Assembly: GCF_020215645.1 (NCBI RefSeq)
Contig: NZ_CP084058.1
Coordinates: forward strand, 7,316,001-7,380,000
DNA length: 64,000 bases
Direction: 5' to 3'
Source: Nonomuraea gerenzanensis
GTDB lineage: Bacteria > Actinomycetota > Actinomycetes > Streptosporangiales > Streptosporangiaceae
The notes beneath the pieces are model-generated. The model saw nothing but the letters and a program-made list of their open reading frames with translations. It was not told the DNA's origin and did not search any database. Of the stretch, positions 1 through 64,000 are shown piece by piece. How positions within the stretch are numbered: position 1 is the first letter of the stretch; every line of letters begins with the position of its first letter. The position numbers and the translations under genes are program-made.

Positions 1-150
1 CACGCCGCCGCGCTCGACGAAGGCGTACCGTGCGCCGCCCGTGTAGGCGCGGACGCCGAAGCCGAGCAGCTGATAGCGCTCCATCGCCGCGTCCAGGTCG
101 AGCACCGGCACCACCGGCGCCACGCTCTCGAACTCCACCCCGTCGGCCAC
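1..150 (-). CDS. VOC (glyoxalase/bleomycin-resistance fold) protein, 3' end cut off by the window
   Basis: The first 50 codons of a leftward gene are visible, starting with GTG after a strong GGAGGAGG ribosome site (bases 152-160) six bases upstream. The readable N terminus contains VPVLDLDAAMERYQLLGF, which is the usual opening beta strand and helix of a VOC-fold domain (metal-dependent dioxygenases, glyoxalases and antibiotic-sequestering proteins). No catalytic residue can be judged because the remainder lies outside the window. It diverges from the ABC-F gene to its right. The family call rests on fold-like sequence only; the substrate is unknown. Confidence 0.65.
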   Translation of the reverse strand, partial: MADGVEFESVAPVVPVLDLDAAMERYQLLGFGVRAYTGGARYAFVERGGV

Positions 151-200
151 CGCGAACCTCCTCCTTCGGCCCTCCCCCCATGATGCCCGTGATCGCCGGG

Positions 201-206
201 TAAACT
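201..206 (+). promoter_or_regulatory. -10 box (TAAACT) of the ABC-F leader transcript
   Basis: TAAACT fits the actinobacterial TANNNT -10 consensus. It ends six bases before a GTG that opens a 6-codon reading frame, so transcription should begin at or next to that GTG and make a leaderless leader-peptide mRNA. No convincing -35 hexamer is visible. Confidence 0.5.
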
Positions 207-212
207 GGGGCC

Positions 213-233
213 GTGCATCTGTACTTCCTGTGA
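213..233 (+). CDS. putative 6-residue leader peptide MHLYFL upstream of the ABC-F gene
   Basis: GTG CAT CTG TAC TTC CTG TGA encodes MHLYFL. It lies at the predicted 5' end of the transcript (-10 at 201-206) and about 120 bases ahead of the ABC-F start. Short leader peptides that stall ribosomes in the presence of drug are known to control several erm and ABC-F resistance genes. The following 120 bases can form mutually exclusive hairpins, the last of which covers the ABC-F ribosome site. That this frame is translated is inference from position, length and context. Confidence 0.4.
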   Translation: MHLYFL

Positions 234-250
234 GGACGACCGCCTCGCCC

Positions 251-350
251 CGCCCGTGACGGGCGCGGCCTGGCACGTTCGCCGTCGTCTCTCACCCTCA
301 GGCTCCCCGCCCCGCGTCCCCGGGACGGGCGCGAGCCTGTCTTCGACAGG
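251..350 (+). promoter_or_regulatory. candidate attenuator: alternative hairpins in the ABC-F leader
   Basis: Three stems can be read. CGCCCG (251-256) pairs with CGGGCG (260-265), and also with an identical CGGGCG at 326-331. GGCTC (301-305) pairs with GAGCC (333-337). CCTGTC (336-341) pairs with GACAGG (345-350) around a 3-base loop. The last stem holds the AGG of the only ribosome site (AGGAAG, 348-353) and shares bases 336-337 with the preceding stem, so the two are mutually exclusive. There is no U-run, which favours control of translation or Rho-type attenuation over an intrinsic terminator. Confidence 0.45.
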
Positions 351-356
351 AAGCAC

Positions 357-1979
357 ATGTCTGCCGACATCATGTCATCCGCTCGTTCGCGAGCCCAGCT
401 CAACGCCACCGCCCTGCGCCTGTCGCGCGGTGGCCGTCCGGTCCTGACCGGCGTGGACCTCGTCGTCTCCCCCGGCGACCGCCTCGGGGTGGTCGGCGAG
501 AACGGCCGTGGGAAGACCACCCTGCTGCAGGTGCTCGCCGGCGCGCTGGCCCCCGACTCGGTCACCGTGCACCGCGCCGGCACGCTGGGCGTCGCCGACC
601 AGGAGGTGCCCGTCGCCGCCGACGGCACGGTCGGCGATCTCATCGACGTGGAGCTGGCCCAGGTGCGCGCGGTGCTGCGCGCGTTCGAATCGGCCGCCCA
701 CGACCTGGTCGAGGAGCGTCCAGGCGCCGAGGAGGCGTACGCCGAGGCGCTGGCGGCCGCCGACTCCATCGGCGCCTGGGAGGCCGACCACCGGGTCGGT
801 GTCTCGCTGGCCGCGCTCGGCGCGGTCGCCGACCGTTCTGTGCCGCTGGCACAGCTGTCGGCCGGGCAGCGCTACCGGATCCGGCTGGCCTGCCTGCTGG
901 GCGCGGGTCACGATCTGCTGCTGCTCGACGAGCCGACCAACCATCTCGACGCCGGCGGCCTGGACCACCTGACCGCCGCGCTCCGTGCGCATCCCGGCGG
1001 CCTGGTGCTGGTCAGCCACGACCGGGCGCTGCTGTCGGACGTGGTGACCGCCGTGCTGGACCTCGACCCGACCAGCGACGGGCGTCCCCGCACGTACGGG
1101 GGCGGGTACGCGGGTTACCTGGAGGGCCGGCGGGCCGAGCGTGAACGCTGGGAGAGCGCGTACCGCGACCAGCAGCTCGAACACCGCCGCCTCGCCCAGG
1201 ATCTCTCAGCGGCGCAGAACCGGCTGTCCACCGGCTGGCGGCCGGACAAGGGCACCGGCAAGCACACCCGCGCCACCCGCGCGCCGGCCCTGGTGCGGGC
1301 GGTGCACCGGCGGCAGGAGCAGTTGGAGGCGCACCGCGTGGACGTGCCGCAGCCGCCGCTGCGCTTCCAGCCACCGCACCTGGACGCGCCCGCCGGCGTC
1401 ACGCTGCTGCGCGCCGACGGCGTGACCGTACGGGGGCGCCTGGAGGAGCCGCGGTCGGTGCTGCTGCGCGCGGGCGACCGCCTGGTGGTGACCGGCCAGA
1501 ACGGCTCGGGCAAGTCGAGCCTCCTGCACGTGCTCGCGGGCCGGCTCGCCCCGGACACGGGCTCCGTGCAGCGCGGGCGCGGCACGCGGGTCGCCCTGCT
1601 CGCCCAGGAGTCGCCGCCGCCGTCGCGGCGCCGCGCCTTCGAGGTGTACGAGGCCGCCGTGGGCCGGCTCGTCGGCTCGGGCGCGCTCGACGAGGCGGAC
1701 ACCATCGGGCTCGGCGGGCTCGGCCTGCTCCCTTCGCAGGCCCTGCACCGGCCGGTCGCCGAGCTGTCGGTGGGGCAGCGGCGCCGGCTCGACCTGGCGC
1801 TCCTGCTGGCCGCCCGGCCGCAGGTGATGCTGCTGGACGAGCCGACCAACCACCTGTCCATGGTCCTGATGGAGGAGCTGACCGAGGCGCTGGCCACGAT
1901 GGGCGCCGCGGTGGTGCTGGCCACGCATGACCGCCGCCTCCTGCGCGACACGCAGGCGTGGCCACGGCTGCGGCTCTGA
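357..1979 (+). CDS. ABC-F family ATPase (ribosome-protection type antibiotic resistance candidate)
   Basis: A 540-residue cytoplasmic protein with two ABC domains and no membrane segment, the ABC-F layout. Walker A motifs are GENGRGKT (about residue 48) and GQNGSGKS (about 380). Signatures are LSAGQ (about 168) and LSVGQ (about 469). Walker B motifs are LLLLDEPTNHLD (about 189) and VMLLDEPTNHLS (about 491). The inter-domain linker is charged and arginine-rich, as in ABC-F proteins that reach into the ribosomal E site. Length matches actinobacterial resistance proteins of the TlrC/LmrC/OleB type, but housekeeping ABC-F paralogues cannot be excluded by sequence alone. The leader peptide and hairpins upstream favour drug-inducible resistance. 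The start is the ATG at 357, whose AGGAAG site is inside a hairpin; ATG 372 is a weaker alternative. Confidence 0.85.
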   Translation: MSADIMSSARSRAQLNATALRLSRGGRPVLTGVDLVVSPGDRLGVVGENGRGKTTLLQVLAGALAPDSVTVHRAGTLGVADQEVPVAADGTVGDLIDVELAQVRAVLRAFESAAHDLVEERPGAEEAYAEALAAADSIGAWEADHRVGVSLAALGAVADRSVPLAQLSAGQRYRIRLACLLGAGHDLLLLDEPTNHLDAGGLDHLTAALRAHPGGLVLVSHDRALLSDVVTAVLDLDPTSDGRPRTYGGGYAGYLEGRRAERERWESAYRDQQLEHRRLAQDLSAAQNRLSTGWRPDKGTGKHTRATRAPALVRAVHRRQEQLEAHRVDVPQPPLRFQPPHLDAPAGVTLLRADGVTVRGRLEEPRSVLLRAGDRLVVTGQNGSGKSSLLHVLAGRLAPDTGSVQRGRGTRVALLAQESPPPSRRRAFEVYEAAVGRLVGSGALDEADTIGLGGLGLLPSQALHRPVAELSVGQRRRLDLALLLAARPQVMLLDEPTNHLSMVLMEELTEALATMGAAVVLATHDRRLLRDTQAWPRLRL

Positions 1980-2044
1980 GGCTCCGCGGTGGCCGGCACA
2001 GGCGCGGGACGGGCGGCTTGTCCGGGTACGCGACAATACCGTTT

Positions 2045-3037
2045 GTGATTGTGGACAAGGCGATCTACTGCGGCGGCGTGCGCGAGACCATCACCGGCGA
2101 CATCAGCGACGCCTTCAACGCCGCGCGGGCCAGGGGCGACTGCTTCCTGTGGATCGGCCTGCACGACCCCACGCAGGAGGAGTTCGACCTGATCACCCAC
2201 GAGGTGAAGCTGCACCCGCTGGCGGTCGAGGACGCCATCCACGCCCACCAGCGGGCCAAGCTCGAACGCTACGACGACACTCTGTTCGTGGTGCTCAAGC
2301 CGCTGCTCTACCTGGACGAGACCTCCGACATCGAGGTCGGCGAGATCAACCTGTTCCTCAGCAGCGACTTCGTCATCAGCGTCCGGCACGGCCAGGCCGC
2401 GCCGCTCGGCGCGGTGCGCCGCCGCATCGAGAGCGACCCCGGGCTGCTCGCCGCGGGCCCCTCCGGAGTGCTGTACGCCATCTGCGACCAGGTCGTCGAC
2501 GACTACTCCCGCGTCACGCACGAGATCGAGAACGACCTCATCGCGCTGGAGCGCCGGGTGTTCAGCGGCGACTACGCCGACGCCACCGAGGACATCTACT
2601 CGCTCAAGCGCGAGGTCCTGGAGTTCCGCACCGCCCAGGACCCGCTGATCCCGGTGCTGGAGGAGATCGTGAAGGGCCGGGTGGAGCTGTGCGCGGACAC
2701 CCGGGAGCAGTACCGCGACGTGCTCGACCACCTGCTACGCGTGGACTCGGCGGTGGACGAGCACAACGAGCTGCTCACCAGCGCGCTGACCGCCCACCTG
2801 GCCCTGACGGGGCGGGAGCAGAACAAGGTGGCCATGCAGCAGAACGCCGACATGCGCAAGATCTCCTCCTGGGCCGCGCTCATCGCCGTGCCCACGATGA
2901 TCGCCGGCATCTACGGCATGAACTTCGACCACATGCCCGAGCTGCACTGGGTGATCGGCTATCCGCTCGCCCTGGGGGTCATGGTCGTCGCCGTCATCAT
3001 CGTCTTCCGGCTGCTGCGCAAGAGCGGCTGGCTCTGA
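2045..3037 (+). CDS. corA: CorA-like divalent metal (Mg2+/Co2+) channel
   Basis: About 330 residues. There is a long soluble N-terminal alpha/beta domain, then a helical region, then two C-terminal membrane segments. The diagnostic GMN motif lies in GIYGMNFD (about residue 290), at the end of the first membrane helix. CorA proteins form pentameric Mg2+/Co2+ channels in the cytoplasmic membrane, with the soluble funnel as magnesium sensor. The open frame extends 29 codons upstream, but GTG 2045 is preferred: it sits seven bases after a -10-like GACAAT (2032-2037), which suggests a leaderless mRNA. GTG 2051 is also possible. The gene follows the ABC-F gene by 65 bp and converges on a histidine kinase gene. 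CorA versus ZntB specificity cannot be settled here. Confidence 0.85.
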   Translation: MIVDKAIYCGGVRETITGDISDAFNAARARGDCFLWIGLHDPTQEEFDLITHEVKLHPLAVEDAIHAHQRAKLERYDDTLFVVLKPLLYLDETSDIEVGEINLFLSSDFVISVRHGQAAPLGAVRRRIESDPGLLAAGPSGVLYAICDQVVDDYSRVTHEIENDLIALERRVFSGDYADATEDIYSLKREVLEFRTAQDPLIPVLEEIVKGRVELCADTREQYRDVLDHLLRVDSAVDEHNELLTSALTAHLALTGREQNKVAMQQNADMRKISSWAALIAVPTMIAGIYGMNFDHMPELHWVIGYPLALGVMVVAVIIVFRLLRKSGWL

Positions 3038-3057
3038 GGCGGGCGGCAGCCGCCGGG

Positions 3058-4308
3058 CTACCAGGTGCGCGGGAGCGGGAAGCGGGCGCGTACCGCGAAA
3101 CCGCCGTCCGGCTCGGGCCCGGTGTGCAGGCTGCCCTCCACCATCGCCAGCCGCTCCCGCATGCCGACCAGCCCGTGCCCGGACCGCCCGCCGGTCGTCC
3201 TGGCGGTGCCCTCCCTCGTGCCCTCCCTCGTGCCCGCGCCGGCGGGCACCGGCGCGGGGCCGTTGCGCACCTCCAGGGTGAGCGCCTGCTCGTCGTAGCC
3301 GATGGCGACCGCCGTCGGGGCGGCGTGGGCGTGCCGCAGCACGTTCGTCAGCGCCTCCTGCAGCACCCGGTACGCGGTGACGTCCAGCACGGGCGGCAGC
3401 CGGGGCAGGTCGGCGGGGGCGTCCAGCGTCACGGCGAGGCCGGCCGCGCGCACGTCGGCGATCAGCTCGTCCAGCCGCACCAGTGACGGCATCGGCGCCA
3501 CCTGCCCGCGGTCGGCGCGCTCGCGCAGCAGGCCGACCAGGCCGCGCATCTCCTCCACGGTCTGCCGGCCCAGTCGTTCCAGGCCGGCCACGACCTCCTG
3601 CTCCGCCGGCCGGTCGCCGAGCAGCCTGCGCAGCGCGCCCAGTTGCAGGGTCATCACGCTGACCGAGTGCGCGACCGCGTCGTGCACCTCCCTGGCGATG
3701 CGCGTGCGCTCCTGCGCCACCGCCGCCAGCGCGCTGGCCTCCCGCTCGGCGTCGAGCGCCGCCGCCAGCTCGGCCGACTGCGCCGCCAGCTCGGCGGAGC
3801 GGGCCGCCAGCTCAGCGAAGTGCGCCGCCAGCTCGGCGTGCCGCGCCGCCCGCTCGCCGCCGCGCCGCGCGAGCAGGCCCATGGACCAGCACGGCAGCAG
3901 GAGCGCCGGGACGAACAGCAGCTCCCACACCGACGCCGCGGACAGCGCCGTGGCGGCGAACGACGCGACGGCCAGGACCAGCGTCACGGCGGAGCGGCGG
4001 GCCGGCTCGCGCCAGCCCGTCCAGAAGACCGCGCCGAGCACGCCGATCAGGGCCGCGCCCGAGACGCCCGGCGCGCCGAAGACGACCATGCCCACGGGCA
4101 GGCAGAGCGCCGCGATCAGCGTGCCGGGCAGCGGGTGCCACGCCGCGAGCACCAGACCGGCGCCCATCACCACCCCCGACACCCAGGTGGCGGTGGCGGC
4201 GGCGCCGAAGAAGTCGTCGAGCCGCGTCTCGGCCACGGCCAGCACGGCCACCAGAAGTCCGAACACCACGGGAATGAGGCGTACGTCCCTCAGCCGCGTC
4301 CACGTCAT
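3058..4308 (-). CDS. NarL-type sensor histidine kinase (HisKA_3), orphan
   Basis: A 416-residue membrane kinase. Four to five hydrophobic segments fill residues 10-145. A linker of Ala-Glu-Leu-Ala-Ala heptads follows (about 156-185). The dimerisation H-box is RTRIAREVHDAVAHS with His209 as phosphoacceptor, and the C-terminal GHKL ATPase has a TNVLRHAHA N-box and a GHGLVGMRERL G-box. Such kinases normally phosphorylate a LuxR/NarL-type response regulator encoded next door, but none lies on either side: corA converges on the left and a proline-rich membrane protein is on the right. The start is ATG 4308 with GGGGG four bases upstream. The frame stays open far upstream only because of GC bias. 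Confidence 0.85.
   Translation of the reverse strand: MTWTRLRDVRLIPVVFGLLVAVLAVAETRLDDFFGAAATATWVSGVVMGAGLVLAAWHPLPGTLIAALCLPVGMVVFGAPGVSGAALIGVLGAVFWTGWREPARRSAVTLVLAVASFAATALSAASVWELLFVPALLLPCWSMGLLARRGGERAARHAELAAHFAELAARSAELAAQSAELAAALDAEREASALAAVAQERTRIAREVHDAVAHSVSVMTLQLGALRRLLGDRPAEQEVVAGLERLGRQTVEEMRGLVGLLRERADRGQVAPMPSLVRLDELIADVRAAGLAVTLDAPADLPRLPPVLDVTAYRVLQEALTNVLRHAHAAPTAVAIGYDEQALTLEVRNGPAPVPAGAGTREGTREGTARTTGGRSGHGLVGMRERLAMVEGSLHTGPEPDGGFAVRARFPLPRTW
3761..3844 (-). repeat. four 21-bp tandem repeats in the histidine kinase linker
   Basis: Units begin at 3761, 3782, 3803 and 3824, each opening with GCCGCCAGCTC on the plus strand. They encode heptads of the form (x)xAELAA in the signalling helix that joins the membrane sensor to the H-box. 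One 21-bp unit equals one heptad (two helical turns), so copy-number change would lengthen the coiled coil without shifting its phase. Confidence 0.85.
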
Positions 4309-4460
4309 GGCCCCCGATCGTAAAGGCGGCCCCCACCTGTGCGACTCCGCCCAACGGGGGATCCTGACAGGCCATCGTCTCCCCCTGACAGCGGACCCGG
4401 CCGGTTCCCGCTCGGCCGGAGCGCGGCCCCGTCCCGGACAGGGCGGGCGTGAGCCCGCGT

Positions 4461-5426
4461 TCAGCTCGTGATGGTGACGTCCCGCAGCAGGAAGTAGCTC
4501 ATGGCGTCGGCCTGAAGGTACAGGTGGAACTTCTCCGCCCGGGGCCGGGCCGTCCTGTCTGCCGTGACGATGGTGGCGATCACGTACTTCTTGGCGACGT
4601 TGGCGCGGATCTGGCCGTACGCGAAGGTGTCCAGGGTCATGTCGCTGCGGATGTTCACGGCGTCCGAGTCGAGCTTGGCCAGCCGTGTGGCGGCGGCCTT
4701 GGCCGCCTTGTCCGTCGGGAACGCCATCGTCACCTGCACCGCCCGCAGGTGGCCCCGGTACGCCGAGTAGGCGACCTGGATGGCGCGCTCGCAGTTGTTC
4801 CTGGCCAGCACGCCCTGGCCGTCCACCGGGTCGCAGGTGTCGTAGGACCAGCCGCCGACCTTGTTCGCCGAGAACTTGACGTCCTCGAAGCGGAAGCGCC
4901 AGTCGTCGAACTCGTCGTGGGTGATCGGCGAGCCGGGCGCGGCCTGCGAGGTGCCGGGGGTGGTGCCGGCGGGCTCGTCGGCGGGGCTCGTGGGCTCCTG
5001 CGACGGGGCGGGCTCCTGCGACCGGGTGGGCTCTGCGAGGGTCCTGGTGGGGTCGGTGTCGGACAGGCTGGTGGCGGGCTGGGCGCGGGAGGCGCTGAAG
5101 TAGGCGACCGCGCCGGCCGTGCCGCCCAGGAGGAGCATGACCCCGAGCGCGGCGGACAGGCCGATGATCAGGGTGTTGTGGCGTCTGGGTGGCAGGCCGC
5201 CGAACTCGTAGGGGTGGTTGGCGTAGGTGGTGGTCTGCAGGTTCGGCGGGGGTGCGGGGCCTGCCTCCTGGTGGTGGTACGGGCCGGGCCCGTAGTCGGG
5301 GCGGTGGCCGTGATCGGGGGGTGGGCCGCCCTGGCGGGGCTGGGGGCCGTGCCCGGGGTGGCCGTATCCCTGCGGTGCCTGCTGGCCCCACGGATCATCG
5401 GGCTGGGGCTGGGAAGGGTAGGTCAT
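4461..5426 (-). CDS. proline/histidine-rich single-pass membrane protein with extracytoplasmic domain
   Basis: 321 residues. Residues 1-80 are rich in Pro, Gln, Gly, His and Tyr, typical of cytoplasmic tails of actinobacterial cell-envelope proteins. One membrane helix spans about 85-110. A Ser/Pro/Glu/Thr linker (about 115-165) leads to an extracytoplasmic domain of about 155 residues containing two cysteines (TCDP and NNCERA) that may form a disulfide. No known enzymatic motif is seen. It is transcribed in the same direction as the kinase downstream, 150 bp away, so it could be a partner or substrate, but nothing in the sequence proves this. Function unknown. Confidence 0.75.
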   Translation of the reverse strand: MTYPSQPQPDDPWGQQAPQGYGHPGHGPQPRQGGPPPDHGHRPDYGPGPYHHQEAGPAPPPNLQTTTYANHPYEFGGLPPRRHNTLIIGLSAALGVMLLLGGTAGAVAYFSASRAQPATSLSDTDPTRTLAEPTRSQEPAPSQEPTSPADEPAGTTPGTSQAAPGSPITHDEFDDWRFRFEDVKFSANKVGGWSYDTCDPVDGQGVLARNNCERAIQVAYSAYRGHLRAVQVTMAFPTDKAAKAAATRLAKLDSDAVNIRSDMTLDTFAYGQIRANVAKKYVIATIVTADRTARPRAEKFHLYLQADAMSYFLLRDVTITS

Positions 5427-5570
5427 TGGCCCATTGTGGGGCGGCCGGGGCCGCTCGCCCGGGGCACACCGCCAAGGGGCATGAGAGTGAACCGGGGCCG
5501 CTCGTGCGTGCGTACAAGACCGAAGGCCGCCGTCCCGCCGCGCGCGGAGCAGCGGAGCCGGGCGGTATGC

Positions 5571-5593
5571 GGGCGGGCGCCGCGCGCCCGCCC
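5571..5593. terminator. terminator-like hairpin between peroxidase and membrane-protein genes
   Basis: GGGCGGGCGC (5571-5580) pairs perfectly with GCGCCCGCCC (5584-5593) around a 3-base loop, just past the stop codon of the leftward haem peroxidase gene (5602). There is no U-tract, as is common in GC-rich actinomycetes. Confidence 0.5.
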
Positions 5594-5601
5594 TCGCGGC
5601 G

Positions 5602-7350
5602 CTACTGGACGCGGTTCAGCAGGACGGGGTCGTGGCCGAACGCGTGCAGCAGGAGATGCGCCATCGTGAACCGGCCCGACGGCGTCGGCAGGTCCGGCCG
5701 CCATTCGGGCCTGCGGACGATCGAGTACCGGCTGCCCTCCATGCAGCGGTGCATGACCTCGGCGACGATCCGGCCGCCGACGCCGGTCAGCACCCCGTTG
5801 TTCAGCTCCGCCTCGCGCAGGATGTAGAGCCAGAGCGGCGTGTGCTCCGTGACGGGGTGGGCGTCGCCGAGGTGGCTGAGGTTCGCGGCGGTCTTGTCGC
5901 CCACGAGGATCTGGTTGGCGTTCAGCTTCGGCAGTTGCATGAGCTCCGCCGCCTGCTGCCCGCTGGCGAGCTGGATCATGTCCGCTCTGACCAGGTTGCG
6001 GAAGGCCAGGTTGCGCTGCAGGTCGTCCGGGATGCCGGGGGCGAGCCGGCCGCCGAAGGAGCCGGGCGGGAGCTGGCCGAGGAAGCTGCCCACCAGCGTG
6101 TCGATGCGCTTGGCGCGGTTGACGTCGCCCGGCGGCAGGCCGAGCCCGGCGCCCGCGTCGCCGTCCCCCATCAGGTCGAACAGCCGCCGCCAGTCCGGGA
6201 TCCAGTTGGACGGCAGGCGGTTGTCGGCGTTCAGCACGCCGGAGGTCCCGGAGAACCTGAAGAGCAGGGCCAGGGTCGCCGGGATCTGCTGCGAGTTGAA
6301 GACGCGGTTCCACTCGTAGGAGTCGCGGACCATGCTGTGCCCGAGCCGGAACGCCGCGATCGAGAACTCGATCGGCATCGTGGGCAGTTGCCCGGGCACC
6401 ACGGTGGCGTACCGGTCGCCGTTCTGGCCGCCGTTGCCGTAGGAGTCGCGGTACGGGTCCACCGGCACCTCGAAGAACCGGCGGCCGTGAGTGAAGACGT
6501 CCTCGACGATGGTGCGATCCACGATCCTGGGCAGGAAGTCGTGGCGCAGCACCCACTGGTAGTGCAGCACGACTCTCTCGCGTGCCTTCTCGAACAGCAG
6601 GGCGCTGGGCACGCCGTTCGCGGCGAGCTGGTCCACGATCCGGTTGTGGAAGTGGATGAACGCCAGGTGGATCTGCGCCACCGCGAGGTTCTCGTCGTTG
6701 CGCGGGTCCGGGATCAGCGGCCGGCCGGTCCCCTGCTCCCGCGCCAGGTCGAACCCATCGAAGTCGGGCAGGTCACCCACCGCGGCGGTGGAGCCGGTGC
6801 GCAGGCGCATGCTGCCGGGCTCGAAGAACGCGGCGCTGTCGGGGTGGCCGGGCCCGAAGCCGTAGAGGGCGTCCAGGTCGAGGGCCGGTGAACGGCCCTG
6901 GATGAGCTGGTCGAGGGTGACCCGCTCCCCCAGCGTGGCGTCCGTCTTGTCCATGGTGAGGTCGTGGTCGACGAACTGCCCGAGGTAGGTGTAGCCGGCG
7001 GGGATCGTGGAGTCCGGCTGGTCGGTCTCGCTCGCCGGCACCATGGCCTCGGCGATCTGCCGGGACAGCGTCGTGTCCACGGTGCCGCCGATCGCGAGGG
7101 GCGCCTGCCTGGGCACGAGCCGGGAGAAGCGGAAGTGCCGCAGCTCCTCCCAGGTCGAGGGCCGCCGGCAGCCGGCGCCCTGCTCGGGGTGGTAGAGGCC
7201 CTCGTCGGTGATGTAGTACTCACTGCGCTGGTGGCGGTTCATGGACGGTCGGCTCCTTTCCGACGGGCGAGGCTGGGGCGCCGCGCCCGCCGGCACCACC
7301 GCGAGACGGATCTCCTGGCCGGGCAGGGGCTGCGTGTCGTCGGCGCTCAT
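5602..7350 (-). CDS. animal-type (cyclooxygenase-like) haem peroxidase
   Basis: 582 residues matching the animal haem peroxidase family found in actinobacteria. GQFVDHD carries the distal haem histidine (about His129), PLIPDPRNDEN the conserved catalytic arginine region (about 219), and FRLGHSMVRDSY the proximal histidine (about 338). There is no signal peptide, so it is probably cytoplasmic. Such enzymes oxidise halides, phenols or fatty acids with peroxide; the substrate here is unknown. The start is uncertain. ATG 7350 has AGAGG upstream, but an internal ATG at 7242 follows a better AAAGGAG with 10-base spacing, and the first 36 residues are low complexity. The neighbouring TPR-CHAT gene points the same way 74 bp upstream, but a hairpin separates them. 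Confidence 0.85.
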   Translation of the reverse strand: MSADDTQPLPGQEIRLAVVPAGAAPQPRPSERSRPSMNRHQRSEYYITDEGLYHPEQGAGCRRPSTWEELRHFRFSRLVPRQAPLAIGGTVDTTLSRQIAEAMVPASETDQPDSTIPAGYTYLGQFVDHDLTMDKTDATLGERVTLDQLIQGRSPALDLDALYGFGPGHPDSAAFFEPGSMRLRTGSTAAVGDLPDFDGFDLAREQGTGRPLIPDPRNDENLAVAQIHLAFIHFHNRIVDQLAANGVPSALLFEKARERVVLHYQWVLRHDFLPRIVDRTIVEDVFTHGRRFFEVPVDPYRDSYGNGGQNGDRYATVVPGQLPTMPIEFSIAAFRLGHSMVRDSYEWNRVFNSQQIPATLALLFRFSGTSGVLNADNRLPSNWIPDWRRLFDLMGDGDAGAGLGLPPGDVNRAKRIDTLVGSFLGQLPPGSFGGRLAPGIPDDLQRNLAFRNLVRADMIQLASGQQAAELMQLPKLNANQILVGDKTAANLSHLGDAHPVTEHTPLWLYILREAELNNGVLTGVGGRIVAEVMHRCMEGSRYSIVRRPEWRPDLPTPSGRFTMAHLLLHAFGHDPVLLNRVQ

Positions 7351-7404
7351 GCCGCACCTCTGGGGGTTCCGGGGATCTCTCTAACCCGCACCAGAGGGAC
7401 CGGG

Positions 7405-7435
7405 TGCCGCCTTGATACCGATGATCAAGCGGGCA
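7405..7435. terminator. hairpin at the end of the TPR-CHAT gene
   Basis: CTTGAT (7411-7416) and ATCAAG (7424-7429) pair around a 7-base loop. Flanking TGCC(G/C)C and G(C/G)GGCA extend the stem to about 11 of 12 pairs. The structure overlaps the CHAT stop codon (7425-7427) and lies in the promoter-proximal DNA of the peroxidase gene, so it may be a terminator or an operator. Confidence 0.4.
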
Positions 7436-10235
7436 CGGTGGAGTCCGCCCCCATGCAGACGAATCCGGCCGCCACCGCGTACGCGGCCAGGTCCTCCCCC
7501 GCCACCTGCTGCTGCGCCTGCGCGAGCGCGGCGGCGGTGGAGTGGCCCGCGGCGAGCAGCTTGTGCAGGGCGATCATGAGCGTGGTGCTCTCCACGTCCA
7601 GGATGGACAGGACGGGGGCCACGATCGTGCGGGTGCCCAGGGCCAGGAACGTGGCGCTGAGGCCGAGCAGCTCATCCCCTGGGCGGACCACGAACCGGCC
7701 GCTGTCGCAGGCCGCCAGGATCACGATCCCGGGCGGGTGGCGGAGGCTTTCCAGGTCGTAGACGGTCAGCGGGCCGTCGGCCAGGCGGAGGGAGGAGAAC
7801 AGGGGGTTGGTGGGGTGGATGTGGCCGTGCGCGGCGATGTGCGCGAGCCCGGCGCCGTCCAGGGCTGCCAGCACCGCCTCCGTCCCTGCGGCGGCGTCGA
7901 CCAGGGCGGGCACGGCGTGGATCGAGGCGACCCCCTCGGCCTCCGCCCGCGCGCCCGGCAGCCCCGGCCCGGCCGCCGCCAGCACGCGCCCCGTCCCCGG
8001 CACACCTGCCGCACCCAGAGCGCCTCCCGCCGCCGCCCCCGGCGCGCCTCCCGCTGATGGCACATCTGCCGCCTCCCGCGCTCCTCCCGCTGCCGGAACG
8101 CCTTGCGCCCCCAGTGCCCGCCCAGCCCTCCCCGCAGCGCCACGTGCCTGTTCGCCATCGGACCGGGAGGTGACGCCCGCCTGGTTCCCGGTGTGCCAGA
8201 GGGTCGCCGACGGTGACAGGCAGACGGGGCGGCCCGCGCACGACGGCAGCACCGACCACGGCAACGCCTGGACGGGCCCGCTGGGCACCAGCACCAGCGG
8301 GCGATCCCCCAGGTCACCGGCCAGCGGCCGCATCAGCAGCGCGTCGAGCCGGTCGGCGGTCCTCCGCAGCAGCAGCTCGGCGGCGTCCTGGCTGCCGGGC
8401 AGCGACTGCCGCCTGGCCATCCGCCGCAACGCGAACGGCACCCGCTCGACCAGCGACCGGATCGGCCCCACCGGCCCCAGCTCCCGCAGCCGCACCCGCC
8501 CGTCCACGACGGTGATGGCGTACATCAGCTCGTCCACGTGCACGAACTCCACCAGCGCCCGCTCCCCGAGCGCCCGCCCCAACTCGCGCGGCGGCACCGG
8601 AGCGGCCAGCGCGCCACCTTCGGCGTGGTGCCGGCAGTAGTCGCGGATCTCCCGCTCCAGCGCGACCTGCCGCTCCGTCAGGACGGCGGCGTCCTCCCCC
8701 GCCGCGCGCCGCAGCCCGATCTCGGCGACCACGACGCGCAGCCGGGCCAGCGCACCGGCCAGCCGCGGGTCGTTGGGCGGCCTGGCGGGCTTCATCAGCA
8801 GGTGCCTGGCCCGCCCCTGCTCCGCCCAGGCCAGCACCTCCTCCGGCCGGCCGTCCTCCAGCGCCATCCGCAGGCCCAGCTCGGCCGCCCCGACCCGGAT
8901 CCCGGACGCGTGCGCGCGCAGGTCGGTGGCGCCGAGGGTGGCGCGGTGCTCGTCGTGCACGCGCAACGCGGTGCGCAGCGCGATCTTGGCGCCGCGCCGG
9001 TTGCCGCGCGCCAGCCGTACCAGTGCCTCGGCGTGCCAGGCGTGCACGCGCTGGATGGCGGGCCCCCGCAGCCGCCTGCGTGCGGCGAGTTCGAGCTGCC
9101 GCTGGGCGCGGGCGGTCCAGCCGCGCGCCAGCGCCAGCCCGGCGGCCAGCATGCGCGCCTCCACCTCGGTGGACAGCCAGCGGGCCGCGGCCAGCTCGGC
9201 CGCGCACCGCTCCACCCGCCCGACACTCACCCCGGCGCCGGCCGCCGCCGCCGACCTGGCGGCCACGAACCTGGCCAGCACCGCCCATTCCGGCCGGCGC
9301 TGCCGGCCGAAGCCCAGTGCCGCGCGACGGGCCTCGCGCACGGCCCGCTCGTGGTCGCCTTCCAGGTACGCCGTCCGCGCGAGCAGCAGCCTGGCCTCGG
9401 GCACCCCCACGGTGCGCTTGCGGCGCCCGAACTCCGCCAGGGTCTCCTCGGCCGCCTCCCCCGCCTCGGCGATGAGCCCGGCCGACAGCAGCAGCTCGGT
9501 CCTGTCGGCCAGCGTCCAGCAGAGCTGATGCGTGTCGAGCTGCCTGAAGCGTTCCTCGGCGAGGTCGAGGTAGCGCAGCGCGGCGGGCACGTCACCGCGG
9601 TGAGCGCAGATCCAGCCGAGGTTCTGCCACACGATGGCCAGCGACAGGTCCAGGCCGAGCCGCCGGCACAGCCGCTCCGCCTCGTGCAGGTCGTGCTCGG
9701 CCAGGGCGAACTCGTTGCGGAAGCCGTGCACGATGCCGCGGTTCGACAACACCCGCTGCAGCCACAGGTGATCGCCGGCCTGTTGCAGCGCGGGCACCGC
9801 GACCCGATAGCCGGCCAGCGCCTCGTCCGGCCTGCGCAGGTGGTTGAACATCACGGCCCGCTGCGCCTCGGCCCGCGCCCTGCCCACGCCGCGCAGGTCC
9901 GGCAGTGCCCGGTCCACCTCGCTGAGCGCCTGCTCCATGCGCCCCTGGACGCACCAGACGAAGGCCAGGCGCAGCCGCGCCTCGGCGGCCAGCTCCGGCG
10001 ACCCGGCCCGCTGGGCGAGCCGGATGGAGTCACGCAGGTGCCGGGCTGCCACGTGCAGGTCCGTCACGTGCAGCGACGCGATGCCGAGGGCGCGCGCCGC
10101 CACCGAGGCGAGCCTGAGGTCGCCTTCTTCCCTGGCGCGCCGCGCCACGTCCGCGGCCTCGGTCATCAGGCGGGCGGGGTCGGACTCGGCGAGCCGCAGC
10201 AGCTCCGCACCCGGATCGGAAGGGCTCAGACTCAC
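7425..10235 (-). CDS. TPR-CHAT domain protein (caspase-like cysteine protease)
   Basis: 936 residues. The first half (about 30-480) is a run of degenerate 34-40-residue helical pairs rich in Ala, Leu and Arg, read as TPR repeats. The second half is a CHAT domain: HIAAHGH supplies the catalytic histidine (about 803) and LAACDSGR the catalytic cysteine (about 843), both intact. CHAT proteins belong to the caspase-separase clan and usually act after sensing through TPR or NTPase modules. An Ala/Gly-rich insertion of roughly 75 residues (about 690-765) interrupts the domain before the catalytic histidine. The gene starts at GTG 10235, seven bases after a CAAACT -10 box, implying a leaderless mRNA. 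It diverges from a subtilase-sigma-small-protein operon, and the four genes probably form one pathway. Confidence 0.85.
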   Translation of the reverse strand: MSLSPSDPGAELLRLAESDPARLMTEAADVARRAREEGDLRLASVAARALGIASLHVTDLHVAARHLRDSIRLAQRAGSPELAAEARLRLAFVWCVQGRMEQALSEVDRALPDLRGVGRARAEAQRAVMFNHLRRPDEALAGYRVAVPALQQAGDHLWLQRVLSNRGIVHGFRNEFALAEHDLHEAERLCRRLGLDLSLAIVWQNLGWICAHRGDVPAALRYLDLAEERFRQLDTHQLCWTLADRTELLLSAGLIAEAGEAAEETLAEFGRRKRTVGVPEARLLLARTAYLEGDHERAVREARRAALGFGRQRRPEWAVLARFVAARSAAAAGAGVSVGRVERCAAELAAARWLSTEVEARMLAAGLALARGWTARAQRQLELAARRRLRGPAIQRVHAWHAEALVRLARGNRRGAKIALRTALRVHDEHRATLGATDLRAHASGIRVGAAELGLRMALEDGRPEEVLAWAEQGRARHLLMKPARPPNDPRLAGALARLRVVVAEIGLRRAAGEDAAVLTERQVALEREIRDYCRHHAEGGALAAPVPPRELGRALGERALVEFVHVDELMYAITVVDGRVRLRELGPVGPIRSLVERVPFALRRMARRQSLPGSQDAAELLLRRTADRLDALLMRPLAGDLGDRPLVLVPSGPVQALPWSVLPSCAGRPVCLSPSATLWHTGNQAGVTSRSDGEQARGAAGRAGRALGAQGVPAAGGAREAADVPSAGGAPGAAAGGALGAAGVPGTGRVLAAAGPGLPGARAEAEGVASIHAVPALVDAAAGTEAVLAALDGAGLAHIAAHGHIHPTNPLFSSLRLADGPLTVYDLESLRHPPGIVILAACDSGRFVVRPGDELLGLSATFLALGTRTIVAPVLSILDVESTTLMIALHKLLAAGHSTAAALAQAQQQVAGEDLAAYAVAAGFVCMGADSTVPA

Positions 10236-10242
10236 TCACGGG

Positions 10243-10248
10243 AGTTTG
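10243..10248 (-). promoter_or_regulatory. -10 box (CAAACT) for leaderless TPR-CHAT transcript
   Basis: Read on the minus strand, CAAACT is followed by exactly seven bases and then the GTG start at 10235, the same geometry seen ahead of corA, the TetR gene and cobG. There is no ribosome site in front of this GTG, consistent with leaderless translation. Confidence 0.4.
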
Positions 10249-10342
10249 CCGTGAAAACGGCGGGATGTGATGTATCAGAGCGGCGACAACTGCTCTCTGT
10301 TTTTCGGCGCGCGCTTTCACCGCATCCCCCAAGGAGACAGCG

Positions 10343-11677
10343 ATGGCCGACTACAACAACGTGGTCAGGCGCCGAATCGAGGCGTTCCGCAGCGACGAGA
10401 TCGTGCTCGACCCCAAGGACCTGCGACAGGTCAGCCAGGAGGCCGGTGCGCTCGGCATCGAGGTGGCGCCCATCGCCACCAGCGTGCGGCTCGGGCTGGC
10501 CCAGTACAAGCTCCGGAGGCTGGAGGCGGGCGTCGCGGCACTCGGCCCCGACCTCGTCAACCGGGTGAAGGCGGCGGCCGTGGGCACCTACCTGGAGGGC
10601 GAGCAGCCCTCCGACCTCGACCTGCTGCTGTTCCACCTCCGCGAGAAGTCAGCAGCCAAATACGCCGGATACAAGCCGGTGGTGGCCAAGATCCGGACCT
10701 ACGAGAACATCGAGGGCTCCCCGTACAGCGGGGGCAGCGTCGGCGACCCCCAGCCCGTCAAGGCGTTCAAGTTGCCCGAGCGGTCGCCGTCGAAGCGCCG
10801 GCGGCCCCGCATCGGCATTCTCGACACGCCGATCCATCCGCATCCGCAGTTCGCCGGGCGGTATCTGATCGCCTCCGACAAGGGGCTGCTCGTCGAGCGG
10901 CCGAAGCAGGTCTCCTTCAGCGGGCACGCCATCTTCGTCGCCTCGGTGGCGGCGCGGCAGGCGCCGGACGCGGAGTTCGTCATCTATCCCGTGCTCGACG
11001 AGACCACCCTGACCACGAACTCCTGGGACCTGGCCACCACGATGGTCGACGCGCTGGACGACGACCTGGACATGATGATCATAGCTCTGGGCGGCGCCAC
11101 GGCCGACGGGCGGGAGCCGCTCGCTCTGGCCCGCGCCTGCGAGCGCACGAGCGGCATCGTCAAGGTCGCCGCCCTGGGCAACAACGGCCAGAACAAGGCC
11201 GCGGCGCCCAAGGGCACCCAGTTCTCCGAGCTGCCGGCGAACACGCCGATCTGGCCGGCCGCCAGCTCCACGGTGATCGCGGTCGGCGCCCGGGACGAGT
11301 CCGACAGGGCGGCGTACTTCTCGCCCACGCTGGAGGAGGCGCCCTGGACCGACTGCACCGCACCCGGCACGAACCTCGAAGGGCTCTTCCTGCCCGGCCA
11401 GGTCTGGATGGCCGACCTCGACGTGCGGAAGGGGGCGATCAAGGTGTCGGACCGGTGGGCCGACTTCCCGGCTCCGGGACATGCCACGTGGAGCGGCACC
11501 TCGTTCGCGGCCGCGTACGCGGGCGGTGCCATCGCCCAGCAGGCCTACGCCGAAGGAATCACCGTCCGGGAACTGGCGCAGACGCTGTTCGGGGAGGACC
11601 GTGAGAAGACCCCGACCACCTACGACGGCGCCCCGCGCACCGGCCTCGACGCCCTCGACATCGTGCGGTTCCCGTAG
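10343..11677 (+). CDS. cytoplasmic S8 (subtilisin-like) serine protease
   Basis: 444 residues with a complete S8 triad: Asp161 in GILDTP, His195 in SFSGHAIFVAS and Ser387 in WSGTSFAAAY. The oxyanion Asn is in ALGNNG (about 280). There is no signal peptide and no classical prodomain; residues 1-150 form a helical N-terminal region of unknown fold. The protein should therefore be cytosolic and activity-controlled rather than secreted. AAGGAG (10331-10336) precedes ATG 10343. It lies divergently 107 bp from the TPR-CHAT gene and just ahead of a sigma factor gene, which suggests a regulatory protease. Likely regulation is by its N-terminal region or by CHAT cleavage (inference). Confidence 0.88.
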   Translation: MADYNNVVRRRIEAFRSDEIVLDPKDLRQVSQEAGALGIEVAPIATSVRLGLAQYKLRRLEAGVAALGPDLVNRVKAAAVGTYLEGEQPSDLDLLLFHLREKSAAKYAGYKPVVAKIRTYENIEGSPYSGGSVGDPQPVKAFKLPERSPSKRRRPRIGILDTPIHPHPQFAGRYLIASDKGLLVERPKQVSFSGHAIFVASVAARQAPDAEFVIYPVLDETTLTTNSWDLATTMVDALDDDLDMMIIALGGATADGREPLALARACERTSGIVKVAALGNNGQNKAAAPKGTQFSELPANTPIWPAASSTVIAVGARDESDRAAYFSPTLEEAPWTDCTAPGTNLEGLFLPGQVWMADLDVRKGAIKVSDRWADFPAPGHATWSGTSFAAAYAGGAIAQQAYAEGITVRELAQTLFGEDREKTPTTYDGAPRTGLDALDIVRFP

Positions 11678-11706
11678 TGACGGCACAGGCGCCCGAAGGA
11701 CGGACC

Positions 11707-12303
11707 ATGCCGGAGAGCTTCGAGGTCGAAGCCCTGGTCATCCGCGCCCGCGCGGGTGACCAGGCGGCGTGGGACCGGCTCGTCGAGCGGTACGCCCCCA
11801 TGCTCTGGTCGATCTGCAGATCGTACGGCCTGGACCGCCGGGACATCGACGACGTCGCCCAGTTCGTGTGGATGCGTGCCGTCGAGCACCTGTCCCGCCT
11901 CCGTGATCCGGAGCGGCTGGGCTCCTGGCTGGCCACCACGACGAAACGTGAATGCGTCCGGGTGCGCCGGGCGCGGCACAGGCAGGACGTCGCCGAGTCA
12001 CCGCTCGACGCCGCGACCGTCGCGGACGACCGGGGCGACGACGTCGCGCGGGCGCTGGAGGAGGCCGAGCTCAACGCCGTGCTCCGCGCCGCCTTCGCCG
12101 AGCTGTCGCCCGGCTGTCAGCGACTGTTGTCGCTCCTTCTGCGAGAGGTGCCCTACACCGAGATCGCCTCTCGGCTCGACATGGCCGTCGGCAGCATCGG
12201 CCCCACCCGATCGCGATGCCTGGCACGGCTGCGTACCAACGCGGCGCTGGCCGCCCTGATGCGGGCGGACCTGGAAGTGCGAGAGGGTGAACGCCATGTC
12301 TGA
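11707..12303 (+). CDS. ECF-like sigma-70 family RNA polymerase sigma factor
   Basis: 198 residues. Region 2 is recognisable (AWDRLVERYAPMLW, then DIDDVAQFVWMRAVEHL and GSWLATTTKRECVRVRR). Region 4 (LSPGCQRLLSLLLREVPYTEIASRL) has the helix-turn-helix with the LDMAVGSIGPTRSRCLARLR recognition helix. Regions 1 and 3 are absent, as in ECF sigmas. The frame is open back to a GTG at 11677 that overlaps the protease stop, but ATG 11707 has GAAGGA six bases upstream and is preferred. It is probably co-transcribed with the subtilase and overlaps the next gene by 8 bp, so it is likely held inactive by a product of this cluster (inference). Its promoter targets are unknown. Confidence 0.88.
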   Translation: MPESFEVEALVIRARAGDQAAWDRLVERYAPMLWSICRSYGLDRRDIDDVAQFVWMRAVEHLSRLRDPERLGSWLATTTKRECVRVRRARHRQDVAESPLDAATVADDRGDDVARALEEAELNAVLRAAFAELSPGCQRLLSLLLREVPYTEIASRLDMAVGSIGPTRSRCLARLRTNAALAALMRADLEVREGERHV

Positions 12304-12757
12304 GGCGTGGGACGATCATGAACTCCTGGAAAGGCTGCGCGCGGCCATGCTGGCCGCCGAAGCCGTCCCACGCGAGATCGTCGAGGCGGGCAAGTCGGCG
12401 TACGCGTGGCGCGACCTGGACCTCGACGTGGAGCTGGCCGAGCTGACCTACGACTCGGCCATGCACCTGGAGGAGCTGGCGGCGCTGCGCGCGGACTCCG
12501 CCGTCCTGCGTGCGCTCACGTTCGCCGCCACCCAGCTCACCATCGAGCTGGAGATCACCGACAGCTCCCTGCTCGGTCAGGTGGTGCCGCCGCAGGCGGG
12601 AGAGGTGCGGGTGCAGGACGGGTCGGGCGACGGCGGGCCGCAGGAGATCGACGACCTGGGGGTGTTCGTCATCCGCGGCAAGCCGCACGGCCCGTTCCGG
12701 CTGCACTGCCACACCCAGACGGGGCTGGACGTGTCGACGAGCTGGTTCACGCTGTAG
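12296..12757 (+). CDS. small acidic protein of unknown function, candidate sigma inhibitor
   Basis: 153 residues, leucine/glutamate-rich in the N-terminal half (helical, residues 1-85), with a beta-rich C-terminal half containing EVRVQDGSGD and PFRLHCHTQTGLDVST. No membrane segment, zinc-binding HxxxCxxC motif or enzyme motif is present, so it is not a classical ZAS anti-sigma. ATG 12296 has GAGAGG nine bases upstream and lies inside the end of the sigma gene; this translational coupling usually marks stoichiometric partners. A natural reading is a soluble inhibitor or tether of the sigma factor that the neighbouring proteases remove, but no direct sequence evidence supports binding. Confidence 0.6.
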   Translation: MSEAWDDHELLERLRAAMLAAEAVPREIVEAGKSAYAWRDLDLDVELAELTYDSAMHLEELAALRADSAVLRALTFAATQLTIELEITDSSLLGQVVPPQAGEVRVQDGSGDGGPQEIDDLGVFVIRGKPHGPFRLHCHTQTGLDVSTSWFTL

Positions 12758-12762
12758 GGCTC

Positions 12763-13374
12763 TCAGGCGCGGCGGCCGGTGTCCTCCCGGTAGAGGGTCA
12801 GGAGCAGCGGCAGGGTGAGCGCGGCCATCTCGGCGGGCGGGCACGGGCAGCCGCGCTGGAGCCAGTCGGTGGCGACGCTGAGAAGCGCGCCCGCCGTGAA
12901 GGCGGCCGGCACGTCGTGCGGGATGTCCGTGGCCAGGTCGGGGAGGCCGGCGCCGGTGCGGTGGGCGTAGACGGCCACGGTGGCGCGGTGGCGGACGTGG
13001 TCCATGACGCGGGCGCTGCCCTGCGGGCCGAGCACGCTGCGGTAGAGGCTGGCGTGCTCGGCGAGGTGCGCGAAGAAGGTCAGCAGGGTGTCGGGCGGGC
13101 TCTCGGGTGGGGCCGGGTGGTGCCTCGGGATGGCCTCGATGAGCTCGTCGATCATGGCGGTGCAGGCTGCCGCGGCCAGCTCGTGCACGTCGCGGTAGTG
13201 GTCGTAGAACGTGGAGCGGCTCACCCCGGCCCGCTCGGCGACGTCGGCCACGCTGATCCTCGACAGGTCACGGTGCTGGACGAGCTCGATCAGGGTGGCC
13301 CGCAGCGCTGCCGTCGTGCGACGCACCCTCGGATCGGCCTGCTCCTCGCCGCGGTCTCTGGTGCTCGTCGTCAC
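12763..13374 (-). CDS. TetR/AcrR family transcriptional regulator
   Basis: 203 residues. The N-terminal helix-turn-helix (ISVADVAERAGVSRSTFYDHY, about 38-58) is a textbook TetR DNA-binding unit, followed by an all-helical ligand-binding and dimerisation domain. The frame could begin 9 codons earlier, but GTG 13374 is exactly seven bases after TACACT (13382-13387) and is taken as a leaderless start. It diverges from a cytochrome P450 gene with 90 bp between starts. A palindrome in that gap (13414-13425) is a likely operator, so it probably represses the P450 and perhaps itself. The inducer is unknown. Confidence 0.88.
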   Translation of the reverse strand: MTTSTRDRGEEQADPRVRRTTAALRATLIELVQHRDLSRISVADVAERAGVSRSTFYDHYRDVHELAAAACTAMIDELIEAIPRHHPAPPESPPDTLLTFFAHLAEHASLYRSVLGPQGSARVMDHVRHRATVAVYAHRTGAGLPDLATDIPHDVPAAFTAGALLSVATDWLQRGCPCPPAEMAALTLPLLLTLYREDTGRRA

Positions 13375-13381
13375 GCACGTC

Positions 13382-13387
13382 AGTGTA
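13382..13387 (-). promoter_or_regulatory. -10 box (TACACT) of the TetR gene
   Basis: On the minus strand TACACT is followed by seven bases and then GTG 13374, with no ribosome site between. This is a strong -10 match and implies a leaderless regulator transcript. Confidence 0.55.
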
Positions 13388-13413
13388 GTGACCCCGTCCA
13401 CGGGGAGGTTAGG

Positions 13414-13425
13414 CTACAGGTGTAG
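13414..13425. promoter_or_regulatory. palindrome CTACAGGTGTAG, candidate TetR operator
   Basis: CTACA and TGTAG are perfect inverted 5-base arms separated by GG, placed between the divergent starts of the TetR and P450 genes and about 40 bp ahead of the P450. The TetR -10 region (GTGTAGTG on the plus strand) repeats the TGTAG half, so two binding positions are possible. Confidence 0.4.
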
Positions 13426-13464
13426 GGAAGTTGTGCTGTCGGACACCATGTTGATGGGAGAGCC

Positions 13465-14670
13465 TTGACCACTGACTCCGCCGCCACGCTCGAAACGGCC
13501 CGTAGCTGCCCGTTCGCCCCGCCCGAGCAGCACCTGCGGTTCCTGCGCGAGCAGCCCGTCGCCAAGGTCACGCTCGCCACGGGGCGGGAGGCCTGGGTGG
13601 CCGCCCGCTACGAGGACATCCGGACGATCCTGAGCGACCCGCGGTTCAGCGCCGACCGCCGCCACCCCAACGCGCCCCGGCTGAGCAACGCCGACGGGCA
13701 GCTGGCCACCTCGCCGTTGCCGAAGATGATGCTGGAGATGGACCCGCCGGAGCACGGCCACGCCCGCCGCCAGGTGATCGGCGAGTTCACCGTGCGGCGG
13801 ATGGCGGCGCTGCGCCCGCGCATCCAGCAGATCGTGGACGAGCACCTCGACGCCATGCTCGACGGCCCGCGTCCCGCCGACCTGGTGACGGCGCTGGCGC
13901 TGCCGGTGCCGTCGCTGGTGATCTGCGAGCTGCTCGGGGTGCCGTACTCCGACCACGATTTCTTCCAGGTGCACTCGGCGCAGCTGCTCAACCACGCGGC
14001 CACCGAGCAGGAGCGGCAGCACGCCGTGCTGGAGCTGGCCATCTACCTCGACAAGCTCATCACCGCCAAGGAGCAGGAGCCCACGGAGGACCTGCTCGGG
14101 CGCCAGGTCCTCAAGCAGCGCGAGAGCGGCGAGGCCGACCACCAGGGGCTGCTCAGCCTGGCGTTCCTGCTGCTGATCGCCGGGCACGAGACCACGGCCA
14201 ACATGATCTCGCTGGGCACGTACATGCTGCTGCAGCATCCCGAGTCGCTCGACGCGCTGCGCGCCGACCCCGACAAGATCGGCAACGCGGTGGAGGAGCT
14301 GCTGCGTTACTTCACCATCGCGGAGCTGGCGATGGCCAGGGTGGCGGTGGAGGACGTAGAGCTCGGCGGCACCGTGATCCCCGCGGGCTCCGGCGTGCTC
14401 ATGCTGGCCAACGCCGGCGACCGCGACCCCGCGGCGTTCGAGGACCCCGAGCGGTTCGACATCGAGCGTGACGCGCGCAGCCACCTCGCCTTCGGCTACG
14501 GCCCGCACCAGTGCCTGGGGCAGAACCTCGCCCGCGTGGAGCTGGAGATCGTCTTCAACACGCTGTTCCGGCGCGTCCCGGGGCTGCGGCTGGCCGTGCC
14601 CGCCGAGGAGCTGTCGTTCAAGGACGACTCCACCGTGTACGGCATGCACGAGCTGCCCGTCACCTGGTAA
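13465..14670 (+). CDS. cytochrome P450 (bacterial class I)
   Basis: 401 residues, the normal length for soluble bacterial P450s. The oxygen-binding I-helix is AGHETTAN (about 239), the ExxR pair falls in EELLRYF, and the haem-thiolate loop is FGYGPHQCLG with Cys350. N-terminal residues resemble CYP105/CYP107-type hydroxylases, but the family number cannot be assigned by eye. No ferredoxin or ferredoxin reductase gene is adjacent, so electrons must come from partners elsewhere. The start is TTG 13465, with GGGAG at 13456-13460. It is probably controlled by the divergent TetR regulator. The 3' end overlaps the convergent membrane-protein gene by 11 bp. Confidence 0.93.
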   Translation: MTTDSAATLETARSCPFAPPEQHLRFLREQPVAKVTLATGREAWVAARYEDIRTILSDPRFSADRRHPNAPRLSNADGQLATSPLPKMMLEMDPPEHGHARRQVIGEFTVRRMAALRPRIQQIVDEHLDAMLDGPRPADLVTALALPVPSLVICELLGVPYSDHDFFQVHSAQLLNHAATEQERQHAVLELAIYLDKLITAKEQEPTEDLLGRQVLKQRESGEADHQGLLSLAFLLLIAGHETTANMISLGTYMLLQHPESLDALRADPDKIGNAVEELLRYFTIAELAMARVAVEDVELGGTVIPAGSGVLMLANAGDRDPAAFEDPERFDIERDARSHLAFGYGPHQCLGQNLARVELEIVFNTLFRRVPGLRLAVPAEELSFKDDSTVYGMHELPVTW

Positions 14671-15634
14671 CCGCCTCCTCCCCGGAGCGGGCCTCACCGT
14701 GGCGCGCGGCCGAGAGCACGGCGCCGCACGCCACGGTGGTCAGGCCGGCCAGCAGCGCGACGGCGCCCAGGGTCAGGACGTCGGGGCTGGTGAGCGGCTG
14801 TCCGCGGTAGGCCTGCCAGGTGACCAGGGCGACCAGGCCCGCGTACCCCGTGGCGGCGACGCCGACGAGGCGGGCGCGGGCGCGCTCGTCCCGCAGGATC
14901 GGGTGACGGGCGGCCAGCCAGGCCAGCAGGAGCGCGAGCAGCAGCATCACCTGGAGGCCGTGCAGGGCGACGAAGTGCGGCACCCGCAGGTCGCCGCCCG
15001 TGGTGCTCCACTGGGTGATCGGCAGGCCGGGCCCGCCGTCCGGCACGCCCACGCTGTGGCCGCTCGTCAGGGGCACCGGCACGCCGTCCGTCGTCAGCCC
15101 CGTGTGGGCCGTGCCGTGGAACGGGATGAGGAAGCCCAGGACCATGCCGGCGACGGCCAGGCCGAGCCCCGTGTGCACGGCGCGGCTCGCCGCCCGGTCC
15201 GGCCCGACCCGCTGGACGGCCAGGATGGCCGCGAGCACCAGGTTGGCCAGCATGAGACCCATCACGCCCAGGCCGAAAACGCGCTGGATCGTCTCCTCGA
15301 CCGGCTCCGCCGAGTCGTTGAAGTGGCTGTAGGTGCCGCGCGCCGCCTGCAGCGCCACGATCCCGACGTCCACGAACGCGGCCACCGCGAAGACGGTCGC
15401 CAGCCCGGAGGTCCACCGCCTGCCCCGGTGCGGCAGCGACAACATCCAGGCCAGCGTGGTCCCGTAGACGGCCAGCGAAACCGCGAACTTGAACGGCTTG
15501 AGCCAGACGGGCGCCCCCTGCAGCACCCGGTCGTCGAGCAGCAGCCCCGCCACCGAGACGACCAGCAGGACCAGCATCGAGGCGACCATGAGCATCAGCG
15601 GCCGGTGCCACTGCGTGTGCGGAGCGGCGGACAT
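14660..15634 (-). CDS. polytopic membrane protein of unknown function
   Basis: 324 residues with about eight hydrophobic helices and short charged loops. One extracytoplasmic or cytoplasmic loop contains several histidines (HGTAHTGLTTDG and TSGHSVGV), and LRVPHFVALHGLQ lies in a later helix. These could be metal or haem contacts, but no family signature is certain. ATG 15634 follows GGGAGG with 4-base spacing; the frame continues 21 codons upstream without a better start. It converges on the P450 gene. It diverges from the cbtB riboswitch unit, with nearly 290 bp between the starts. No function is assigned. Confidence 0.7.
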   Translation of the reverse strand: MSAAPHTQWHRPLMLMVASMLVLLVVSVAGLLLDDRVLQGAPVWLKPFKFAVSLAVYGTTLAWMLSLPHRGRRWTSGLATVFAVAAFVDVGIVALQAARGTYSHFNDSAEPVEETIQRVFGLGVMGLMLANLVLAAILAVQRVGPDRAASRAVHTGLGLAVAGMVLGFLIPFHGTAHTGLTTDGVPVPLTSGHSVGVPDGGPGLPITQWSTTGGDLRVPHFVALHGLQVMLLLALLLAWLAARHPILRDERARARLVGVAATGYAGLVALVTWQAYRGQPLTSPDVLTLGAVALLAGLTTVACGAVLSAARHGEARSGEEAVTR

Positions 15635-15745
15635 GGGACCTCCCTGGGGGACGAGGTGACGTCCGCTCCAGGGTCCGCTCCGACCCGCCGCGTCCACATT
15701 CCCGCGCGCACCCCAGCCCGCACGGGGGTCAGCACCACCATGATG

Positions 15746-15774
15746 TTGACGCGAAGGGGATGAAAGGATACGTT
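15746..15774 (+). promoter_or_regulatory. promoter of the cbtB cobalamin riboswitch operon
   Basis: TTGACG (15746-15751) and TACGTT (15769-15774) are separated by 17 bp, a close fit to the primary sigma consensus. The predicted start near 15781 coincides with the beginning of the riboswitch-like sequence. Confidence 0.65.
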
Positions 15775-15780
15775 CCGGTA

Positions 15781-15885
15781 GATTTCACGGTTGTCCAAGG
15801 GAAATCCGGTGAGATGCCGGTGCGGACGCGCCACTGTATCCGGGACGTAGAGCCCGGGAGCCAGGTCGCTTGGCGACCGTGACCT
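15781..15885 (+). promoter_or_regulatory. cobalamin riboswitch upstream of cbtB
   Basis: Conserved elements of the B12 aptamer are visible in order. They are AAGGGAA (15797-15803), GGTGAGATGCCGGTGCGG, CGCCACTGTA (15829-15838) and the distal GAGCCCGGGAGCCAGGTC-like segment (15850-15867). The gap to the cbtB ribosome site (15911-15916) is about 45 bases and has no U-run, so translational control or a GC-rich terminator is more likely than a classical intrinsic terminator. It is expected to lower cobalt-transporter and cobalamin-gene expression when adenosylcobalamin is plentiful. Confidence 0.85.
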
Positions 15886-15921
15886 CGCTGAATGGGACGC
15901 GTCAACCCTGAGGAGGATCGT

Positions 15922-16113
15922 ATGAGCGGACATCCCGCTCCTTCCGCCGCCATTCCCTTTCCGCGCCTGCGCCCCTGGCTGCTGGCCGTGCCCGTGCTGC
16001 TGCTCGTCGCCTACCTCGTCCTGATGGACAACGGGGCCGTCTCCCAGGCGGGCACGTTCCTGCACGAGCTGATGCACGACGGGCGTCATCTGCTCGGCGT
16101 GCCCTGTCATTAG
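15922..16113 (+). CDS. cbtB: cobalt transporter small subunit CbtB
   Basis: 63 residues, one membrane helix (about 18-36) and a histidine-rich C terminus (HELMHDGRHLLGVPCH) typical of CbtB. AGGAGG at 15911-15916 fixes ATG 15922 as the start. CbtA and CbtB are predicted cobalt uptake proteins found almost only beside cobalamin genes and riboswitches, as here. The downstream cbtA starts 12 bp later. Confidence 0.88.
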   Translation: MSGHPAPSAAIPFPRLRPWLLAVPVLLLVAYLVLMDNGAVSQAGTFLHELMHDGRHLLGVPCH

Positions 16114-16124
16114 AGGGCGCGAGC

Positions 16125-16916
16125 ATGGTACGCACTCTGCTGGTCAGGGGCCTGTTGACGGGGCTGCTGGCCGGACTCGTCGCGGGCGGCTTCGCCTTTC
16201 TCTTCGGGGAGCCGCACGTGGACAGCGCGATCGCCCTGGAGGAGGCGGCGGCCTCCGGTCACCGTCATGATGCCGGGCACGGTCATGACGAGCCGGGCAC
16301 GGACGCCGGGCACGGTCATGGTGAGGAGGCCGTGGTCTCCAGGCCGGTGCAGAAGGCCGGGCTCTTCCTCGCCACCGGCCTGTACGGGCTGGCCGTGGGC
16401 GGGGTCTTCGCGCTCGTGTTCGCGGGGCTGCGGGGACGGGTCGGGCCGCGCTCGGACGGGCGGCTCGCGCTGGCCGCCGCCGGGGCCGCTTTCACCGCCG
16501 TCGTCCTCGTGCCCTTCCTGAAATATCCCGCCAATCCACCCGCCGTGGGGGATCCCGAGACGATCAACGACCGCACGCTGCTGTACGTGGTGATCGTGCT
16601 GGTCGGGCTGGCCGCCGCGGCGATCGCGGTGGCCACCGCCCGGCGGGCCGCCTCGGCGGATCCCTGGGTGCGGTGGTCGTCGGCCGCCGGGGGCTTCCTC
16701 GTTCCGGTGATCGCGGCGTGGGTGCTGCTGCCGGGGGTCGATGAGGTGCCCGACGGGTTTCCTGCGACGCTGCTGTGGGAGTTCCGGATCGCCTCGATCG
16801 GGACGCAGCTCGTCTTCTGGGCGGCGTTCGGCGTGCTGTTCGGCTGGGCCTGCGATCGGGCGGCGGCCCGGAGCGCGGCGCCGGCCGGCCGCGTGGCTCC
16901 GGCCTCGTCGAGCTGA
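16125..16916 (+). CDS. cbtA: cobalt transporter subunit CbtA
   Basis: 263 residues with five to six membrane helices. The first helix (about 8-28) is followed by a loop with repeated Gly-His and His-Asp units (about 45-70), a probable Co2+-binding stretch. The DNA there repeats GCCGGGCACGGTCATG. The pairing with cbtB, the shared riboswitch and the cobaltochelatase genes downstream all support cobalt import for corrin synthesis. Transport itself is predicted for the family rather than widely demonstrated. Confidence 0.88.
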   Translation: MVRTLLVRGLLTGLLAGLVAGGFAFLFGEPHVDSAIALEEAAASGHRHDAGHGHDEPGTDAGHGHGEEAVVSRPVQKAGLFLATGLYGLAVGGVFALVFAGLRGRVGPRSDGRLALAAAGAAFTAVVLVPFLKYPANPPAVGDPETINDRTLLYVVIVLVGLAAAAIAVATARRAASADPWVRWSSAAGGFLVPVIAAWVLLPGVDEVPDGFPATLLWEFRIASIGTQLVFWAAFGVLFGWACDRAAARSAAPAGRVAPASSS

Positions 16917-16921
16917 GCCGG

Positions 16922-17638
16922 GTGTTGTTCATCCGGCACGCGACGACGGCCGGCATGCGCGCCGCCTGCTTCCCCGGCGACGGGGACGCCGACCCGGCGA
17001 GCCTGTCCAGGGCCGCCGCCCTGCGCCCCCTGCTCGCCGCACGCGTGGCGCAGGTCTCGCCCGGCGGGGCCCCGCGAGCCTCCCCCGCTTCCGCGCCGCT
17101 GGTCTCGCCCAGCGCGGCGCCGCAGGACGCCCCTGACGGGCCCCCGCGAGCCTCCCTCGCTGCCGCGCCGCAGGACTCCTCCGGTGGGACGCCGCAGATC
17201 TCCCCTGCGGTGGCGTGGGTTGCTCCTGCCGCGGCGGCCTGGCAGACCGCCGTGGCCATGGGGCGGGAGCCGCGCGTGTGCGCCGCGCTCGCCGAGGCCG
17301 ACTGCGGGCGGTGGCGCGGGCTGCCGTACGAGCGGGTCGCAAGGGAGGAGCCGGAGGCGCTGACACGCTGGCTGTCCGACCCGCACGCCGCACCCCATGG
17401 CGGCGAGAGCCGGGCCGCGCTCGCCCACCGGGTCGCGACCTGGCTCGACACCGAACGAGCGGCCACCCGCCCAACGATCGCGATCTGCGACGTCGGGGCC
17501 ATCAGGGCGGCGCTCGGGCACGCGCTGGGCCTCGACCCCACGGCCACCGCCCGCTTCGACGTGGCGCCCCTGTCCGCCACCGAGCTGGTCGCCGCACCCG
17601 ACGGCTGGCGGGTCGCGTACGTCAACCGAAAGGTCTGA
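16922..17638 (+). CDS. histidine-phosphatase superfamily protein (CobC/alpha-ribazole-phosphatase-like), atypical
   Basis: 238 residues. It opens with LFIRHATTAG (nucleophile His6), then LAEADCGRWRG and PHGGESRAALAHRV as in CobC-type phosphatases. Two oddities stand out. First, residues about 40-100 are a Pro/Ala/Ser-rich insertion built from imperfect repeats (APQDAPDGPP, APQDSSGGTP). Second, the position normally filled by the second catalytic histidine (T-H-G/A-G-x-I-R) reads CDVGAIR, with Asp190 in place of His. Activity may be reduced or altered. GTG 16922 is chosen because it directly precedes the LFIRHAT motif; the ribosome site is weak. It lies within the cobalt/cobalamin operon, 5 bp after cbtA. 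Confidence 0.75.
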   Translation: MLFIRHATTAGMRAACFPGDGDADPASLSRAAALRPLLAARVAQVSPGGAPRASPASAPLVSPSAAPQDAPDGPPRASLAAAPQDSSGGTPQISPAVAWVAPAAAAWQTAVAMGREPRVCAALAEADCGRWRGLPYERVAREEPEALTRWLSDPHAAPHGGESRAALAHRVATWLDTERAATRPTIAICDVGAIRAALGHALGLDPTATARFDVAPLSATELVAAPDGWRVAYVNRKV

Positions 17639-17641
17639 GTC

Positions 17642-19954
17642 TTGATCGTCACCTATCCGTTCAGCGCCGTGGTCGGCCTGGCCGACCTGAAGCTGGCGCT
17701 GGTGCTCAACGCCGTCTCACCCCGCGTGGGCGGGGTGCTCGTCCGCGGCGAGAAGGGCACCGCCAAGTCCACGATCGTGCGGGCGCTGGCGGCGCAGTTG
17801 CCTGCCGTGGACGTGGTGCCGGGCTGCCGGTTCGCCTGCGATCCGGCGGCGCCCGCGCCCGAGTGCCCCGACGGCCCGCACGACGCCGGCGCCGAGGGGG
17901 TCAGCCGCCCGGCCGCGCTGGTGGAGCTGCCGGTCGGCGCGTCGGAGGACCGGCTGGTCGGCTCCCTCGACGTGGAGCGGGCGCTGACGGAGGGGGTGAA
18001 GGCGTTCGAGCCCGGCCTGCTGGCCGCCGCGCATCGCGGCGTGCTGTACGTGGACGAGGTCAACCTCCTCCACGACCACCTCGTGGACCTGCTGCTCGAC
18101 GCCGCCGCGCTCGGCACCTGCTACGTGGAACGCGAGTCCGTCTCCGTCCGCCATGCCGCCCGCTTCCTGCTCGTGGGCACCATGAACCCGGAGGAGGGTG
18201 AGCTGCGGCCCCAGCTCCTCGACCGATTCGGCCTCACGGTCGAGGTCAGGGCCTCCCGAGACCCCGCCGAACGCGCCGAGGTGGTCCGGCGCCGGCTCGC
18301 CTTCGACGCGGACGCCGAGGCGTTCGCGGCGCGGTGGGCGGGCGAGGAGGCGGAGCTGGCCCGGAGCGTCGCCGCCGCCAGGGCCCGGGTGGCGGGGGTG
18401 CGGCTGCCGGACGCGCGGCTGCGGCAGATCGCGACGGTGTGCGCGGCGTTCGAGGTGGACGGGCTGCGGGCCGACCTCGTCACGGCGAACGCCGCCATCG
18501 CCCACGCCGCCTGGCAGGGCCGCGACAGGGTGACCACCGAGGACGTACGCGCCGCCGCCCGGCTGTCGTTGCCGCACCGCAGGCGGCGCGACCCGTTCGA
18601 CGCGCCGGGGCTGGACGAGGCGTTGCTGGAGGAACTGCTGGAACGGACGTCCGGCGGCGACGACGATCCGGACGGACCGGACGGACCGGACGGACCGGAC
18701 CGTCCGGACCGTCCGGACGACGGTCCCGGCCGATCCCCCGGCGACGACGGCGGCCAGGGTGACGGGCCGGACGGCCGCTTCGGCGACCGATGGGGCAAGG
18801 CGGGCGATCACCGGTGGCCCGGGTCCGGCACGGCGCGCCACCAGCGGGACGGCGCCGGCGCCGATCCGTCCGCCGACGGCGCGGCGGAGCACGCCGATGG
18901 CGGAGCTGGGCGAGCGGCCCGCGGCGACCGGCGGGACGGCGGCGCGGCGGGCCGGGCGCGGGGCGGTGACGGCGCGACCGGCTGGGCGTCGGGCGGTGAC
19001 GGCGCGACCGGCTGGGCGTGGGGCGGTGACGGCGCGTCGAGGACGGGTGACGGCGTGGGCGCGTCGGAGGCGGGTGGCGGCGAGGACGCCTCGAAGGTGG
19101 CCGATGGCGCCTCGCGGGCCGCGGGGGGTGAGGGGGCCTCGCGGGTGGCCGGGGTGGCGCAACCGTACCGGGTGCCGTTGCTCGAGGTGCCGGGGATCGG
19201 TGAGGGGGCGGCCGGGCGGCGGTCCAGATCGCGGGCGTCGCAAGGCAGGGGCACCGGCGCGCGCCGCCCGGACGGGCGGGTGCGCGACCTGCACGTGGCG
19301 GCGACGATGCGGGCCGCGGCGCCGTACCAGAGGCAGCGGGGGCGCAGCGGCCCAGGGCTGGTGCTGCGCGGGGACGATCTGCGCGAGGTGGTGCGCGAGG
19401 GCAGGGAGGGCAACCTCGTGCTGTTCGTGGTGGACGCGAGCGGCTCGATGGCGGCGCGCAAGCGGATGACCGCGGTCAAGACGGCCGTGCTGAGCCTGCT
19501 GCTCGACGCCTACCAGCGGCGCGACAAGGTGGGGCTGGTGACGTTCAGGGGGGTGGGGGCCGAGGTGGCGCTGCCGCCCACGTCGTCGGTGGAGGTGGGG
19601 GCGGCGCGGCTGCGTACCCTGGCGACCGGCGGGCGCACGCCCCTGGCGGCAGGGCTGGTGCGGGCGGCGGAGGTGCTGCGCGTCGAACGGCTGCGCGACC
19701 CCGCCAGGCGGCCGCTGCTCGTCCTGGTGACGGACGGGCGCGCCACGGCCGGCGGCGACGTCGAACGGGCGGCGGCGCTGCTGGACGGCACGGCCGCGGT
19801 CGTCGTCGACTGCGAGAGCGGCCCCGTGCGCCTTGGCCTGGCGGTACGGCTGGCGGCGCGGCTGCGGGCGCGGCTCGTCCCGCTCGACTCGCTGGCCGAC
19901 CTCGGCTCGGTCGTCCATGACCACAGAGCGAACGACCGCAGGAAGGCGGGTTAG
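17642..19954 (+). CDS. fused ChlI-ChlD type chelatase subunit, partner of CobN cobaltochelatase
   Basis: 770 residues. An AAA+ ChlI/BchI-like domain (1-330) has Walker A GEKGTAKST (36-44) and Walker B VLYVDEVNLL (about 134). A long Asp/Gly/Ala-rich linker (about 335-560) connects it to a VWA domain with the MIDAS motif VDASGSM (about 597). Actinobacteria lacking CobS and CobT use this fused protein with CobN to insert Co2+ into hydrogenobyrinate a,c-diamide at ATP cost. TTG 17642 is the start, with GAAAGG about 9 bases before. It is followed by cobO two bases after its stop. The linker carries two sets of tandem DNA repeats. Confidence 0.88.
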   Translation: MIVTYPFSAVVGLADLKLALVLNAVSPRVGGVLVRGEKGTAKSTIVRALAAQLPAVDVVPGCRFACDPAAPAPECPDGPHDAGAEGVSRPAALVELPVGASEDRLVGSLDVERALTEGVKAFEPGLLAAAHRGVLYVDEVNLLHDHLVDLLLDAAALGTCYVERESVSVRHAARFLLVGTMNPEEGELRPQLLDRFGLTVEVRASRDPAERAEVVRRRLAFDADAEAFAARWAGEEAELARSVAAARARVAGVRLPDARLRQIATVCAAFEVDGLRADLVTANAAIAHAAWQGRDRVTTEDVRAAARLSLPHRRRRDPFDAPGLDEALLEELLERTSGGDDDPDGPDGPDGPDRPDRPDDGPGRSPGDDGGQGDGPDGRFGDRWGKAGDHRWPGSGTARHQRDGAGADPSADGAAEHADGGAGRAARGDRRDGGAAGRARGGDGATGWASGGDGATGWAWGGDGASRTGDGVGASEAGGGEDASKVADGASRAAGGEGASRVAGVAQPYRVPLLEVPGIGEGAAGRRSRSRASQGRGTGARRPDGRVRDLHVAATMRAAAPYQRQRGRSGPGLVLRGDDLREVVREGREGNLVLFVVDASGSMAARKRMTAVKTAVLSLLLDAYQRRDKVGLVTFRGVGAEVALPPTSSVEVGAARLRTLATGGRTPLAAGLVRAAEVLRVERLRDPARRPLLVLVTDGRATAGGDVERAAALLDGTAAVVVDCESGPVRLGLAVRLAARLRARLVPLDSLADLGSVVHDHRANDRRKAG
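18670..18718 (+). repeat. GGACGGACC tandem repeats in the chelatase linker
   Basis: A 9-bp unit, GGACGGACC, recurs about four times before the series inverts into GGACCGTCC units. Together they encode an Asp-Gly-Pro/Asp-Arg-Pro tract. The inverted half could also form a stem in the mRNA. Confidence 0.75.
18961..19036 (+). repeat. 30-bp tandem repeats in the chelatase linker
   Basis: Two full 30-bp units (18961-18990, 18991-19020) and a partial third begin with GGGCGGTGACGGCGCG and encode GGDGATGWA(S/W). The unit length is a multiple of three, so copy-number change keeps frame. Confidence 0.8.
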
Positions 19955-19956
19955 CC

Positions 19957-20559
19957 GTGCCACAGGGCAAGCCGGCCGTCGTCCCCGACGACGGTCTCAC
20001 CACCCGGCAGCGCCGCACCAGGCCGCTGCTGATCGTGCACACCGGCCCCGGCAAGGGCAAGTCCACGGCCGCGTTCGGCATGGCGTTGCGGGCGTGGAAC
20101 CAGGGCTGGCCGGTCGGGGTGTTCCAGTTCGTGAAGTCGGCCAAATGGCGCATCGGCGAGGAGCGGGCGCTCAAGGTGCTCGGGGACAGCGGCGAGGGCG
20201 GCTCCGTGACCTGGCACAAGATGGGCGAGGGCTGGTCGTGGATCCAGCGGCCGGGCAGCGAGGAGGACCACGCGGCCGACGCCCGGGAGGGCTGGGAGCA
20301 GATCAAACGGGATCTGGCGGCCGAGACCTACCGGTTCTACGTGCTGGACGAGTTCACCTACCCGCTGAAGTGGGGGTGGCTGGACCTGGACGACGTGCTG
20401 GCGGCGCTCACCGCGCGGCCGGGGAACCAGCACGTCGTGATCACCGGCAGGGACGCGCCCGAGCGGCTGGTCGAAGTGGCGGATCTGGTGACGGAGATGG
20501 GCAAGGTACGCCATCCCATGGACGCCGGGCAGAAGGGCCAGAAGGGCATCGAGTGGTGA
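19957..20559 (+). CDS. cobO: cob(I)yrinic acid a,c-diamide adenosyltransferase (CobO/BtuR family)
   Basis: 200 residues. The P-loop TGPGKGKST (29-37) is the family's ATP site. FQFVKS, WIQRPGSEED and VLDEFTYPLKWGW match the CobO family core, and the C terminus RHPMDAGQKGQKGIEW is characteristic. It transfers 5'-deoxyadenosyl from ATP to the Co(I) corrin. It starts at GTG 19957 and overlaps cobB by 4 bp (GTGA), a sign of coupled translation. Confidence 0.96.
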   Translation: MPQGKPAVVPDDGLTTRQRRTRPLLIVHTGPGKGKSTAAFGMALRAWNQGWPVGVFQFVKSAKWRIGEERALKVLGDSGEGGSVTWHKMGEGWSWIQRPGSEEDHAADAREGWEQIKRDLAAETYRFYVLDEFTYPLKWGWLDLDDVLAALTARPGNQHVVITGRDAPERLVEVADLVTEMGKVRHPMDAGQKGQKGIEW

Positions 20560-21989
20560 CGATCCCGCGGCTGGTCGTCGCCGCACCCTCGTCGGGGAGC
20601 GGGAAGACGACGGTGGCCACCGGGCTCATGGCGGCGCTGCGGGCCCGCGGCCTGCGGGTCTCGCCGCACAAGGTCGGCCCCGACTACATCGACCCCGGCT
20701 ACCACGCGCTGGCCACCAGGCGGCCCGGCCGGAACCTCGATCCGTGGCTGCAGGGGGCGGAGCGGGTGGTGCCGCTGTTCCTGCACGGGGCGGACGGGTG
20801 CGAGGTCGCGGTGGTGGAGGGGGTGATGGGGCTGTTCGACGGCAAGGGGGACACCGACTTCGCCTCGACGGCGCACGTCGCGCGGCTGCTGGACGCGCCG
20901 GTGGTGCTGGTGGTGGACGCGGCGCGGCAGAGCCGGTCGGTGGCGGCGGTGGTGCACGGGTTCGCCACGTTCGATGCCCGGGTGCGGGTGGGCGGGGTGG
21001 TGCTCAACCGGGTGGGGTCGGAGCGGCACGCGCGGTTGTGCCGATCGGCGCTGGCCGAGGTGGGGGTGCCGGTGCTGGGGGCGGTGCTGCGGGACGATGC
21101 CGTGTTCACGCCGTCCCGGCATCTGGGGCTGGTGCCCGCGGCCGAGCGGCGGGAGGAGGCGGTGGCGGCGGTGGATCGGCTGGCGGCGCTGGTGGCTCGG
21201 TCGTGCGATCTCGACGCGCTGCTGCGGCTGGCCCGCTCGGCGCCTTTGTTGGACGGCTCCCCCTGGGATCCGGCCGAGGACGGGCCCGGACGTTCGCGTC
21301 CCGTGGAGGGAGCGGCAGGCGGCGCGGGACGGGCAGTGGCGAGCGGCCCTGGCGGGGAGCGGCCGGTGCAGGCAGAGGCGGGCGGTGCGGGGCGGGGGCG
21401 GCCGGTGGTGGCGGTGGCGGGTGGGGCGGCGTTCACGTTCGGCTACGCCGAACACGTGGAGCTGCTGCGGGCGGCGGGCGCGGACGTCGTGACCTTCGAC
21501 CCGCTGCGTGACGAGCGCCTGCCGGACGGCACGGGCGCGCTGGTGATCGGAGGCGGCTTCCCCGAGGTGTACGCCGCCGAGCTGGCCGCCAACGAGCCCC
21601 TGCGCGCCCAGGTGGCCACCTTCGACGGGCCGATCGTGGCCGAGTGCGCCGGGCTGCTGTACCTGTGCGACGAGCTGGACGGGCGGCGCATGTGCGGGCG
21701 CGTCCCCGGCCGGGCCGCGATGACGTCCCGGCTCACGCTCGGCTACCGGGAGGCGGTCGCGCTCGCCCGTACCCCGCTGACCAGGCCGGGCGAGCGCGTG
21801 CGCGGGCACGAGTTCCACCGCACCGCCGTCGCGTACGAGGCCGGGCCGCTGTTCCGCCACGAGGGCGGCACCGACGGGTACGGCGATCCCGGCGTGACCG
21901 CGTCCTACCTGCACCTGCACTGGGCGGGCACGCCGGGGACGGCTCAGCGGCTGGTGTCGTCCTCCAGGTCGCCCTCGGTCTTGAGGTAG
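20556..21989 (+). CDS. cobB: hydrogenobyrinic acid a,c-diamide synthase (CobB)
   Basis: 477 residues. An N-terminal dethiobiotin-synthetase-like ATP domain (PSSGSGKTT at 10-18, HKVGPDYIDPGYH and VVEGVMGLFDG) is joined to a class I glutamine amidotransferase domain with nucleophile Cys in AECAGLLYL (about 364) and His in HEFHRT. It amidates the a and c side chains using glutamine. A roughly 50-residue Gly/Ala/Arg-rich insertion separates the two domains. The start is GTG 20556 (or 20553) overlapping the cobO stop. The C-terminal tail runs 46 bp into the opposite-strand end of cobN, so the last 12 or so residues are unlikely to be conserved. Confidence 0.95.
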   Translation: MTIPRLVVAAPSSGSGKTTVATGLMAALRARGLRVSPHKVGPDYIDPGYHALATRRPGRNLDPWLQGAERVVPLFLHGADGCEVAVVEGVMGLFDGKGDTDFASTAHVARLLDAPVVLVVDAARQSRSVAAVVHGFATFDARVRVGGVVLNRVGSERHARLCRSALAEVGVPVLGAVLRDDAVFTPSRHLGLVPAAERREEAVAAVDRLAALVARSCDLDALLRLARSAPLLDGSPWDPAEDGPGRSRPVEGAAGGAGRAVASGPGGERPVQAEAGGAGRGRPVVAVAGGAAFTFGYAEHVELLRAAGADVVTFDPLRDERLPDGTGALVIGGGFPEVYAAELAANEPLRAQVATFDGPIVAECAGLLYLCDELDGRRMCGRVPGRAAMTSRLTLGYREAVALARTPLTRPGERVRGHEFHRTAVAYEAGPLFRHEGGTDGYGDPGVTASYLHLHWAGTPGTAQRLVSSSRSPSVLR

Positions 21990-24900
21990 ACCTCCTGCAG
22001 CCCGCGCAGCACGTCGGGGTCCGGGTGCTCCCACATGCCACGCTCGGCGGCCTCCAGCAGGCGCTCGGCGATGCCGTGCAGGGCCCACGGGTTCGACTCG
22101 GCCATGAACGTCTGGTTCTCCGGGTCGAGCACGTACGTCTCGGTCAGCTTGTCGTACATCCAGTCGGCCACCACCCCCGTGGTGGCGTCGTAGCCGAACA
22201 GGTAGTCGACGGTGGCGGCCAGCTCGAACGCGCCCTTGTAGCCGTGCCGCCGCATCGCGGCCAGCCAGCGCGGGTTGACGACCCTGGCGCGGAAGATGCG
22301 CGCCGTCTCCTCGGAGAGCGTTCTGGTGCGTACGGCGTCGGGCCGGGTGCTGTCACCGATGTAGGCGGCCGGGGCCCTGCCGGTGAGGGCGCGGACGGTG
22401 GCGACCATGCCGCCGTGGTACTGGAAGTAGTCGTCGGAGTCGGCGATGTCGTGCTCGCTGCTGTCGACGTTCTTGGCGGCCACGGCGATGCGGCGGTAGG
22501 CGTCCTCCATCTGCGGGCGGGCGGCCACGCCGTCGAGGTCGCGGCCGTAGGCGAAGCCGCCCCACACCGCGTACACCTCGGCCAGGTCGGCGTCGTCGCG
22601 CCAGTTGCGGCTGTCGATCAGCGGGAGCAGGCCCGCTCCGTACGCGCCGGGCGCGGAGCCGAAGATGCGCATCGTGGCCTGCCGTTCGCCGCCCCCTGCC
22701 TCGGCCACGTGGGCGCGCACGTAGTTGTGCTCGTGCGGCTCGTCCAGGGCCGCCACCAGGCGTACGGCGTCGTCGAGCATCGCCACCACGTGCGGGAAGG
22801 CGTCCCTGAAGAAGCCGCTGATCCGGACCGTCACGTCGATCCTGGGCCGGGCCAGCTCGGCGAGGGGGATCGGCTCCAGCCGGGTGACGCGGCGGGAGGC
22901 CTCGTCCCATTCGGGGCGGACGCCGAGCAGGGCCAGCACCTCCGCCACGTCGTCGCCCGCCGTCCGCATGGCGCTGGTGCCCCAGACGGACAGGCCGACG
23001 GAACGCGGCCACTCGCCCGTGTCGGCGCGGTAGCGCTCCAGCAGTGACTCGGCCATCGCCTGGCCGGTCTCCCAGGCCAGCCTGCTGGGCACGGCTCGGG
23101 GGTCCACCGAGTAGAAGTTGCGGCCTGTCGGGAGCACGTTGACCAGGCCGCGCAGCGGTGAGCCGCTGGGGCCCGCGGGGACGTAGCCGCCGTTCAGGGC
23201 GTGCAGGAGGTGGTCGAGCTCGTCGGTGGTGCGGGCCAGGCGGGGGACGACCTCGGTGGCGGCGAAGGTGAGGATCCGCGTGACGAGGCCGCCGTCGGGA
23301 GCCGTGAGCTGAGCCGCATCGGCGGGCGTCGCGGAGGCGGGCGGCGCGATGCCGAGGACGGTGCGCACAACCTCGGAGGCCGCCTCTGGGGCCCAGCCGC
23401 GTTCCTCCATCCCCGCCACCAACGCCCGCGCGACCCCCTCGGCCCGATCCACGGCCGCCAGCCCCGCCGTCCCGTCCTCCACCAGCCCGAGCGCCTCCCG
23501 CAACCCCGGCAACGTCTCGCGCCCCGCCCACAACTGCCGCGCCCGCAGGACGGCCAGAACCAGATCGACCCGCACCTGCCCCACCGGCGCCTGCCCGAGC
23601 ACGTGCAGCCCGTCCCGGATCTGCGCGTCCTTCACCTCGCACAGCCACCCGTCCACATGCAGCAGGAAGTCGTCGAACTCGCTGTCATGCGGCCGATCCG
23701 CCAGCCCCAGGTCGTGATCGAGCCGGGCGGCCTGGATGAGCGTCCAGATCTGCGCCCGGATGGCGGGTAGCTTGGCCGGGTCCATGGCGGCGATCGTGGC
23801 GTGCTCGTCCAGGAGCTGCTCCAGCCGCGCGATGTCCCCGTACGTGTCCGCCCTGGCCATCGGCGGCACCATGTGGTCCACCAGCACGGCGTGCGCCCGC
23901 CGCTTGGCCTGGGTGCCCTCGCCCGGGTCGTTCACCAGGAACGGGTAGACCAGCGGCAGGTCCCCGATCGCCGCGTCGGTGGCGCACGCGGCGGACATGC
24001 CCGCCGACTTGCCCGGCAGCCACTCCAGGTTGCCGTGCTTGCCCACGTGCACCATCGCGTGCGCGCCGAACTCGGCCGACAACCAGCGGTAGGCGGCCAG
24101 GTAGTGGTGGCTGGGCGGCAGGTCGGGGTCGTGGTAGATGGCGATCGGGTTCTCGCCGAAGCCGCGCGGCGGCTGGACCATGACGACGAGGTTCCCGGCG
24201 CGCAGCGCGGCCAGCACGATGTCGCCCTGGTGCACGAACAGCTCGCCCGGGGGCGGGCCCCAGTGCCGCTCCATCGCGGCCCGCAGGTCCTCGGGCAGCG
24301 TGCGGTACCACTGCTCGTACGAGGCGGCGGAGATCCGTACAGGATTGCCCGCGAGGTGCTCCTCGGTCAGCCAGTCCTGGTCCTGGCCACCGGCGGCGAT
24401 GAGGGCGTGGATGAGCGCGTCGCCGTCCTGCTCGGCCACGCCGGGGAAGCCCTCGCCCAGGTCGTATCCGGCCTCGGCGAGCCTGGCCAGCAGCCGTACG
24501 GTGCTGGCCGGGGTGTCCAGGCCGACGGCGTTGCCGACGCGGGAGTGCTTGGTCGGGTACGCCGACAACATCACGACCAGGCGCCGCTCGGCGGGCGGGA
24601 CGTGCCGCAGCAGTCCGTGCCGCACCGCGATGCCGGCCACCCGGGCGGCCCGCTCGGGGTCGGCGGCGTAGACGGTCAGCCCGTCCTCGTCGATCTCCTT
24701 GAACGAGAACGGCACCGTGATGATCCGCCCGTCGAACTCGGGGATCGCCACCTGTGAGGCGGCGTCCAGCGGCGACAGTCCGTCGTCGTTCTCCTCCCAC
24801 GCCTGCCGGCTGGTGGTCAGGCAGAGCCCCTGCAGGATCGGCACGTCGAGCGCGGCCAGCGCGCCCACGTCCCACGCCTCGTCGTCACCGCCCGCCGCGG

Positions 24901-25582
24901 CGGTGGCGGGCCGCGCGCCGCCCGCCGCCAGCACCGTCACGACCAGCACGTCCGCGGCCCGCAGCGTGTCGAGCAGCGCGGGCTCGGCGGAGCGCAGGGA
25001 CGAGCAGAAGATCGGCATGGCCTGACCGCCGGCGTCCTCGACCGCCGCGCAGAGCGCCTCCACGAACGCGGTGTTGCCCGCCAGGTGGTGCGCCCGGTAG
25101 TAGAGCACCCCCACCACGGGCCCGCTGCCCGGTCCGGCCGCCCGTTCCAGCCGCCCCCAGGACGGCGTCGGCGCGGGCAGCGCGAACCCGTGCCCGGTCA
25201 GCAGCACGGTGTCGGACAGGAACGCGTGCAGCTCGGCCAGGTTCGCGGGCCCGCCGTGGGCCAGGTAGGCGTGCGCCTCGGCGCAGACGCCGCCGCTCAC
25301 CGTGGACAGCTCCATCAGCTCGGCGTCCGGTGCCTGCTCGCCGCCCAGCACCACCACCGGCCTGGGCCCGGCCAGCAACGCGTCGAGCCCTTCCGCCCAG
25401 GCGCGCCGGCCGCCGAGCAGCCGCACCACGACCAGGTCCACGCCCTCCAGCAGCGCGGGCAGGTCGTCGGGGATCAGCCTGGCGGGGTTGCCCAGCCGGT
25501 AGGTGGCGGCGCTCGCGCGAGCGCTCAGCAGGTCGGTGTCCGACGTCGAGAGCAGCAGAACGGTACGGCTGTCGCCAGGCAC
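21944..25582 (-). CDS. cobN: cobaltochelatase large subunit CobN
   Basis: 1212 residues, the usual CobN size. Characteristic stretches include FPGVAEQDGDALIHALIAAG, VHVGKHGNLEWLPGK and GMEERGW. It is the porphyrin/corrin-binding subunit of the ATP-dependent cobaltochelatase and works with the fused ChlI-ChlD protein encoded at 17.6 kb. GTG 25582 is preferred with AGGGAGG eight bases upstream; an ATG at 25589 is out of frame. It forms a transcription unit of its own behind a second cobalamin riboswitch and converges on cobB. Confidence 0.96.
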   Translation of the reverse strand: MPGDSRTVLLLSTSDTDLLSARASAATYRLGNPARLIPDDLPALLEGVDLVVVRLLGGRRAWAEGLDALLAGPRPVVVLGGEQAPDAELMELSTVSGGVCAEAHAYLAHGGPANLAELHAFLSDTVLLTGHGFALPAPTPSWGRLERAAGPGSGPVVGVLYYRAHHLAGNTAFVEALCAAVEDAGGQAMPIFCSSLRSAEPALLDTLRAADVLVVTVLAAGGARPATAAAGGDDEAWDVGALAALDVPILQGLCLTTSRQAWEENDDGLSPLDAASQVAIPEFDGRIITVPFSFKEIDEDGLTVYAADPERAARVAGIAVRHGLLRHVPPAERRLVVMLSAYPTKHSRVGNAVGLDTPASTVRLLARLAEAGYDLGEGFPGVAEQDGDALIHALIAAGGQDQDWLTEEHLAGNPVRISAASYEQWYRTLPEDLRAAMERHWGPPPGELFVHQGDIVLAALRAGNLVVMVQPPRGFGENPIAIYHDPDLPPSHHYLAAYRWLSAEFGAHAMVHVGKHGNLEWLPGKSAGMSAACATDAAIGDLPLVYPFLVNDPGEGTQAKRRAHAVLVDHMVPPMARADTYGDIARLEQLLDEHATIAAMDPAKLPAIRAQIWTLIQAARLDHDLGLADRPHDSEFDDFLLHVDGWLCEVKDAQIRDGLHVLGQAPVGQVRVDLVLAVLRARQLWAGRETLPGLREALGLVEDGTAGLAAVDRAEGVARALVAGMEERGWAPEAASEVVRTVLGIAPPASATPADAAQLTAPDGGLVTRILTFAATEVVPRLARTTDELDHLLHALNGGYVPAGPSGSPLRGLVNVLPTGRNFYSVDPRAVPSRLAWETGQAMAESLLERYRADTGEWPRSVGLSVWGTSAMRTAGDDVAEVLALLGVRPEWDEASRRVTRLEPIPLAELARPRIDVTVRISGFFRDAFPHVVAMLDDAVRLVAALDEPHEHNYVRAHVAEAGGGERQATMRIFGSAPGAYGAGLLPLIDSRNWRDDADLAEVYAVWGGFAYGRDLDGVAARPQMEDAYRRIAVAAKNVDSSEHDIADSDDYFQYHGGMVATVRALTGRAPAAYIGDSTRPDAVRTRTLSEETARIFRARVVNPRWLAAMRRHGYKGAFELAATVDYLFGYDATTGVVADWMYDKLTETYVLDPENQTFMAESNPWALHGIAERLLEAAERGMWEHPDPDVLRGLQEVYLKTEGDLEDDTSR

Positions 25583-25619
25583 GGCGCATTCCTCCCTCGG
25601 GGTCCTCGCCCCGGTCGCG

Positions 25620-25775
25620 GGTGACGCGACGGCAGGAGTCTCCTGGCTCCCGGATCAGCGCTCACCCCGGCCTTCCCACCCGTCGCCGGGCAGTGGCCTG
25701 TGGTGGGGCTCGCTCCCCGGTCACAGTGGCGGGACCGCGCCGGTTTCGCACCGGCTTCCTCCCTTGCCATCGCCT
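25620..25775 (-). promoter_or_regulatory. cobalamin riboswitch upstream of cobN
   Basis: On the minus strand the aptamer reads GCCGGTGCGAAACCGGC (P-stem), CGCCACTGTGACC (ACTGT box, complement of 25723-25727), a long variable stem, and GAGCCAGGAGACTCCTGCC (complement of 25632-25650), all hallmarks of the B12 riboswitch. It ends about 40 bases before the cobN ribosome site with no U-run, which favours translational or GC-hairpin control. Confidence 0.9.
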
Positions 25776-25781
25776 ACCGGG

Positions 25782-25787
25782 AGACTA
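25782..25787 (-). promoter_or_regulatory. -10 box (TAGTCT) of cobN
   Basis: TAGTCT on the minus strand sits seven to eight bases before the first base of the riboswitch, giving a start near 25775. It is only about 30 bp from the oppositely directed cobG -10, so the two promoters are back to back. The -35 is not convincing. Confidence 0.4.
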
Positions 25788-25818
25788 CGGCACGACCGGC
25801 CTCCACCAGAACTGGCGT

Positions 25819-25824
25819 TACGAT
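25819..25824 (+). promoter_or_regulatory. -10 box (TACGAT) of cobG
   Basis: TACGAT followed by seven bases and then GTG 25832, without any ribosome site, indicates a leaderless cobG mRNA. This unit therefore escapes the cobN riboswitch. Confidence 0.55.
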
Positions 25825-25831
25825 CCTCTTC

Positions 25832-27073
25832 GTGTCCATAGCCGACTTTTCCGGACGGATCCGTCCTGACGCCTGTCCGGGCGCGCTACAGGTACACGAG
25901 GCCGCCGACGGCCCGCTGGCCCGCGTCCGCCTGCCCGGTGGCGCGGCCTCCGCCGCCCAGTTCCGGGCGCTCGCCGGCTGCGCCGAGGAGTTCGGGTCGG
26001 GCGTGATCGAGCTGACCTCGCGGGCGAACGTCCAGGTGCGCGGGCTGCGCTCGCCCGCCGCCTTCGCCGACCGGCTCGCCTCGGCGGGGCTGTTGCCGTC
26101 GGCCGCCCACGAACGGGTCCGCAACATCGTCGCCTCGCCGCTGGGCGGCCGGTGCGGTGACGGGGTGCTGGACGTGGACGCGCTGGTGGCGGAGCTGGAC
26201 CGGGCGTTGTGCGGGCGGCCACGGCTGGCGGGGCTGCCGGGGCGGTTCCTGTGCGCGGTGGACGACGGCTCGGGGGATGTGGCCGGGCTCGGGGCCGATG
26301 TGACGTTCACCGGTGAGGGCTCCGGCGGCGGGCGGCTCCTGCTGGCGGGGCGGGACACCGGGCTGGGCTGCCGTCCGGAGGGCGCTGTGCCGCTCATGAT
26401 CGCCGCTGCTGAGGCGTTCCTCGACGAACGCCCGGACGACGCTCCCCTGGCCTGGCGCATCCAGGAGCTGGAGAACGGCCCCGCCCGCATCACCGCCCGC
26501 CTGACCAGGCACCCGGCCGCGCCGGCACCGACGACCGCCCCGGTCACCGCACCGGTCACCCCACCGGTCACCGCACCGATCACCGCGTCGGCCGCGCCGC
26601 CTGAGCGTCCTGGCGCGCGAAGGCGGGCCGGGCGGCGCACGCAGCGGGACGGGCGGGTGGCCCTGGAGGTGCTGGTGCCGCTCGGCCGGCTGACCCCCGC
26701 CCAGCTCAGGGCCCTGGCAGACAGCGGCCCCGCCGTCCGGCTCACCCCCTGGCGGACCGCCGTGTCACTGGACCTCACCCCCACCGAGGCGGACGACGCG
26801 GAGCAGGCGCTCGCCGACGCGGGCCTGATCACGGACCCGGCGTCCCCCTGGGCCGGAGTCACCGCCTGCACGGGCCGCCCCGGGTGCGGCAAGGCGCTGG
26901 CGGACGTCCAGGCGGACGCACGACGCTGGGTGGCGGAGCTGAACGCGGACGACCGCGCCCCCGCCACCCCCGTCCACTGGGCGGGCTGCGAACGGCGCTG
27001 CGGCCTGCCGCGCGGCCCCGTCATCGAGCTGGTCGCCACCGCCGACGGCTACCGCCGCAGCCACCCGAGCTGA
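25832..27073 (+). CDS. cobG: precorrin-3B synthase (CobG)
   Basis: 413 residues of the nitrite/sulfite-reductase-like family. Two ferredoxin-like half-domains each begin with a substrate-binding stretch ([15 protein letters not shown] is the first). The [4Fe-4S]/sirohaem-type cluster ligands are in [10 protein letters not shown] and GCERRCGLP. CobG uses O2 to hydroxylate C20 of precorrin-3A and form the gamma-lactone, which marks the aerobic pathway. A Pro/Thr/Val repeat linker ([18 protein letters not shown], about 230-250) joins the halves. The open frame extends 44 codons upstream, but GTG 25832 is favoured by the -10 spacing. Confidence 0.93.
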
Positions 27074-27108
27074 ACCCGCCCCACCGACGACCACCGAGAA
27101 GGGCCCCC

Positions 27109-27729
27109 GTGACCGACTACCTCCGCGACGGCGCCGAGATCTACCGGCGCTCGTTCGCGACCATCCGCGCCGAGACCGACCTCACCGGCCTGCCACCCGA
27201 GGTCGCCCAGGTGGCGGTGCGGATGATCCACGCCTGCGGCATGACCGACCTCGTCACCGACCTGGCCTGGTCCCCCGGGGTGGTGGTGCGGGCCCGTGAG
27301 GCGCTGCGCGCGGGCGCGCCCGTCCTGTGCGACGCGATGATGGTCGCTTCGGGCGTGACCAGGCGCAGGCTGCCCGCCGGCAACGAGGTGCTGTGCACGC
27401 TGCCCGACCCGCGCGTCCCCGAGCTGGCTGAGCGGCTCGGTACCACGCGCAGCGCCGCCGCCCTGGAGCTGTGGCGCGACCGGCTCGACGGCGCGGTGGT
27501 GGCGATCGGGAACGCGCCGACCGCCCTGTTCCGGCTGCTGGAGCTGGTGGCGGAGGGCGCGGGACGGCCGGCGGCGGTGCTGGGCGTCCCCGTGGGGTTC
27601 ATCGGCGCGGCGGAGTCCAAGCAGGCGCTGGCCGGCAGCGACCTGGAACACCTGGTGGTGCACGGCCGCCGCGGCGGCAGTGCGATGACGGCGGCGGCGA
27701 TCAACGCCATCGCGGACGAGACGGAGTGA
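27109..27729 (+). CDS. cobH: precorrin-8X methylmutase (CobH)
   Basis: 206 residues, normal for the family. [13 protein letters not shown] holds the catalytic histidine, and [13 protein letters not shown] and [13 protein letters not shown] are signature segments. It moves the C11 methyl group to C12, giving hydrogenobyrinate. GTG 27109 follows GAGAAGGG (27096-27103). It lies between cobG and cobIJ and is probably co-transcribed. Confidence 0.96.
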
Positions 27730-27731
27730 TC

Positions 27732-29213
27732 ATGGTGAAGGGACGCCTGTACGGGGTCGGCCTCGGTCCCGGTGACCCGGAGCTGGTCACGGTCAAGACG
27801 GCCAGGCTGATCGGCGAGGCGGACGTGATCGCCTACCACGCCGCCAGGCACGGCCGCAGCATCGCCCGTTCCATCGCGCTGCCGTACATGCGGGCGGACC
27901 AGATCGAGGAGCTGCTGCTCTACCCGCTGACCACGGAGACCACCGACCACCCCGGCGGCTACCAGGGCGCGCTCGACGACTTCTACGCCGACTGCGCGCA
28001 GCGGCTGGCCGCGCACCTGGACGCGGGACGCACCGTGGTGGTGCTCGCCGAGGGCGATCCACTGTTCTACGGGTCGTACATGCACCTGCACAAACGGCTC
28101 GCGCACCGCTACGAGACCGAGGTGGTGCCGGGCGTGACGTCGGTCAGCGCCGCGTCCGCCGTGCTCGGCCGGCCGCTGGTGGAGCGGGACGAGGTGCTGA
28201 CCGTGCTGCCCGGCACGCTGCCGGCCGACGCGCTGGCCGACCGGCTGCGGGAGACGGACTCGGCGGCGGTGCTCAAGCTGGGCCGCACGTTCGAGAAGGT
28301 CCGCGACGCGCTGGCCGAGGCCGGCCGGCTGGACGACGCCTGGTACGTCGAGCGCGCCACGATGGGCGCCGAGCGGGTGGCGCCGCTCAAGGACGTGGAC
28401 CCCGGCGGCGTGCCGTACTTCTCGCTGGCCCTGCTCGCCAGCCCCGCGGAGCGCACGTTCGTGCCGGAGCCGCCGGCGGTGCGGCAGTCGGGCGAGGTGG
28501 CCGTGGTGGGCCTGGGCCCGGCGGGGCGGCCGTGGCTGACGCCCGAGGCGCAGGAGGCGCTGGCCGCCGCCACCGACCTCGTCGGGTACGGCCCGTACGT
28601 GGACCGCGTCGCCCCGAACCCGCGCCAGCGCCGCCACCGCACCGACAACCGGGTGGAGGCCGAACGCGCCAGGCACGCCCTGGAGCTGGCCCGCGACGGC
28701 GCCCGGGTGGCGGTGGTGTCGTCCGGGGACCCGGGCGTGTTCGCCATGGCCAGCGCGGTCATGGAGGCGGCGGCGGACTTCCCCGACGTGCCGGTGCGGA
28801 TCGTCCCCGGCCTGACGGCGGCGCAGGCGGTGGCCAGCCGCGTCGGCGCGCCGCTGGGGCACGACTACTGCGTGGTGTCGCTGTCGGACCTGCTCAAGCC
28901 GTGGGAGGTGGTGGCCGCCAGGCTCGCGGCGGCGGCCGGGGCCGACCTGGTGCTGGCGATCTACAACCCGGCCTCGCGCAGCCGCACGTGGCAGCTCGCG
29001 GCGGCCCGCGACCTGCTGCTGGAGCACCGGGACGCCGCCACCCCCGTGGTGATCGGCCGGGACGTGGGCGGCGAGCGGGAGAGCGTGACCGTCACGACGC
29101 TGGGCGAGCTGGATCCCGGGCAGGTGGACATGCGCTGCCTGCTGATCGTCGGCTCCTCCACCACCCGGATCACCGACCGCGGCCTGGTCTACACCCCGCG
29201 CCGCTACCCCTGA
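27732..29213 (+). CDS. cobIJ: fused precorrin-2 C20- / precorrin-3B C17-methyltransferase (CobIJ)
   Basis: 493 residues holding two SAM-dependent tetrapyrrole methylases. The CobI half (1-245) has VGLGPGDPELVTVKT, VVVLAEGDPLFYGSY and VVPGVTSVSAA. The CobJ half (255-493) has VVGLGPAGRPWLTPEA, VVSSGDPGVFAMA and VLAIYNPASRSRTWQ. Fusion of the two is common in actinobacteria. ATG 27732 has GGAG at 27723-27726; GTG 27726 is an in-frame alternative overlapping the cobH stop. The 3' end overlaps the convergent cobK by 10 bp. Confidence 0.96.
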   Translation: MVKGRLYGVGLGPGDPELVTVKTARLIGEADVIAYHAARHGRSIARSIALPYMRADQIEELLLYPLTTETTDHPGGYQGALDDFYADCAQRLAAHLDAGRTVVVLAEGDPLFYGSYMHLHKRLAHRYETEVVPGVTSVSAASAVLGRPLVERDEVLTVLPGTLPADALADRLRETDSAAVLKLGRTFEKVRDALAEAGRLDDAWYVERATMGAERVAPLKDVDPGGVPYFSLALLASPAERTFVPEPPAVRQSGEVAVVGLGPAGRPWLTPEAQEALAAATDLVGYGPYVDRVAPNPRQRRHRTDNRVEAERARHALELARDGARVAVVSSGDPGVFAMASAVMEAAADFPDVPVRIVPGLTAAQAVASRVGAPLGHDYCVVSLSDLLKPWEVVAARLAAAAGADLVLAIYNPASRSRTWQLAAARDLLLEHRDAATPVVIGRDVGGERESVTVTTLGELDPGQVDMRCLLIVGSSTTRITDRGLVYTPRRYP

Positions 29214-29941
29214 GCCGCCGCCCACTCCGTCGCCGCCGCCACGGTGTCCACCAGGCGGACGCCGGGCGGGAGCGGCGGCCGGTTCACCATGATGACGGGC
29301 AGGCCCAGCTCGCGGGCGGCGGTGAGCTTGGCGGCGGTCAGCTGTCCGCCGCTGTCCTTGGTGACGAGGATGTTCAGGCGGTGCTCGCGGATGAGCGCGC
29401 GCTCGCCCTCGACGGTGTACGGGCCCCGGTCGAGCAGGACGTGCACGTGGGGCGGCACGGGAGGCTCCGGCGGGTCCACGGAACGGGCCAGCAGCCACAC
29501 GCCCGGCAGGCCGGCGAAGATCGGCAGGCTCCGGCGCCCGGTCGTGAGGAACACCCTGAGGCCCGTCGTGAGCAGCGCGGCGGCGGCGTGCAGGGAGCCG
29601 ACGCGGTGCCAGGCGTCGCCGTCCCCCTCCTGCCACCCCGGCCGGCGCAGGACGAGCAGCGGCACGCCGGTGGCCGAGGAGGCGGCGGCGGCCGAGGCGG
29701 TCATCCGCTCGGCGAAGGGGTGGGTGGCGTCCACCAGCGCGTCGATGCGCTCCTCCGCCAGGAAGGCGGCCAGCCCCCCGGGCCCGCCGAACCCGCCTTC
29801 CCGCACCTCCCCGACCGGCAGGCGCGGGTTGCTCACCCGCCCGGCCAGCGACGACACGACGTGCGTCGCGGGCCGGGCGGCCAGCTCGGCGGCCAGGGCC
29901 CGGGCCTCGGCCGTGCCTCCCAGGATCAGGACCCGCCGCAC
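29204..29941 (-). CDS. cobK: precorrin-6A reductase (CobK)
   Basis: 245 residues. The N-terminal Rossmann motif VLILGGTAEARALA and DATHPFAERM are conserved in CobK/CbiJ, as is VTKDSGG near the C terminus. It reduces the C18-C19 double bond of precorrin-6A with NADPH. GTG 29941 is chosen because it starts the Rossmann strand; it overlaps the cobM end by 16 bp. Last gene of the leftward operon. Confidence 0.94.
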   Translation of the reverse strand: MRRVLILGGTAEARALAAELAARPATHVVSSLAGRVSNPRLPVGEVREGGFGGPGGLAAFLAEERIDALVDATHPFAERMTASAAAASSATGVPLLVLRRPGWQEGDGDAWHRVGSLHAAAALLTTGLRVFLTTGRRSLPIFAGLPGVWLLARSVDPPEPPVPPHVHVLLDRGPYTVEGERALIREHRLNILVTKDSGGQLTAAKLTAARELGLPVIMVNRPPLPPGVRLVDTVAAATEWAAAQG

Positions 29942-30681
29942 GCACGTTCCCGTTCGGCGCTGTACAGGTGGCTGTCGGGGAACTGCGTGGCCGACAGCAC
30001 CCGCCCGACGACGATCACGGCGGTGCGCCGGATGCCGGCCGCGTGCACCTGCTCGGCGATGTCCGCCAGGGTCCCCCGCAGGATCACCTCGTCGGCTCTG
30101 CTGGCCCGCGCCACCACGGCGACGGGGCACGCGGCCCCGTACGACGGCAGCAGCTCCGCCACCACCTCGTCGATCCGCTGCACCGCCAGATGCAGCACCA
30201 TCGTCGCCCCGCTCGCCCCCAGCGTGGTCAGGTCCTCGCCCTCGGGCATCGGCGTGGCCCGCGCCGAGGTGCGGGTCAGGATGATCGTCTGGCCGACACC
30301 GGGCACGGTCAGCTCCCTGCCCAGCGCGGCCGCCGCCGCCGCGAACGCCGGCACCCCCGGCACCACCTCGTACGGCACGCCGAGCGTGTCCAGCCGCCGC
30401 ATCTGCTCGGCGACGGCGCTGAAGACGGACGGGTCGCCGGAGTGCAGCCGGGCCACGTCGAGCCCGTCGCGGTGGGCGGTGAGCAGCTCGGCGACGATCT
30501 CGTCGAGGGTGAGCTGGGCGGTGTCGACGAGCCTGGTGCCGGGCTGGCAGGAGTCGAGCAGCTCGCGCGGCACCAGCGACCCCGCGTACAGGCACACCGG
30601 CGAGGTCTGCAGCCGGCGCAGGCCGCGCAGGGTGATCAGGTCGGCGGCGCCGGGGCCGGCACCGATGAAGTACACGGTCAC
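29926..30681 (-). CDS. cobM: precorrin-4 C11-methyltransferase (CobM)
   Basis: 251 residues, single tetrapyrrole methylase domain: VYFIGAGPGAADLITLRG, RLHSGDPSVFSAVAEQ and VVPGVPAFAAAAAALGREL are typical of CobM. GTG 30681 overlaps the cobL stop by 4 bases (GTGA). It adds the C11 methyl group to precorrin-4 using SAM. Confidence 0.95.
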   Translation of the reverse strand: MTVYFIGAGPGAADLITLRGLRRLQTSPVCLYAGSLVPRELLDSCQPGTRLVDTAQLTLDEIVAELLTAHRDGLDVARLHSGDPSVFSAVAEQMRRLDTLGVPYEVVPGVPAFAAAAAALGRELTVPGVGQTIILTRTSARATPMPEGEDLTTLGASGATMVLHLAVQRIDEVVAELLPSYGAACPVAVVARASRADEVILRGTLADIAEQVHAAGIRRTAVIVVGRVLSATQFPDSHLYSAERERACGGS

Positions 30682-31925
30682 GTGTCGTCCTTCTTGGTCA
30701 GGGACCATACGGTAACCGGCATCGCCGGCCGCCACCCGGTGAACCCGCCCACGGGCGAGGCCCGCTGCACGGCCAGGCGGACGAGGTCGCCGCCCAGCCT
30801 GCCGTACCACTGGCCGATGAGCGCCTCGGACTCGAGGGTGACGGCGTTGGCGACCAGCCTGCCTCCGGGGCGCAGCCGTGACCAGCAGCGTTCCAGCAGG
30901 CCGGGCACGGTGACGCCGCCGCCGACGAACACCGCGTCGGGGGCGGGCAGCCCGTCGAGCGCGTCCGGGGCCTTGCCCGTCACGACGCGCAGCGCCGGCA
31001 CGCCCAGCCGGTCGGCGTTGCGGCGGACGGCGGCGGCCCGGTCGGGCCTGCTCTCGACGGCCACGGCGGCACAGGACGGATGGCTGCGCATCCACTCGAC
31101 GGCGATGCTGCCCGCGCCCGCGCCGACGTCCCACAGCAGCTCGCCGGGTCGCGGCGCGAGCCGCGACAGGGTGACCGCGCGGACCTCCCGCTTGGTGAGC
31201 TGGCCGTCGTGCTCGTACGCACTGTCGGGCAGCCCCGGTACGAGGGCCAGCGGCTCGGCGTCCGGGCCGGGCACGCACTCGACGGCGATCACGTGGAGAG
31301 GGGACGCGGCGGGCCCCGCCCAGGTCGCGGCCGTGCCGTGCTGGATCGTCTCGGTGGCGGCGCCCAGGTCCGACAGCGCCGTCATGGGGCTCGGGCCGTA
31401 GCCGGCGGCGGTCAGCAGCGCGGCGACCTGGGAGGGGGCGTCGCGGCCCGCCACGAGCACGACGAGCAGCCGGCCGGGGAGCGCGGCGGCGTTGAGCGTC
31501 TCGGGCGGGCGGCCGACGAGGCTGACGGTCTCCACCTGCTCGACCGGCCAGCCGAGGCGGGCGCAGGCGAGGGAGAGCGAGGACACGTGCGGCAGGATCC
31601 GGACGTCCGCCGCGCCCAGGAGGCGTACCAGCGTGGAGCCGATGCCGTAGAACATGGGGTCGCCGCTGGCCAGCACGCACACCTCGCGTCCGGCGTACCG
31701 CTCGATGAGCGCGGGCAGCGCGGGCAGCAGCGGCGAGGGCCAGCGGACGCGCTCCGCTCCCACGCATCCGGGGGCGGAGGCGATGCCAGGCTCGGCAGCG
31801 GGGGCGGGCAGGAGCTCCAGCTGGCGGGGGCCGCCCATGACGACCTCGGCCGTCACCAGCGCCTGCCGTGACGCCTCGCCCAGCCCGTCCCAGCCGTCCG
31901 CGCCGATGCCGACGACGGTGATCAC
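30678..31925 (-). CDS. cobL: precorrin-6Y C5,15-methyltransferase, decarboxylating (CobL; CbiE-CbiT fusion)
   Basis: 415 residues. The CbiE-like half (1-205) has VVGIGADGWDGL and VLASGDPMFYGIGSTL. The CbiT-like half (225-415) has ELLWDVGAGAGSIAVEWMR and DAVFVGGGVTVPG. It methylates C5 and C15 and decarboxylates the acetate side chain at C12. GTG 31925 overlaps the stop of the upstream PPOX gene by 4 bp. Confidence 0.95.
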   Translation of the reverse strand: MITVVGIGADGWDGLGEASRQALVTAEVVMGGPRQLELLPAPAAEPGIASAPGCVGAERVRWPSPLLPALPALIERYAGREVCVLASGDPMFYGIGSTLVRLLGAADVRILPHVSSLSLACARLGWPVEQVETVSLVGRPPETLNAAALPGRLLVVLVAGRDAPSQVAALLTAAGYGPSPMTALSDLGAATETIQHGTAATWAGPAASPLHVIAVECVPGPDAEPLALVPGLPDSAYEHDGQLTKREVRAVTLSRLAPRPGELLWDVGAGAGSIAVEWMRSHPSCAAVAVESRPDRAAAVRRNADRLGVPALRVVTGKAPDALDGLPAPDAVFVGGGVTVPGLLERCWSRLRPGGRLVANAVTLESEALIGQWYGRLGGDLVRLAVQRASPVGGFTGWRPAMPVTVWSLTKKDDT

Positions 31926-32311
31926 ACGTTGCCCAGGACGCGCGTCACCTGGATCTCGATGACCACCCGGGCGGGGTTGGCGCGGGGCGGCTTGTACCGG
32001 GCCGTGTACCGGCGCTCGGCGTCGGCCACCTCCTCCGGCGAGGTGCGGACGACGGCCCGCCCCTCCAGCGTGGACCAGCGCCGGCCGTCCACCTGGCACA
32101 GCGCGACGAGCGCGCCGCCGGAGGCGGCGATGAGCCTGGCCTTCGCCGAGGTCCCGGACGTGATCACCCGGGCGACGCCCGTCTCCAGGTCCAGCGTCGC
32201 GCCCACCGGCACCGCGTGCGGCGGCCCGCCGGGGCGGGCGGTGGAGAGCGTGCACAGGTGCCGCTCCTGCCAGAAGGCGGCGAAAGCGCTGCCCCGCTCG
32301 ACCAGGTTCAC
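31922..32311 (-). CDS. PPOX-class (pyridoxamine-phosphate-oxidase-like) F420/flavin-dependent enzyme
   Basis: 129 residues of split-beta-barrel type: FWQERHLCTLSTARPGG, AVPVGATLD and SAKARLIAASGGALVALCQ match the PPOX class often annotated as F420-dependent. GTG 32311 has GAGGAGG three bases upstream and lies about 24 bases inside the transcript predicted from the -10 at 32342-32347. A start at ATG 32341 would fall before the likely transcription start. It is the first gene of the cobL-cobM-cobK operon. No established step of corrin synthesis needs it, so a redox or cofactor-protection role is possible. Not the same protein as the PPOX gene at 60.2 kb. Confidence 0.8.
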   Translation of the reverse strand: MNLVERGSAFAAFWQERHLCTLSTARPGGPPHAVPVGATLDLETGVARVITSGTSAKARLIAASGGALVALCQVDGRRWSTLEGRAVVRTSPEEVADAERRYTARYKPPRANPARVVIEIQVTRVLGNV

Positions 32312-32341
32312 GATCCTCCTCGGGTGATTCGGGCGAGGCAT

Positions 32342-32347
32342 ATCGTA
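32342..32347 (-). promoter_or_regulatory. -10 box (TACGAT) of the PPOX-cobL-cobM-cobK operon
   Basis: TACGAT on the minus strand, identical to the cobG -10 hexamer, lies inside a locally AT-rich tract. The start near 32335 leaves a short leader carrying GAGGAGG (complement of 32315-32321). Confidence 0.5.
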
Positions 32348-32398
32348 TATCGCGCCCGTTTCCACGGACGGGCGCCCAGCGCTGCCGCCCCAGGCCCC

Positions 32399-33214
32399 CT
32401 ACAGGCCGCCGAGCCTCCGCAGCGCCGCCTCGGACGCCGATCCGGGCTCGGCGGCGAACAGGTCGAGCCCATAGCACGACGGCGCGTCCGGCAACGTGAT
32501 CAGCTCACCGTGCAGCGTCAGCTCCCCCACAACCGGATGCCGCAGCGCGTACACCCGGGATCGCATCTGCGCGACCGGATGCTCGGCCCACAACCGCGCG
32601 AAGTCCGCACTCAGCCCCCGCATCTCGTCGATGTGCGCCATGAGCCCCGGGTCCCCGTGATACCGCCCGAGCAGCACCCGCACGTGCGCCACGTGCTCAC
32701 GCGCCACCCGCTCCCAGCCGTCGCCGTGCAGCTCGCGCAGATGGGGATCGGCGAACAGCAGGTGCGAGAGCGTGCGCCGCTCCTCGGGCAGCGCGGGGAA
32801 GCCGCCGAACACCGCCACGGCGAGCGCGTTCCAGCCGACGATCTGGGTGTGCCGCCCCACGACCAGCGCGGGCGTCAGCACGAACGACCGCAGCAGGTGG
32901 CTCACACTCGCGGGCACGGCCGGAGCCCCAGCCGCGCAGCGTGGCGGGCGCCGGGCGATCCGGTGCAGGTAGACCAGCTCGTCGGCGTCCAGGCGCAGCG
33001 CCGCGCCGACGGCGTCCAGGATCTCGTCGGAGACGCCGTCGCCCTTGCCCTGTTCGAGCCGCGTGTAGTGGGCGATGCTCACGCCCGCCAGCCGGGCCAG
33101 CTCCTCGCGCCGCAGCCCCGCGACCCGCCGCGTGCGCCCGTAGTCGCGCAGCCCGACCTCCTCGGGACGCAGCCGGGCACGGCGTGACTTGAGGAACTCG
33201 CTCAGGTCGTCCAC
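32399..33214 (-). CDS. XRE-family regulator with MmyB-like ligand-binding domain
   Basis: 271 residues. The helix-turn-helix VAGLRREELARLAGVSIAHY (about 31-50) is followed by TRLEQGKG. The C-terminal domain with VVGRHTQIVGWNALA and HLLF resembles the MmyB-like PAS-type ligand domain of actinobacterial XRE regulators that usually control an adjacent oxidoreductase. GTG 33214 lies six bases after TAGGGT (33221-33226), so a leaderless mRNA is likely. It diverges from the F420-reductase-like gene, its probable target. Confidence 0.9.
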   Translation of the reverse strand: MDDLSEFLKSRRARLRPEEVGLRDYGRTRRVAGLRREELARLAGVSIAHYTRLEQGKGDGVSDEILDAVGAALRLDADELVYLHRIARRPPRCAAGAPAVPASVSHLLRSFVLTPALVVGRHTQIVGWNALAVAVFGGFPALPEERRTLSHLLFADPHLRELHGDGWERVAREHVAHVRVLLGRYHGDPGLMAHIDEMRGLSADFARLWAEHPVAQMRSRVYALRHPVVGELTLHGELITLPDAPSCYGLDLFAAEPGSASEAALRRLGGL

Positions 33215-33220
33215 CCGACC

Positions 33221-33226
33221 ACCCTA
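33221..33226 (-). promoter_or_regulatory. -10 box (TAGGGT) of the XRE regulator
   Basis: TAGGGT on the minus strand, six bases, then GTG 33214 with no ribosome site between: the same leaderless layout as other regulators here. Confidence 0.4.
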
Positions 33227-33354
33227 CGACCGGGGCGGCCGGTGGGTGATCACGCCGTGAGTACGCACGCCACGGCCCTGGCCGGGCCGCTCCGGCGGTT
33301 CCAGGCTGTCAGCCGGGAAACCGCCACAGGCTCCTCGACGAAAGGGACAGACCC

Positions 33355-34101
33355 ATGCCCGGCACACTCGGACTCATCGGCAGCGGAATGATCGGCACCT
33401 CCCTGGCCCGCCTGGCCGTCGCGGCGGGCCTGGAGGTGATCCTCAGCAACTCCAGAGGCCCGCAGACCCTCGCCGCCCTGGTCGCCGGCCTGGGCGGGCG
33501 CGCCCGCGCGGCCACCCCGGCGCAGGCGGCGCGCGCCGCCGACCTGGTGGTGGCGGCCATCCCGCTGAAGTCCTTCGCACGGCTGCCCGCCGAAGCGCTG
33601 GCCGGCAGGACGGTGCTGGACACGGCCAACTACTACCCCGAGCGCGACGGCCACCTGCCCGAGCTGGACGCGGGCGAGCTGACCTCCAGCGCCCTGCTGC
33701 AACGCCACCTCGCCCGCTCGCACGTGGTCAAGGCGTTCAACACCATCACCCCGCACCAGCTCCGCACCCTGGCCAGACCGTCGGGCGCGCCGGACCGCAG
33801 CGCCCTGCCGATCGCGGGCGACGACGCGGGGGCCAAGGCGGCGGCCACCCGGCTGCTGGACATGCTCGGCTTCGACGCGGTGGACCTCGGCCCGCTCGCC
33901 GAGAGCTGGCGCAGCGAGCCGGACACCCCGGTCTACGTCCGGCCCTATCTCGGCGACGTGCCCGCCATGAACGTCGCCGACTTCCTCGCCTGGACCTCCC
34001 GGACACCCGGCGTGGCCGTGCCCGCGGCGCGGGTCCGCGAGCTGGCCGGGACCGCGGTGCGCCGGCCGGCGGGCGCGGCCCGCCTGCCGAGCGAGGGCTG
34101 A
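33355..34101 (+). CDS. NADPH-dependent F420 reductase-like NAD(P)-binding oxidoreductase
   Basis: 248 residues. GLIGSGMIGTSLARLA is a Rossmann GxGxxG motif, and VVAAIPLKS, VLDTANYYPERDG and VVKAFNTI are signature segments of the F420-reductase/COG2085 family, which passes hydride between NADPH and F420 or reduces small carbonyls. ATG 33355 has AAAGGGA about 9 bases before. It probably responds to the divergent XRE regulator. It converges on the ThuA gene 8 bp away. Substrate not proven. Confidence 0.85.
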   Translation: MPGTLGLIGSGMIGTSLARLAVAAGLEVILSNSRGPQTLAALVAGLGGRARAATPAQAARAADLVVAAIPLKSFARLPAEALAGRTVLDTANYYPERDGHLPELDAGELTSSALLQRHLARSHVVKAFNTITPHQLRTLARPSGAPDRSALPIAGDDAGAKAAATRLLDMLGFDAVDLGPLAESWRSEPDTPVYVRPYLGDVPAMNVADFLAWTSRTPGVAVPAARVRELAGTAVRRPAGAARLPSEG

Positions 34102-34109
34102 ACCGCGCC

Positions 34110-35051
34110 TCAGCGGCAGAAGGGGGCCATCCCGAGCACGGACTTGACGCCGCCGAGCAGGTGCTGGAGGAAGTGCTGGTCGCCCTCCATGGGCTCGTCG
34201 GTCCAGGCCTTGACGTCGTGGCCGAGGGTGGTCAGCCACGCCTTGCCGCCGTCGTAGTACTGGCACCAGCTCACCGGATGGTGCTCGCCGTGGCCGGGGT
34301 GGCCGAGGTTGCCGCGCACGCCCTGCGGCAGGGTGGACTCGTCCACCTCGGCCAGCACGCGGACGCGGGTGGGCGCGGGGACGAGGTTGTACCACTCGTC
34401 GGCGAAGGCCCAGGTTCTGGGCAGGCCCTGGGTGGAGGCGTCGCGGCGGTTGACGGTGACGACGGTGCCGGGCTGGTTGGCGCCGTGGTCGTAGAAGTTG
34501 GCGTTGCCGAGCAGGCCCTCGTACCAGGGCCAGTTGTACTCGGTGCCGAAGGCGTTGTGCACGCCGACGAAGCCGCCGCCGGCGCGGATGTACTGGCGCA
34601 GCGCGGTCTGGGCGGCGTCGTCGAGGGTGTCGCGCGTGGTGCTGAGGAACATCACGGCGTTGTAGCCGAGCAGGCGGCCGGCCGAGGAGAGCTGGGTGAC
34701 GTCCTCGGTGTAGTCGACGGCGAAGCCGTGCTCCTGGCCCAGCTTGAGCACCGCTTTGACGGCGACGTTGTTGTCATTGAGCGGCGGGTTGAGCCCGGGG
34801 GCGAGCGGGGTGCCGAGGTGGGCGTGGCGGGGGCCGGCGGTGCGGCTGTAGACGAGCAGCTTGTAGCCCTTGGCCGGCTCGAAGTTGCCCCAGTCGTGGT
34901 AGCAGCGGGGGTCGGTGCCCCGGCAGACGCCGTAGTCGGGGTCTCCGAGGTTCTGTGCCGGCGGCGGGGAGGCGGCGGAGCTGGGTGCGGTGGCGGTCAG
35001 CAGCAGGAGCGCTGCTCCGGTGGCGGCGGCGATGGAGAGTTTGCTGCGCAT
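34110..35051 (-). CDS. secreted ThuA-domain (trehalose-utilisation-like) protein
   Basis: 313 residues with a Sec signal peptide (SKLSIAAATGAALLLL, cleavage near residue 27). The body has YKLLVYSRTAG, YNAVMFLSTTRDTLDD, GGGFVGVHNAFGTEYNWPWY and AWLTTLGHD, all typical of ThuA, a glutamine-amidotransferase-like fold without a proven reaction in most members and often linked to sugar or keto-sugar metabolism. ATG 35051 follows GAGGTG. It shares its upstream region with the divergent PQQ dehydrogenase, including the operator-like palindrome at 35070-35086, so both are probably under the same repressor. Confidence 0.88.
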   Translation of the reverse strand: MRSKLSIAAATGAALLLLTATAPSSAASPPPAQNLGDPDYGVCRGTDPRCYHDWGNFEPAKGYKLLVYSRTAGPRHAHLGTPLAPGLNPPLNDNNVAVKAVLKLGQEHGFAVDYTEDVTQLSSAGRLLGYNAVMFLSTTRDTLDDAAQTALRQYIRAGGGFVGVHNAFGTEYNWPWYEGLLGNANFYDHGANQPGTVVTVNRRDASTQGLPRTWAFADEWYNLVPAPTRVRVLAEVDESTLPQGVRGNLGHPGHGEHHPVSWCQYYDGGKAWLTTLGHDVKAWTDEPMEGDQHFLQHLLGGVKSVLGMAPFCR

Positions 35052-35069
35052 GGGCACCTCACACAGGTC

Positions 35070-35105
35070 GATCCACTAGGTGGATCAAACGGTCCACTCG
35101 GGGGC
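35070..35105. promoter_or_regulatory. IclR-type operator pair A upstream of the ThuA gene
   Basis: GATCCACTAGGTGGATC (35070-35086) is a perfect palindrome of the form TCCRC-N3-GYGGA centred at 35078. A degenerate partner, TCCAC-TCG-GGGGC, is centred at 35099, exactly 21 bp away. The same motif and the same 21-bp spacing recur at 35181/35202 and around the iclR gene. Confidence 0.6.
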
Positions 35106-35141
35106 TTGAGCGTAACTGCGGATCTTCGTGGCGACAAGCTC

Positions 35142-35171
35142 TTGCCTTCACTCCGGGAAGGGACTTAAGGT
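35142..35171 (+). promoter_or_regulatory. promoter of the first PQQ dehydrogenase
   Basis: TTGCCT (35142-35147) and TAAGGT (35166-35171) are separated by 18 bp. The predicted start near 35178 falls on the first of two operator palindromes, so a bound repressor would block initiation. Confidence 0.5.
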
Positions 35172-35174
35172 GCG

Positions 35175-35211
35175 TCCGTCGTACGGATCCAGTGGTCCGC
35201 TAGGCGGACCA
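35175..35211. promoter_or_regulatory. IclR-type operator pair B upstream of the PQQ dehydrogenase
   Basis: TCCGT-CGT-ACGGA (35175-35187, centre 35181) and TGGTCCGCTAGGCGGACCA (35193-35211, centre 35202) are perfect palindromes 21 bp apart, immediately downstream of the -10 box. The second has 8-bp arms, the strongest site of the set. Confidence 0.65.
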
Positions 35212-35222
35212 CCGAAAGTTTG

Positions 35223-37361
35223 GTGCCAGTGGAACGACGAAACTTCCTCCTCGGCGCGGCAGCCACGCTGACCGCCTCCGCCACGATCACCGAGCCCGCC
35301 CAGGCGCAGCCGCAGCCGCTGGAGCGGCAGCCCGCCTCCCTCGGCGTGACGGGCAAGGACTTCCCCAAGGTCTGCGGCAACCTGGCCAACACCAACTACT
35401 CCCCGCTCCACCAGATCAACGCCCGCACGGTGCGGCGGCTCGGCGGCGCCTGGCACGTCAACCTGGAGGGCGGCAGCACCTCGGCCGCGCAGCAGAGCAC
35501 CTGCGTGGTGCAGAACGGCGTCCTGTACGTCCAGACCACCCAGCAGAACGTCTTCGCCGTGGACGGCAGGACCGGCGCGGTCAAGTGGAAGACCAACCTG
35601 GGCACGAAGCAGACGAACATGCGCGGCGTCGCGCTGGGCGAGGGCCTGGTCTTCTCCACCTCCGGCGCCAACATCGTCTACGCGCTGAGGCAGGACACCG
35701 GCGAGATCGCCTGGCAGCGGCAGCTCATCACCGACGGCGAGGGCGGCGGCGACACCGGCGGCTGCGACCCGCAGAACGGCCAGTGCGGCGGCCTGACCGG
35801 CACCCTGGCCGGGGCCGTCGTCTACTGGGACGGGCTCATCTACGTCGGCATGCAGGGCAGCACCGGCGGCGCGCGCGGCCGGGCGTACGCACTGAAGGCC
35901 GGCACCGGCGAGGTCGCCTGGACGTTCTGGTCGTGCCCCGGCGAGGGCCAGTTCGGCAACGACACCTGGGAGGGCGAGTCCTGGAAGACCGGCGGCGCGG
36001 TGCCGTGGATCCACCCGGCGGTGGACCCGGACCTCGGGCTGGTCTACTGGACGTTCGGCGGCTCCTACCCGCGCCTGGACGGCGCCACCCGGGGCGGCGA
36101 CAACCTGTTCGCCAACTCGATCGTGGCCATCGACGCCAAGACCGGCACGCGCAAGTGGCACTTCCAGTCGGTGCACCACGACATCTGGGACCTCGACAAC
36201 GTCATGGCCCCGGTGCTGGTGGACGTCAAGGTCAAGGGCCGCCTGCGCAAGGCCGTCGTGTACGGCAGCAAGGTCGGCATGTTCTACATCCTCGACCGGG
36301 AGAGCGGCGAGCCGCTGCACGGCATGGAGGAGCGGCCCGTCCCGCAGAACGCCCAGCAGAAGACGGCGGCCACGCAGCCGTTCCCCGGCGGGGAGCCGTT
36401 CATCACGCAGGCTCCCGAGTTCGGCAAGGCCACCCGGCCGGTGCCGTTCTACGCCTGGGGCGGCCTGTACACGCCGCACTGGGACCGGGCGACGATCATC
36501 TTCCCCGGCGCGGGCGGCGGCGCCGACTGGGCGCACCTGTCGTACAACCCGCACACGGGCTGGATCTACGTCGGCTACGGCCTGATCAACTCCGGCTTCT
36601 CCAACAGCCGCGACGGCCGCGTCAACACCTCCCGGCCGCTCGGCGAGTACTTCGCGGGCGGCATCGCGGCGGTCGACCCGCGCACCAACACCCCGGTGTG
36701 GACGCTGGACCGGGAGTGGTCGCTCGCGCACGGCAACGGCATCCTGACCACGGCGGGGCGGGTGATGTTCCAGGGCGGCCCCGACGGGGTGCTGCACGCG
36801 ATGGACGACACCGACGGCCGCGTCCTGTGGAGCTTCCAGTGCGGCGCCGGGGTGCACACCAGCCCGATCAGCTACGAGATCGACGGCGAGCAGTACGTCG
36901 CGGTGCTGGCGGGCGGCAACGGCCTGCCCTACCCGGACATCCCCAGGGGCGACCACCTGTGGGCGTTTAAGCTCGGCGGCAAGGTGCCGCCCGCCGCCAC
37001 GCCGACGCCCCCGAAGAAGCGCAACGACATCAGGGCGGCGGCCGTCACCGGCCTGTCCACAGTCACGCTCGGCCGGGTCTGGGACGCGGCGGGCCAGCGG
37101 CCCGGCGCCACCGAGAACACCGTCGCGCAGAACGCCATGTCGCCGCAGCACCTGCGCGTGCCCAAGGGCACGACGGTCACCTTCGTCAACCCGGCCGACA
37201 ACGCGAGCGCACACGCCGCCGTCTCGTTCTTCGAGTACGAGTTCGACACCGGCGTCCTGATGCCCGGCCAGTCGTTCACCCACACCTTCGACACCCCGGG
37301 CGAGTACTTCTACAACGACGCGATCTACCCGCAGAACACCGGCAAGATCGTCGTCTTCTGA
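35223..37361 (+). CDS. secreted PQQ-dependent (quinoprotein) alcohol dehydrogenase-like protein with C-terminal cupredoxin-like domain
   Basis: 712 residues. ERRNFLLGAAATL is a twin-arginine signal. An eight-bladed beta-propeller (about 50-590) has repeated W-docking segments such as GTREV/GTRKWHFQ-type AxDxxTG blades (AVDGRTGAVKW, ALRQDTGEIAWQ, AIDAKTGTRKWHF), VQTTQQNVFAV and WDLDNVMAPVL, typical of quinoproteins. A cupredoxin-like domain (about 615-712; VPKGTTVTFVNPADN, PGEYFYNDAIYP) follows. The copper-ligand cysteine normally found after PGxYxYxC is an Asn/Asp pair here, so copper binding is doubtful. GTG 35223 is chosen (GAAAG 4 bases before); TTG 35220 and GTG 35229 are possible. Likely oxidises an alcohol or polyol outside the cell. 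Confidence 0.85.
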   Translation: MPVERRNFLLGAAATLTASATITEPAQAQPQPLERQPASLGVTGKDFPKVCGNLANTNYSPLHQINARTVRRLGGAWHVNLEGGSTSAAQQSTCVVQNGVLYVQTTQQNVFAVDGRTGAVKWKTNLGTKQTNMRGVALGEGLVFSTSGANIVYALRQDTGEIAWQRQLITDGEGGGDTGGCDPQNGQCGGLTGTLAGAVVYWDGLIYVGMQGSTGGARGRAYALKAGTGEVAWTFWSCPGEGQFGNDTWEGESWKTGGAVPWIHPAVDPDLGLVYWTFGGSYPRLDGATRGGDNLFANSIVAIDAKTGTRKWHFQSVHHDIWDLDNVMAPVLVDVKVKGRLRKAVVYGSKVGMFYILDRESGEPLHGMEERPVPQNAQQKTAATQPFPGGEPFITQAPEFGKATRPVPFYAWGGLYTPHWDRATIIFPGAGGGADWAHLSYNPHTGWIYVGYGLINSGFSNSRDGRVNTSRPLGEYFAGGIAAVDPRTNTPVWTLDREWSLAHGNGILTTAGRVMFQGGPDGVLHAMDDTDGRVLWSFQCGAGVHTSPISYEIDGEQYVAVLAGGNGLPYPDIPRGDHLWAFKLGGKVPPAATPTPPKKRNDIRAAAVTGLSTVTLGRVWDAAGQRPGATENTVAQNAMSPQHLRVPKGTTVTFVNPADNASAHAAVSFFEYEFDTGVLMPGQSFTHTFDTPGEYFYNDAIYPQNTGKIVVF

Positions 37362-37365
37362 GAGC

Positions 37366-37391
37366 GGAGCCCCGCCGGCCGGCGGGGCTCC
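37366..37391. terminator. bidirectional terminator between PQQ dehydrogenase and citryl-CoA-lyase-like genes
   Basis: A perfect 26-bp palindrome (GGAGCCCCGCCGG and its complement) fills the 31 bp between two convergent stop codons. A stem this strong can stop transcription from either side even without a U-tract. Confidence 0.75.
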
Positions 37392-37392
37392 C

Positions 37393-38181
37393 TCACAGCC
37401 AGGTCGGCAGGATGGACGGCGGGATCGGCCCCTTGTTGCGCCGCCCCTGCCCGCTCTCCTCCCAGGCGTGGGCCAGGATTCCCACGGAGCGGCTGAGCAC
37501 GAACAGCCCGCGCGCCAGCGGCGCGGGGAAGCCCAGCTCGGCGTAGACCACGGCGGTCGCCCCGTCGATGTTCATGGGCACGGGCGCGATCAGCCGCTCG
37601 ATCTCGATCGCGGCCCGCAGGTGCGCGCCCGCCACCACCCCGTCGGCGACCGCCTGCGACACGAGGCCGAGCAGCGGGTCGCGGCGCGGATCGCGGGTGT
37701 GGAAGCGGTGCCCGAAGCCGGGCAGGTACTTGTCGCGGGCGCGCCAGCGCGCCACCACGGCCGCCGCGCCCCCGTCGGCGGAGTCACCGCCGCCTGAGCC
37801 GCCGCCCGGCCCGCCCTGGGCGGCCACCTCCTCCAGCAGCCGGACGCACTGCTCGCCCGCGCCGCCGTGCACGTCCCCGAGCAGGTTCACCCCGGTGGCC
37901 ACGGCGTTGTTCAGCCCCACCCCGCACGTGACGGCCATCCGCGCGACGGCGATGGACGGCGCGTGCGGCCCGTGGTCGACCGACGAGACGAGCGCCGCCT
38001 CCAGCAGCGCCGCCTGGCGCGGGCCGGGGCGCTCGCCGCGCAGCATCAGCCAGATCAGCTCGGCGAAGCCGATCCGCCCGATGAGGTCCTGGACCGGCTG
38101 CCCGCGCAGCTCGATGACGTCGGGCTCCACCCTCGACACGGCGGTGCCCCACCAGTCGGCCGCGGCCTCCCGCCCGCTCAC
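37393..38181 (-). CDS. citrate-synthase-like / citryl-CoA lyase family protein
   Basis: 262 residues, much shorter than citrate synthase (about 430), as in citryl-CoA-lyase-type proteins. Visible family segments are LIGRIGFAELIWLMLRGERP, ALVSSVDHGPHAPS (substrate His), LLGDVHGGAGEQC (second His), PGFGHRFHTRDPR (Gly-His plus Arg) and NIDGATAVVYAELGFP (catalytic Asp). These enzymes cleave or form citryl-CoA-type thioesters. GTG 38181 overlaps the CoA-transferase stop by 4 bases, so the two act together: activation of an acid to its CoA ester, then C-C cleavage is the logical reading (inference). Confidence 0.82.
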   Translation of the reverse strand: MSGREAAADWWGTAVSRVEPDVIELRGQPVQDLIGRIGFAELIWLMLRGERPGPRQAALLEAALVSSVDHGPHAPSIAVARMAVTCGVGLNNAVATGVNLLGDVHGGAGEQCVRLLEEVAAQGGPGGGSGGGDSADGGAAAVVARWRARDKYLPGFGHRFHTRDPRRDPLLGLVSQAVADGVVAGAHLRAAIEIERLIAPVPMNIDGATAVVYAELGFPAPLARGLFVLSRSVGILAHAWEESGQGRRNKGPIPPSILPTWL

Positions 38182-39335
38182 GACGCCGCCTCGAACTCGG
38201 CGTTGTGCTCACCCAGCAGCGGGGCGGCCCCGCGCGGGCGCAGCGCGACGCCGTCCACGACCACGCCGTTGCCCGCCACGGTGACCTGCCGCTCCCCCGA
38301 CCCGGGGAACGGCACCTCCGTCAGGAAGCCGCGGTGGCGTACCTGATCGAGGGCGAGCGCCTGCGGGACGGTGAGGATGCGGGCGGCGGGCACCCCTTCG
38401 GCGGCGAGGAGCTCCTCCCACTCCAGCGCGGTCTTGGCCCGCAGCGCCTGGTTGAGCTCCTGGTTGAGGGCCTGCCGGTGGGTCTTGCGCGACTCCCGCT
38501 CGGCGAAGCGGGGGTCGGCGGGCAGGTCGGGCCGACCGACGAGCCGGCACAGCGTCTCGAACTGGGCCTGCTGGTTGGCGGCGATGTTGAGCGGCCCGTC
38601 GGCGGTCTCGAACGTGCCGGACGGGGCGGCGGTGGCGTTCTGGTCGCCCATCGGCTCCGGCTCGACGCCGCTGACCAGGTAGTTGGAGACCGTCCAGCCC
38701 ATCGCGGAGATCGACGCCTCCAGCATGGACAGGTCCAGGAAGCAGCCGCGCCCGGTGCGGTGCCGCCCGGCCAGCGCGGCGGAGACCGCCAGCGCGGCCA
38801 TCAGCCCGCCGATCGTGTCGCAGATGGGGAAGCCCACCCGCAGCGGGGCCGTGTCGGGGGTGCCGGTGACGCTCATCATGCCGGACAGCCCCTGCACGAT
38901 CTGGTCGTAGGCGGGCGCGCCGCTCATCGGGCCGCTCTGCCCGAAGCCGGAGATGGCGCAGTAGACGAGGCCGGGGTTCAGCTCGCGCAGGCGGTCCCAG
39001 CCGTAGCCGAGCCTGGCCAGCACCCCGGCGCGGAAGTTCTCCAGCAGGACGTCGGCGCCGGCGAGCATCGACTCGAACGCGGCCCGCCCGTCCGGGCTCT
39101 TCAGGTCCAGCTCGACCGACTTCTTGCCGGCGTTCTGGGCCAGGAAGGAGGCGCCCAGCCTGGCCTGGTTGAGCCCGGGGTCGGGGCCGAGCCGCCGGGC
39201 GAGATCCCCGGCCCCGGGCAGCTCCACCTTGACCACCTCCGCGCCGAACAACATCAGCTGATAACTGCAGTACGGCCCGGCCAGAACGTTGGTCAGGTCC
39301 ACGACCTTGACGCCGTCCAGTGGCAACTGCTGCAT
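38178..39335 (-). CDS. type III CoA-transferase (CaiB/BaiF family)
   Basis: 385 residues. VVDLTNVLAGPYCSYQL and GAEVVKVE form the N-terminal CoA-binding fold. Catalytic Asp lies in APAYDQIVQGLSG (about 150), and LLGEHNAE near the C terminus is a family mark. It transfers CoA between carboxylates such as succinyl-CoA and an organic acid. The gene lies directly ahead of the citryl-CoA-lyase-like gene and 15 bp behind iclR, giving a small operon iclR-CoA-transferase-lyase. The acid substrate is not evident. Confidence 0.88.
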   Translation of the reverse strand: MQQLPLDGVKVVDLTNVLAGPYCSYQLMLFGAEVVKVELPGAGDLARRLGPDPGLNQARLGASFLAQNAGKKSVELDLKSPDGRAAFESMLAGADVLLENFRAGVLARLGYGWDRLRELNPGLVYCAISGFGQSGPMSGAPAYDQIVQGLSGMMSVTGTPDTAPLRVGFPICDTIGGLMAALAVSAALAGRHRTGRGCFLDLSMLEASISAMGWTVSNYLVSGVEPEPMGDQNATAAPSGTFETADGPLNIAANQQAQFETLCRLVGRPDLPADPRFAERESRKTHRQALNQELNQALRAKTALEWEELLAAEGVPAARILTVPQALALDQVRHRGFLTEVPFPGSGERQVTVAGNGVVVDGVALRPRGAAPLLGEHNAEFEAAS

Positions 39336-39350
39336 GCACGCTCCATTGAG

Positions 39351-40124
39351 TCAAGTCAGAGGATGGTCGAACCCGCGCTCCGACATCCGCTTGGCCGCCT
39401 CGCGCAGATCCGCGGCGAACTCCCCGACGCGGTCGGCGGTGAAGCGGACGGTGGGGCCGCTCAGCGTCAGCGCCGCCACGGGCGCCCGCAGGCCGGTGGC
39501 CACCGGGACGGCGACCGCGGACAGGCCCGGCTCGCGTTCGCCGTGGCTGGCCGCGTACCCGTCGTGCGCCGCCTGCCCGGCCCACGCCCGCAGCGTCACC
39601 ACGTGGGCCTCGCCGTACGGGGAGGAGCGGGCCACCCGTTCGAGCAGCCGCTCCGGCGCCCCGATCAGCAGGACCTTCGAGGAGGCGCCCGCCCACAGGG
39701 GCAGCTCGTCGCCGACGCGCACCACGTGGCGCAGCGGCTGCGGGCTCTCCTGCTGGGCGATGCAGATGCGGCGCACGTCGCGCGGCACGTAGAGGTTGAC
39801 GGTCTCCCTGTGCCGCGCCCCCAGCCCGCGCATGAGCTGCACGGTCTCCGGCGGCAGCTCCCACGCCGAGCGGGCCAGGTGCGCCCAGCGCCACAGCGCC
39901 GGGCCGGCCGTGAACCCCTTGGGCGTGGCCCACAGCAGCCCCAGGTGCTCCAGGGTCTGCAGCAGGCGCAGCGCCGTGGTCTTGGCCAGGCCCGTCTCCT
40001 CGACGACCTCGCGGATCGTCAGCGTCCGCCGGTCCTCGGTGAGCAGCGTGAGGATGTCGAACGCGCGCTGGACGCTGCGCACACCCCCGCCCTCCCCCGG
40101 CTCCGCGGGAATGTTCGAAGGCAT
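39351..40124 (-). CDS. IclR family transcriptional regulator
   Basis: 257 residues. A winged helix-turn-helix (LTIREVVEETGLAKTTALRL, about 33-52) is followed by the IclR effector domain (VNLYVPRDVRRICIAQQES, LPLWAGASSKVLL and AVAVPVATGLRAPVAALTLSG). ATG 40124 is six bases after TAGCGT (40131-40136) with no ribosome site, so a leaderless mRNA is likely. One candidate operator (40145-40157) covers its own promoter. The same palindromes occur 5 kb away at the PQQ dehydrogenase and ThuA promoters, so it probably governs all these genes. Effector unknown. Confidence 0.9.
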   Translation of the reverse strand: MPSNIPAEPGEGGGVRSVQRAFDILTLLTEDRRTLTIREVVEETGLAKTTALRLLQTLEHLGLLWATPKGFTAGPALWRWAHLARSAWELPPETVQLMRGLGARHRETVNLYVPRDVRRICIAQQESPQPLRHVVRVGDELPLWAGASSKVLLIGAPERLLERVARSSPYGEAHVVTLRAWAGQAAHDGYAASHGEREPGLSAVAVPVATGLRAPVAALTLSGPTVRFTADRVGEFAADLREAAKRMSERGFDHPLT

Positions 40125-40130
40125 GGCCGT

Positions 40131-40136
40131 ACGCTA
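40131..40136 (-). promoter_or_regulatory. -10 box (TAGCGT) of iclR
   Basis: TAGCGT on the minus strand followed by six bases and ATG 40124. The only ATG in the leaderless set of this window; no ribosome site is present. Confidence 0.4.
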
Positions 40137-40144
40137 ACACCGAG

Positions 40145-40178
40145 TCCGCATAGCGGTCCATACGCTCCACCAAGCGGA
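40145..40178. promoter_or_regulatory. IclR-type operator pair C upstream of iclR
   Basis: TCCGC-ATA-GCGGT (40145-40157, centre 40151) and TCCAC-CAA-GCGGA (40166-40178, centre 40172) share the TCCRC-N3-GYGGA pattern and are 21 bp apart. The first overlaps the iclR -35/spacer region, suggesting autoregulation. Confidence 0.6.
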
Positions 40179-40191
40179 TTGCCCGGCACTC

Positions 40192-40221
40192 TTGCCATAA
40201 CCTTCGCCGGGCTCATACCGT
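40192..40221 (+). promoter_or_regulatory. promoter of the aldehyde dehydrogenase-TPP enzyme operon
   Basis: TTGCCA (40192-40197) and TACCGT (40216-40221) with an 18-bp spacer. The layout mirrors the PQQ dehydrogenase promoter at 35142-35171. The start near 40228 touches the next operator. Confidence 0.5.
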
Positions 40222-40228
40222 GAGGCAA

Positions 40229-40262
40229 TCCACAGTGCGGATTATCAGAACCGCTGAGCGGA
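40229..40262. promoter_or_regulatory. IclR-type operator pair D upstream of the aldehyde dehydrogenase
   Basis: TCCAC-AGT-GCGGA (40229-40241, centre 40235, extended by AA/TT arms) and ACCGC-TGA-GCGGA (40250-40262, centre 40256) are again 21 bp apart. They are in phase with pair C: the inner centres 40172 and 40235 are 63 bp (3 x 21) apart. Confidence 0.62.
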
Positions 40263-40278
40263 TTCAGTGGGAGTCATC

Positions 40279-41727
40279 ATGAACACCATCCACGAAGCCG
40301 GTTGCTTAGTAGCCGGGCAGTGGCTGACCGAAGGCCCGCAGGCCGACCGCATCGGCCCCTACCTCCGCGAGCCCGTCAGCCGGGCCCGCACCGCACGACC
40401 CGAGGACCTCACCGCCGCCCTGGCCTACGCCCGGCGCTCCGCCAGGCGGATCGCCCGGCTGGCGCCCGCCACCCGGGCCGGCATCCTGGAGCGGGCCGCC
40501 GCCGCGGTCACCGCGCAGGGCGAGCGGCTGGCCCGCCTGCTGGCGCTGGAGCTGGGCAAACCGCTCAAGGACGGGCGCGGCGAGGTGCTGCGCGTCGCCG
40601 ACACCCTGTCCGTGGCCGCCGCCGAGGCGCGCATGATCGGCGGCGAGGTGCTGCCGGTGGCCGGCTGGGGGCGCGGGGTCGGCAACACCGCGATCACCCA
40701 GCGGGCCCCGGCCGGCCCGGTGCTGGCGATCACGCCGTTCAACGCCCCGGCGAACCTCCTGGCCCACAAGCTCGCCGCCTCCTTCGCGGCGGGCAACACC
40801 ACGATCGTCAAGCCGCCGCCGCAGGCGCCCGCGGTCTCCACCGCGCTGGTGGAGCTGCTGCTGGAGGCAGGGATTCCGGTGGAGGCGGTGCAGGTGCTGC
40901 ACGGCGGCGGCGACGTGGGCGCGGCGTTGTGCGCGGCGCCGGAGATCGCCGTCGTCAGTTTCACCGGCGGAGTGGCGGCCGGTCACGCCGTCGCCCGCGC
41001 CGCCGGCCCGAAGCGGGTGATGCTGGAGCTCGGCGGCAACGCCGCCACCATCGTCTGCGAGGACGCCGACGTCGCCGCGGCGGCGCTGGCGTGCGCCCGC
41101 ACCGGCTACAGCAACTCCGGGCAGAGCTGCATCTCCGTGCAGCGGGTCTACGTGCACCGCAGCCGCTTCGAGGAGTTCGCCGAGGAGCTGACCGCGCAGG
41201 TGAAGGGCCTGGCCGTGGGCGACCCGCTCGACTCCGGCACCGACGTGGGCTCCATGGTGGACGACGACGCGGCCGAGCGGGTGGTCCGCTGGACGGCCGA
41301 GGCCGCCGCCCAGGGCGCCCGGGTGACCACCGGCGGCACCCGCGACGGCTCGGTGATGGCGCCGACCGTGGTCGTCGCGCCGCCCGCCGAGGCGAAGGTG
41401 GTGCGCGAGGAGGTGTTCGGCGCGCTGGTGGCCGTGCTGCCCTACGACGGCTTCGACGAGGTGATCGAGGAGTGCAACCGCAGCTCGTACGGGCTGCAGG
41501 CCGGGCTGTTCACCCACGACGTGCGCCGCATCGTGACCGCCTGGCGGGAGCTGGAGGTCGGCGGCCTGATCGTGAACGGCTCGTCCAACTTCCGGCTCGA
41601 CCACGTGCCGTTCGGCGGCGTGAAGGACTCCGGCATCGGCCGCGAGTCGCCGCGCTGGATGATCGAGGACTTCACCGTGACCAAGACCCTCATGCTCAAG
41701 GGCCTGACCATCTGGGGAGACGAGTGA
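40279..41727 (+). CDS. NAD(P)-dependent aldehyde dehydrogenase
   Basis: 482 residues of the ALDH superfamily. VLAITPFNAPANLLAHK is the cofactor-binding strand region, MLELGGNAATIV holds the general-base Glu, and SGQSCISVQRVYV holds the catalytic Cys (about 283). The C terminus FGGVKDSGIGRE is diagnostic. Substrate specificity (a short-chain, glycolaldehyde-like or semialdehyde substrate) cannot be read by eye. ATG 40279 has GGGAG five bases before; a GTG four codons upstream is less likely. Codon 10 is TTA (40306-40308), rare in such DNA and possibly bldA-controlled. Its stop overlaps the TPP gene start by 4 bases. Confidence 0.93.
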   Translation: MNTIHEAGCLVAGQWLTEGPQADRIGPYLREPVSRARTARPEDLTAALAYARRSARRIARLAPATRAGILERAAAAVTAQGERLARLLALELGKPLKDGRGEVLRVADTLSVAAAEARMIGGEVLPVAGWGRGVGNTAITQRAPAGPVLAITPFNAPANLLAHKLAASFAAGNTTIVKPPPQAPAVSTALVELLLEAGIPVEAVQVLHGGGDVGAALCAAPEIAVVSFTGGVAAGHAVARAAGPKRVMLELGGNAATIVCEDADVAAAALACARTGYSNSGQSCISVQRVYVHRSRFEEFAEELTAQVKGLAVGDPLDSGTDVGSMVDDDAAERVVRWTAEAAAQGARVTTGGTRDGSVMAPTVVVAPPAEAKVVREEVFGALVAVLPYDGFDEVIEECNRSSYGLQAGLFTHDVRRIVTAWRELEVGGLIVNGSSNFRLDHVPFGGVKDSGIGRESPRWMIEDFTVTKTLMLKGLTIWGDE

Positions 41728-43439
41728 CCACGACAGCCGCCCACGCCCTCGTCGAGCAGCTCGAAGCGCTCGGCGTCGAGTACGTCTTCGGCACCTGCGG
41801 CCACACCAACATCGCCGTCCTGGACGCGCTGGCCGACAGCCCCATCCGGTTCGTCATCGCCCGCCACGAGCAGGCCGCCGCGCACGCCGCCGACGGCTAC
41901 GCCCGCGCCTCGGGCAAACCGGGCGTGCTGCTCGTGCACGTGGGCCCAGGGCTGACCAACGCCGCGACCGGCGTCATGACGGCGGCGCTGGACTCGGTGC
42001 CGCTGGTGGTGATCTCCGGCGACATCCCGTCCTACTACCACGGCCGGCACCCGCACCAGGAGATCAACCTGCACGCCGACGCCGACCAGGCGAGCGTGTT
42101 CCGGCCGTTCGTCAAGCGTGCCTGGAACGTGCACCGGGCCCAGGACCTGGGCCGCTTCGTGGAGCGCGCCTTCTTCACGGCCACCTCGGGCCGTCCCGGC
42201 GCGGTGCTGGTCAACGTGCCGATGGACGTCTTCTCCCGGCCCGCCGCGCCGTACCCGCCGCTCAGCCACGCGGCCCGGCCGGGCCTGCCGGAGGACACCG
42301 CGAAGCTGATCGCCGCGAAGCTGGCAGGCGCGGAGCGGCCGCTGATCTACGTGGGCGGCGGCCTGCGCGAGGATCCGGGGCCGCTGATCCGCCTGGCGGA
42401 ACACCTCGACATCCCGATCGCGCACTCGCTCATGGCCAAGGGCACGGTGCCCGACGCGCACCCGCTGGTCATCGGCATGCCGGGCTTCTGGGGGCTGGAG
42501 CTGACCAACACCTGCGCCCGCGAGGCGGACGTGGTGCTGGCGCTGGCCACCCGGTTCGCCGAGACCGACGCCAGCTCCTGGGACCCCCGCTTCACCTGGG
42601 ACTTCTCCGGCAGCACGCTGATCCAGATCGACATCGACCCGGCCGAGATCGGCCGCAACTATCCGGCGGAGATCGGCGCCGTGGCCGACGTGCGGCTCGC
42701 GGTGGAGGCGATCGCGGACGCGGCCGGGGCGCACGCCGCGCGTGACAGGACCGAGCTGCGCAAGCAGATCATGGAGGCGCGCACGGAGCTGTTCGCGGCC
42801 AGCAGGGAGCGGGGCAGGAGCGCGGACTTCCCGCTGCGCCCCGAGCGCATCCTTGCGGACCTGCGCGACGCGCTGCCGCCGGACACGATCCTGGTCACCG
42901 ACGTGGGCTGGAACAAGAACGGCGTCGCCCAGTGCTACGAGCTGCCCGCCGAGGGCCGCTTCATCACCCCGGGAGGCGCCTCCACCATGGGGTTCGGGCC
43001 CGCCGCCGCCGTCGGCGTGCAGCTCGCCCAGCCCGGCAGGACGGTGGTCGCGCTGATCGGCGACGGCGGGATGAGCGCCCAGTTGCCCGCCGTGCCGCTC
43101 GCGGTGGAGCAGGGCGCCCCGGTGGTGTTCGTGGTGATGAACAACCGGGCCCACGGCACGATCTCCGACCTGCAGTCGGCGCACTTCGGCCGCAGCCACG
43201 GCTGCGACTTCACCGACCCCGCCGGGCAGCCGTACAGCCCGGACTTCGCCGCGCTGGCCCGGGCGTGCGGCGCCGACGGCCACACCGTCGCCGTCCCGGC
43301 CGACCTCGGCACGGCGCTGCGCGAGGCCGTCGCGAACCGGCGGCCCGCCGTGCTCGACGTGCCGATGGTCAACGAGCCGGTGCCGACGCCGGGCCACTGG
43401 AACATCAAGGACATCTACCAGGGGCTGTTCACCGACTGA
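41724..43439 (+). CDS. thiamine-diphosphate enzyme (acetolactate synthase / decarboxylase-like)
   Basis: 571 residues in the three-domain POX/AHAS layout. The N-terminal PYR domain has the catalytic Glu49 in IARHEQAAAHAADGYAR. The central domain lies at about 190-330. The C-terminal PP domain has IGDGGMSAQLP followed by VMNNRAHGT, the TPP/Mg motif (GDG...NN). It may decarboxylate a 2-oxo acid (delivering an aldehyde to the upstream dehydrogenase) or condense aldehydes. FAD and herbicide-site residues of true acetolactate synthase are not evident. Coupled by GTGA overlap with the ALDH gene, so product channelling between them is likely (inference). Confidence 0.88.
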   Translation: MTTTAAHALVEQLEALGVEYVFGTCGHTNIAVLDALADSPIRFVIARHEQAAAHAADGYARASGKPGVLLVHVGPGLTNAATGVMTAALDSVPLVVISGDIPSYYHGRHPHQEINLHADADQASVFRPFVKRAWNVHRAQDLGRFVERAFFTATSGRPGAVLVNVPMDVFSRPAAPYPPLSHAARPGLPEDTAKLIAAKLAGAERPLIYVGGGLREDPGPLIRLAEHLDIPIAHSLMAKGTVPDAHPLVIGMPGFWGLELTNTCAREADVVLALATRFAETDASSWDPRFTWDFSGSTLIQIDIDPAEIGRNYPAEIGAVADVRLAVEAIADAAGAHAARDRTELRKQIMEARTELFAASRERGRSADFPLRPERILADLRDALPPDTILVTDVGWNKNGVAQCYELPAEGRFITPGGASTMGFGPAAAVGVQLAQPGRTVVALIGDGGMSAQLPAVPLAVEQGAPVVFVVMNNRAHGTISDLQSAHFGRSHGCDFTDPAGQPYSPDFAALARACGADGHTVAVPADLGTALREAVANRRPAVLDVPMVNEPVPTPGHWNIKDIYQGLFTD

Positions 43440-43492
43440 TCCCGCCGGGAAACCGTTGCACGTTCGAGATTCCCTCAGCCTGTCCCGTCGCT

Positions 43493-43514
43493 TATAACGA
43501 ACGTACTAGTCCGT
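43493..43514 (+). promoter_or_regulatory. -10 box and second-type operator at the liv operon
   Basis: TATAAC (43493-43498) is a plausible -10. It is followed at once by ACGTACTAGTCCGT (43501-43514), an imperfect palindrome (ACG-N-ACTAGT-N-CGT) lying on the transcription start. The decamer ACGTACTAGT recurs at 55012-55021, and CTAGTCCGT (43506-43514) recurs at 55084-55092. Confidence 0.5.
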
Positions 43515-43549
43515 GAATTAACTCTCACCCACCCCCCTAGAGGTGAACC

Positions 43550-44692
43550 GTGCATTTCACGAGATTCTCCATCGCAGCCGCGGCCCTGATAGCGCTCGCC
43601 GCCTGCGCCCCGCCCGGCCAGCAGGCCGAGTCGGGCGCCACCGCCACCGGCCCCATCAAGATCGCGAACGTCAACGCGCAGAGCGGCCAGCTCAGCTCGC
43701 TCGGCCAGTGGGAGCACAAGGGCGTCAAGCTCGCCATCGAGGAGGCCAACAAGGCCGGCGGCGTCGACGGCCGCCAGATCCAGCTCGACCTGTTCGACAG
43801 CCAGGGCGACCCCACCGTCGGCACCAACGTGGCCAGGAAGATCGCCGCCGAGGGCTACATCGCGATGCTCGGCACCGCCGAGAGCGCCGTCACCCTGGCC
43901 ATGGCGCCCATCCTCAAGGACGCCAAGATCCCGAACATCACCTCCGGCCAGTCGCCCAAGCTCGCCGACCTGGGCAGCCCCTTCCTCTTCCTCAACGCGC
44001 CCACCAGCGTCACCTTCGACGAGACGCTCGCCAAGTACCTCGTGGACGACAAGGGCATGAAGAAGATCGCGCTGATCAGCAACAACGGCGCCTACGGCTC
44101 CGGCGAGCACGACGCGTTCCTCAACTCGCTCAAGACCAGGAACATCACCCCGTCCGCCGACGAGGTCGTCACCCCCGACCAGAAGGACTTCAACGCCAAC
44201 CTCGCCAAGATCCGCGAACAGGACCCCGAGGTGCTGTTCATCGGCGCCGAGGAGGTGCAGTCGGGGCTGATCGCCAAGCAGGCCCGCGAGCTGGGCATCA
44301 AGGCCGTCTTCGCCGGCGGCGCCCCGGTCGGCACCGACGTCTACGCCACCACCGCCGGCCTGAAGAACGCCGAGGGCACCATCGTCAGCTCCCCCTACCT
44401 GAGCAACGAGGCCACCCCCGAGATCAAGGCGTTCGCCGAGAAGTACAAGGCCGCCTACAACGAGGACGCCCGCATGCACGTCGCCAAGGCCTACGACGGC
44501 GCGTCCATCCTCATCGAGGCGCTCAAGCAGACCGACGGCGAGGGCGGCCAGAAGCTCGCCGACGCCATCCGCGGCGTCAAGCGCGCCGGGCTGCTCGGCA
44601 CCTACAACTACGACGCCAACGGCGTCGGCATCCACGAAACCAAGATCGGCCTGGTCAAGGACGGCAAGGTCGTGCCCGAGGCCGCGAGCTGA
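43550..44692 (+). CDS. branched-chain amino acid-type ABC transporter substrate-binding lipoprotein
   Basis: 380 residues. Signal peptide with lipobox ALAAC (Cys19). The body resembles LivJ/Peripla_BP_6 proteins (IKIANVNAQSGQLSSLGQ, GVKLAIEEANKAGGVDGR, TVGTNVARKIAAEGYIAMLGT). Such proteins bind Leu/Ile/Val but also aromatic acids, shikimate-like acids or amides in catabolic clusters. GTG 43550 has GAGGTGA upstream. First gene of a five-gene operon ending in a PQQ dehydrogenase. Ligand unknown; context favours an organic acid. Confidence 0.9.
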   Translation: MHFTRFSIAAAALIALAACAPPGQQAESGATATGPIKIANVNAQSGQLSSLGQWEHKGVKLAIEEANKAGGVDGRQIQLDLFDSQGDPTVGTNVARKIAAEGYIAMLGTAESAVTLAMAPILKDAKIPNITSGQSPKLADLGSPFLFLNAPTSVTFDETLAKYLVDDKGMKKIALISNNGAYGSGEHDAFLNSLKTRNITPSADEVVTPDQKDFNANLAKIREQDPEVLFIGAEEVQSGLIAKQARELGIKAVFAGGAPVGTDVYATTAGLKNAEGTIVSSPYLSNEATPEIKAFAEKYKAAYNEDARMHVAKAYDGASILIEALKQTDGEGGQKLADAIRGVKRAGLLGTYNYDANGVGIHETKIGLVKDGKVVPEAAS

Positions 44693-44693
44693 C

Positions 44694-45563
44694 GTGCAGG
44701 TCTTCCTTCAGACCCTGATCGGCGGGGTCACGTTCGGAGCGGTGTACGCGCTGGTGGCGATGGGCTTCTCGATCGTCTACCGCACCATGGGCCTGGTGAA
44801 CTTCGCCCACGGCAGCGTCGTCATGATCGGCGCGTACGCCGCCTCCACCTTCTACATGGCCAGCAAGCTGCCGTTCGCGGTGGCCGTCGTGGTCGCGATC
44901 GCCGTCACCGCGCTGATCGGCCTGGTCATCGAGCGGTTCCTGCGCCCGCTGGAGAACAAGGACTTCACGCTGATGCTGATCGGCACCATCGGCTTCGGCG
45001 CGGTGCTGGAGGCGGGCGCGGTCCTCATCTGGGGCGCGACCGGGCACGCCGTGCCGTCCCCGGTCGCCACGGGGCCGATCGACGTGGCCGGGATCCGCAT
45101 CCCGACCTACAGCCTGCTGGTGATCGCCGTGGCCGCCGCCGCGACGGGCCTGCTGGCCCTGTTCCTGCAGCGCACCAAGCGGGGCGCGGCCATGCAGGCG
45201 GTCGCCATGGACCACCAGGCCGCCACCGCGGTCGGCATCCACGTCGGCCGCAGCAACGCCATGGCCTTCGCCATCGGCGCCGGCCTGGCCGCCCTGGCGG
45301 GCAGCCTCATCGGGCCCATGCTGTACGTGAACCCGACCATGGGCGGCACCCTGGGCATCAAGGGCTTCGCGGCGGCCATGCTCGGCGGCTTCGGCAGCAT
45401 GCCCGGCGCGATCGTCGGCGGCCTGGCCTTCGGCCTGCTCGACTCCTTCGCCGCGGGCAACTTCCAGGAGTACTCCGAGCTGGTCACGTTCCTGGTCTTC
45501 GCCGTCATCGTGATGATCCGCCCCACCGGCATCTTCGGAGAGGCAACGGTGAACCGCGCATGA
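44694..45563 (+). CDS. livH: ABC transporter permease LivH-type
   Basis: 289 residues, eight membrane helices. It begins QTLIGGVTFGAVYALVAMGF and has VNFAHGSVVMIGAYAA and FAAAMLGGFGSMPGAIVGG, all conserved in LivH. It starts one base after the substrate-binding-protein stop and overlaps the next gene by 4 bases. Forms the membrane channel with the LivM domain. Confidence 0.93.
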   Translation: MQVFLQTLIGGVTFGAVYALVAMGFSIVYRTMGLVNFAHGSVVMIGAYAASTFYMASKLPFAVAVVVAIAVTALIGLVIERFLRPLENKDFTLMLIGTIGFGAVLEAGAVLIWGATGHAVPSPVATGPIDVAGIRIPTYSLLVIAVAAAATGLLALFLQRTKRGAAMQAVAMDHQAATAVGIHVGRSNAMAFAIGAGLAALAGSLIGPMLYVNPTMGGTLGIKGFAAAMLGGFGSMPGAIVGGLAFGLLDSFAAGNFQEYSELVTFLVFAVIVMIRPTGIFGEATVNRA

Positions 45564-47368
45564 AACGACTGGCGCTCATCGGCATCGCCGCGGTCGCGGC
45601 CTGGCTGCTGCCCTACGGCCTGGGCGGGTACGCCATCCACGTCGCCGACGTCGCGATCATCTTCGCGATCCTGGCCATCGGGCTCGGCCTGACCATGGGG
45701 GTGGCCGGGCAGATCAATCTGGCCCAGGTCGCCTTCTTCGGCGTCGGCGCGTACACGGTGGCCATCCTGACCACCGAGGCCGGGCTCGGCTTCTGGACCG
45801 CCTCCGCGCTGGCCGTGCTCACCGCCGTGGTGTTCGGCGTGCTGACCGGGATCCCGGCGCTGCGCATGCAGTCGCACTACCTGGGCATCGTCACGCTCGG
45901 GCTGGCGCTGGCCTTCACCAACTGGGTGACCAACTCCACGATCGCCGGCCGCGCCGAGGGCATCAGCGACCTCCCGGTGCCGCCGATGTTCGGCATCGAC
46001 CTGTCCAGCGGCTACCTGTTCTACTACGTCGAGCTGGTCGTGTTCGCGATCGCGCTGGCGTTCGCGCTGCTGGTGACCCGCTCGCCGCTGGGCCGGCGGC
46101 TGCGCGCGATGCGCGACGACGACCTGGCGGCCGGGGCGCTGGGCGCGGAGATCCCGCTGCTGCGGATGACCGCGTTCGTGCTGTCCGGCCTGTACGGCGG
46201 GCTGGCCGGCGTGCTGTACGCCGGGCTGATCCGCTTCGTCGCCCCCGAGTCCTTCAACATCGCCAACATGTTCCTGCTGCTCGCCATGGTGATCATCGGC
46301 GGGCGGAGCAGCATCCTGGGCTGCGTCGTCGGCGCGGTCGCGCTGTCGCTGGTCAGGGAGGCGCTGCTGGACGCCTCGGGTTACGCGCAGCTCGGCTACG
46401 GCCTGGTCGTGGTGCTGGTCGTGGTGTTCGCGCCGAAGGGCCTTGCGGGCCTGCCCGGGCAGATCCGGGCGCTGCTGCGCGGGCGGCAGGGCGGCTCGCG
46501 GGCCCAGCTCGGCGCGTTCCGGCCGTACGAGCCGGCGCCCGCCGCCACCGAGGAGGGCGTCGCGCTGGACGTGCGCGAGGTGACCAAGCGGTTCAAGGGC
46601 CTGGTGGCGCTGGACAAGGTGTCGCTCACCGTGCCCACCGGCCAGATCCGCGGCATCGTCGGGCCGAACGGCTCGGGCAAGACCACGTTGTTCAACGTGA
46701 TCAGCGGCTTCTACGACCCCACCGAGGGGACGGTGGCCCTGGGCGGGCGCGAGGTGACCGGGCTGGCGCCGTACCGGCTGTCGCTGCGCGGCGTGGCCCG
46801 CACGTTCCAGAACCTGCGCCTGTTCGAGGACCTCAGCGTGCGCGAGAACCTCCTGCTCGCGCTGGACCGCACCCGCACCACCTGGATCTGGCGCTATCCG
46901 GTCCTGCCGTGGAAGGTGCTGGGCTACGACCGGGCGCTGCATCGGAGGACCGCGGAGCTGCTCGACCGCTTCGGGCTGGCCGAGGTCGCCGACGCCGAGC
47001 CGCGCTCGCTGCCGTACGGCATCCAGCGCCGCATCGAGCTGGCCCGCGCCATGGCCATGTCCCCGGAGCTGCTGCTGCTCGACGAGCCCGCCGCCGGGCT
47101 CAACGGGGAGGAGGTGCGGCAGCTCGCCGACATCGTCCGCTCCATCAGGGACTCCGGCGTCACCGTGATCATCATCGAGCACAACATGGGGCTGGTCATG
47201 TCGCTGTGCGACCAGGTCACCGTCCTGTCCAGCGGCAGGGTGATCGCCGACGGCCCGCCGGCCGAGGTCGCCGTGCACCCGGACGTCGTCGCCGCCTATC
47301 TCGGCGACTCCATGGCCGCGCCGACCGAGGAGAGCGCCGAAGCCGCCGTCGAGGAGGCCACCCGATGA
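45560..47368 (+). CDS. fused LivM permease - LivG ATPase
   Basis: 602 residues. Residues 1-305 are a LivM permease (LTMGVAGQINLAQVAFFGVG, LGVIP-type loops, GGLAGVLYAGLIRFV). After a short linker, residues 335-590 are a LivG ATPase with Walker A GPNGSGKTT (about 370), the Liv-type variant signature LPYGIQRRIE (about 483) and Walker B LLLLDEPAAGL. Usually these are two genes; the fusion fixes a 1:1 ratio on one permease subunit and is met in some actinobacteria. No frameshift or internal stop is seen. ATGA overlaps on both sides place it firmly in the operon. Confidence 0.92.
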   Translation: MKRLALIGIAAVAAWLLPYGLGGYAIHVADVAIIFAILAIGLGLTMGVAGQINLAQVAFFGVGAYTVAILTTEAGLGFWTASALAVLTAVVFGVLTGIPALRMQSHYLGIVTLGLALAFTNWVTNSTIAGRAEGISDLPVPPMFGIDLSSGYLFYYVELVVFAIALAFALLVTRSPLGRRLRAMRDDDLAAGALGAEIPLLRMTAFVLSGLYGGLAGVLYAGLIRFVAPESFNIANMFLLLAMVIIGGRSSILGCVVGAVALSLVREALLDASGYAQLGYGLVVVLVVVFAPKGLAGLPGQIRALLRGRQGGSRAQLGAFRPYEPAPAATEEGVALDVREVTKRFKGLVALDKVSLTVPTGQIRGIVGPNGSGKTTLFNVISGFYDPTEGTVALGGREVTGLAPYRLSLRGVARTFQNLRLFEDLSVRENLLLALDRTRTTWIWRYPVLPWKVLGYDRALHRRTAELLDRFGLAEVADAEPRSLPYGIQRRIELARAMAMSPELLLLDEPAAGLNGEEVRQLADIVRSIRDSGVTVIIIEHNMGLVMSLCDQVTVLSSGRVIADGPPAEVAVHPDVVAAYLGDSMAAPTEESAEAAVEEATR

Positions 47369-48078
47369 CATCCGCTGGGAGCACACTCGCCGTCGAAGGG
47401 CTGTCGGTGCACTACGGCGGCGTGCGCGCCGCCCACGACGTCTCCTTCACCGTCGAGCCGGGCCAGTCGCTCGGCATCATCGGCGCCAACGGCGCGGGCA
47501 AGACCTCCACCCTCAAGGCCGTCATGGGCCTGGCCCCCCGCCAGGCCACCGCCATCCGCTTCGGCGAGCACGACCTGCTGCGCGCCCCCGCCCACACCCT
47601 GGTGCGGCACGGCATCGGCTACGTGCCGGAGGGCAGGCACGTCTTCCCCGGGCTCACGGTGGAGAAGAACCTGCTGCTCGGCGCGTACACCAGCAGCTGG
47701 AAGCGCACCCCGATCGACGAGGTGTACGAGCTGTTCCCGGTGCTGGGCGAGATGCGCGGCCGGCTGGCCGGCGCGCTGTCGGGCGGGCAGCAGCAGATGC
47801 TGGCCGTCGGCCGGGCGATGATGTGCCGGCCCAAGGTGATGCTGCTGGACGAGCCGTCGATGGGCCTGTCGCCCAAGCTGGTCGCCGACATCGCCGCCGC
47901 GCTGAAGAAGCTCAACGCCGCCGGCCTGGCCATCCTGCTCGTCGAGCAGAACGCCAAGCTCACCTTCGACGTCACCACCACCTGCCTGGTCATGGAGAAC
48001 GGCGAGATCGCCGCCAGCGGCACCTCGGCGGAGCTGAGCAACGACCCGCAGGTCCGGCGCATCTATCTGGGTTTGTGA
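47365..48078 (+). CDS. livF: ABC transporter ATPase LivF-type
   Basis: 237 residues with Walker A GANGAGKTS (about 40), signature LSGGQQQ (about 137), Walker B VMLLDEPSMGL and VEQNAKLTF typical of LivF. ATG 47365 overlaps the LivM-G stop by 4 bases; the frame is open further upstream inside the previous gene but without a start of matching quality. Second ATPase of the importer. Confidence 0.94.
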   Translation: MTSAGSTLAVEGLSVHYGGVRAAHDVSFTVEPGQSLGIIGANGAGKTSTLKAVMGLAPRQATAIRFGEHDLLRAPAHTLVRHGIGYVPEGRHVFPGLTVEKNLLLGAYTSSWKRTPIDEVYELFPVLGEMRGRLAGALSGGQQQMLAVGRAMMCRPKVMLLDEPSMGLSPKLVADIAAALKKLNAAGLAILLVEQNAKLTFDVTTTCLVMENGEIAASGTSAELSNDPQVRRIYLGL

Positions 48079-48091
48079 GGAGAGGATGGTC

Positions 48092-50158
48092 ATGGTCCGT
48101 CGCAGAGAGTTACTCGCGGGCGCCGTCGCCGCCGTCGCGCTCGCCGGAGCGGGCCAGCGCCCCGCCGCCGCGCTCACCCGGCGCGCCGACCGCGACTTCC
48201 CCAAGGTCGGCGGGAACCTGGCGAACCAGAACTACACCGCGCTGCGCGGCGTGCACCGGGGCAACGTCAGGCGGCTGCGCGGCGCGTGGGTGAACGACAT
48301 CGAGGGCGGGCTGGGCGCCGGCAACAGCCAGAGCACCGCCGTGGCCGTGGACGGCGTGCTGTTCATCGAGTCGGCCCTGGGCAACGTCGTCGCGGTGGAC
48401 GGCCGTACCGGGGCGACGATCTGGAAGTACGAGCAGACGCGCGGCGCGGTCACCCGCCGCGGCGTCGGGGTCGGCGGCGGCCGGGTCTACACCTGCGCCA
48501 ACGACAACTGGCTGATCGCCCTGGACCAGCGGACCGGCCAGGTGGTCTGGGAGCGGCAGCACAACGGGTACGGCAACCTGGAGAAGGTCGCGGTCACCTA
48601 CCACGACGGCATGCTCTACTGCGGCACCAACGACGGCCCGCGCGGCGCGGCGCTCGCCTTCGACGCCGCGACCGGCGACCTGGTGTGGCACTTCTGGGGC
48701 ACGGCCGCCCCCGGCCAGATCGGCGGCGACACCTGGGAGGGCGACTCCTGGCAGGTCGGCGGCGCCACGCCGTGGATGCACTGCGCGATCGACGCGGAGC
48801 TGGGGCTGGTCTACTGGACGTTCGGCAACGCCAGGGGCAGCAAGTCGTCGCAGGACGGCTCCGAGCGCGGCGGCCAGAACCTGTTCGCCAACTCGATCGT
48901 GGCCATGGACCTGAAGACCGGCGCCTACCGGTGGCACTTCCAGTCCATCCACCACGACATCTGGGACATGGACAACGTCATGGCGCCCGTCCTGCTGGAC
49001 GCGCGCGTGCGGGGCCGGCTGCGCAAGCTGGTCGTGTACGGCAGCAAGACCGGCATGTACTACATCCTCGACCGCGCGGACGGCTCGGCCCCGCTGGGCA
49101 TCGACGAGCTGCCGGTCCCGCAGGAGCCCCGGCAGAAGACGTGGCCGACGCAGCCGTTCCCGCGCCAGGGCGGCTGGACCGAGCTGCGGCCCGTGTGGCA
49201 GCCGCTCGGCACCGAGGTCCCCGGCCTGCCGCACCGGGCCGTGCCGAACTACAAGCTCGGCTCCCTCTACACACCCCACTGGGACGAGCCGATCCTCACC
49301 ATCCCCGGCCACGGCGGCGGCGCCGACTGGAACCACCAGTCCTACAGCCACAGCACGCGCCTGGTCTACACCGGGTTCGGCTACGTGGCCGCGGCGCACT
49401 CGCTGACCGAGTCGTCGAACGGGCTGCGCCCGCCCGGCGAGTACATGACCGGCGGCGTGGTGGCCGTGGACCCCTCCACGAACCGCGTGCGGTGGAGGCG
49501 GAACCTGCCGTACTCGCTGGCGCACGGCAACGGCATCCTCACCACCGCCTCCGACCTGCTGTTCATCGGCCAGCCTGACGGCAACCTGCTCTGCCTGGAC
49601 GCGCGTGACGGGCACGAGCTGTGGCGCTGGCAGACGGGGGCCGCCGTGAGCAGCAGCCCCATCGCCTACGAGATCGACGGCGAGCAGTACCTGGCGGTCT
49701 ACGCCGGCGGCACCGGCATCCCGTACGGCAACTCGGCACCGCGCGGCGACCACCTGTGGGCGTTCAAGCTGGGCGGCGGCGTCCCGCCCGCCGCCACCCC
49801 GCCCCCGCCCGTGGTGCGCCGCCCGGTCTCGGGCCAGCCGGTGGACGGCGCCACGGTGGGCAACACGGTCGTGCTCGCCCGCGTCTACGAGGGCGGGCAG
49901 GTCGGCGCGGTGGAGTCCACGGCCGTCAACGCCATGGCCCCCACCCACCTGCGGGTGCCGGTGGGCACCACGGTCACCTTCGTCAACCCGCCCGGCAACG
50001 TGCACGTGCACGGCGCCACCCAGTTCTTCGAGGGGCTGTTCGACGTCCGGCTCAAGCCGGGTGAGTCGTTCCGGTACACCTTCACCAAGCCGGGCGAGTA
50101 CTTCTTCAACGACTCCTACAGCCCGCGACCGACGGGCAAGATCGAGGTCACGGGCTGA
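48092..50158 (+). CDS. second secreted PQQ-dependent dehydrogenase with cupredoxin-like domain
   Basis: 688 residues, a paralogue of the protein encoded at 35.2 kb. The twin-arginine signal is VRRRELLAGAVAAVAL. Propeller motifs such as AVDGRTGATIWKYEQ, ALDQRTGQVVWE and WDMDNVMAPVLL run to about residue 590. A C-terminal cupredoxin-like domain (VPVGTTVTFVNPPGN, PGEYFFNDSYSP) also lacks the copper-ligand Cys. Codon 7 is TTA (48110-48112). GAGGAGAGG (48077-48085) fits ATG 48092; ATG 48086 lies too close. It starts 13 bp after livF and is probably in the importer operon, which suggests oxidation of the imported substrate or a precursor. Confidence 0.85.
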   Translation: MVRRRELLAGAVAAVALAGAGQRPAAALTRRADRDFPKVGGNLANQNYTALRGVHRGNVRRLRGAWVNDIEGGLGAGNSQSTAVAVDGVLFIESALGNVVAVDGRTGATIWKYEQTRGAVTRRGVGVGGGRVYTCANDNWLIALDQRTGQVVWERQHNGYGNLEKVAVTYHDGMLYCGTNDGPRGAALAFDAATGDLVWHFWGTAAPGQIGGDTWEGDSWQVGGATPWMHCAIDAELGLVYWTFGNARGSKSSQDGSERGGQNLFANSIVAMDLKTGAYRWHFQSIHHDIWDMDNVMAPVLLDARVRGRLRKLVVYGSKTGMYYILDRADGSAPLGIDELPVPQEPRQKTWPTQPFPRQGGWTELRPVWQPLGTEVPGLPHRAVPNYKLGSLYTPHWDEPILTIPGHGGGADWNHQSYSHSTRLVYTGFGYVAAAHSLTESSNGLRPPGEYMTGGVVAVDPSTNRVRWRRNLPYSLAHGNGILTTASDLLFIGQPDGNLLCLDARDGHELWRWQTGAAVSSSPIAYEIDGEQYLAVYAGGTGIPYGNSAPRGDHLWAFKLGGGVPPAATPPPPVVRRPVSGQPVDGATVGNTVVLARVYEGGQVGAVESTAVNAMAPTHLRVPVGTTVTFVNPPGNVHVHGATQFFEGLFDVRLKPGESFRYTFTKPGEYFFNDSYSPRPTGKIEVTG

Positions 50159-50921
50159 TCACCGCGACGTCGGGGCTGCGCAGCGGGAACCGCTCGAGCA
50201 CCAGCGGGTCATGGCCGGCGACCACCAGCTCGGGGCCGCCGGCCAGCTCCCTGATGCGGTCGAAGGCGCCGTACATGCCGGGCATGCTGTGCAGGATCGG
50301 GAAGGGGCGGTCGCTCTCGATGTTCTCGTAGAAGTGGCTGGCGTCGGAGGCCAGCACGACGTGGCCGCGGGCGGTGGCGACCCGCACCACCTGCATGCCG
50401 GCGGTGTGCCCGCCTACCAGGTGCACGCTGAGGCCGGGCGTCACGAACGCGTCGCCGTCCACCACGAGCGCCCGCCCGTCCTTCCTGGCGGCGGTCAGGC
50501 AGGCGAGGTCGTCGTCGTTGAGCAGCCAGCGCTCGCGGGCGATCCGCTCGGCCCACGGGCCGCTCCAGTAGTCCAGCTCGGCCTGCTGGACGACGTAGCG
50601 GGCGCGCGGGAAGTCTCGGGCGGTGCCGGTGTGGTCGTAGTGCAGGTGGGTGAGCACCACGTGGCCGACCGACTCGGCGGCGATGCCCAGCTCGGCCAGG
50701 GCCTCGACGGGCGAGCAGCGGTAGTCCAGGCCCTCGACGCGGGCCGCCCGCCCGGGGGCGATCCCGGTGTCGATCACCACCGTGTGCTCGCCGGAGACGG
50801 CCGCCCAGACGTAGTAGGACGTCGGGTGGGAGCGCTCGCCGCCGGGCTCGTAGCCGTGGAAGTGCTCGCCGCGCCGGGCGTCGCGCTGGGCGTAACGCAC
50901 GGCGTACACGCGGTAGGTCAT
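50148..50921 (-). CDS. MBL-fold metallohydrolase (AHL-lactonase-like)
   Basis: 257 residues. The zinc motif THLHYDH (His92, His94, Asp96, His97) is complete, with further His in GGHTAGMQ, Asp in ASDASHF and His in VAGHDPLV. Length and the spacing resemble N-acyl-homoserine lactonases and other lactonases. ATG 50921 overlaps the permease stop by 4 bases, so both are co-expressed. A role in opening a sugar or quinic-type lactone would fit the pathway, as would general esterase activity. The 3' end overlaps the PQQ dehydrogenase gene by 11 bp. Confidence 0.82.
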   Translation of the reverse strand: MTYRVYAVRYAQRDARRGEHFHGYEPGGERSHPTSYYVWAAVSGEHTVVIDTGIAPGRAARVEGLDYRCSPVEALAELGIAAESVGHVVLTHLHYDHTGTARDFPRARYVVQQAELDYWSGPWAERIARERWLLNDDDLACLTAARKDGRALVVDGDAFVTPGLSVHLVGGHTAGMQVVRVATARGHVVLASDASHFYENIESDRPFPILHSMPGMYGAFDRIRELAGGPELVVAGHDPLVLERFPLRSPDVAVISP

Positions 50922-52225
50922 GCCTTCACTCGTTCGGGGAGCTTGAGCCCGAGCTGCTCGGTCGGCACCTGGTAGGTCTCCCTGGCGGTCGCGACGGCGG
51001 CCACGTTGATCAGGCAGACGACCGCGGTGATGATCGAGACGCCGAGCCAGCTCTCCGGGCCGGTGCCGGCGACGGCGGTGGCCACCGTGGGGGCGAACCC
51101 GGCGATGGCGAAGCCGATCTGGGTGCCGATCGCCATGCCGGACAGGCGGACCCGGGTGGTGAACATCTCGCCGTAGAAGGACGGCCACACGGCGCTGGTG
51201 GCGCTGTGCACGACGCCGAACATGAGGATGCCGGCCAGGAAGATCAGCACGTAGCTGCCGGCGGAGATCGACCACAGGTAGGCGAACATCAGCACCGCGC
51301 AGCCGAGCGAGCCGCCGATGAAGACCGGCTTGCGGCCGACCCGGTCCGACAGCTTGCCCCACAGCGGGATCGTGATGACCGCCGCGACGTTGGCCAGCAC
51401 GCCGACCCAGAGCATCGGGCTGCGTTCCAGGCCCATCGTGTTGACCGCGTACGACAGGGCGTGCACGGTGAAGATCGTGCTGACCGAGGCGATGATCGCG
51501 CACACGACCACGCGCAGCACGTCCCGCCACTGCTCGCGGAAGAGCACGGCGAGCGGCATCTTGGCGACGGTGTTGGTGGCGACCTCCTGCTCGAAGGCGG
51601 GCGTCTCCTCCAGCGTACGGCGGATGACGACGCCGACCACGGCCACGATGACGCTCAGCCAGAACGGCACCCGCCAGCCCCAGGTCAGCAGCTGCTCCTC
51701 GGGGAGCGCGGCGATCGGCAGGAAGATGGCGGTGGCGATGATCTGGCCGGCCTGGGTGCCGTTGAGCGTGAAGCTGGTGTAGTAGGCGCGCCTGCCCTCG
51801 GGGGCGTGCTCCAGCGTCATGGAGTTGGCGCCCGCCTGCTCCCCTGAGACGGAGAAGCCCTGCATCAGGCGGAGCACCACGAGCAGGATCGGCGCCAGCA
51901 GGCCGACCTGGTCGTAGGTGGGCAGGCAGCCGACCAGGAACGTGGAGCCGCCCATCATCAGCAGCGTGGTGACCAGCACCCGCTTGCGGCCGAACTTGTC
52001 ACCGATGTGACCCAGCACGAACGCCCCCACGGGCCTGGCCAGGTAGCCGACGCCGAACGTGGCCAGCGCGAGCAGCGTGCCGGTGGCGGGCGAGGAGGAC
52101 GGGAAGAAAATCTTGTTGAAGACCAGCGCGGCGGCCGTGCCGTAGATGAAGAAGTCGTAATACTCCAAGGCGCTGCCGATCCAGGCAGCAACGGCCGCTT
52201 TGCGGGGTTTGCCCTGCACCGTCAC
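50918..52225 (-). CDS. MFS transporter, metabolite:H+ symporter (MHS) type, shikimate/organic-acid permease candidate
   Basis: 435 residues, about 12 membrane helices. WIGSALEYYDFFIYGTAAAL and RPVGAFVLGHIGDKFGRKRVL are MHS-family signatures (ShiA, ProP, KgtP relatives), and LRLMQGFSVSGEQAGA is the helix 4-5 motif. GTG 52225 has GAGGAG six bases before. It is paired with the MBL hydrolase and lies next to the dehydroshikimate dehydratase and shikimate dehydrogenase genes, so a quinate or shikimate substrate is plausible. An operator-like box lies at 52274-52295. Confidence 0.88.
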   Translation of the reverse strand: MTVQGKPRKAAVAAWIGSALEYYDFFIYGTAAALVFNKIFFPSSSPATGTLLALATFGVGYLARPVGAFVLGHIGDKFGRKRVLVTTLLMMGGSTFLVGCLPTYDQVGLLAPILLVVLRLMQGFSVSGEQAGANSMTLEHAPEGRRAYYTSFTLNGTQAGQIIATAIFLPIAALPEEQLLTWGWRVPFWLSVIVAVVGVVIRRTLEETPAFEQEVATNTVAKMPLAVLFREQWRDVLRVVVCAIIASVSTIFTVHALSYAVNTMGLERSPMLWVGVLANVAAVITIPLWGKLSDRVGRKPVFIGGSLGCAVLMFAYLWSISAGSYVLIFLAGILMFGVVHSATSAVWPSFYGEMFTTRVRLSGMAIGTQIGFAIAGFAPTVATAVAGTGPESWLGVSIITAVVCLINVAAVATARETYQVPTEQLGLKLPERVKA

Positions 52226-52273
52226 AATTTGCTCCTCACGGTGACGTCGGGGGGTAGTGCGGTGACAGGAAAC

Positions 52274-52295
52274 TAACTCACCGGTTCGTACATTA
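52274..52295. promoter_or_regulatory. second-type operator ahead of the MHS permease gene
   Basis: The 22-bp segment TAACTCAC-N6-GTACATTA matches the reverse complement of 55006-55027 at 19 of 22 positions, including both 8-base ends exactly. It lies about 50 bp ahead of the permease start; read on the minus strand it contains TAATGT, a possible -10. Confidence 0.55.
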
Positions 52296-52314
52296 CAAGG
52301 GTGTTGCCGCAGGA

Positions 52315-54114
52315 TTAAGCACCCGCGTGCTGCACGGCGAGCCGGATGGGGGCGTTGCCGGCCCCGTACCCCTGGTAGCCGCCGATCCGCTGGACGAGCT
52401 CGAAGAACACCCGGCCCACCGTGACCGTGTAGAGGTGCAGGAACTCGCCGCCCCGGCCGTCGCGGTCGTAGAGCACGCCGAGGCGGCGCAGCTCGGGATC
52501 GACCTCGTAGCGGGCCTCCAGGTCGTCGTAGTAGTTGTCCGGGATGGGCAGCAGCAGGTCGGGGTGCTCCTCGCGGAGCCTGCGGGCCGTGCCCACGACG
52601 TCGTCGCAGGCCAGCGCGATGTGCTGCCAGGGGTGGTGGCCGGCGCCGACCTGGGCGATGTTCACCACCATCCGGACCGCGCCGTCGGGGGCCGACATCG
52701 CCTTGCTGCGCAGCAGGCCGTACGGGTCCGGCAGCTCCAGGCTCTCCTGCGGGCGCAGGCCGAGCACGCTGCGGTAGAACAGGGCGGCCTCGTCGAAGTA
52801 GTGCAGCGGCTGGGTGAGCGCCACGTGGTCGATGCGGGTGATGGCGCCCGCCACGGCCGCGCCCGGGCCGAAGTCGGCGAGCCAGGCGGTGTCGCAGAAG
52901 AAGATCTCGGTGCCGTCGGGGGCGGCGATCGCGTCCAGGGGGGCGTCCTCGGGGGCGCGCTCGCGGGGCAGGACGGGTGACAGCAGGGAGCCGGCGTGCT
53001 TGACGGCGCCGCCGGGATCGGGGCTGTCCAGGCCGATCGCGACCAGCGCCGGGCCGTCGTGCGCGGCCTGATCGCCGTCGGGGGCGGCCCCGCGGCCGTC
53101 GGTGGCGGCGCGGTCGCCGGCGGGCGCGGCCCGGTCGCCGGCGTTGAGCAGGAGCCGGGCCTCTCCCTGCGACCACAGCTCGACGGGCTTGCTCGCGTGC
53201 GTGCCCGTGCGGGCGAAGCCGAGCGCGCTCAGCAGCCCGCCGAGGGTGCCGGTGTCGGCCAGCTCGGCGAAGGCGAACCCGGCGGGCACGGCCGGATGCG
53301 CGGCGCCGTCCAGGCTCTGCTCCAGCGCGATGAGCGAGCGCATGCCGTCCAGCGCGGTGCGCTCCACGGACGCCTGCCGGAAGACGTCGTTGAACACCTC
53401 CAGCGACAGCGGCCCCGTGTACCCGGCCCGCAGCACGCTGGCGGTCAGCCCCGCCAGGTCGAAGTTGCCCTGCCCGGGGAAGCAGCGGTAGTGGCGGCTC
53501 CACTGCAGCACGTCCATGGCCAGCAGCGGCGCGTCGGCTAGCTGCAGGAAGAAGATCTTCTCGCCCGGGATGGCCTCGATGCCGATCGGGTCGGAGCCGC
53601 GCGACAGGATGTGGAAGCTGTCCAGGCAGGTGCCCAGGTTCGGGTGGTCGGCCATGCGCACGACGCGCCAGGCGTGCAGGTACTCGTTGACGTGCCGCCC
53701 CCAGGCCAGCGCCTCGTAGGCGATGCGCACGCCGTGCTCGGCGGCCCGCTCGGCCAGCAGCCGCAGCTGCTCGGCGGCCAGCTCGTCGTCGCCGATCGCG
53801 GCCGGGGAGACGTTCGAGCAGACCAGCAGCAGGTCCGCGCCGAGCCGCTCCATCACCCTGAACTTGCGCTCGGCCCGCCGCAGGTTGCCGGCGAGCACGT
53901 CGGCCGGCACCGCCTCGAAGTCACGGAAGGGCTGGTAGAGGTCGATGCCGAGGCCCAGGTCGGCCGCTCTGGCCCGGATCTCCTCCGGTGACAGCGGGCA
54001 GGCCAGCAGGTCGTTCTCGAAGATCTCCACCCCGTCGAACCCGGCGGCGGCGATCGACTCGAGCTTCTCCGTGAGGGTTCCGCTCACCGACACGGTGGCG
54101 ATGGACTTGCGCAC
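52315..54114 (-). CDS. bifunctional sugar-phosphate-isomerase/VOC protein, QsuB-like 3-dehydroshikimate dehydratase
   Basis: 599 residues. Residues 1-275 are an AP-endonuclease-2-type TIM barrel (GFDGVEIFENDLL, LGTCLDSFHILS and FFLQLADAPLLAMDVLQWSR). Residues 300-599 are two VOC halves resembling 4-hydroxyphenylpyruvate dioxygenase (ITRIDHVALTQPLHYFDEA, WQHIALACDD, FFELVQRIGGYQGYG). This TIM-VOC order is that of QsuB, which converts 3-dehydroshikimate to protocatechuate. A low-complexity Asp/Gly/Ala insertion lies between VOC halves (about 375-405). GTG 54114 follows AAGGAGG. Next to shikimate/quinate dehydrogenase, strongly supporting a catabolic role. Confidence 0.85.
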   Translation of the reverse strand: MRKSIATVSVSGTLTEKLESIAAAGFDGVEIFENDLLACPLSPEEIRARAADLGLGIDLYQPFRDFEAVPADVLAGNLRRAERKFRVMERLGADLLLVCSNVSPAAIGDDELAAEQLRLLAERAAEHGVRIAYEALAWGRHVNEYLHAWRVVRMADHPNLGTCLDSFHILSRGSDPIGIEAIPGEKIFFLQLADAPLLAMDVLQWSRHYRCFPGQGNFDLAGLTASVLRAGYTGPLSLEVFNDVFRQASVERTALDGMRSLIALEQSLDGAAHPAVPAGFAFAELADTGTLGGLLSALGFARTGTHASKPVELWSQGEARLLLNAGDRAAPAGDRAATDGRGAAPDGDQAAHDGPALVAIGLDSPDPGGAVKHAGSLLSPVLPRERAPEDAPLDAIAAPDGTEIFFCDTAWLADFGPGAAVAGAITRIDHVALTQPLHYFDEAALFYRSVLGLRPQESLELPDPYGLLRSKAMSAPDGAVRMVVNIAQVGAGHHPWQHIALACDDVVGTARRLREEHPDLLLPIPDNYYDDLEARYEVDPELRRLGVLYDRDGRGGEFLHLYTVTVGRVFFELVQRIGGYQGYGAGNAPIRLAVQHAGA

Positions 54115-54125
54115 GGTTCCTCCTT

Positions 54126-54971
54126 CTAGACGGCGATGAGATCGGTCAGGTGGGCGAACATCCGCTCGGCGTCCGGTTCCCTGCCGGTGAACAGCCTGAA
54201 CGCGTGCACGGCCTGGAAGACGACCATGCCGCCGCCGTCCAGCGTGCGGCAGCCGATCGCCCTGGCCTGCTTGAGCAGCTCGGTCTCCAGCGGGCGGTAG
54301 ACGATGTCGGCCACCCACAGGCCGGGGTGCAGCAGCTCGGCGGGCAGCGGCAGGCCGGGATGGTGAGCCATGCCGGTCGGGGTGGCGTGCACCAGCCCGT
54401 CGGCCCCGGCCAGCAGCCCGGGCAGCTCGTCCGAGGTCGCGGGGCGGGCCCGGCCCGCGCCGAAGCGGGCGGCCAGCTCACCGGCCAGCGCGTCGGCCCG
54501 CGCCGGGTCCGCGTCGACCAGGGTGATCCGGTCGGCGCCCATCGTCAGCAGCGCGTGCGCCACCGCGGCTCCCGCGCCACCGGCGCCGAGCTGCACGATC
54601 CTGCGGGTGGGCACGTCGGGCAGGCCGCGGGCGAAGGACTCGGCGAAGCCCGTCCAGTCGGTGTTGTGGCCGATGGGGCGATCGCCGTCGAACACCACGG
54701 TGTTGACCGCGCCGAGCATGCGGGCGTCCGGTGACAGCTCGTCCAGGTGCGGGATGACGGCCTGCTTGCAGGGGTGGGTGATGTTGAGCCCGTCGTAGCC
54801 GAACGTGCGTGCCGTGCGGACCAGCTCGCCCACCTCGCCGCCCACCCGGTCGGTGTCGAGCAGCCGGTAGACGTAGTGCAATCCGTGGTGCACGGCCTCC
54901 TGCTCGTGCAGCGGCGGGCTCCAGGAGGGGCCGATGCCCGAGCCGATCAACCCGACCAGGAATGAGTCCAT
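54126..54971 (-). CDS. shikimate/quinate 5-dehydrogenase (AroE/QsuD-like)
   Basis: 281 residues. The substrate loop GPSWSPPLHEQ, catalytic Lys in NITHPCKQAV and Asp in HNTDWTGF are all present, followed by the Rossmann GAGGAGAAVAHAL. The strand after it ends LVDADPARA; an acidic residue there favours NAD+ over NADP+, as in catabolic quinate/shikimate dehydrogenases, whereas biosynthetic AroE has a basic NRT-type motif. ATG 54971 has AAGGA six bases before; GTG 54974 is adjacent. It lies 11 bp upstream of the QsuB-like gene, forming a two-step route from quinate/shikimate toward protocatechuate. Not the biosynthetic gene (no aroB/aroK nearby). Confidence 0.88.
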   Translation of the reverse strand: MDSFLVGLIGSGIGPSWSPPLHEQEAVHHGLHYVYRLLDTDRVGGEVGELVRTARTFGYDGLNITHPCKQAVIPHLDELSPDARMLGAVNTVVFDGDRPIGHNTDWTGFAESFARGLPDVPTRRIVQLGAGGAGAAVAHALLTMGADRITLVDADPARADALAGELAARFGAGRARPATSDELPGLLAGADGLVHATPTGMAHHPGLPLPAELLHPGLWVADIVYRPLETELLKQARAIGCRTLDGGGMVVFQAVHAFRLFTGREPDAERMFAHLTDLIAV

Positions 54972-55005
54972 CACTTTTCCTTTCCAGCAGGTGCTGCGGT
55001 TTTCT

Positions 55006-55027
55006 TAATGTACGTACTAGTGAGTTA
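55006..55027. promoter_or_regulatory. second-type operator between the shikimate dehydrogenase and Fe-S flavoprotein genes
   Basis: Contains ACGTACTAGT as at 43501 and flanks that match 52274-52295 in opposite orientation. On the plus strand TAATGT (55006-55011) may be a -10 box. The position between divergent starts could control both genes. Confidence 0.55.
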
Positions 55028-55076
55028 GCTGGCTAGACGTGCCCTTGACTTCGCGGGGGCGGCACCGCAACCTTGT

Positions 55077-55090
55077 GGACTATCTAGTCC
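55077..55090. promoter_or_regulatory. palindrome GGACTATCTAGTCC upstream of the Fe-S flavoprotein gene
   Basis: GGACTA and TAGTCC are perfect 6-base arms around TC, 23 bp before GTG 55113. The right arm plus GT (CTAGTCCGT) is identical to the right half of the 43501 box, suggesting the same protein binds. Confidence 0.5.
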
Positions 55091-55112
55091 GTACCATCAG
55101 GACGGAGCCCGC

Positions 55113-57122
55113 GTGCACCCCCCTCCCGTACCGGCCGTGGGCCGTCCCCTGACCCTGGGTCCCGTCCGGCTGCGCAACCGGTTCGTCGCGGCTCCCATGG
55201 AGCGCAACTACTGCGAGCCCGACGGCACCGCCACCGGCCGCTACGCCGCCTACCTCGGCCGCCGCGCGCACGGCGGCGCCGCGCTGGTCTTCGCCGAGGC
55301 CGCCTACGTCCGCGCGGACGGCAAGGGGCGGCACCGGCAGCTCGGCGTGGCCGCCGACGCGCACGTCGCCGGCCTGGCCCAGCTGGCCGGCGCCGTGCAC
55401 GCGGGCGGCGCGTTGTTCGGCGTCGAGCTGAACCACGGTGGCCGCACCGCCCAGAGCGCGGTCAGCGGTCTCCAGCCGGTCGCGCCCTCCCCCGTCCCGT
55501 GCCTGCCCGCGGGTGGCGAGCTGCCCAGGCAGCTCGCGACGGGCGAGGTGTACGAGCTGGTCGAGGCGTACGCGGAGGGGGCGCGCCGCTGCCGGGACGC
55601 GGGCGTGGATGTGATCATGATTCACGGGGCGCACGGGTATCTCGTGCACCAGTTCCTCTCCCCCGCCTTCAACCTGCGGACCGACGAGTTCGCCGACCCT
55701 CTGCGCTTCCTCGGGCTGGTCGTCGAGGCCGTGCGCTCCCGGGCCGGGGGTGAGGTGGCCGTGGGGCTGCGGCTGTCCGCGCACGAGGGGTTCGAGGGCG
55801 GGCTGACGGCGGAGGACACGTTCGGGCTGATCTCGCGGGCCCGGCTGGAGCTGCTGGATTTTCTCGACGTCTCGGCCGGGTCGTACGAGGCCGGGCAGTG
55901 GATCATTCAGCCCGCCGAGTGGGAGCGGGGGCTGCTCGCGCCGTACGCCCGGAGGTACCGGGCGTTGGGGCTGCCGGTGGGGGTGGCGGGGCGGATCAGC
56001 ACGCTCGAACGTGCGGAGGAGATCGTGGCGGGTGGCAGTGCCGACTTCGTGTCCCTGGCACGGGCCCTGCATGCCGAGCCCGACTTTCCGCGGCTCGCCC
56101 TCGCGGGGCGGTCGTATCGGCCGTGCATCGGCTGCAATCTGTGCATCGATCGGCTCGGCAGCGGTGAGGCGATCCCGTGCGCGGTGAATGCGGGGGCGGG
56201 GCGTGAGTACCTGAGCCTGGAGGGCATGCCGGCGAGATCGGTGGATGCGCCCGCTCGGCTCGTTGCTGCGCCCCCTCGGCTCGTTGCTGCGCCCGCGAGG
56301 AGGGGCACGGTGCTGGTGGTCGGGGCGGGCCCTGCCGGGCTGGAGGCCGCGCGGTTGCTGGCCGTTCAGGGGCAGCGGGTCGAGTTGCTGGAACGCGAGC
56401 AGCACGTCGGCGGCCGGCTGGCGCTCGCCGGGCGGCTGCGGACCTACCCGGAACACGACCGCCTCCTGCGGTGGTGCGCCGATGAGGTGGAGCGGCTCGG
56501 CGTGCGGGTGCGCACCGGCGTCACGGCCACCGAGGAGGAGCTGGCGCGGTACGAGGCGGACGCGATCGTGCTGGCCACCGGCGGCACCGCCCGCCTGCCC
56601 GACGTCCCCGGCATCCGGCTCCCCCACGTCCTCGACGTGCGCGACTGGCTCGCCCGCAGCCTGGACGTCCCCCGCACGTGCGTCGTCTGGGGCGCCGACC
56701 GGGAGGGCGTCGCCGTCTCGGACCACCTCGCCACCGGCGGGGCGGAGGTGCTGATCGTCGGCGAGCAGCCGAGCCTCGCGCCGGAGGTCGGGCGGCGCGC
56801 CAAGATCCTCATGGTGCCGCGCCTCACCGGCAACCCGAAGGTGCGCGTCATGCTGGAGTCCACGGTCGCGGCGATCGAGCCCGGGCGGGTGCTCGTGCGC
56901 TCCGGAGCCGAGGCCGCCTGGGTGCCCGCGCCGGGGCCGCTGCTGGTGTCCCAGGGGATCGTCCCGCGTACCGGGCTGCTCGCGGCCTGCCAGGCGCGGG
57001 GGCCGGCGCTCGGGGTGCACGTGATCGGGGACGCGGCGGGCGGCGGGTCGCTCCACCGGTGCTTCCTGGAGGCGGCGGAGGTGGCCGGCGTCATCGGGGC
57101 GGGACACGTCCAGGACTGGTGA
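55113..57122 (+). CDS. Fe-S/FMN/FAD oxidoreductase of the 2,4-dienoyl-CoA reductase / 2-enoate reductase family
   Basis: 669 residues. Residues 1-335 are an old-yellow-enzyme FMN TIM barrel (RLRNRFVAAPMERNY, VELNHGGRTAQ, MIHGAHGYLVHQFLSP). A four-cysteine Fe-S motif in CIGCNLCIDRLGSGEAIPC (about 338-356) follows. The FAD/NAD domain begins VVGAGPAGLEAARLL (about 402). A repeated Leu-Val-Ala-Ala-Pro linker separates the two parts. The family reduces activated C=C bonds or demethylates amines; here it may dearomatise or dehydrogenate ring acids in the cluster (inference). GTG 55113 is preceded by CGGAG. Divergent from the shikimate dehydrogenase gene. Confidence 0.88.
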   Translation: MHPPPVPAVGRPLTLGPVRLRNRFVAAPMERNYCEPDGTATGRYAAYLGRRAHGGAALVFAEAAYVRADGKGRHRQLGVAADAHVAGLAQLAGAVHAGGALFGVELNHGGRTAQSAVSGLQPVAPSPVPCLPAGGELPRQLATGEVYELVEAYAEGARRCRDAGVDVIMIHGAHGYLVHQFLSPAFNLRTDEFADPLRFLGLVVEAVRSRAGGEVAVGLRLSAHEGFEGGLTAEDTFGLISRARLELLDFLDVSAGSYEAGQWIIQPAEWERGLLAPYARRYRALGLPVGVAGRISTLERAEEIVAGGSADFVSLARALHAEPDFPRLALAGRSYRPCIGCNLCIDRLGSGEAIPCAVNAGAGREYLSLEGMPARSVDAPARLVAAPPRLVAAPARRGTVLVVGAGPAGLEAARLLAVQGQRVELLEREQHVGGRLALAGRLRTYPEHDRLLRWCADEVERLGVRVRTGVTATEEELARYEADAIVLATGGTARLPDVPGIRLPHVLDVRDWLARSLDVPRTCVVWGADREGVAVSDHLATGGAEVLIVGEQPSLAPEVGRRAKILMVPRLTGNPKVRVMLESTVAAIEPGRVLVRSGAEAAWVPAPGPLLVSQGIVPRTGLLAACQARGPALGVHVIGDAAGGGSLHRCFLEAAEVAGVIGAGHVQDW

Positions 57123-57208
57123 TTTCCCTGATGCCGGGGGTGGGGCGGTGGCCGAGACTGTCGTCGTCCCGCTGTTCGCGTGCCATGGACTCCTGGAGGA
57201 CCGTCACC

Positions 57209-58693
57209 ATGTCCGAACGACGCCGACCCTTACGCCTGCGTCCTGGCATCACGAGGAGCGTGCGGGCACCGGCCGCGCTGGTGCTCGCCGCCCTGGTGGT
57301 CACCTCGGCCCCGGCGCCGGCCTCCGCCTCCGCGCCGGCCTCCGCCTCCGCGCCGGCCTCCGCCTCCGCGCAGGCCGTGATGGCGCCCGCCGTCACCGAG
57401 ATCCCGGCCGGCACGGGCAACGGCCACCCCGTGGGGGCCACCGTGGCCGGCCTGGCCGCCCGTGGCTACGAGGAGCGGGAGTTCCTGATGAGCGGGCGCG
57501 CCGACACCTTCCAGAAGGTCGGCGTCTGGACCAGCGGCGGCCAGTGGGGCGCCCGCGCCACCGGCACCGTCCAGGACTACACCACCCGCCTGCTGGTCGA
57601 GCGCCCCGCCGACCCGGCCAGGTTCAACGGCACCGTCGTGGTGGAGTGGCTGAACGTCAGCTTCGGCGTGGACATCGGCGTCGAGTGGTCCCAGTCCTAC
57701 GAGCACTTCACCCGCGCCGGGTACGCCTACGTCGGCGTCACCACCCAGAAGGTCGGTGCCGACAAGCTCAGGAGCCTCGACCCCGCCCGTTACGGCCGGG
57801 TGTCGCTGGCCTCCGACGCGCTGTCGTACTCGATCTTCGCCCAGGCGGCCCAGGCGGTGCGGGCGGAAGCGGCGACGCTGCTGGGTACCGGAGCGCCCGC
57901 GAAGGTGCTGGCGGCGGGGCACTCCCAGTCGGCCGGGCGGCTGGCCACGTTCGCCAACGCGATCCAGCCGGTCGTCCCCGCCTACGACGGCTTCCTGATC
58001 CACGGGCGGGGCGCCGGGGCCGCGCCCATCGGTGACGGGGTGATCGCGCTGCCGCTCACCGCGCGGATCCGTACCGACACCGCGGTCCCCGTCCTCCAGG
58101 TGGAGTCGGAGACCGACGTCAGGACGTTCGCCGACGCCCGGCAGGCCGACGGCGCCCGCGTGCGGACGTGGGAGGTGGCCGGCACCTCGCACGCGGACGC
58201 GTACGGGCTGGCGCAGTACAACGCCCAGAACGCGCGCGACCGCGCCATCAACGACGGCCGGCCGATCTCCTGCGACCGGCCCGTCAACGCCATGACCTGG
58301 CGGTACGCCTCCAACGCCGCCTTCCACCACCTCGACCGGTGGGCGCGCGGCCTGGGCGCGCCGCCGGCGGGGCCGCAGATCAGCCTGCTGCTGGGCAGCG
58401 TCCGCCGCGACGGTGACGGCAACGCCCTGGGCGGGGTGCGGCTGCCCGACCTGGACGCGCCGCTGGCGGCGTACGCGCCCACGAACTCCGGCGGCGAGAT
58501 CGCGGGGGCGTGCCTGCTGCTGGGGGCCACCACCGAGCTGAGCAGCGCCCGGATCCGGCAGCTCTACCCCACCCAGCAGGACTACGTCGTGGCGTTCACG
58601 AGGGCCGCCGACCGGGCGCTGGCGGCGGGGCACCTGCTGCCCGCCGACCACGCCGAGGCCGTCGCCCGCGCCCGCACCACCCCGCTAACCTGA
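57209..58693 (+). CDS. secreted alpha/beta-hydrolase domain protein
   Basis: 494 residues. After a charged start, an N-terminal hydrophobic segment (about 18-38) leads into an Ala/Ser/Pro repeat (three 18-bp units) and then the mature enzyme, consistent with export. The nucleophile elbow is AGHSQSAGR (about Ser238). WLNVSFGVDIGVEW and YVGVTTQKVGADKL are typical of a large, poorly characterised actinobacterial hydrolase family. ATG 57209 has GGAGG nine bases before. Its substrate is unknown; the family is often called alpha/beta hydrolase domain-containing. The end overlaps the convergent SRPBCC gene by 9 bp. Confidence 0.82.
   Translation: MSERRRPLRLRPGITRSVRAPAALVLAALVVTSAPAPASASAPASASAPASASAQAVMAPAVTEIPAGTGNGHPVGATVAGLAARGYEEREFLMSGRADTFQKVGVWTSGGQWGARATGTVQDYTTRLLVERPADPARFNGTVVVEWLNVSFGVDIGVEWSQSYEHFTRAGYAYVGVTTQKVGADKLRSLDPARYGRVSLASDALSYSIFAQAAQAVRAEAATLLGTGAPAKVLAAGHSQSAGRLATFANAIQPVVPAYDGFLIHGRGAGAAPIGDGVIALPLTARIRTDTAVPVLQVESETDVRTFADARQADGARVRTWEVAGTSHADAYGLAQYNAQNARDRAINDGRPISCDRPVNAMTWRYASNAAFHHLDRWARGLGAPPAGPQISLLLGSVRRDGDGNALGGVRLPDLDAPLAAYAPTNSGGEIAGACLLLGATTELSSARIRQLYPTQQDYVVAFTRAADRALAAGHLLPADHAEAVARARTTPLT
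57316..57369 (+). repeat. three 18-bp tandem repeats at the signal-peptide boundary
   Basis: Three identical units of GCCGGCCTCCGCCTCCGC start at 57316, 57334 and 57352. They code for Ala-Ser-Ala-Ser-Ala-Pro in the exported hydrolase, a flexible spacer just after the hydrophobic segment. Confidence 0.85.
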
Positions 58694-59074
58694 CGCGGAC
58701 CGCACCCGGCCCTTCACCTTCGCGTGCAGCTCGGTGAACGCCTGCCGCGTCGTCCCGGCGAACCCGACGAACATCCGGTTGGCCAGCGGCACCGCCCACC
58801 GCATCCCCTGCGCCACGTTGAACACGCGGTGCACGAGCAACGCCCCCTGGGGGTGCGGCTCGACGCTCCATTCACCCCGGTACCACCATCCGCCCTGGAT
58901 GGCGACGGTGTGACCGGCCACCTCGACGGTGGAGGTGTGCCCGGGAGCGTCTCGGACGGTGAAGCGGCCGGAGCGCCGGCCGTCGGGCAGCAGCTCGGCG
59001 GCCAGGGCGTCCCACACCCGGCCGGCGGGCGCCTCGACGACCGCCGCCACCTCGGTGAGCAGGGTCTTCCTCAT
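58685..59074 (-). CDS. SRPBCC-fold (polyketide cyclase/START-like) small protein
   Basis: 129 residues. The N terminus TLLTEVAAVVEAPAGRVWDALAAEL is the usual opening strand-helix of the SRPBCC fold, and RMFVGFAGTTRQAF near the C terminus suits the long terminal helix covering a hydrophobic pocket. No catalytic residue can be assigned. ATG 59074 overlaps the stop of the NTF2-like gene by 4 bases, so the two are co-translated. Confidence 0.75.
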   Translation of the reverse strand: MRKTLLTEVAAVVEAPAGRVWDALAAELLPDGRRSGRFTVRDAPGHTSTVEVAGHTVAIQGGWWYRGEWSVEPHPQGALLVHRVFNVAQGMRWAVPLANRMFVGFAGTTRQAFTELHAKVKGRVRSASG

Positions 59075-59442
59075 CGGGACGCCACCCGCGTGTTCTGGAA
59101 GGAGGCGAAGCGCCAGCCCTCGGGCGTGCGGACGGCGGTGAGGGAGACGACGGAGTCACGCCGCCGGCCCTCCACCGCGGTGCCCCCGGCGGCGATCACC
59201 AGGGCCGCGCCGTCGGCGAGCGGCTTGACCGTGACGTCACCGGGCGCGGCCATGGTGGAGCCCTTGAGCGGCCCCTGGAAGAGCCACCGGTGCGTGGACT
59301 CGATGGCCGCCCGCCCCCGGGTGTGCGTGCCCTCGAAGGTGATGTAGTCGGCGTCCTCGGTGAAGACGGCCGCGTAGGCGGTGGCGTCGCCGTTGTTCCA
59401 GGCCTGGGCGAGGCGGGTCAGCAACTCGGTGATCTCGGACAT
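59071..59442 (-). CDS. NTF2-like (SgcJ/EcaC/DUF4440-type) protein
   Basis: 123 residues. LLTRLAQAWNNGDATAYAAVFTEDADYITFEG and TRGRAAIESTHRWLFQG fit the SgcJ/EcaC NTF2-like family. They are cone-shaped proteins with a ligand pocket, some acting as isomerases or oxidoreductases in secondary metabolism. GAGGAG precedes ATG 59442. Forms a pair with the SRPBCC gene. Reaction unknown. Confidence 0.82.
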   Translation of the reverse strand: MSEITELLTRLAQAWNNGDATAYAAVFTEDADYITFEGTHTRGRAAIESTHRWLFQGPLKGSTMAAPGDVTVKPLADGAALVIAAGGTAVEGRRRDSVVSLTAVRTPEGWRFASFQNTRVASR

Positions 59443-59520
59443 GGCGCGACTCCTCGTCGGTTGCGGCGCCTATCCTGAGGTTGCGACTCCAGGCAGGGCA
59501 GGCGCCTTGTCTCGGATGTC

Positions 59521-59554
59521 CGGCCGCCGGGGTGTTGGCGCACCCCGGCGGCCG
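59521..59554. terminator. strong hairpin between the padR gene and the NTF2-like gene
   Basis: A perfect 14-bp stem (CGGCCGCCGGGGTG with its complement at 59541-59554) and a 6-base loop, 9 bp past the padR stop codon. It has no U-tract but is stable enough to serve as a terminator in this GC-rich background. Confidence 0.7.
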
Positions 59555-59563
59555 CTCTCGTGC

Positions 59564-60166
59564 TCACGGCTCGCCGAGCACCTGCTCCAGGAGCTCCTGT
59601 CTGACGGTGCTCGGCCAGTCGAGCTCGCCCGACTCCAGCCGGGCGATGAGCGCGCGCAGCCAGGCCAGCTCGGCCTCGCCGATCGCGCGCTCGTAGTCGA
59701 CCTCGACCATCAGGACGTCGGGCAGGCCGCTGTCCCGCATGGCCTTCAGGTGGCCGCTCATCGCTGCCAGCCTGCCTTCGATCGTCGCGGCCCTGGTACG
59801 CAGGGCGCGCAACGCGTCGGGCACCGGCAGGACGCCGATCAGGGAGACGGCGGCGGTGAACGCCGGGCGCTCGGCCCCCGGGTTCTCCAGCAGCGCCCGG
59901 AGCCTGGTCGCCAGCTCCCGGCGGCCTTCGTCGGTGATCTCGTACACCGTGCGCTCCGGCCGGCGGCCCTGCCTGCTGGTCTCCACCGGCACGATCAGCT
60001 CCTCGCCGGCGAGCCGCTCGACCGCGTGGTAGAGGCTTCTGGGCAGCCCCGTCACGTAGTCCTTGTGCGTGTCGACGACGAGGCGGTGCAGCTCGTACGG
60101 GTGGCTGGCACGTACCGACAGCAGGGCCAGCACGGTGAGGCCGACCAGATCAGGACGCCGCGCCAT
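59564..60166 (-). CDS. PadR family transcriptional regulator
   Basis: 200 residues. The N-terminal winged helix (LTVLALLSVRASHPYELHRLV, with SLYHAVERLAGEELIVPVE as the wing and recognition helix) is followed by a C-terminal helical dimerisation domain, as in PadR/Vtr-type proteins. ATG 60166 follows GGGAG with 4-base spacing; codons upstream are left out because they carry the operator. The paired sites at 60180-60235 cover its own promoter, so it is autoregulated. Its effector is unknown; PadR members commonly respond to phenolic acids or drugs. Confidence 0.92.
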   Translation of the reverse strand: MARRPDLVGLTVLALLSVRASHPYELHRLVVDTHKDYVTGLPRSLYHAVERLAGEELIVPVETSRQGRRPERTVYEITDEGRRELATRLRALLENPGAERPAFTAAVSLIGVLPVPDALRALRTRAATIEGRLAAMSGHLKAMRDSGLPDVLMVEVDYERAIGEAELAWLRALIARLESGELDWPSTVRQELLEQVLGEP

Positions 60167-60179
60167 GGTTCTCCCTTCC

Positions 60180-60235
60180 ATATTGCAGTATGCACTATAG
60201 GACACAACCTGTCGCCATAGTGCAGACTGCAATAT
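60180..60235. promoter_or_regulatory. two PadR operators and padR promoter
   Basis: ATATTGCAGTATGCACTAT (60180-60198) and ATAGTGCAGACTGCAATAT (60217-60235) are mirror images (18 of 19 identical after inversion), and each is itself a near-palindrome of the form ATANTGCA-N3-TGCANTAT, the known PadR pattern (ATGT/TGCA-type). TATAGT (complement of 60194-60199) is a good -10 on the minus strand, and lies in the first site. Confidence 0.72.
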
Positions 60236-60247
60236 CTTCCGGGGCCG

Positions 60248-60676
60248 TCAGCGCAGGCTCTCGCCGTACACGTGCTCCACCCGCATCGCCATCAGCACCC
60301 TGCGGTCCGCCACCATCACCTCGCGGTACTCCGCCCAGTCGGGATGCTCCCCCGCCGCCTTGCGGTAGTAGCCGACCAGCGCCTCCACCTCGGGACCGTG
60401 CGGGTCGTCGCCCGGCCCGGTGAGCGTCACCGGGCCCTCGGCCGTCGCCCAGGCCCAGCCGTCGGCGCGGGTGACCTCCAGGGCGGCGCGCGGGTCGCGG
60501 CGCAGGTTCGCCGTCTTGGCGCGGCCGTCGGTCATCGAGACGTACAGGACGCCGGCCTCGCGGTCGTAGAAGGGCATGACCGGGGAGAGCTGGGGCAGCC
60601 CGTTCGCCTTGATCGTCGCCAGGACGCCCAGCCGGCTCCGCTCGATCAGCTCGTGCGGGTCGAACGCGGCCATCAT
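60248..60676 (-). CDS. PPOX-class F420-dependent oxidoreductase
   Basis: 142 residues. IERSRLGVLATIKANGLPQLSPVMPF is the N-terminal split-barrel of the PPOX family, and RAKTANLRRDPRAALEVTR is typical of its F420-dependent actinobacterial branch. GGAGG (complement of 60681-60685) lies before ATG 60676, with a second ATG at 60673 immediately after. Members reduce biliverdin, fatty acids or xenobiotics with F420H2; the substrate cannot be identified. Lies 13 bp upstream of the PadR operators, but that DNA is on the same strand, so control by PadR is uncertain. Confidence 0.88.
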   Translation of the reverse strand: MMAAFDPHELIERSRLGVLATIKANGLPQLSPVMPFYDREAGVLYVSMTDGRAKTANLRRDPRAALEVTRADGWAWATAEGPVTLTGPGDDPHGPEVEALVGYYRKAAGEHPDWAEYREVMVADRRVLMAMRVEHVYGESLR

Positions 60677-60789
60677 CGCACCTCCGGGAGATGCACCGAG
60701 CAGGCGCAGGGAAGAGTCGTCATGGCGCTCATCGTCAACGCTCACACCGGTGTGAAGGTCAAGGCGCGCCGCGATCGGGCGCCGGGCGG

Positions 60790-61200
60790 CTACGCGGGCG
60801 CGGCGTCGCGGCCGAGCGCCCGGCGAACGGCCCCGGCCACGCCGGAGTGGATGTCCAGCCGCGACCACACCCCCGTGACCTGGAGCAGCCGGGCCGCGAT
60901 GCCGTGAACCCCCGCCAGATGGAGGGTGCCGCCCTGTGCGTGCACCACGGCGTCGAGGTTCTCCAGCGCGCGCAGCCCGTTGCTGTCCATGAAGGTCAGC
61001 AGGCTGAGGTCGAGCACCAGCGGCTCACCCGGCACCAGGTGCCGCCGGACCTCGCTCTCCAGCCGGGCGGCGTTGGTCAGGTCCGCCTCGCCTCGCACGC
61101 TGACCAGCACGCCGCGCTCCAGGCGCCGGCATTCCGTCGTGAGAGGTGATGCGGCGGACTCCAGAAGGTCTGCGGGCAGATATACGGCGCGAACGTGCAT
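60790..61200 (-). CDS. STAS-domain protein (anti-sigma factor antagonist)
   Basis: 136 residues. The STAS core is visible: GEADLTNAARLESEVRR, PLVLDLSLLTFMDSNGLRAL and LHLAGVHGIAARLLQVTGV. The phosphorylatable serine of SpoIIAA/RsbV proteins sits in MDSNG (usual MDSSG), so it is intact though one neighbour is changed. Such proteins bind an anti-sigma kinase (RsbW type) and release a stress sigma. AGAAGGA lies before ATG 61200. No kinase is next to it, but a stress-type sigma begins at 63754. Confidence 0.88.
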   Translation of the reverse strand: MHVRAVYLPADLLESAASPLTTECRRLERGVLVSVRGEADLTNAARLESEVRRHLVPGEPLVLDLSLLTFMDSNGLRALENLDAVVHAQGGTLHLAGVHGIAARLLQVTGVWSRLDIHSGVAGAVRRALGRDAAPA

Positions 61201-61318
61201 GGCGTCCTTCTCAGGGCGTGGGAGGGGGTCTGGGCTCACTTCTCCTTCTGTGAAGGATAATGCCGGAAATATAACACCTGAAACCAACTTCGTATATCTG
61301 CCGAGGCCGCAGGGGTGC

Positions 61319-62533
61319 TCACCGGTCCGCCCGCGCGAGCCCCCGGATGGCGGGGACCGACAGCAGCAGCGCGGTGACGACCAGCACCATGGCCGAGGCC
61401 GTGAACAACATCGGCACCGTGCCCAGCACCAGCGCCAGCGGCCCTGCCAGCGCCTGGCCGACGGGCTTCATGACGAGCGAGCCGGCGGCGTCGTAGGCGT
61501 GCACCCGGCCGAGCATCTCCTGGGGGACGTGCGTCTGCACACTCGTGTGGAACATGACCACCCAGAACGTGCCGCCCATGCCGCCGATCGCGTAGCAGAC
61601 GGCCAGCGCGGCGGGAGGCCATGCGAGCGCCACCCCGAGCGGCATGAGCGCGCAGCACGTCAGGGCCACGGCGCCGGCCCGCAGCGGGTACGCCGGCCTG
61701 ATCCGCATCGCGGCCAGCCCGCCGAGCAGGTTCCCCACGCCCATCGCGGACATGATGAGCCCGAGGGCGGACGCGCCGTACAGGGTGACGATCGTGCTGT
61801 GGCCCAGGGTGAGCGTCGGGCCGGACGAGGTGGCCTGCCAGACGAACCAGATCACGATCACGCCCCACAGCCACGTCCGCGACCTGAACTCCCGCCACCC
61901 CACCAGCAGGTCGGTCCGGAACGTCGAGCCCTCCGCCCGCGCCTCGCCGCCCGCCGGGAGCCGCAGCAGGTACAGGCAGACGCCGCTGGCCGCGAACGTC
62001 GCCGCGTCGATCGCGAAGACCGCCCACGGCTCGGCCACGACCAGCAGCACCCCCGCCAGCGAGGGCGCCACCACGCTCATGAACGACTCCGAGACGCGCA
62101 GCGTGGCGTTGGCCCGCTGCACGTCCCCGGCGATGCGCGGGGTGATGCTGGCCACCCCGGGCTGGAAGGTGGCGCCGCCGGCGCCGACCAGCGCCAGCAG
62201 CACGAGCACCTGCCACAGCTCGGGGGTGCCCACGGCGAGGAGCAGGGCGAGCAGCGACTGGAAGACCAGGCGCACGACGTCCGAGATGATCATCATGCGC
62301 CGGGCGCCGAACCGGTCCGACAGGACGCCGCCCAAGACGATCAGGACGGCGAAGGGGCCCAGGTGGGCGGCCAGCGCGTAGCCGACCCCGCTGAGGCCGT
62401 ACCCGGCGTGGATCATGGCGGCCGAGATGACCACGGGCAGCATGTAGTCACCCAGCAGGGACGTGCTGCGAGCCGCGAAGAACAGGCTGAAGTCGCGGTT
62501 CCAGAGCCGCTGCGCGCCCCGTGCCTCTAACAC
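61319..62533 (-). CDS. MFS exporter (12-helix, EntS/Bmr-like drug or siderophore efflux)
   Basis: 404 residues, about 12 membrane helices. LLGDYMLPVVISAAM, GVLSDRFGARRMMIISDVV (the helix 2-3 motif) and FHTSVQTHVPQEMLGRVHAY (common in the MFS_3/EntS group) are seen. GTG 62533 is chosen from the predicted transcript; its second codon is TTA (62528-62530). Substrate unknown. The promoter region at 62586-62614 has a perfect TTGACA -35. Confidence 0.85.
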   Translation of the reverse strand: MLEARGAQRLWNRDFSLFFAARSTSLLGDYMLPVVISAAMIHAGYGLSGVGYALAAHLGPFAVLIVLGGVLSDRFGARRMMIISDVVRLVFQSLLALLLAVGTPELWQVLVLLALVGAGGATFQPGVASITPRIAGDVQRANATLRVSESFMSVVAPSLAGVLLVVAEPWAVFAIDAATFAASGVCLYLLRLPAGGEARAEGSTFRTDLLVGWREFRSRTWLWGVIVIWFVWQATSSGPTLTLGHSTIVTLYGASALGLIMSAMGVGNLLGGLAAMRIRPAYPLRAGAVALTCCALMPLGVALAWPPAALAVCYAIGGMGGTFWVVMFHTSVQTHVPQEMLGRVHAYDAAGSLVMKPVGQALAGPLALVLGTVPMLFTASAMVLVVTALLLSVPAIRGLARADR

Positions 62534-62585
62534 GGTGAGCCGCCCGGCGGGCGGGTCACCGGCATCCCCGTGTCCCCATTCGTCC

Positions 62586-62614
62586 AAATGATCACAGCGG
62601 GACAGCGGTGTCAA
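62586..62614 (-). promoter_or_regulatory. promoter of the MFS exporter gene
   Basis: TTGACA (complement of 62609-62614) and a weaker TCATTT -10 (complement of 62586-62591) with a 17-bp spacer, about 50 bp ahead of GTG 62533. It begins inside the intergenic DNA after the NmrA-like gene's stop. Confidence 0.5.
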
Positions 62615-62622
62615 ACCCCTCC

Positions 62623-63486
62623 TCAGCCGGCTCGGAAGGCGCCGGCGTGGTCGGCCACCCATTCGGCGTAGGTGCGCGCGGGCCGTCCGAGCGCCTGGTC
62701 CACCTCCTGCGTCACCACCTGCCGGTCCCCGTCGAGGTAGTGGGCGTACCTGGCCAGCAGCGCCCGCGCCCAGGGCTCGGGCAGCCCGCCGGCCACCAGG
62801 TGGGCGGCGACGGCCTGAGCCGGCACCTCCTCGAAACGCAGCGGCCTGCCGAGCTCCGCGGCGATCACCGCCACCATCTCCTCGTGCGACAGCGACTGCG
62901 GCCCGGTCAGCTCCAGCCGGCGATCGTCCAGCTCATCGGTGAGCAGCGCGCGGGCCGCGACGTCGGCCAGGTCGCGCTCGTCGAGCACGGGCTCGCGGAA
63001 GCGGGCGCAGGCGTAGCGCACGACGTCGCCGGCGCGGAGCTGGCTGCCCCACGCCTGCGCGGAGTTGCCCGCGAAGCTGCTCGCCCGCAGGCTGGTCCAG
63101 GTCAGGCCGCTGTCCATGGCGGCCTGCTCCGCCTCCCTGTTCCTGTCGCCGCGCCAGCGGGAGGGCTGCAGCTCGTCCGGGTCGTCGATGTTGATCGCCG
63201 ACAGCGCCACCACCTTGCGGACGCCGTGCGCGGCGGCCACCTCCAGCAGCCGCCGCGCCGAGTCGCCGAACGAACGCGGGTGCAGGAAGACGGCCTCGGC
63301 GCCGTCGAAGCAGCCGGCCATCGTCTCGGGCCTGGACGGGTCCGCCTGGACGAGCTCGGCCGCGCCGGGCAGGGCGGCCCGCTCCGGCGTACGGCTCACG
63401 GCACGCACGCGGGCACCCGCGGCCAGCAGCCGCGGCACGACGAGCCGCCCGAAGGCGCCGGTGGCTCCGGTGACGAGAACGATCAT
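62623..63486 (-). CDS. NmrA-like NAD(P)-binding (atypical SDR) protein
   Basis: 287 residues. VLVTGATGAFGRLVVPRLL is the Rossmann motif of atypical SDRs; EAVFLHPRSFGDS, VVALSAINIDD and LRASSFAGNSAQAW match actinobacterial NmrA/NAD(P)H-binding proteins. The usual catalytic YxxxK is not evident, so a redox-sensing or binding role is as likely as catalysis. GGGAGG lies six bases before ATG 63486. Divergent, across 267 bp, from a sigma-factor gene. Confidence 0.85.
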   Translation of the reverse strand: MIVLVTGATGAFGRLVVPRLLAAGARVRAVSRTPERAALPGAAELVQADPSRPETMAGCFDGAEAVFLHPRSFGDSARRLLEVAAAHGVRKVVALSAINIDDPDELQPSRWRGDRNREAEQAAMDSGLTWTSLRASSFAGNSAQAWGSQLRAGDVVRYACARFREPVLDERDLADVAARALLTDELDDRRLELTGPQSLSHEEMVAVIAAELGRPLRFEEVPAQAVAAHLVAGGLPEPWARALLARYAHYLDGDRQVVTQEVDQALGRPARTYAEWVADHAGAFRAG

Positions 63487-63585
63487 GATGTTCCTCCCTT
63501 GGTCATGCCTCCTGAGAGGGACGGCGGGAGCGGGAACGTGACGCGCCACCGGCGGATGTGGCGCACGCCTCACCGGTTCCGCCGG

Positions 63586-63653
63586 TTGTAACCCTTTTGT
63601 GACCCATTTCGGGTGAAGGTTTGAAAAAACCGGGCATTCTTGATCTCGAAGTC
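63586..63653 (+). promoter_or_regulatory. leader region of the terminal sigma gene: -35-like box and GAAA-capped stem
   Basis: TTGTAA (63586-63591) could be a -35; a clear -10 is not found. GGTTT-GAAA-AAACC (63618-63631) is a perfect small stem with a GNRA-type tetraloop. The GC content falls sharply here against the rest of the window. Read with the downstream terminator-like structure, this suggests a structured RNA on the plus strand. Confidence 0.35.
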
Positions 63654-63710
63654 CAGCAGAGGGCTTCGCCTCACGCGAATCACCTGAGCGTGCCTCTGCC
63701 TGGGCTTTTT
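63653..63710 (+). terminator. intrinsic-terminator-like stem and T5 run between the NmrA-like gene and a sigma gene
   Basis: CCAGCAGAGG (63653-63662) pairs with CCTCTG-C-CTGG (63693-63703) with one bulged C. An inner stem CACGC (63672-63676) with GCGTG (63688-63692) adds to it, and TTTTT (63706-63710) follows after GC. U-runs are rare in this genome, so this is the clearest intrinsic terminator in the window, yet no plus-strand gene ends before it. It lies about 45 bases upstream of the sigma start, so it may end a small RNA or attenuate the sigma mRNA. Confidence 0.55.
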
Positions 63711-63753
63711 CTGTCTTGGGCAGGGCCGCTGGCACCTTTCTTGGAGCAGTGAC

Positions 63754-64000
63754 ATGCCTGTCCTGAACATCGCATTCGAGCAGCTCACCGCCGAGGAACT
63801 GCTGGCCGACCTGGCCGACCCCCAGATCTCGGAGATGCACGCCGTTCGCATCCGCGAGCGGCTGGTGGAGATGCACGAGGGACTGGTCAGCGAGGTCACC
63901 CGCCGCTACCGGTACCGAGGCGAGCCCATGGAGGACCTGCGCCAGGCCGCGTACGTCGGGCTGATGAAGGCCGTCAACGGCTACGACCCCGAGCTCGGGC
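63754..64000 (+). CDS. sigma-70 family (SigB/SigF-like stress) sigma factor, 3' end cut off by the window
   Basis: The first 82 residues are visible. AVRIRERLVEMHEGLVSEVTRRYR, GEPMEDLRQAAYVGLMKAVNGYDPELG is conserved sigma region 2, in the form seen in SigB/SigF-like group 3 sigmas (RGEP-xEDLxQ). GGAG (63742-63745) lies eight bases ahead of ATG 63754. A nearby STAS-domain protein at 60.8-61.2 kb is the kind of regulator such sigmas use, though not in the same operon. The remainder lies beyond the window. Confidence 0.85.
   Translation, partial: MPVLNIAFEQLTAEELLADLADPQISEMHAVRIRERLVEMHEGLVSEVTRRYRYRGEPMEDLRQAAYVGLMKAVNGYDPELG

Follow-up and report, generated by a model that had tools for sequence, protein, structure and literature searches.

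The question raised by this locus is whether two protease genes lying beside a sigma factor gene and a gene for a small acidic protein (SML) constitute one functional module and, if so, how proteolysis could be coupled to transcription in it. The locus is part of a stretch of 64,000 nucleotides (referred to here as the window) from the 12.07 Mb genome of Nonomuraea gerenzanensis (contig NZ_CP084058.1, positions 7,316,001 to 7,380,000). An earlier note on this DNA had described a TPR-CHAT protein with intact His803 and Cys843, diverging across 107 bp from an operon of an S8 protease (Asp161, His195 and Ser387 intact, no signal peptide), an ECF-like sigma factor and a small acidic protein with an 8-bp overlap, and it had proposed that the CHAT protease acts, directly or through the subtilase, to release the sigma factor. 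The features of the region, in window coordinates, are as follows.

5602..7350, minus strand: haem-peroxidase ORF (An_peroxidase 4.5e-19), a candidate sigma target
7391..7418, minus strand: second promoter-like site, GTATCA-N16-CTCTGG, with one mismatch, 40 nt 5' of the peroxidase ATG
7425..10235, minus strand: TPR-CHAT protease gene, 936 aa, H803/C843 (Pfam CHAT 8.9e-33, TPR_12 1.6e-8)
10272..10300, plus strand: promoter-like site, GTATCA-N17-CTCTGT, 42 nt 5' of the S8 start codon
10343..11677, plus strand: S8 subtilase gene, 444 aa, D161/H195/N280/S387, prodomain at about residues 1-120
11707..12303, plus strand: ECF sigma factor gene, 198 aa (Sigma70_r2 1.2e-13, sigma70-ECF 7.7e-22)
12296..12757, plus strand: SML gene, 153 aa, pI 4.4, ATG at 12296

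The earlier observation as a whole is confirmed. The residues named for the CHAT protein are correct, the gap between the divergent CHAT and S8 genes spans positions 10236-10342, the S8 triad is present behind an N-terminus that is not hydrophobic, and the acidity of SML and its overlap with the sigma gene are as described. The sigma factor was also correctly recognized (77.7 bits for sigma70-ECF against a cut-off of 42.9, with a weak Pfam match of 0.0031, below its cut-off, for region 4), but the start given for it, GTG 11677, is less likely than ATG 11707, which yields a protein of the same length as database entry P0087. No membrane-like segments were seen by hydropathy in the CHAT, S8, sigma and SML proteins, all of which look cytoplasmic. 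The S8 protein shows a proenzyme fold, consisting of a subtilase domain with the catalytic Asp, His, Asn and Ser and an N-terminal prodomain, and it is a cytoplasmic pro-subtilase. In PADLOC, weak partial matches were obtained to BovA for CHAT (1.1e-4) and to a subtilase for S8 (1.2e-8).

The claim that these genes form one module was examined by their recurrence in other actinobacterial genomes. In named genomes, all four genes were found in 38 of the 44 loci anchored on SML, and a sigma match was present in 43 of them. Of the six exceptions, four are Dactylosporangium loci, one is from an Acidimicrobiia MAG and one is from an actinobacterial MAG in which no sigma gene lies beside SML; at locus L042, SML has no adjoining sigma gene. 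The order and orientation of CHAT and S8 are variable, and SML is 3' of sigma on the same strand wherever a locus holds both. In two of the Dactylosporangium loci (L047 and L050) sigma and SML persist beside an S8-like gene without the triad and with no CHAT nearby; the genomes concerned hold CHAT and S8 pairs elsewhere (L070 and L075 in G003, L072 and L074 in G004). In two further loci (L073 and L082), sigma and SML are accompanied by CHAT, and no S8 was found along the fetched stretch, to which the search in these genomes was confined. Two additional four-gene sets are present in the host genome itself, each arranged S8-sigma-SML-CHAT on a single strand; against the SML profile, their small proteins have E values of about 1e-6 and 2e-4. 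Among the 120 sigma relatives listed, out of 2064, with lengths reaching 318 aa, none stood out as a sigma-SML fusion.

The neighbourhood was also approached from the CHAT side, in 20 regions taken from the stronger CHAT places (weaker or fragmentary places being left out) of eight hand-picked genomes, six of which lack a full cluster at their SML locus; two of these regions, L069 and L071, coincide with L044 and L046. S8 adjoins CHAT in 16/20, sigma and SML are near CHAT in seven, SML without sigma is found in one, and in 10 of these regions CHAT and S8 pairs occur without sigma and SML nearby. Profiles A3-A6 derive in part from linked loci, so that some of the adjacency is built in; this does not apply to absence elsewhere. 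The catalytic residues are strongly conserved: H803 and C843 are invariant in all 20 rows of CHAT alignment A4, the His and Cys of the larger CHAT alignment (42 rows) are kept in 37/37 covering rows, and in the S8 alignment, which does not include the S8-like genes of L047 and L050, His and Ser are kept in 42/42 rows and Asp in 40/40 covering rows.

To examine the co-retention of these genes, an even sample of 60 genomes of the class was used. SML was detected in 23 of them, this type of CHAT in 22, this type of sigma factor in 22 and this type of S8 in 23, and all four were retained together in the same 22 genomes. For S8, matches were counted at E <=1.2e-32, plus two weaker matches adjacent to sigma (in G056 and in the host genome); at 1e-18, the same profile matched 40/60 genomes, mostly through general subtilases. 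The one genome with SML alone is G045, where a weak SML match (2.5e-7) lies some 1.7 kb from a partial CHAT; S8 alone was found in G051. If CHAT proteins are counted irrespective of kind, 33 genomes have one, compared with 22 for the four-gene set, which indicates that the co-occurrence is particular to this type of TPR-CHAT protein. Presence of the set varies within families f1, f9, f13, f18 and f26; the genomes are related, so that Fisher values for this co-occurrence overstate independence. In 28 of 29 places, the distance from SML to sigma is at most 365 bp. Two halves can be distinguished in the set, one consisting of sigma and SML and the other of CHAT and S8. On the single contig of G067 the two halves are 4.7 Mb apart, in G027, G036 and G049 they are on different contigs, and in G023 and G059 a contig end lies between them. 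The halves that are unlinked and nevertheless co-retained (G067, G027, G036 and G049) indicate that joint retention is possible without linkage. With a conserved neighbourhood, near-exact co-occurrence and catalytic residues kept wherever alignment rows cover them, the four genes very probably form one functional module, as the earlier note had suggested; this part of the reading is strong and well supported, whereas the mechanism considered below is one that we infer.

To examine how the halves are related, pairwise distances between the families were compared in 47 loci that hold each of the four genes once, reduced to 34 once near-duplicates were removed. The partial distance correlations in these 34 loci are 0.77 for sigma-SML, 0.76 for S8-CHAT, 0.29 for SML-CHAT, 0.16 for sigma-S8, 0.01 for sigma-CHAT and -0.15 for SML-S8. 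In subsamples of 24 of the 34 loci, sigma-SML ranged from 0.69 to 0.83, S8-CHAT from 0.69 to 0.82 and SML-CHAT from 0.15 to 0.41, and in the 28 loci nearest to the window SML-CHAT falls to 0.18, level with sigma-S8. These values are consistent with two tight pairs, sigma-SML and S8-CHAT, and they are only suggestive of SML as a bridge to the CHAT half. Adjacent genes, it should be kept in mind with all such correlations, are co-inherited anyway. The release of sigma by CHAT through SML would fit both the adjacency of SML and sigma and the pairings in the distance trees.

The SML protein is built of helices, a conserved segment of low confidence (residues 34-65 of the model, pLDDT <50) and a beta-sandwich, and its nearest named relatives are from Nonomuraea and [Actinomadura] parvosata. 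The SML of the window has no Pfam match; CarboxypepD_reg, which it does not match, is matched by 7/21 members of the family at E values up to 1 (best 6.1e-6). No known anti-sigma domain was found in SML by sequence or fold, a missing match that leaves such a fold possible, and its best Foldseek rows, none with E <0.001 among the matches listed, are Ig/FN3/expansin-like.

A conserved, promoter-like motif of two parts, GTATCA-N16/17-CTC(T/C)GT (CTCYGT), reads toward sigma, S8 or SML in these loci. The exact motif is upstream of 19/58 sigma, 10/67 S8 and 3/60 SML genes and of none of the 67 CHAT genes; it is absent from the other 39 of the 58 sigma genes. Forty scrambles gave at most one exact match among 154 first genes, compared with 12 for CTCTGT. 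Within one mismatch, 60 sites, those of identical context being counted once, were found in the fetched loci as against 0-4 per scramble, with the sites of L089-L096, which were fetched partly on motif matches, not being independent evidence; 35 of the 60 lie 25-60 nt 5' of a plausible start with a ribosome site, which is the case for 1/16 sites of the scrambles. In the 60-genome sample, ACRGAG-N16/17-TGATAC, which is the motif as read from the opposite strand, had 17 matches versus five for its reversed control. The 11 matches to the ACAGAG form are in six genomes, all of them among the 22 with the four-gene set, and five of the six matches to the ACGGAG form are outside these 22. In the host genome the window site is the only exact motif and the reversed control also has one; the host's two other sets have no site within one mismatch. 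The sites at 10272-10300 and 7391-7418 are each kept in L016, L017 and L018, and in L025 and L068 the motif is 5' of S8 where S8 lies outside the sigma operon. The motif is probably the sigma factor's own promoter. Its other reading, as a CHAT promoter of the form ACAGAG-N-TGATAC, was rejected, as a both-strand tally over the loci, likewise with sites of identical context counted once, fits the opposite strand with one exception, L073, where the motif is oriented the other way. Since S8 can follow a promoter of the sigma type and CHAT was never found to do so, S8 looks no less like a target of sigma, or an amplifier of it, than like an intermediate between CHAT and sigma.

Based upon the second site, the adjacent haem-peroxidase gene is a candidate target of the sigma factor. 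Relatives of the peroxidase are found at the same place in L016-L018; in L018 the second site precedes a patatin-DUF3376 gene followed by the peroxidase, and the start of the window's peroxidase ORF resembles a remnant of such a patatin start. Additionally, sites within one mismatch are located 5' of a GH25 lysozyme gene (L029), a LuxR-type regulator and a regulator-like ORF without a Pfam match (L089), a GEVED-domain ORF (L094), and a fatty-acyl-AMP ligase-like gene and an ACP gene (L090). A looser pattern gave five sites in the host genome, compared with one for the reversed control and about six by a composition-based estimate; two of the five are the window sites described above, and the remaining three, of which one is 5' of a HATPase-PAS-GAF gene, one 5' of an AAA-ATPase gene and one 5' of no clear gene, are weak.

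The reading that we prefer is that of an ECF54-type sigma module coupled to proteolysis. Its mechanism is modelled on the Csx29-Csx30 precedent, as described in the available text of PMC10028731, which serves as a model and not as evidence. SML would be a soluble inhibitor of the sigma factor, and the TPR-CHAT protein, encoded by a gene that the promoter-like site does not precede, would act as a standing sensor. Upon a signal, CHAT would cleave SML, or make S8 do so, with the cut probably falling in the conserved flexible segment at the boundary between the helices and the beta-sandwich. The freed sigma factor would then transcribe its own operon, which here includes the pro-subtilase as an amplifier or effector, and also effector-like genes such as the neighbouring haem peroxidase, with its patatin-like phospholipase partner in a relative. 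Inhibition of sigma by SML is the step towards which we lean, direct action of CHAT on SML is plausible but falls somewhat short of an even chance, and the whole mechanistic chain is proposed tentatively; the earlier interpretation is partly supported. Besides the precedent, this reading is favoured by the frequency of the complete set in loci and genomes, the co-retention of unlinked halves, the two loci without S8 nearby, the partial correlations, the low-confidence SML segment, the motif counts and the S8 proenzyme fold. Against it are the lack of a known anti-sigma domain in SML, the low SML-CHAT correlation in the nearest loci, the many sigma genes without the exact motif, the absence of a site from the host's other sets, the orientation in L073, the equal count of the reversed control in the host genome and the SML of L042 without an adjoining sigma gene.

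Among the alternatives, the one that survives best is that the system is kept off by CHAT and/or S8 breaking down the sigma factor itself, up to the arrival of a signal that halts them, SML being an adaptor or chaperone. Proteolytic control without an anti-sigma factor has been proposed for ECF54 in the available text of a 2022 review (PMC8999054, citing Huang 2015 and Casas-Pastor 2021), and the lack of a known anti-sigma domain in SML also speaks for it. However, sigma forms its closest pair with SML, its correlation with CHAT being near zero and that with S8 weak, and two Dactylosporangium loci keep sigma and SML where the S8-like gene has lost the triad and CHAT is not nearby; we consider this explanation rather unlikely. 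A two-step cascade, in which CHAT matures the pro-subtilase and the subtilase destroys SML, would account for the proenzyme and for the closeness of S8 and CHAT, both by distance and as neighbours in the CHAT-anchored regions. This is an unlikely explanation, given the negative SML-S8 correlation and the loci L073 and L082, although an S8 elsewhere in those two genomes is possible. Self-processing is, moreover, common among subtilases. Lastly, that the genes are neighbours or regulon members only, with CHAT and S8 acting on other substrates (e.g., as a stress or defence protease pair) and sigma, under another signal and not under their control, merely inducing S8, would suit the CHAT and S8 pairs that lack sigma and SML nearby and the motif 5' of S8 in L025 and L068, where S8 may be mere output, but it is quite improbable, as CHAT is never behind the motif and so is not simply a co-regulated output, and is retained exactly with this sigma type across the 60 genomes.

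If the proteolysis-coupled sigma module that we prefer were carried to its furthest consequence, a caspase-like cytoplasmic sensor would cut a new type of soluble anti-sigma factor (a helical arm plus an Ig-like beta-sandwich) and launch the pro-subtilase together with a cell-damaging or defensive regulon, a possibility that we regard as fairly improbable. In that case, the haem peroxidase, the patatin-like phospholipase and the GH25 lysozyme of relatives would be enzymes of this regulon, and the locus would represent a stand-alone bacterial pathway of immunity or death, of the kind coupled to RNA sensing in CRISPR III-E.

Several known systems can be compared with this locus. The neighbourhood is already in print as ECF54 context: according to the available text of PMC8999054, genes for a carboxypeptidase, a subtilase and a CHAT protein are conserved next to ECF54 members. 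The locus resembles this group in its ECF sigma factor, its CHAT and S8 neighbours identified by Pfam, the carboxypeptidase-type matches (CarboxypepD_reg) reached through SML relatives, and its occurrence in Actinobacteria; no difference from the group is evident, the assignment resting on the neighbourhood as described in that text. As far as our searches go, the promoter-like motif, the candidate targets, the proenzyme and the split halves appear to be additions made here. No experimental study of an ECF54-type module was seen among the matches listed in the literature on ECF54 and on CHAT with sigma factors, and no CHAT-S8-sigma system in the available text of two conflict-system papers from 2020 and 2021 (PMC7159879, PMC8195603). 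Pairs of the RseA/DegS type are similar in that proteolysis would control an ECF sigma factor, but in contrast to these all four proteins here look cytoplasmic and SML has no known anti-sigma domain. In the Craspase of type III-E CRISPR (Csx29-Csx30-CASP-sigma), Csx29 cuts the sigma inhibitor Csx30, a protein of 565 residues (PMC10028731, available text), whereas SML has 153 aa, the window's CHAT protein is not of the Csx29 family (25.2 bits against a cut-off of 300) and the module has an added subtilase. The earlier statement that no CRISPR is nearby agrees with the lack of a CRISPR-like array among direct repeats in window positions 1-30000, and has thus been checked only in part. In the available text of PMC8999054, AntA (group ECF282) is the only case then shown experimentally to be under such proteolytic control. 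The present locus offers several handles on ECF54-type modules, viz. an assayable putative promoter, a small number of candidate targets, a proenzyme, and the existence of genomes with unlinked halves, and it may provide a CRISPR-free comparison for the Csx29-Csx30-sigma pathway.

In two of the fetched loci, L082 and L073, the ECF sigma factor, the small acidic protein and the TPR-CHAT protease are all present and the fetched stretch contains no gene for the S8 subtilase, which makes these loci helpful cases for the question of whether the subtilase is required. In Dactylosporangium, the S8-like gene that adjoins the sigma factor and small protein genes lacks the catalytic triad (L047, 8662-9426; L050, 8665-9429), and pairs of CHAT and S8 genes are present elsewhere in the same genomes. 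Actinomadura rubrisoli (L036, 3-10441) carries two four-gene sets placed back to back, which differ in their gene order.

The promoter-like motif (GTATCA-N16/17-CTCYGT) lies 5' of the sigma factor gene in L073 (6021-6048), where its orientation is reversed relative to the other loci. Two such sites facing opposite ways, one exact and the other with a mismatch, are found in L090:

3824-3914, the two sites, between an ACP gene and an AMP-ligase gene
ACP gene, near a polyketide-synthase-like ORF (named by eye)
AMP-ligase gene, with an MmpL-like ORF (named by eye) next after it

Judging from these neighbours, a lipid or polyketide is a possible output of the sigma factor in this locus.

Within the window, a 21-nt tandem repeat with five overlapping register copies (3739-3874) is located inside the following ORF:

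3058-5391, minus strand, kinase-like ORF (kinase named by eye)

The first ~22 residues (7285-7350) of the window's haem-peroxidase ORF, a candidate sigma target, match the start of the patatin-DUF3376 protein of L018, where the patatin-DUF3376 gene is followed by the peroxidase gene. It looks as if a patatin gene was lost in the window and its beginning became fused onto the peroxidase.
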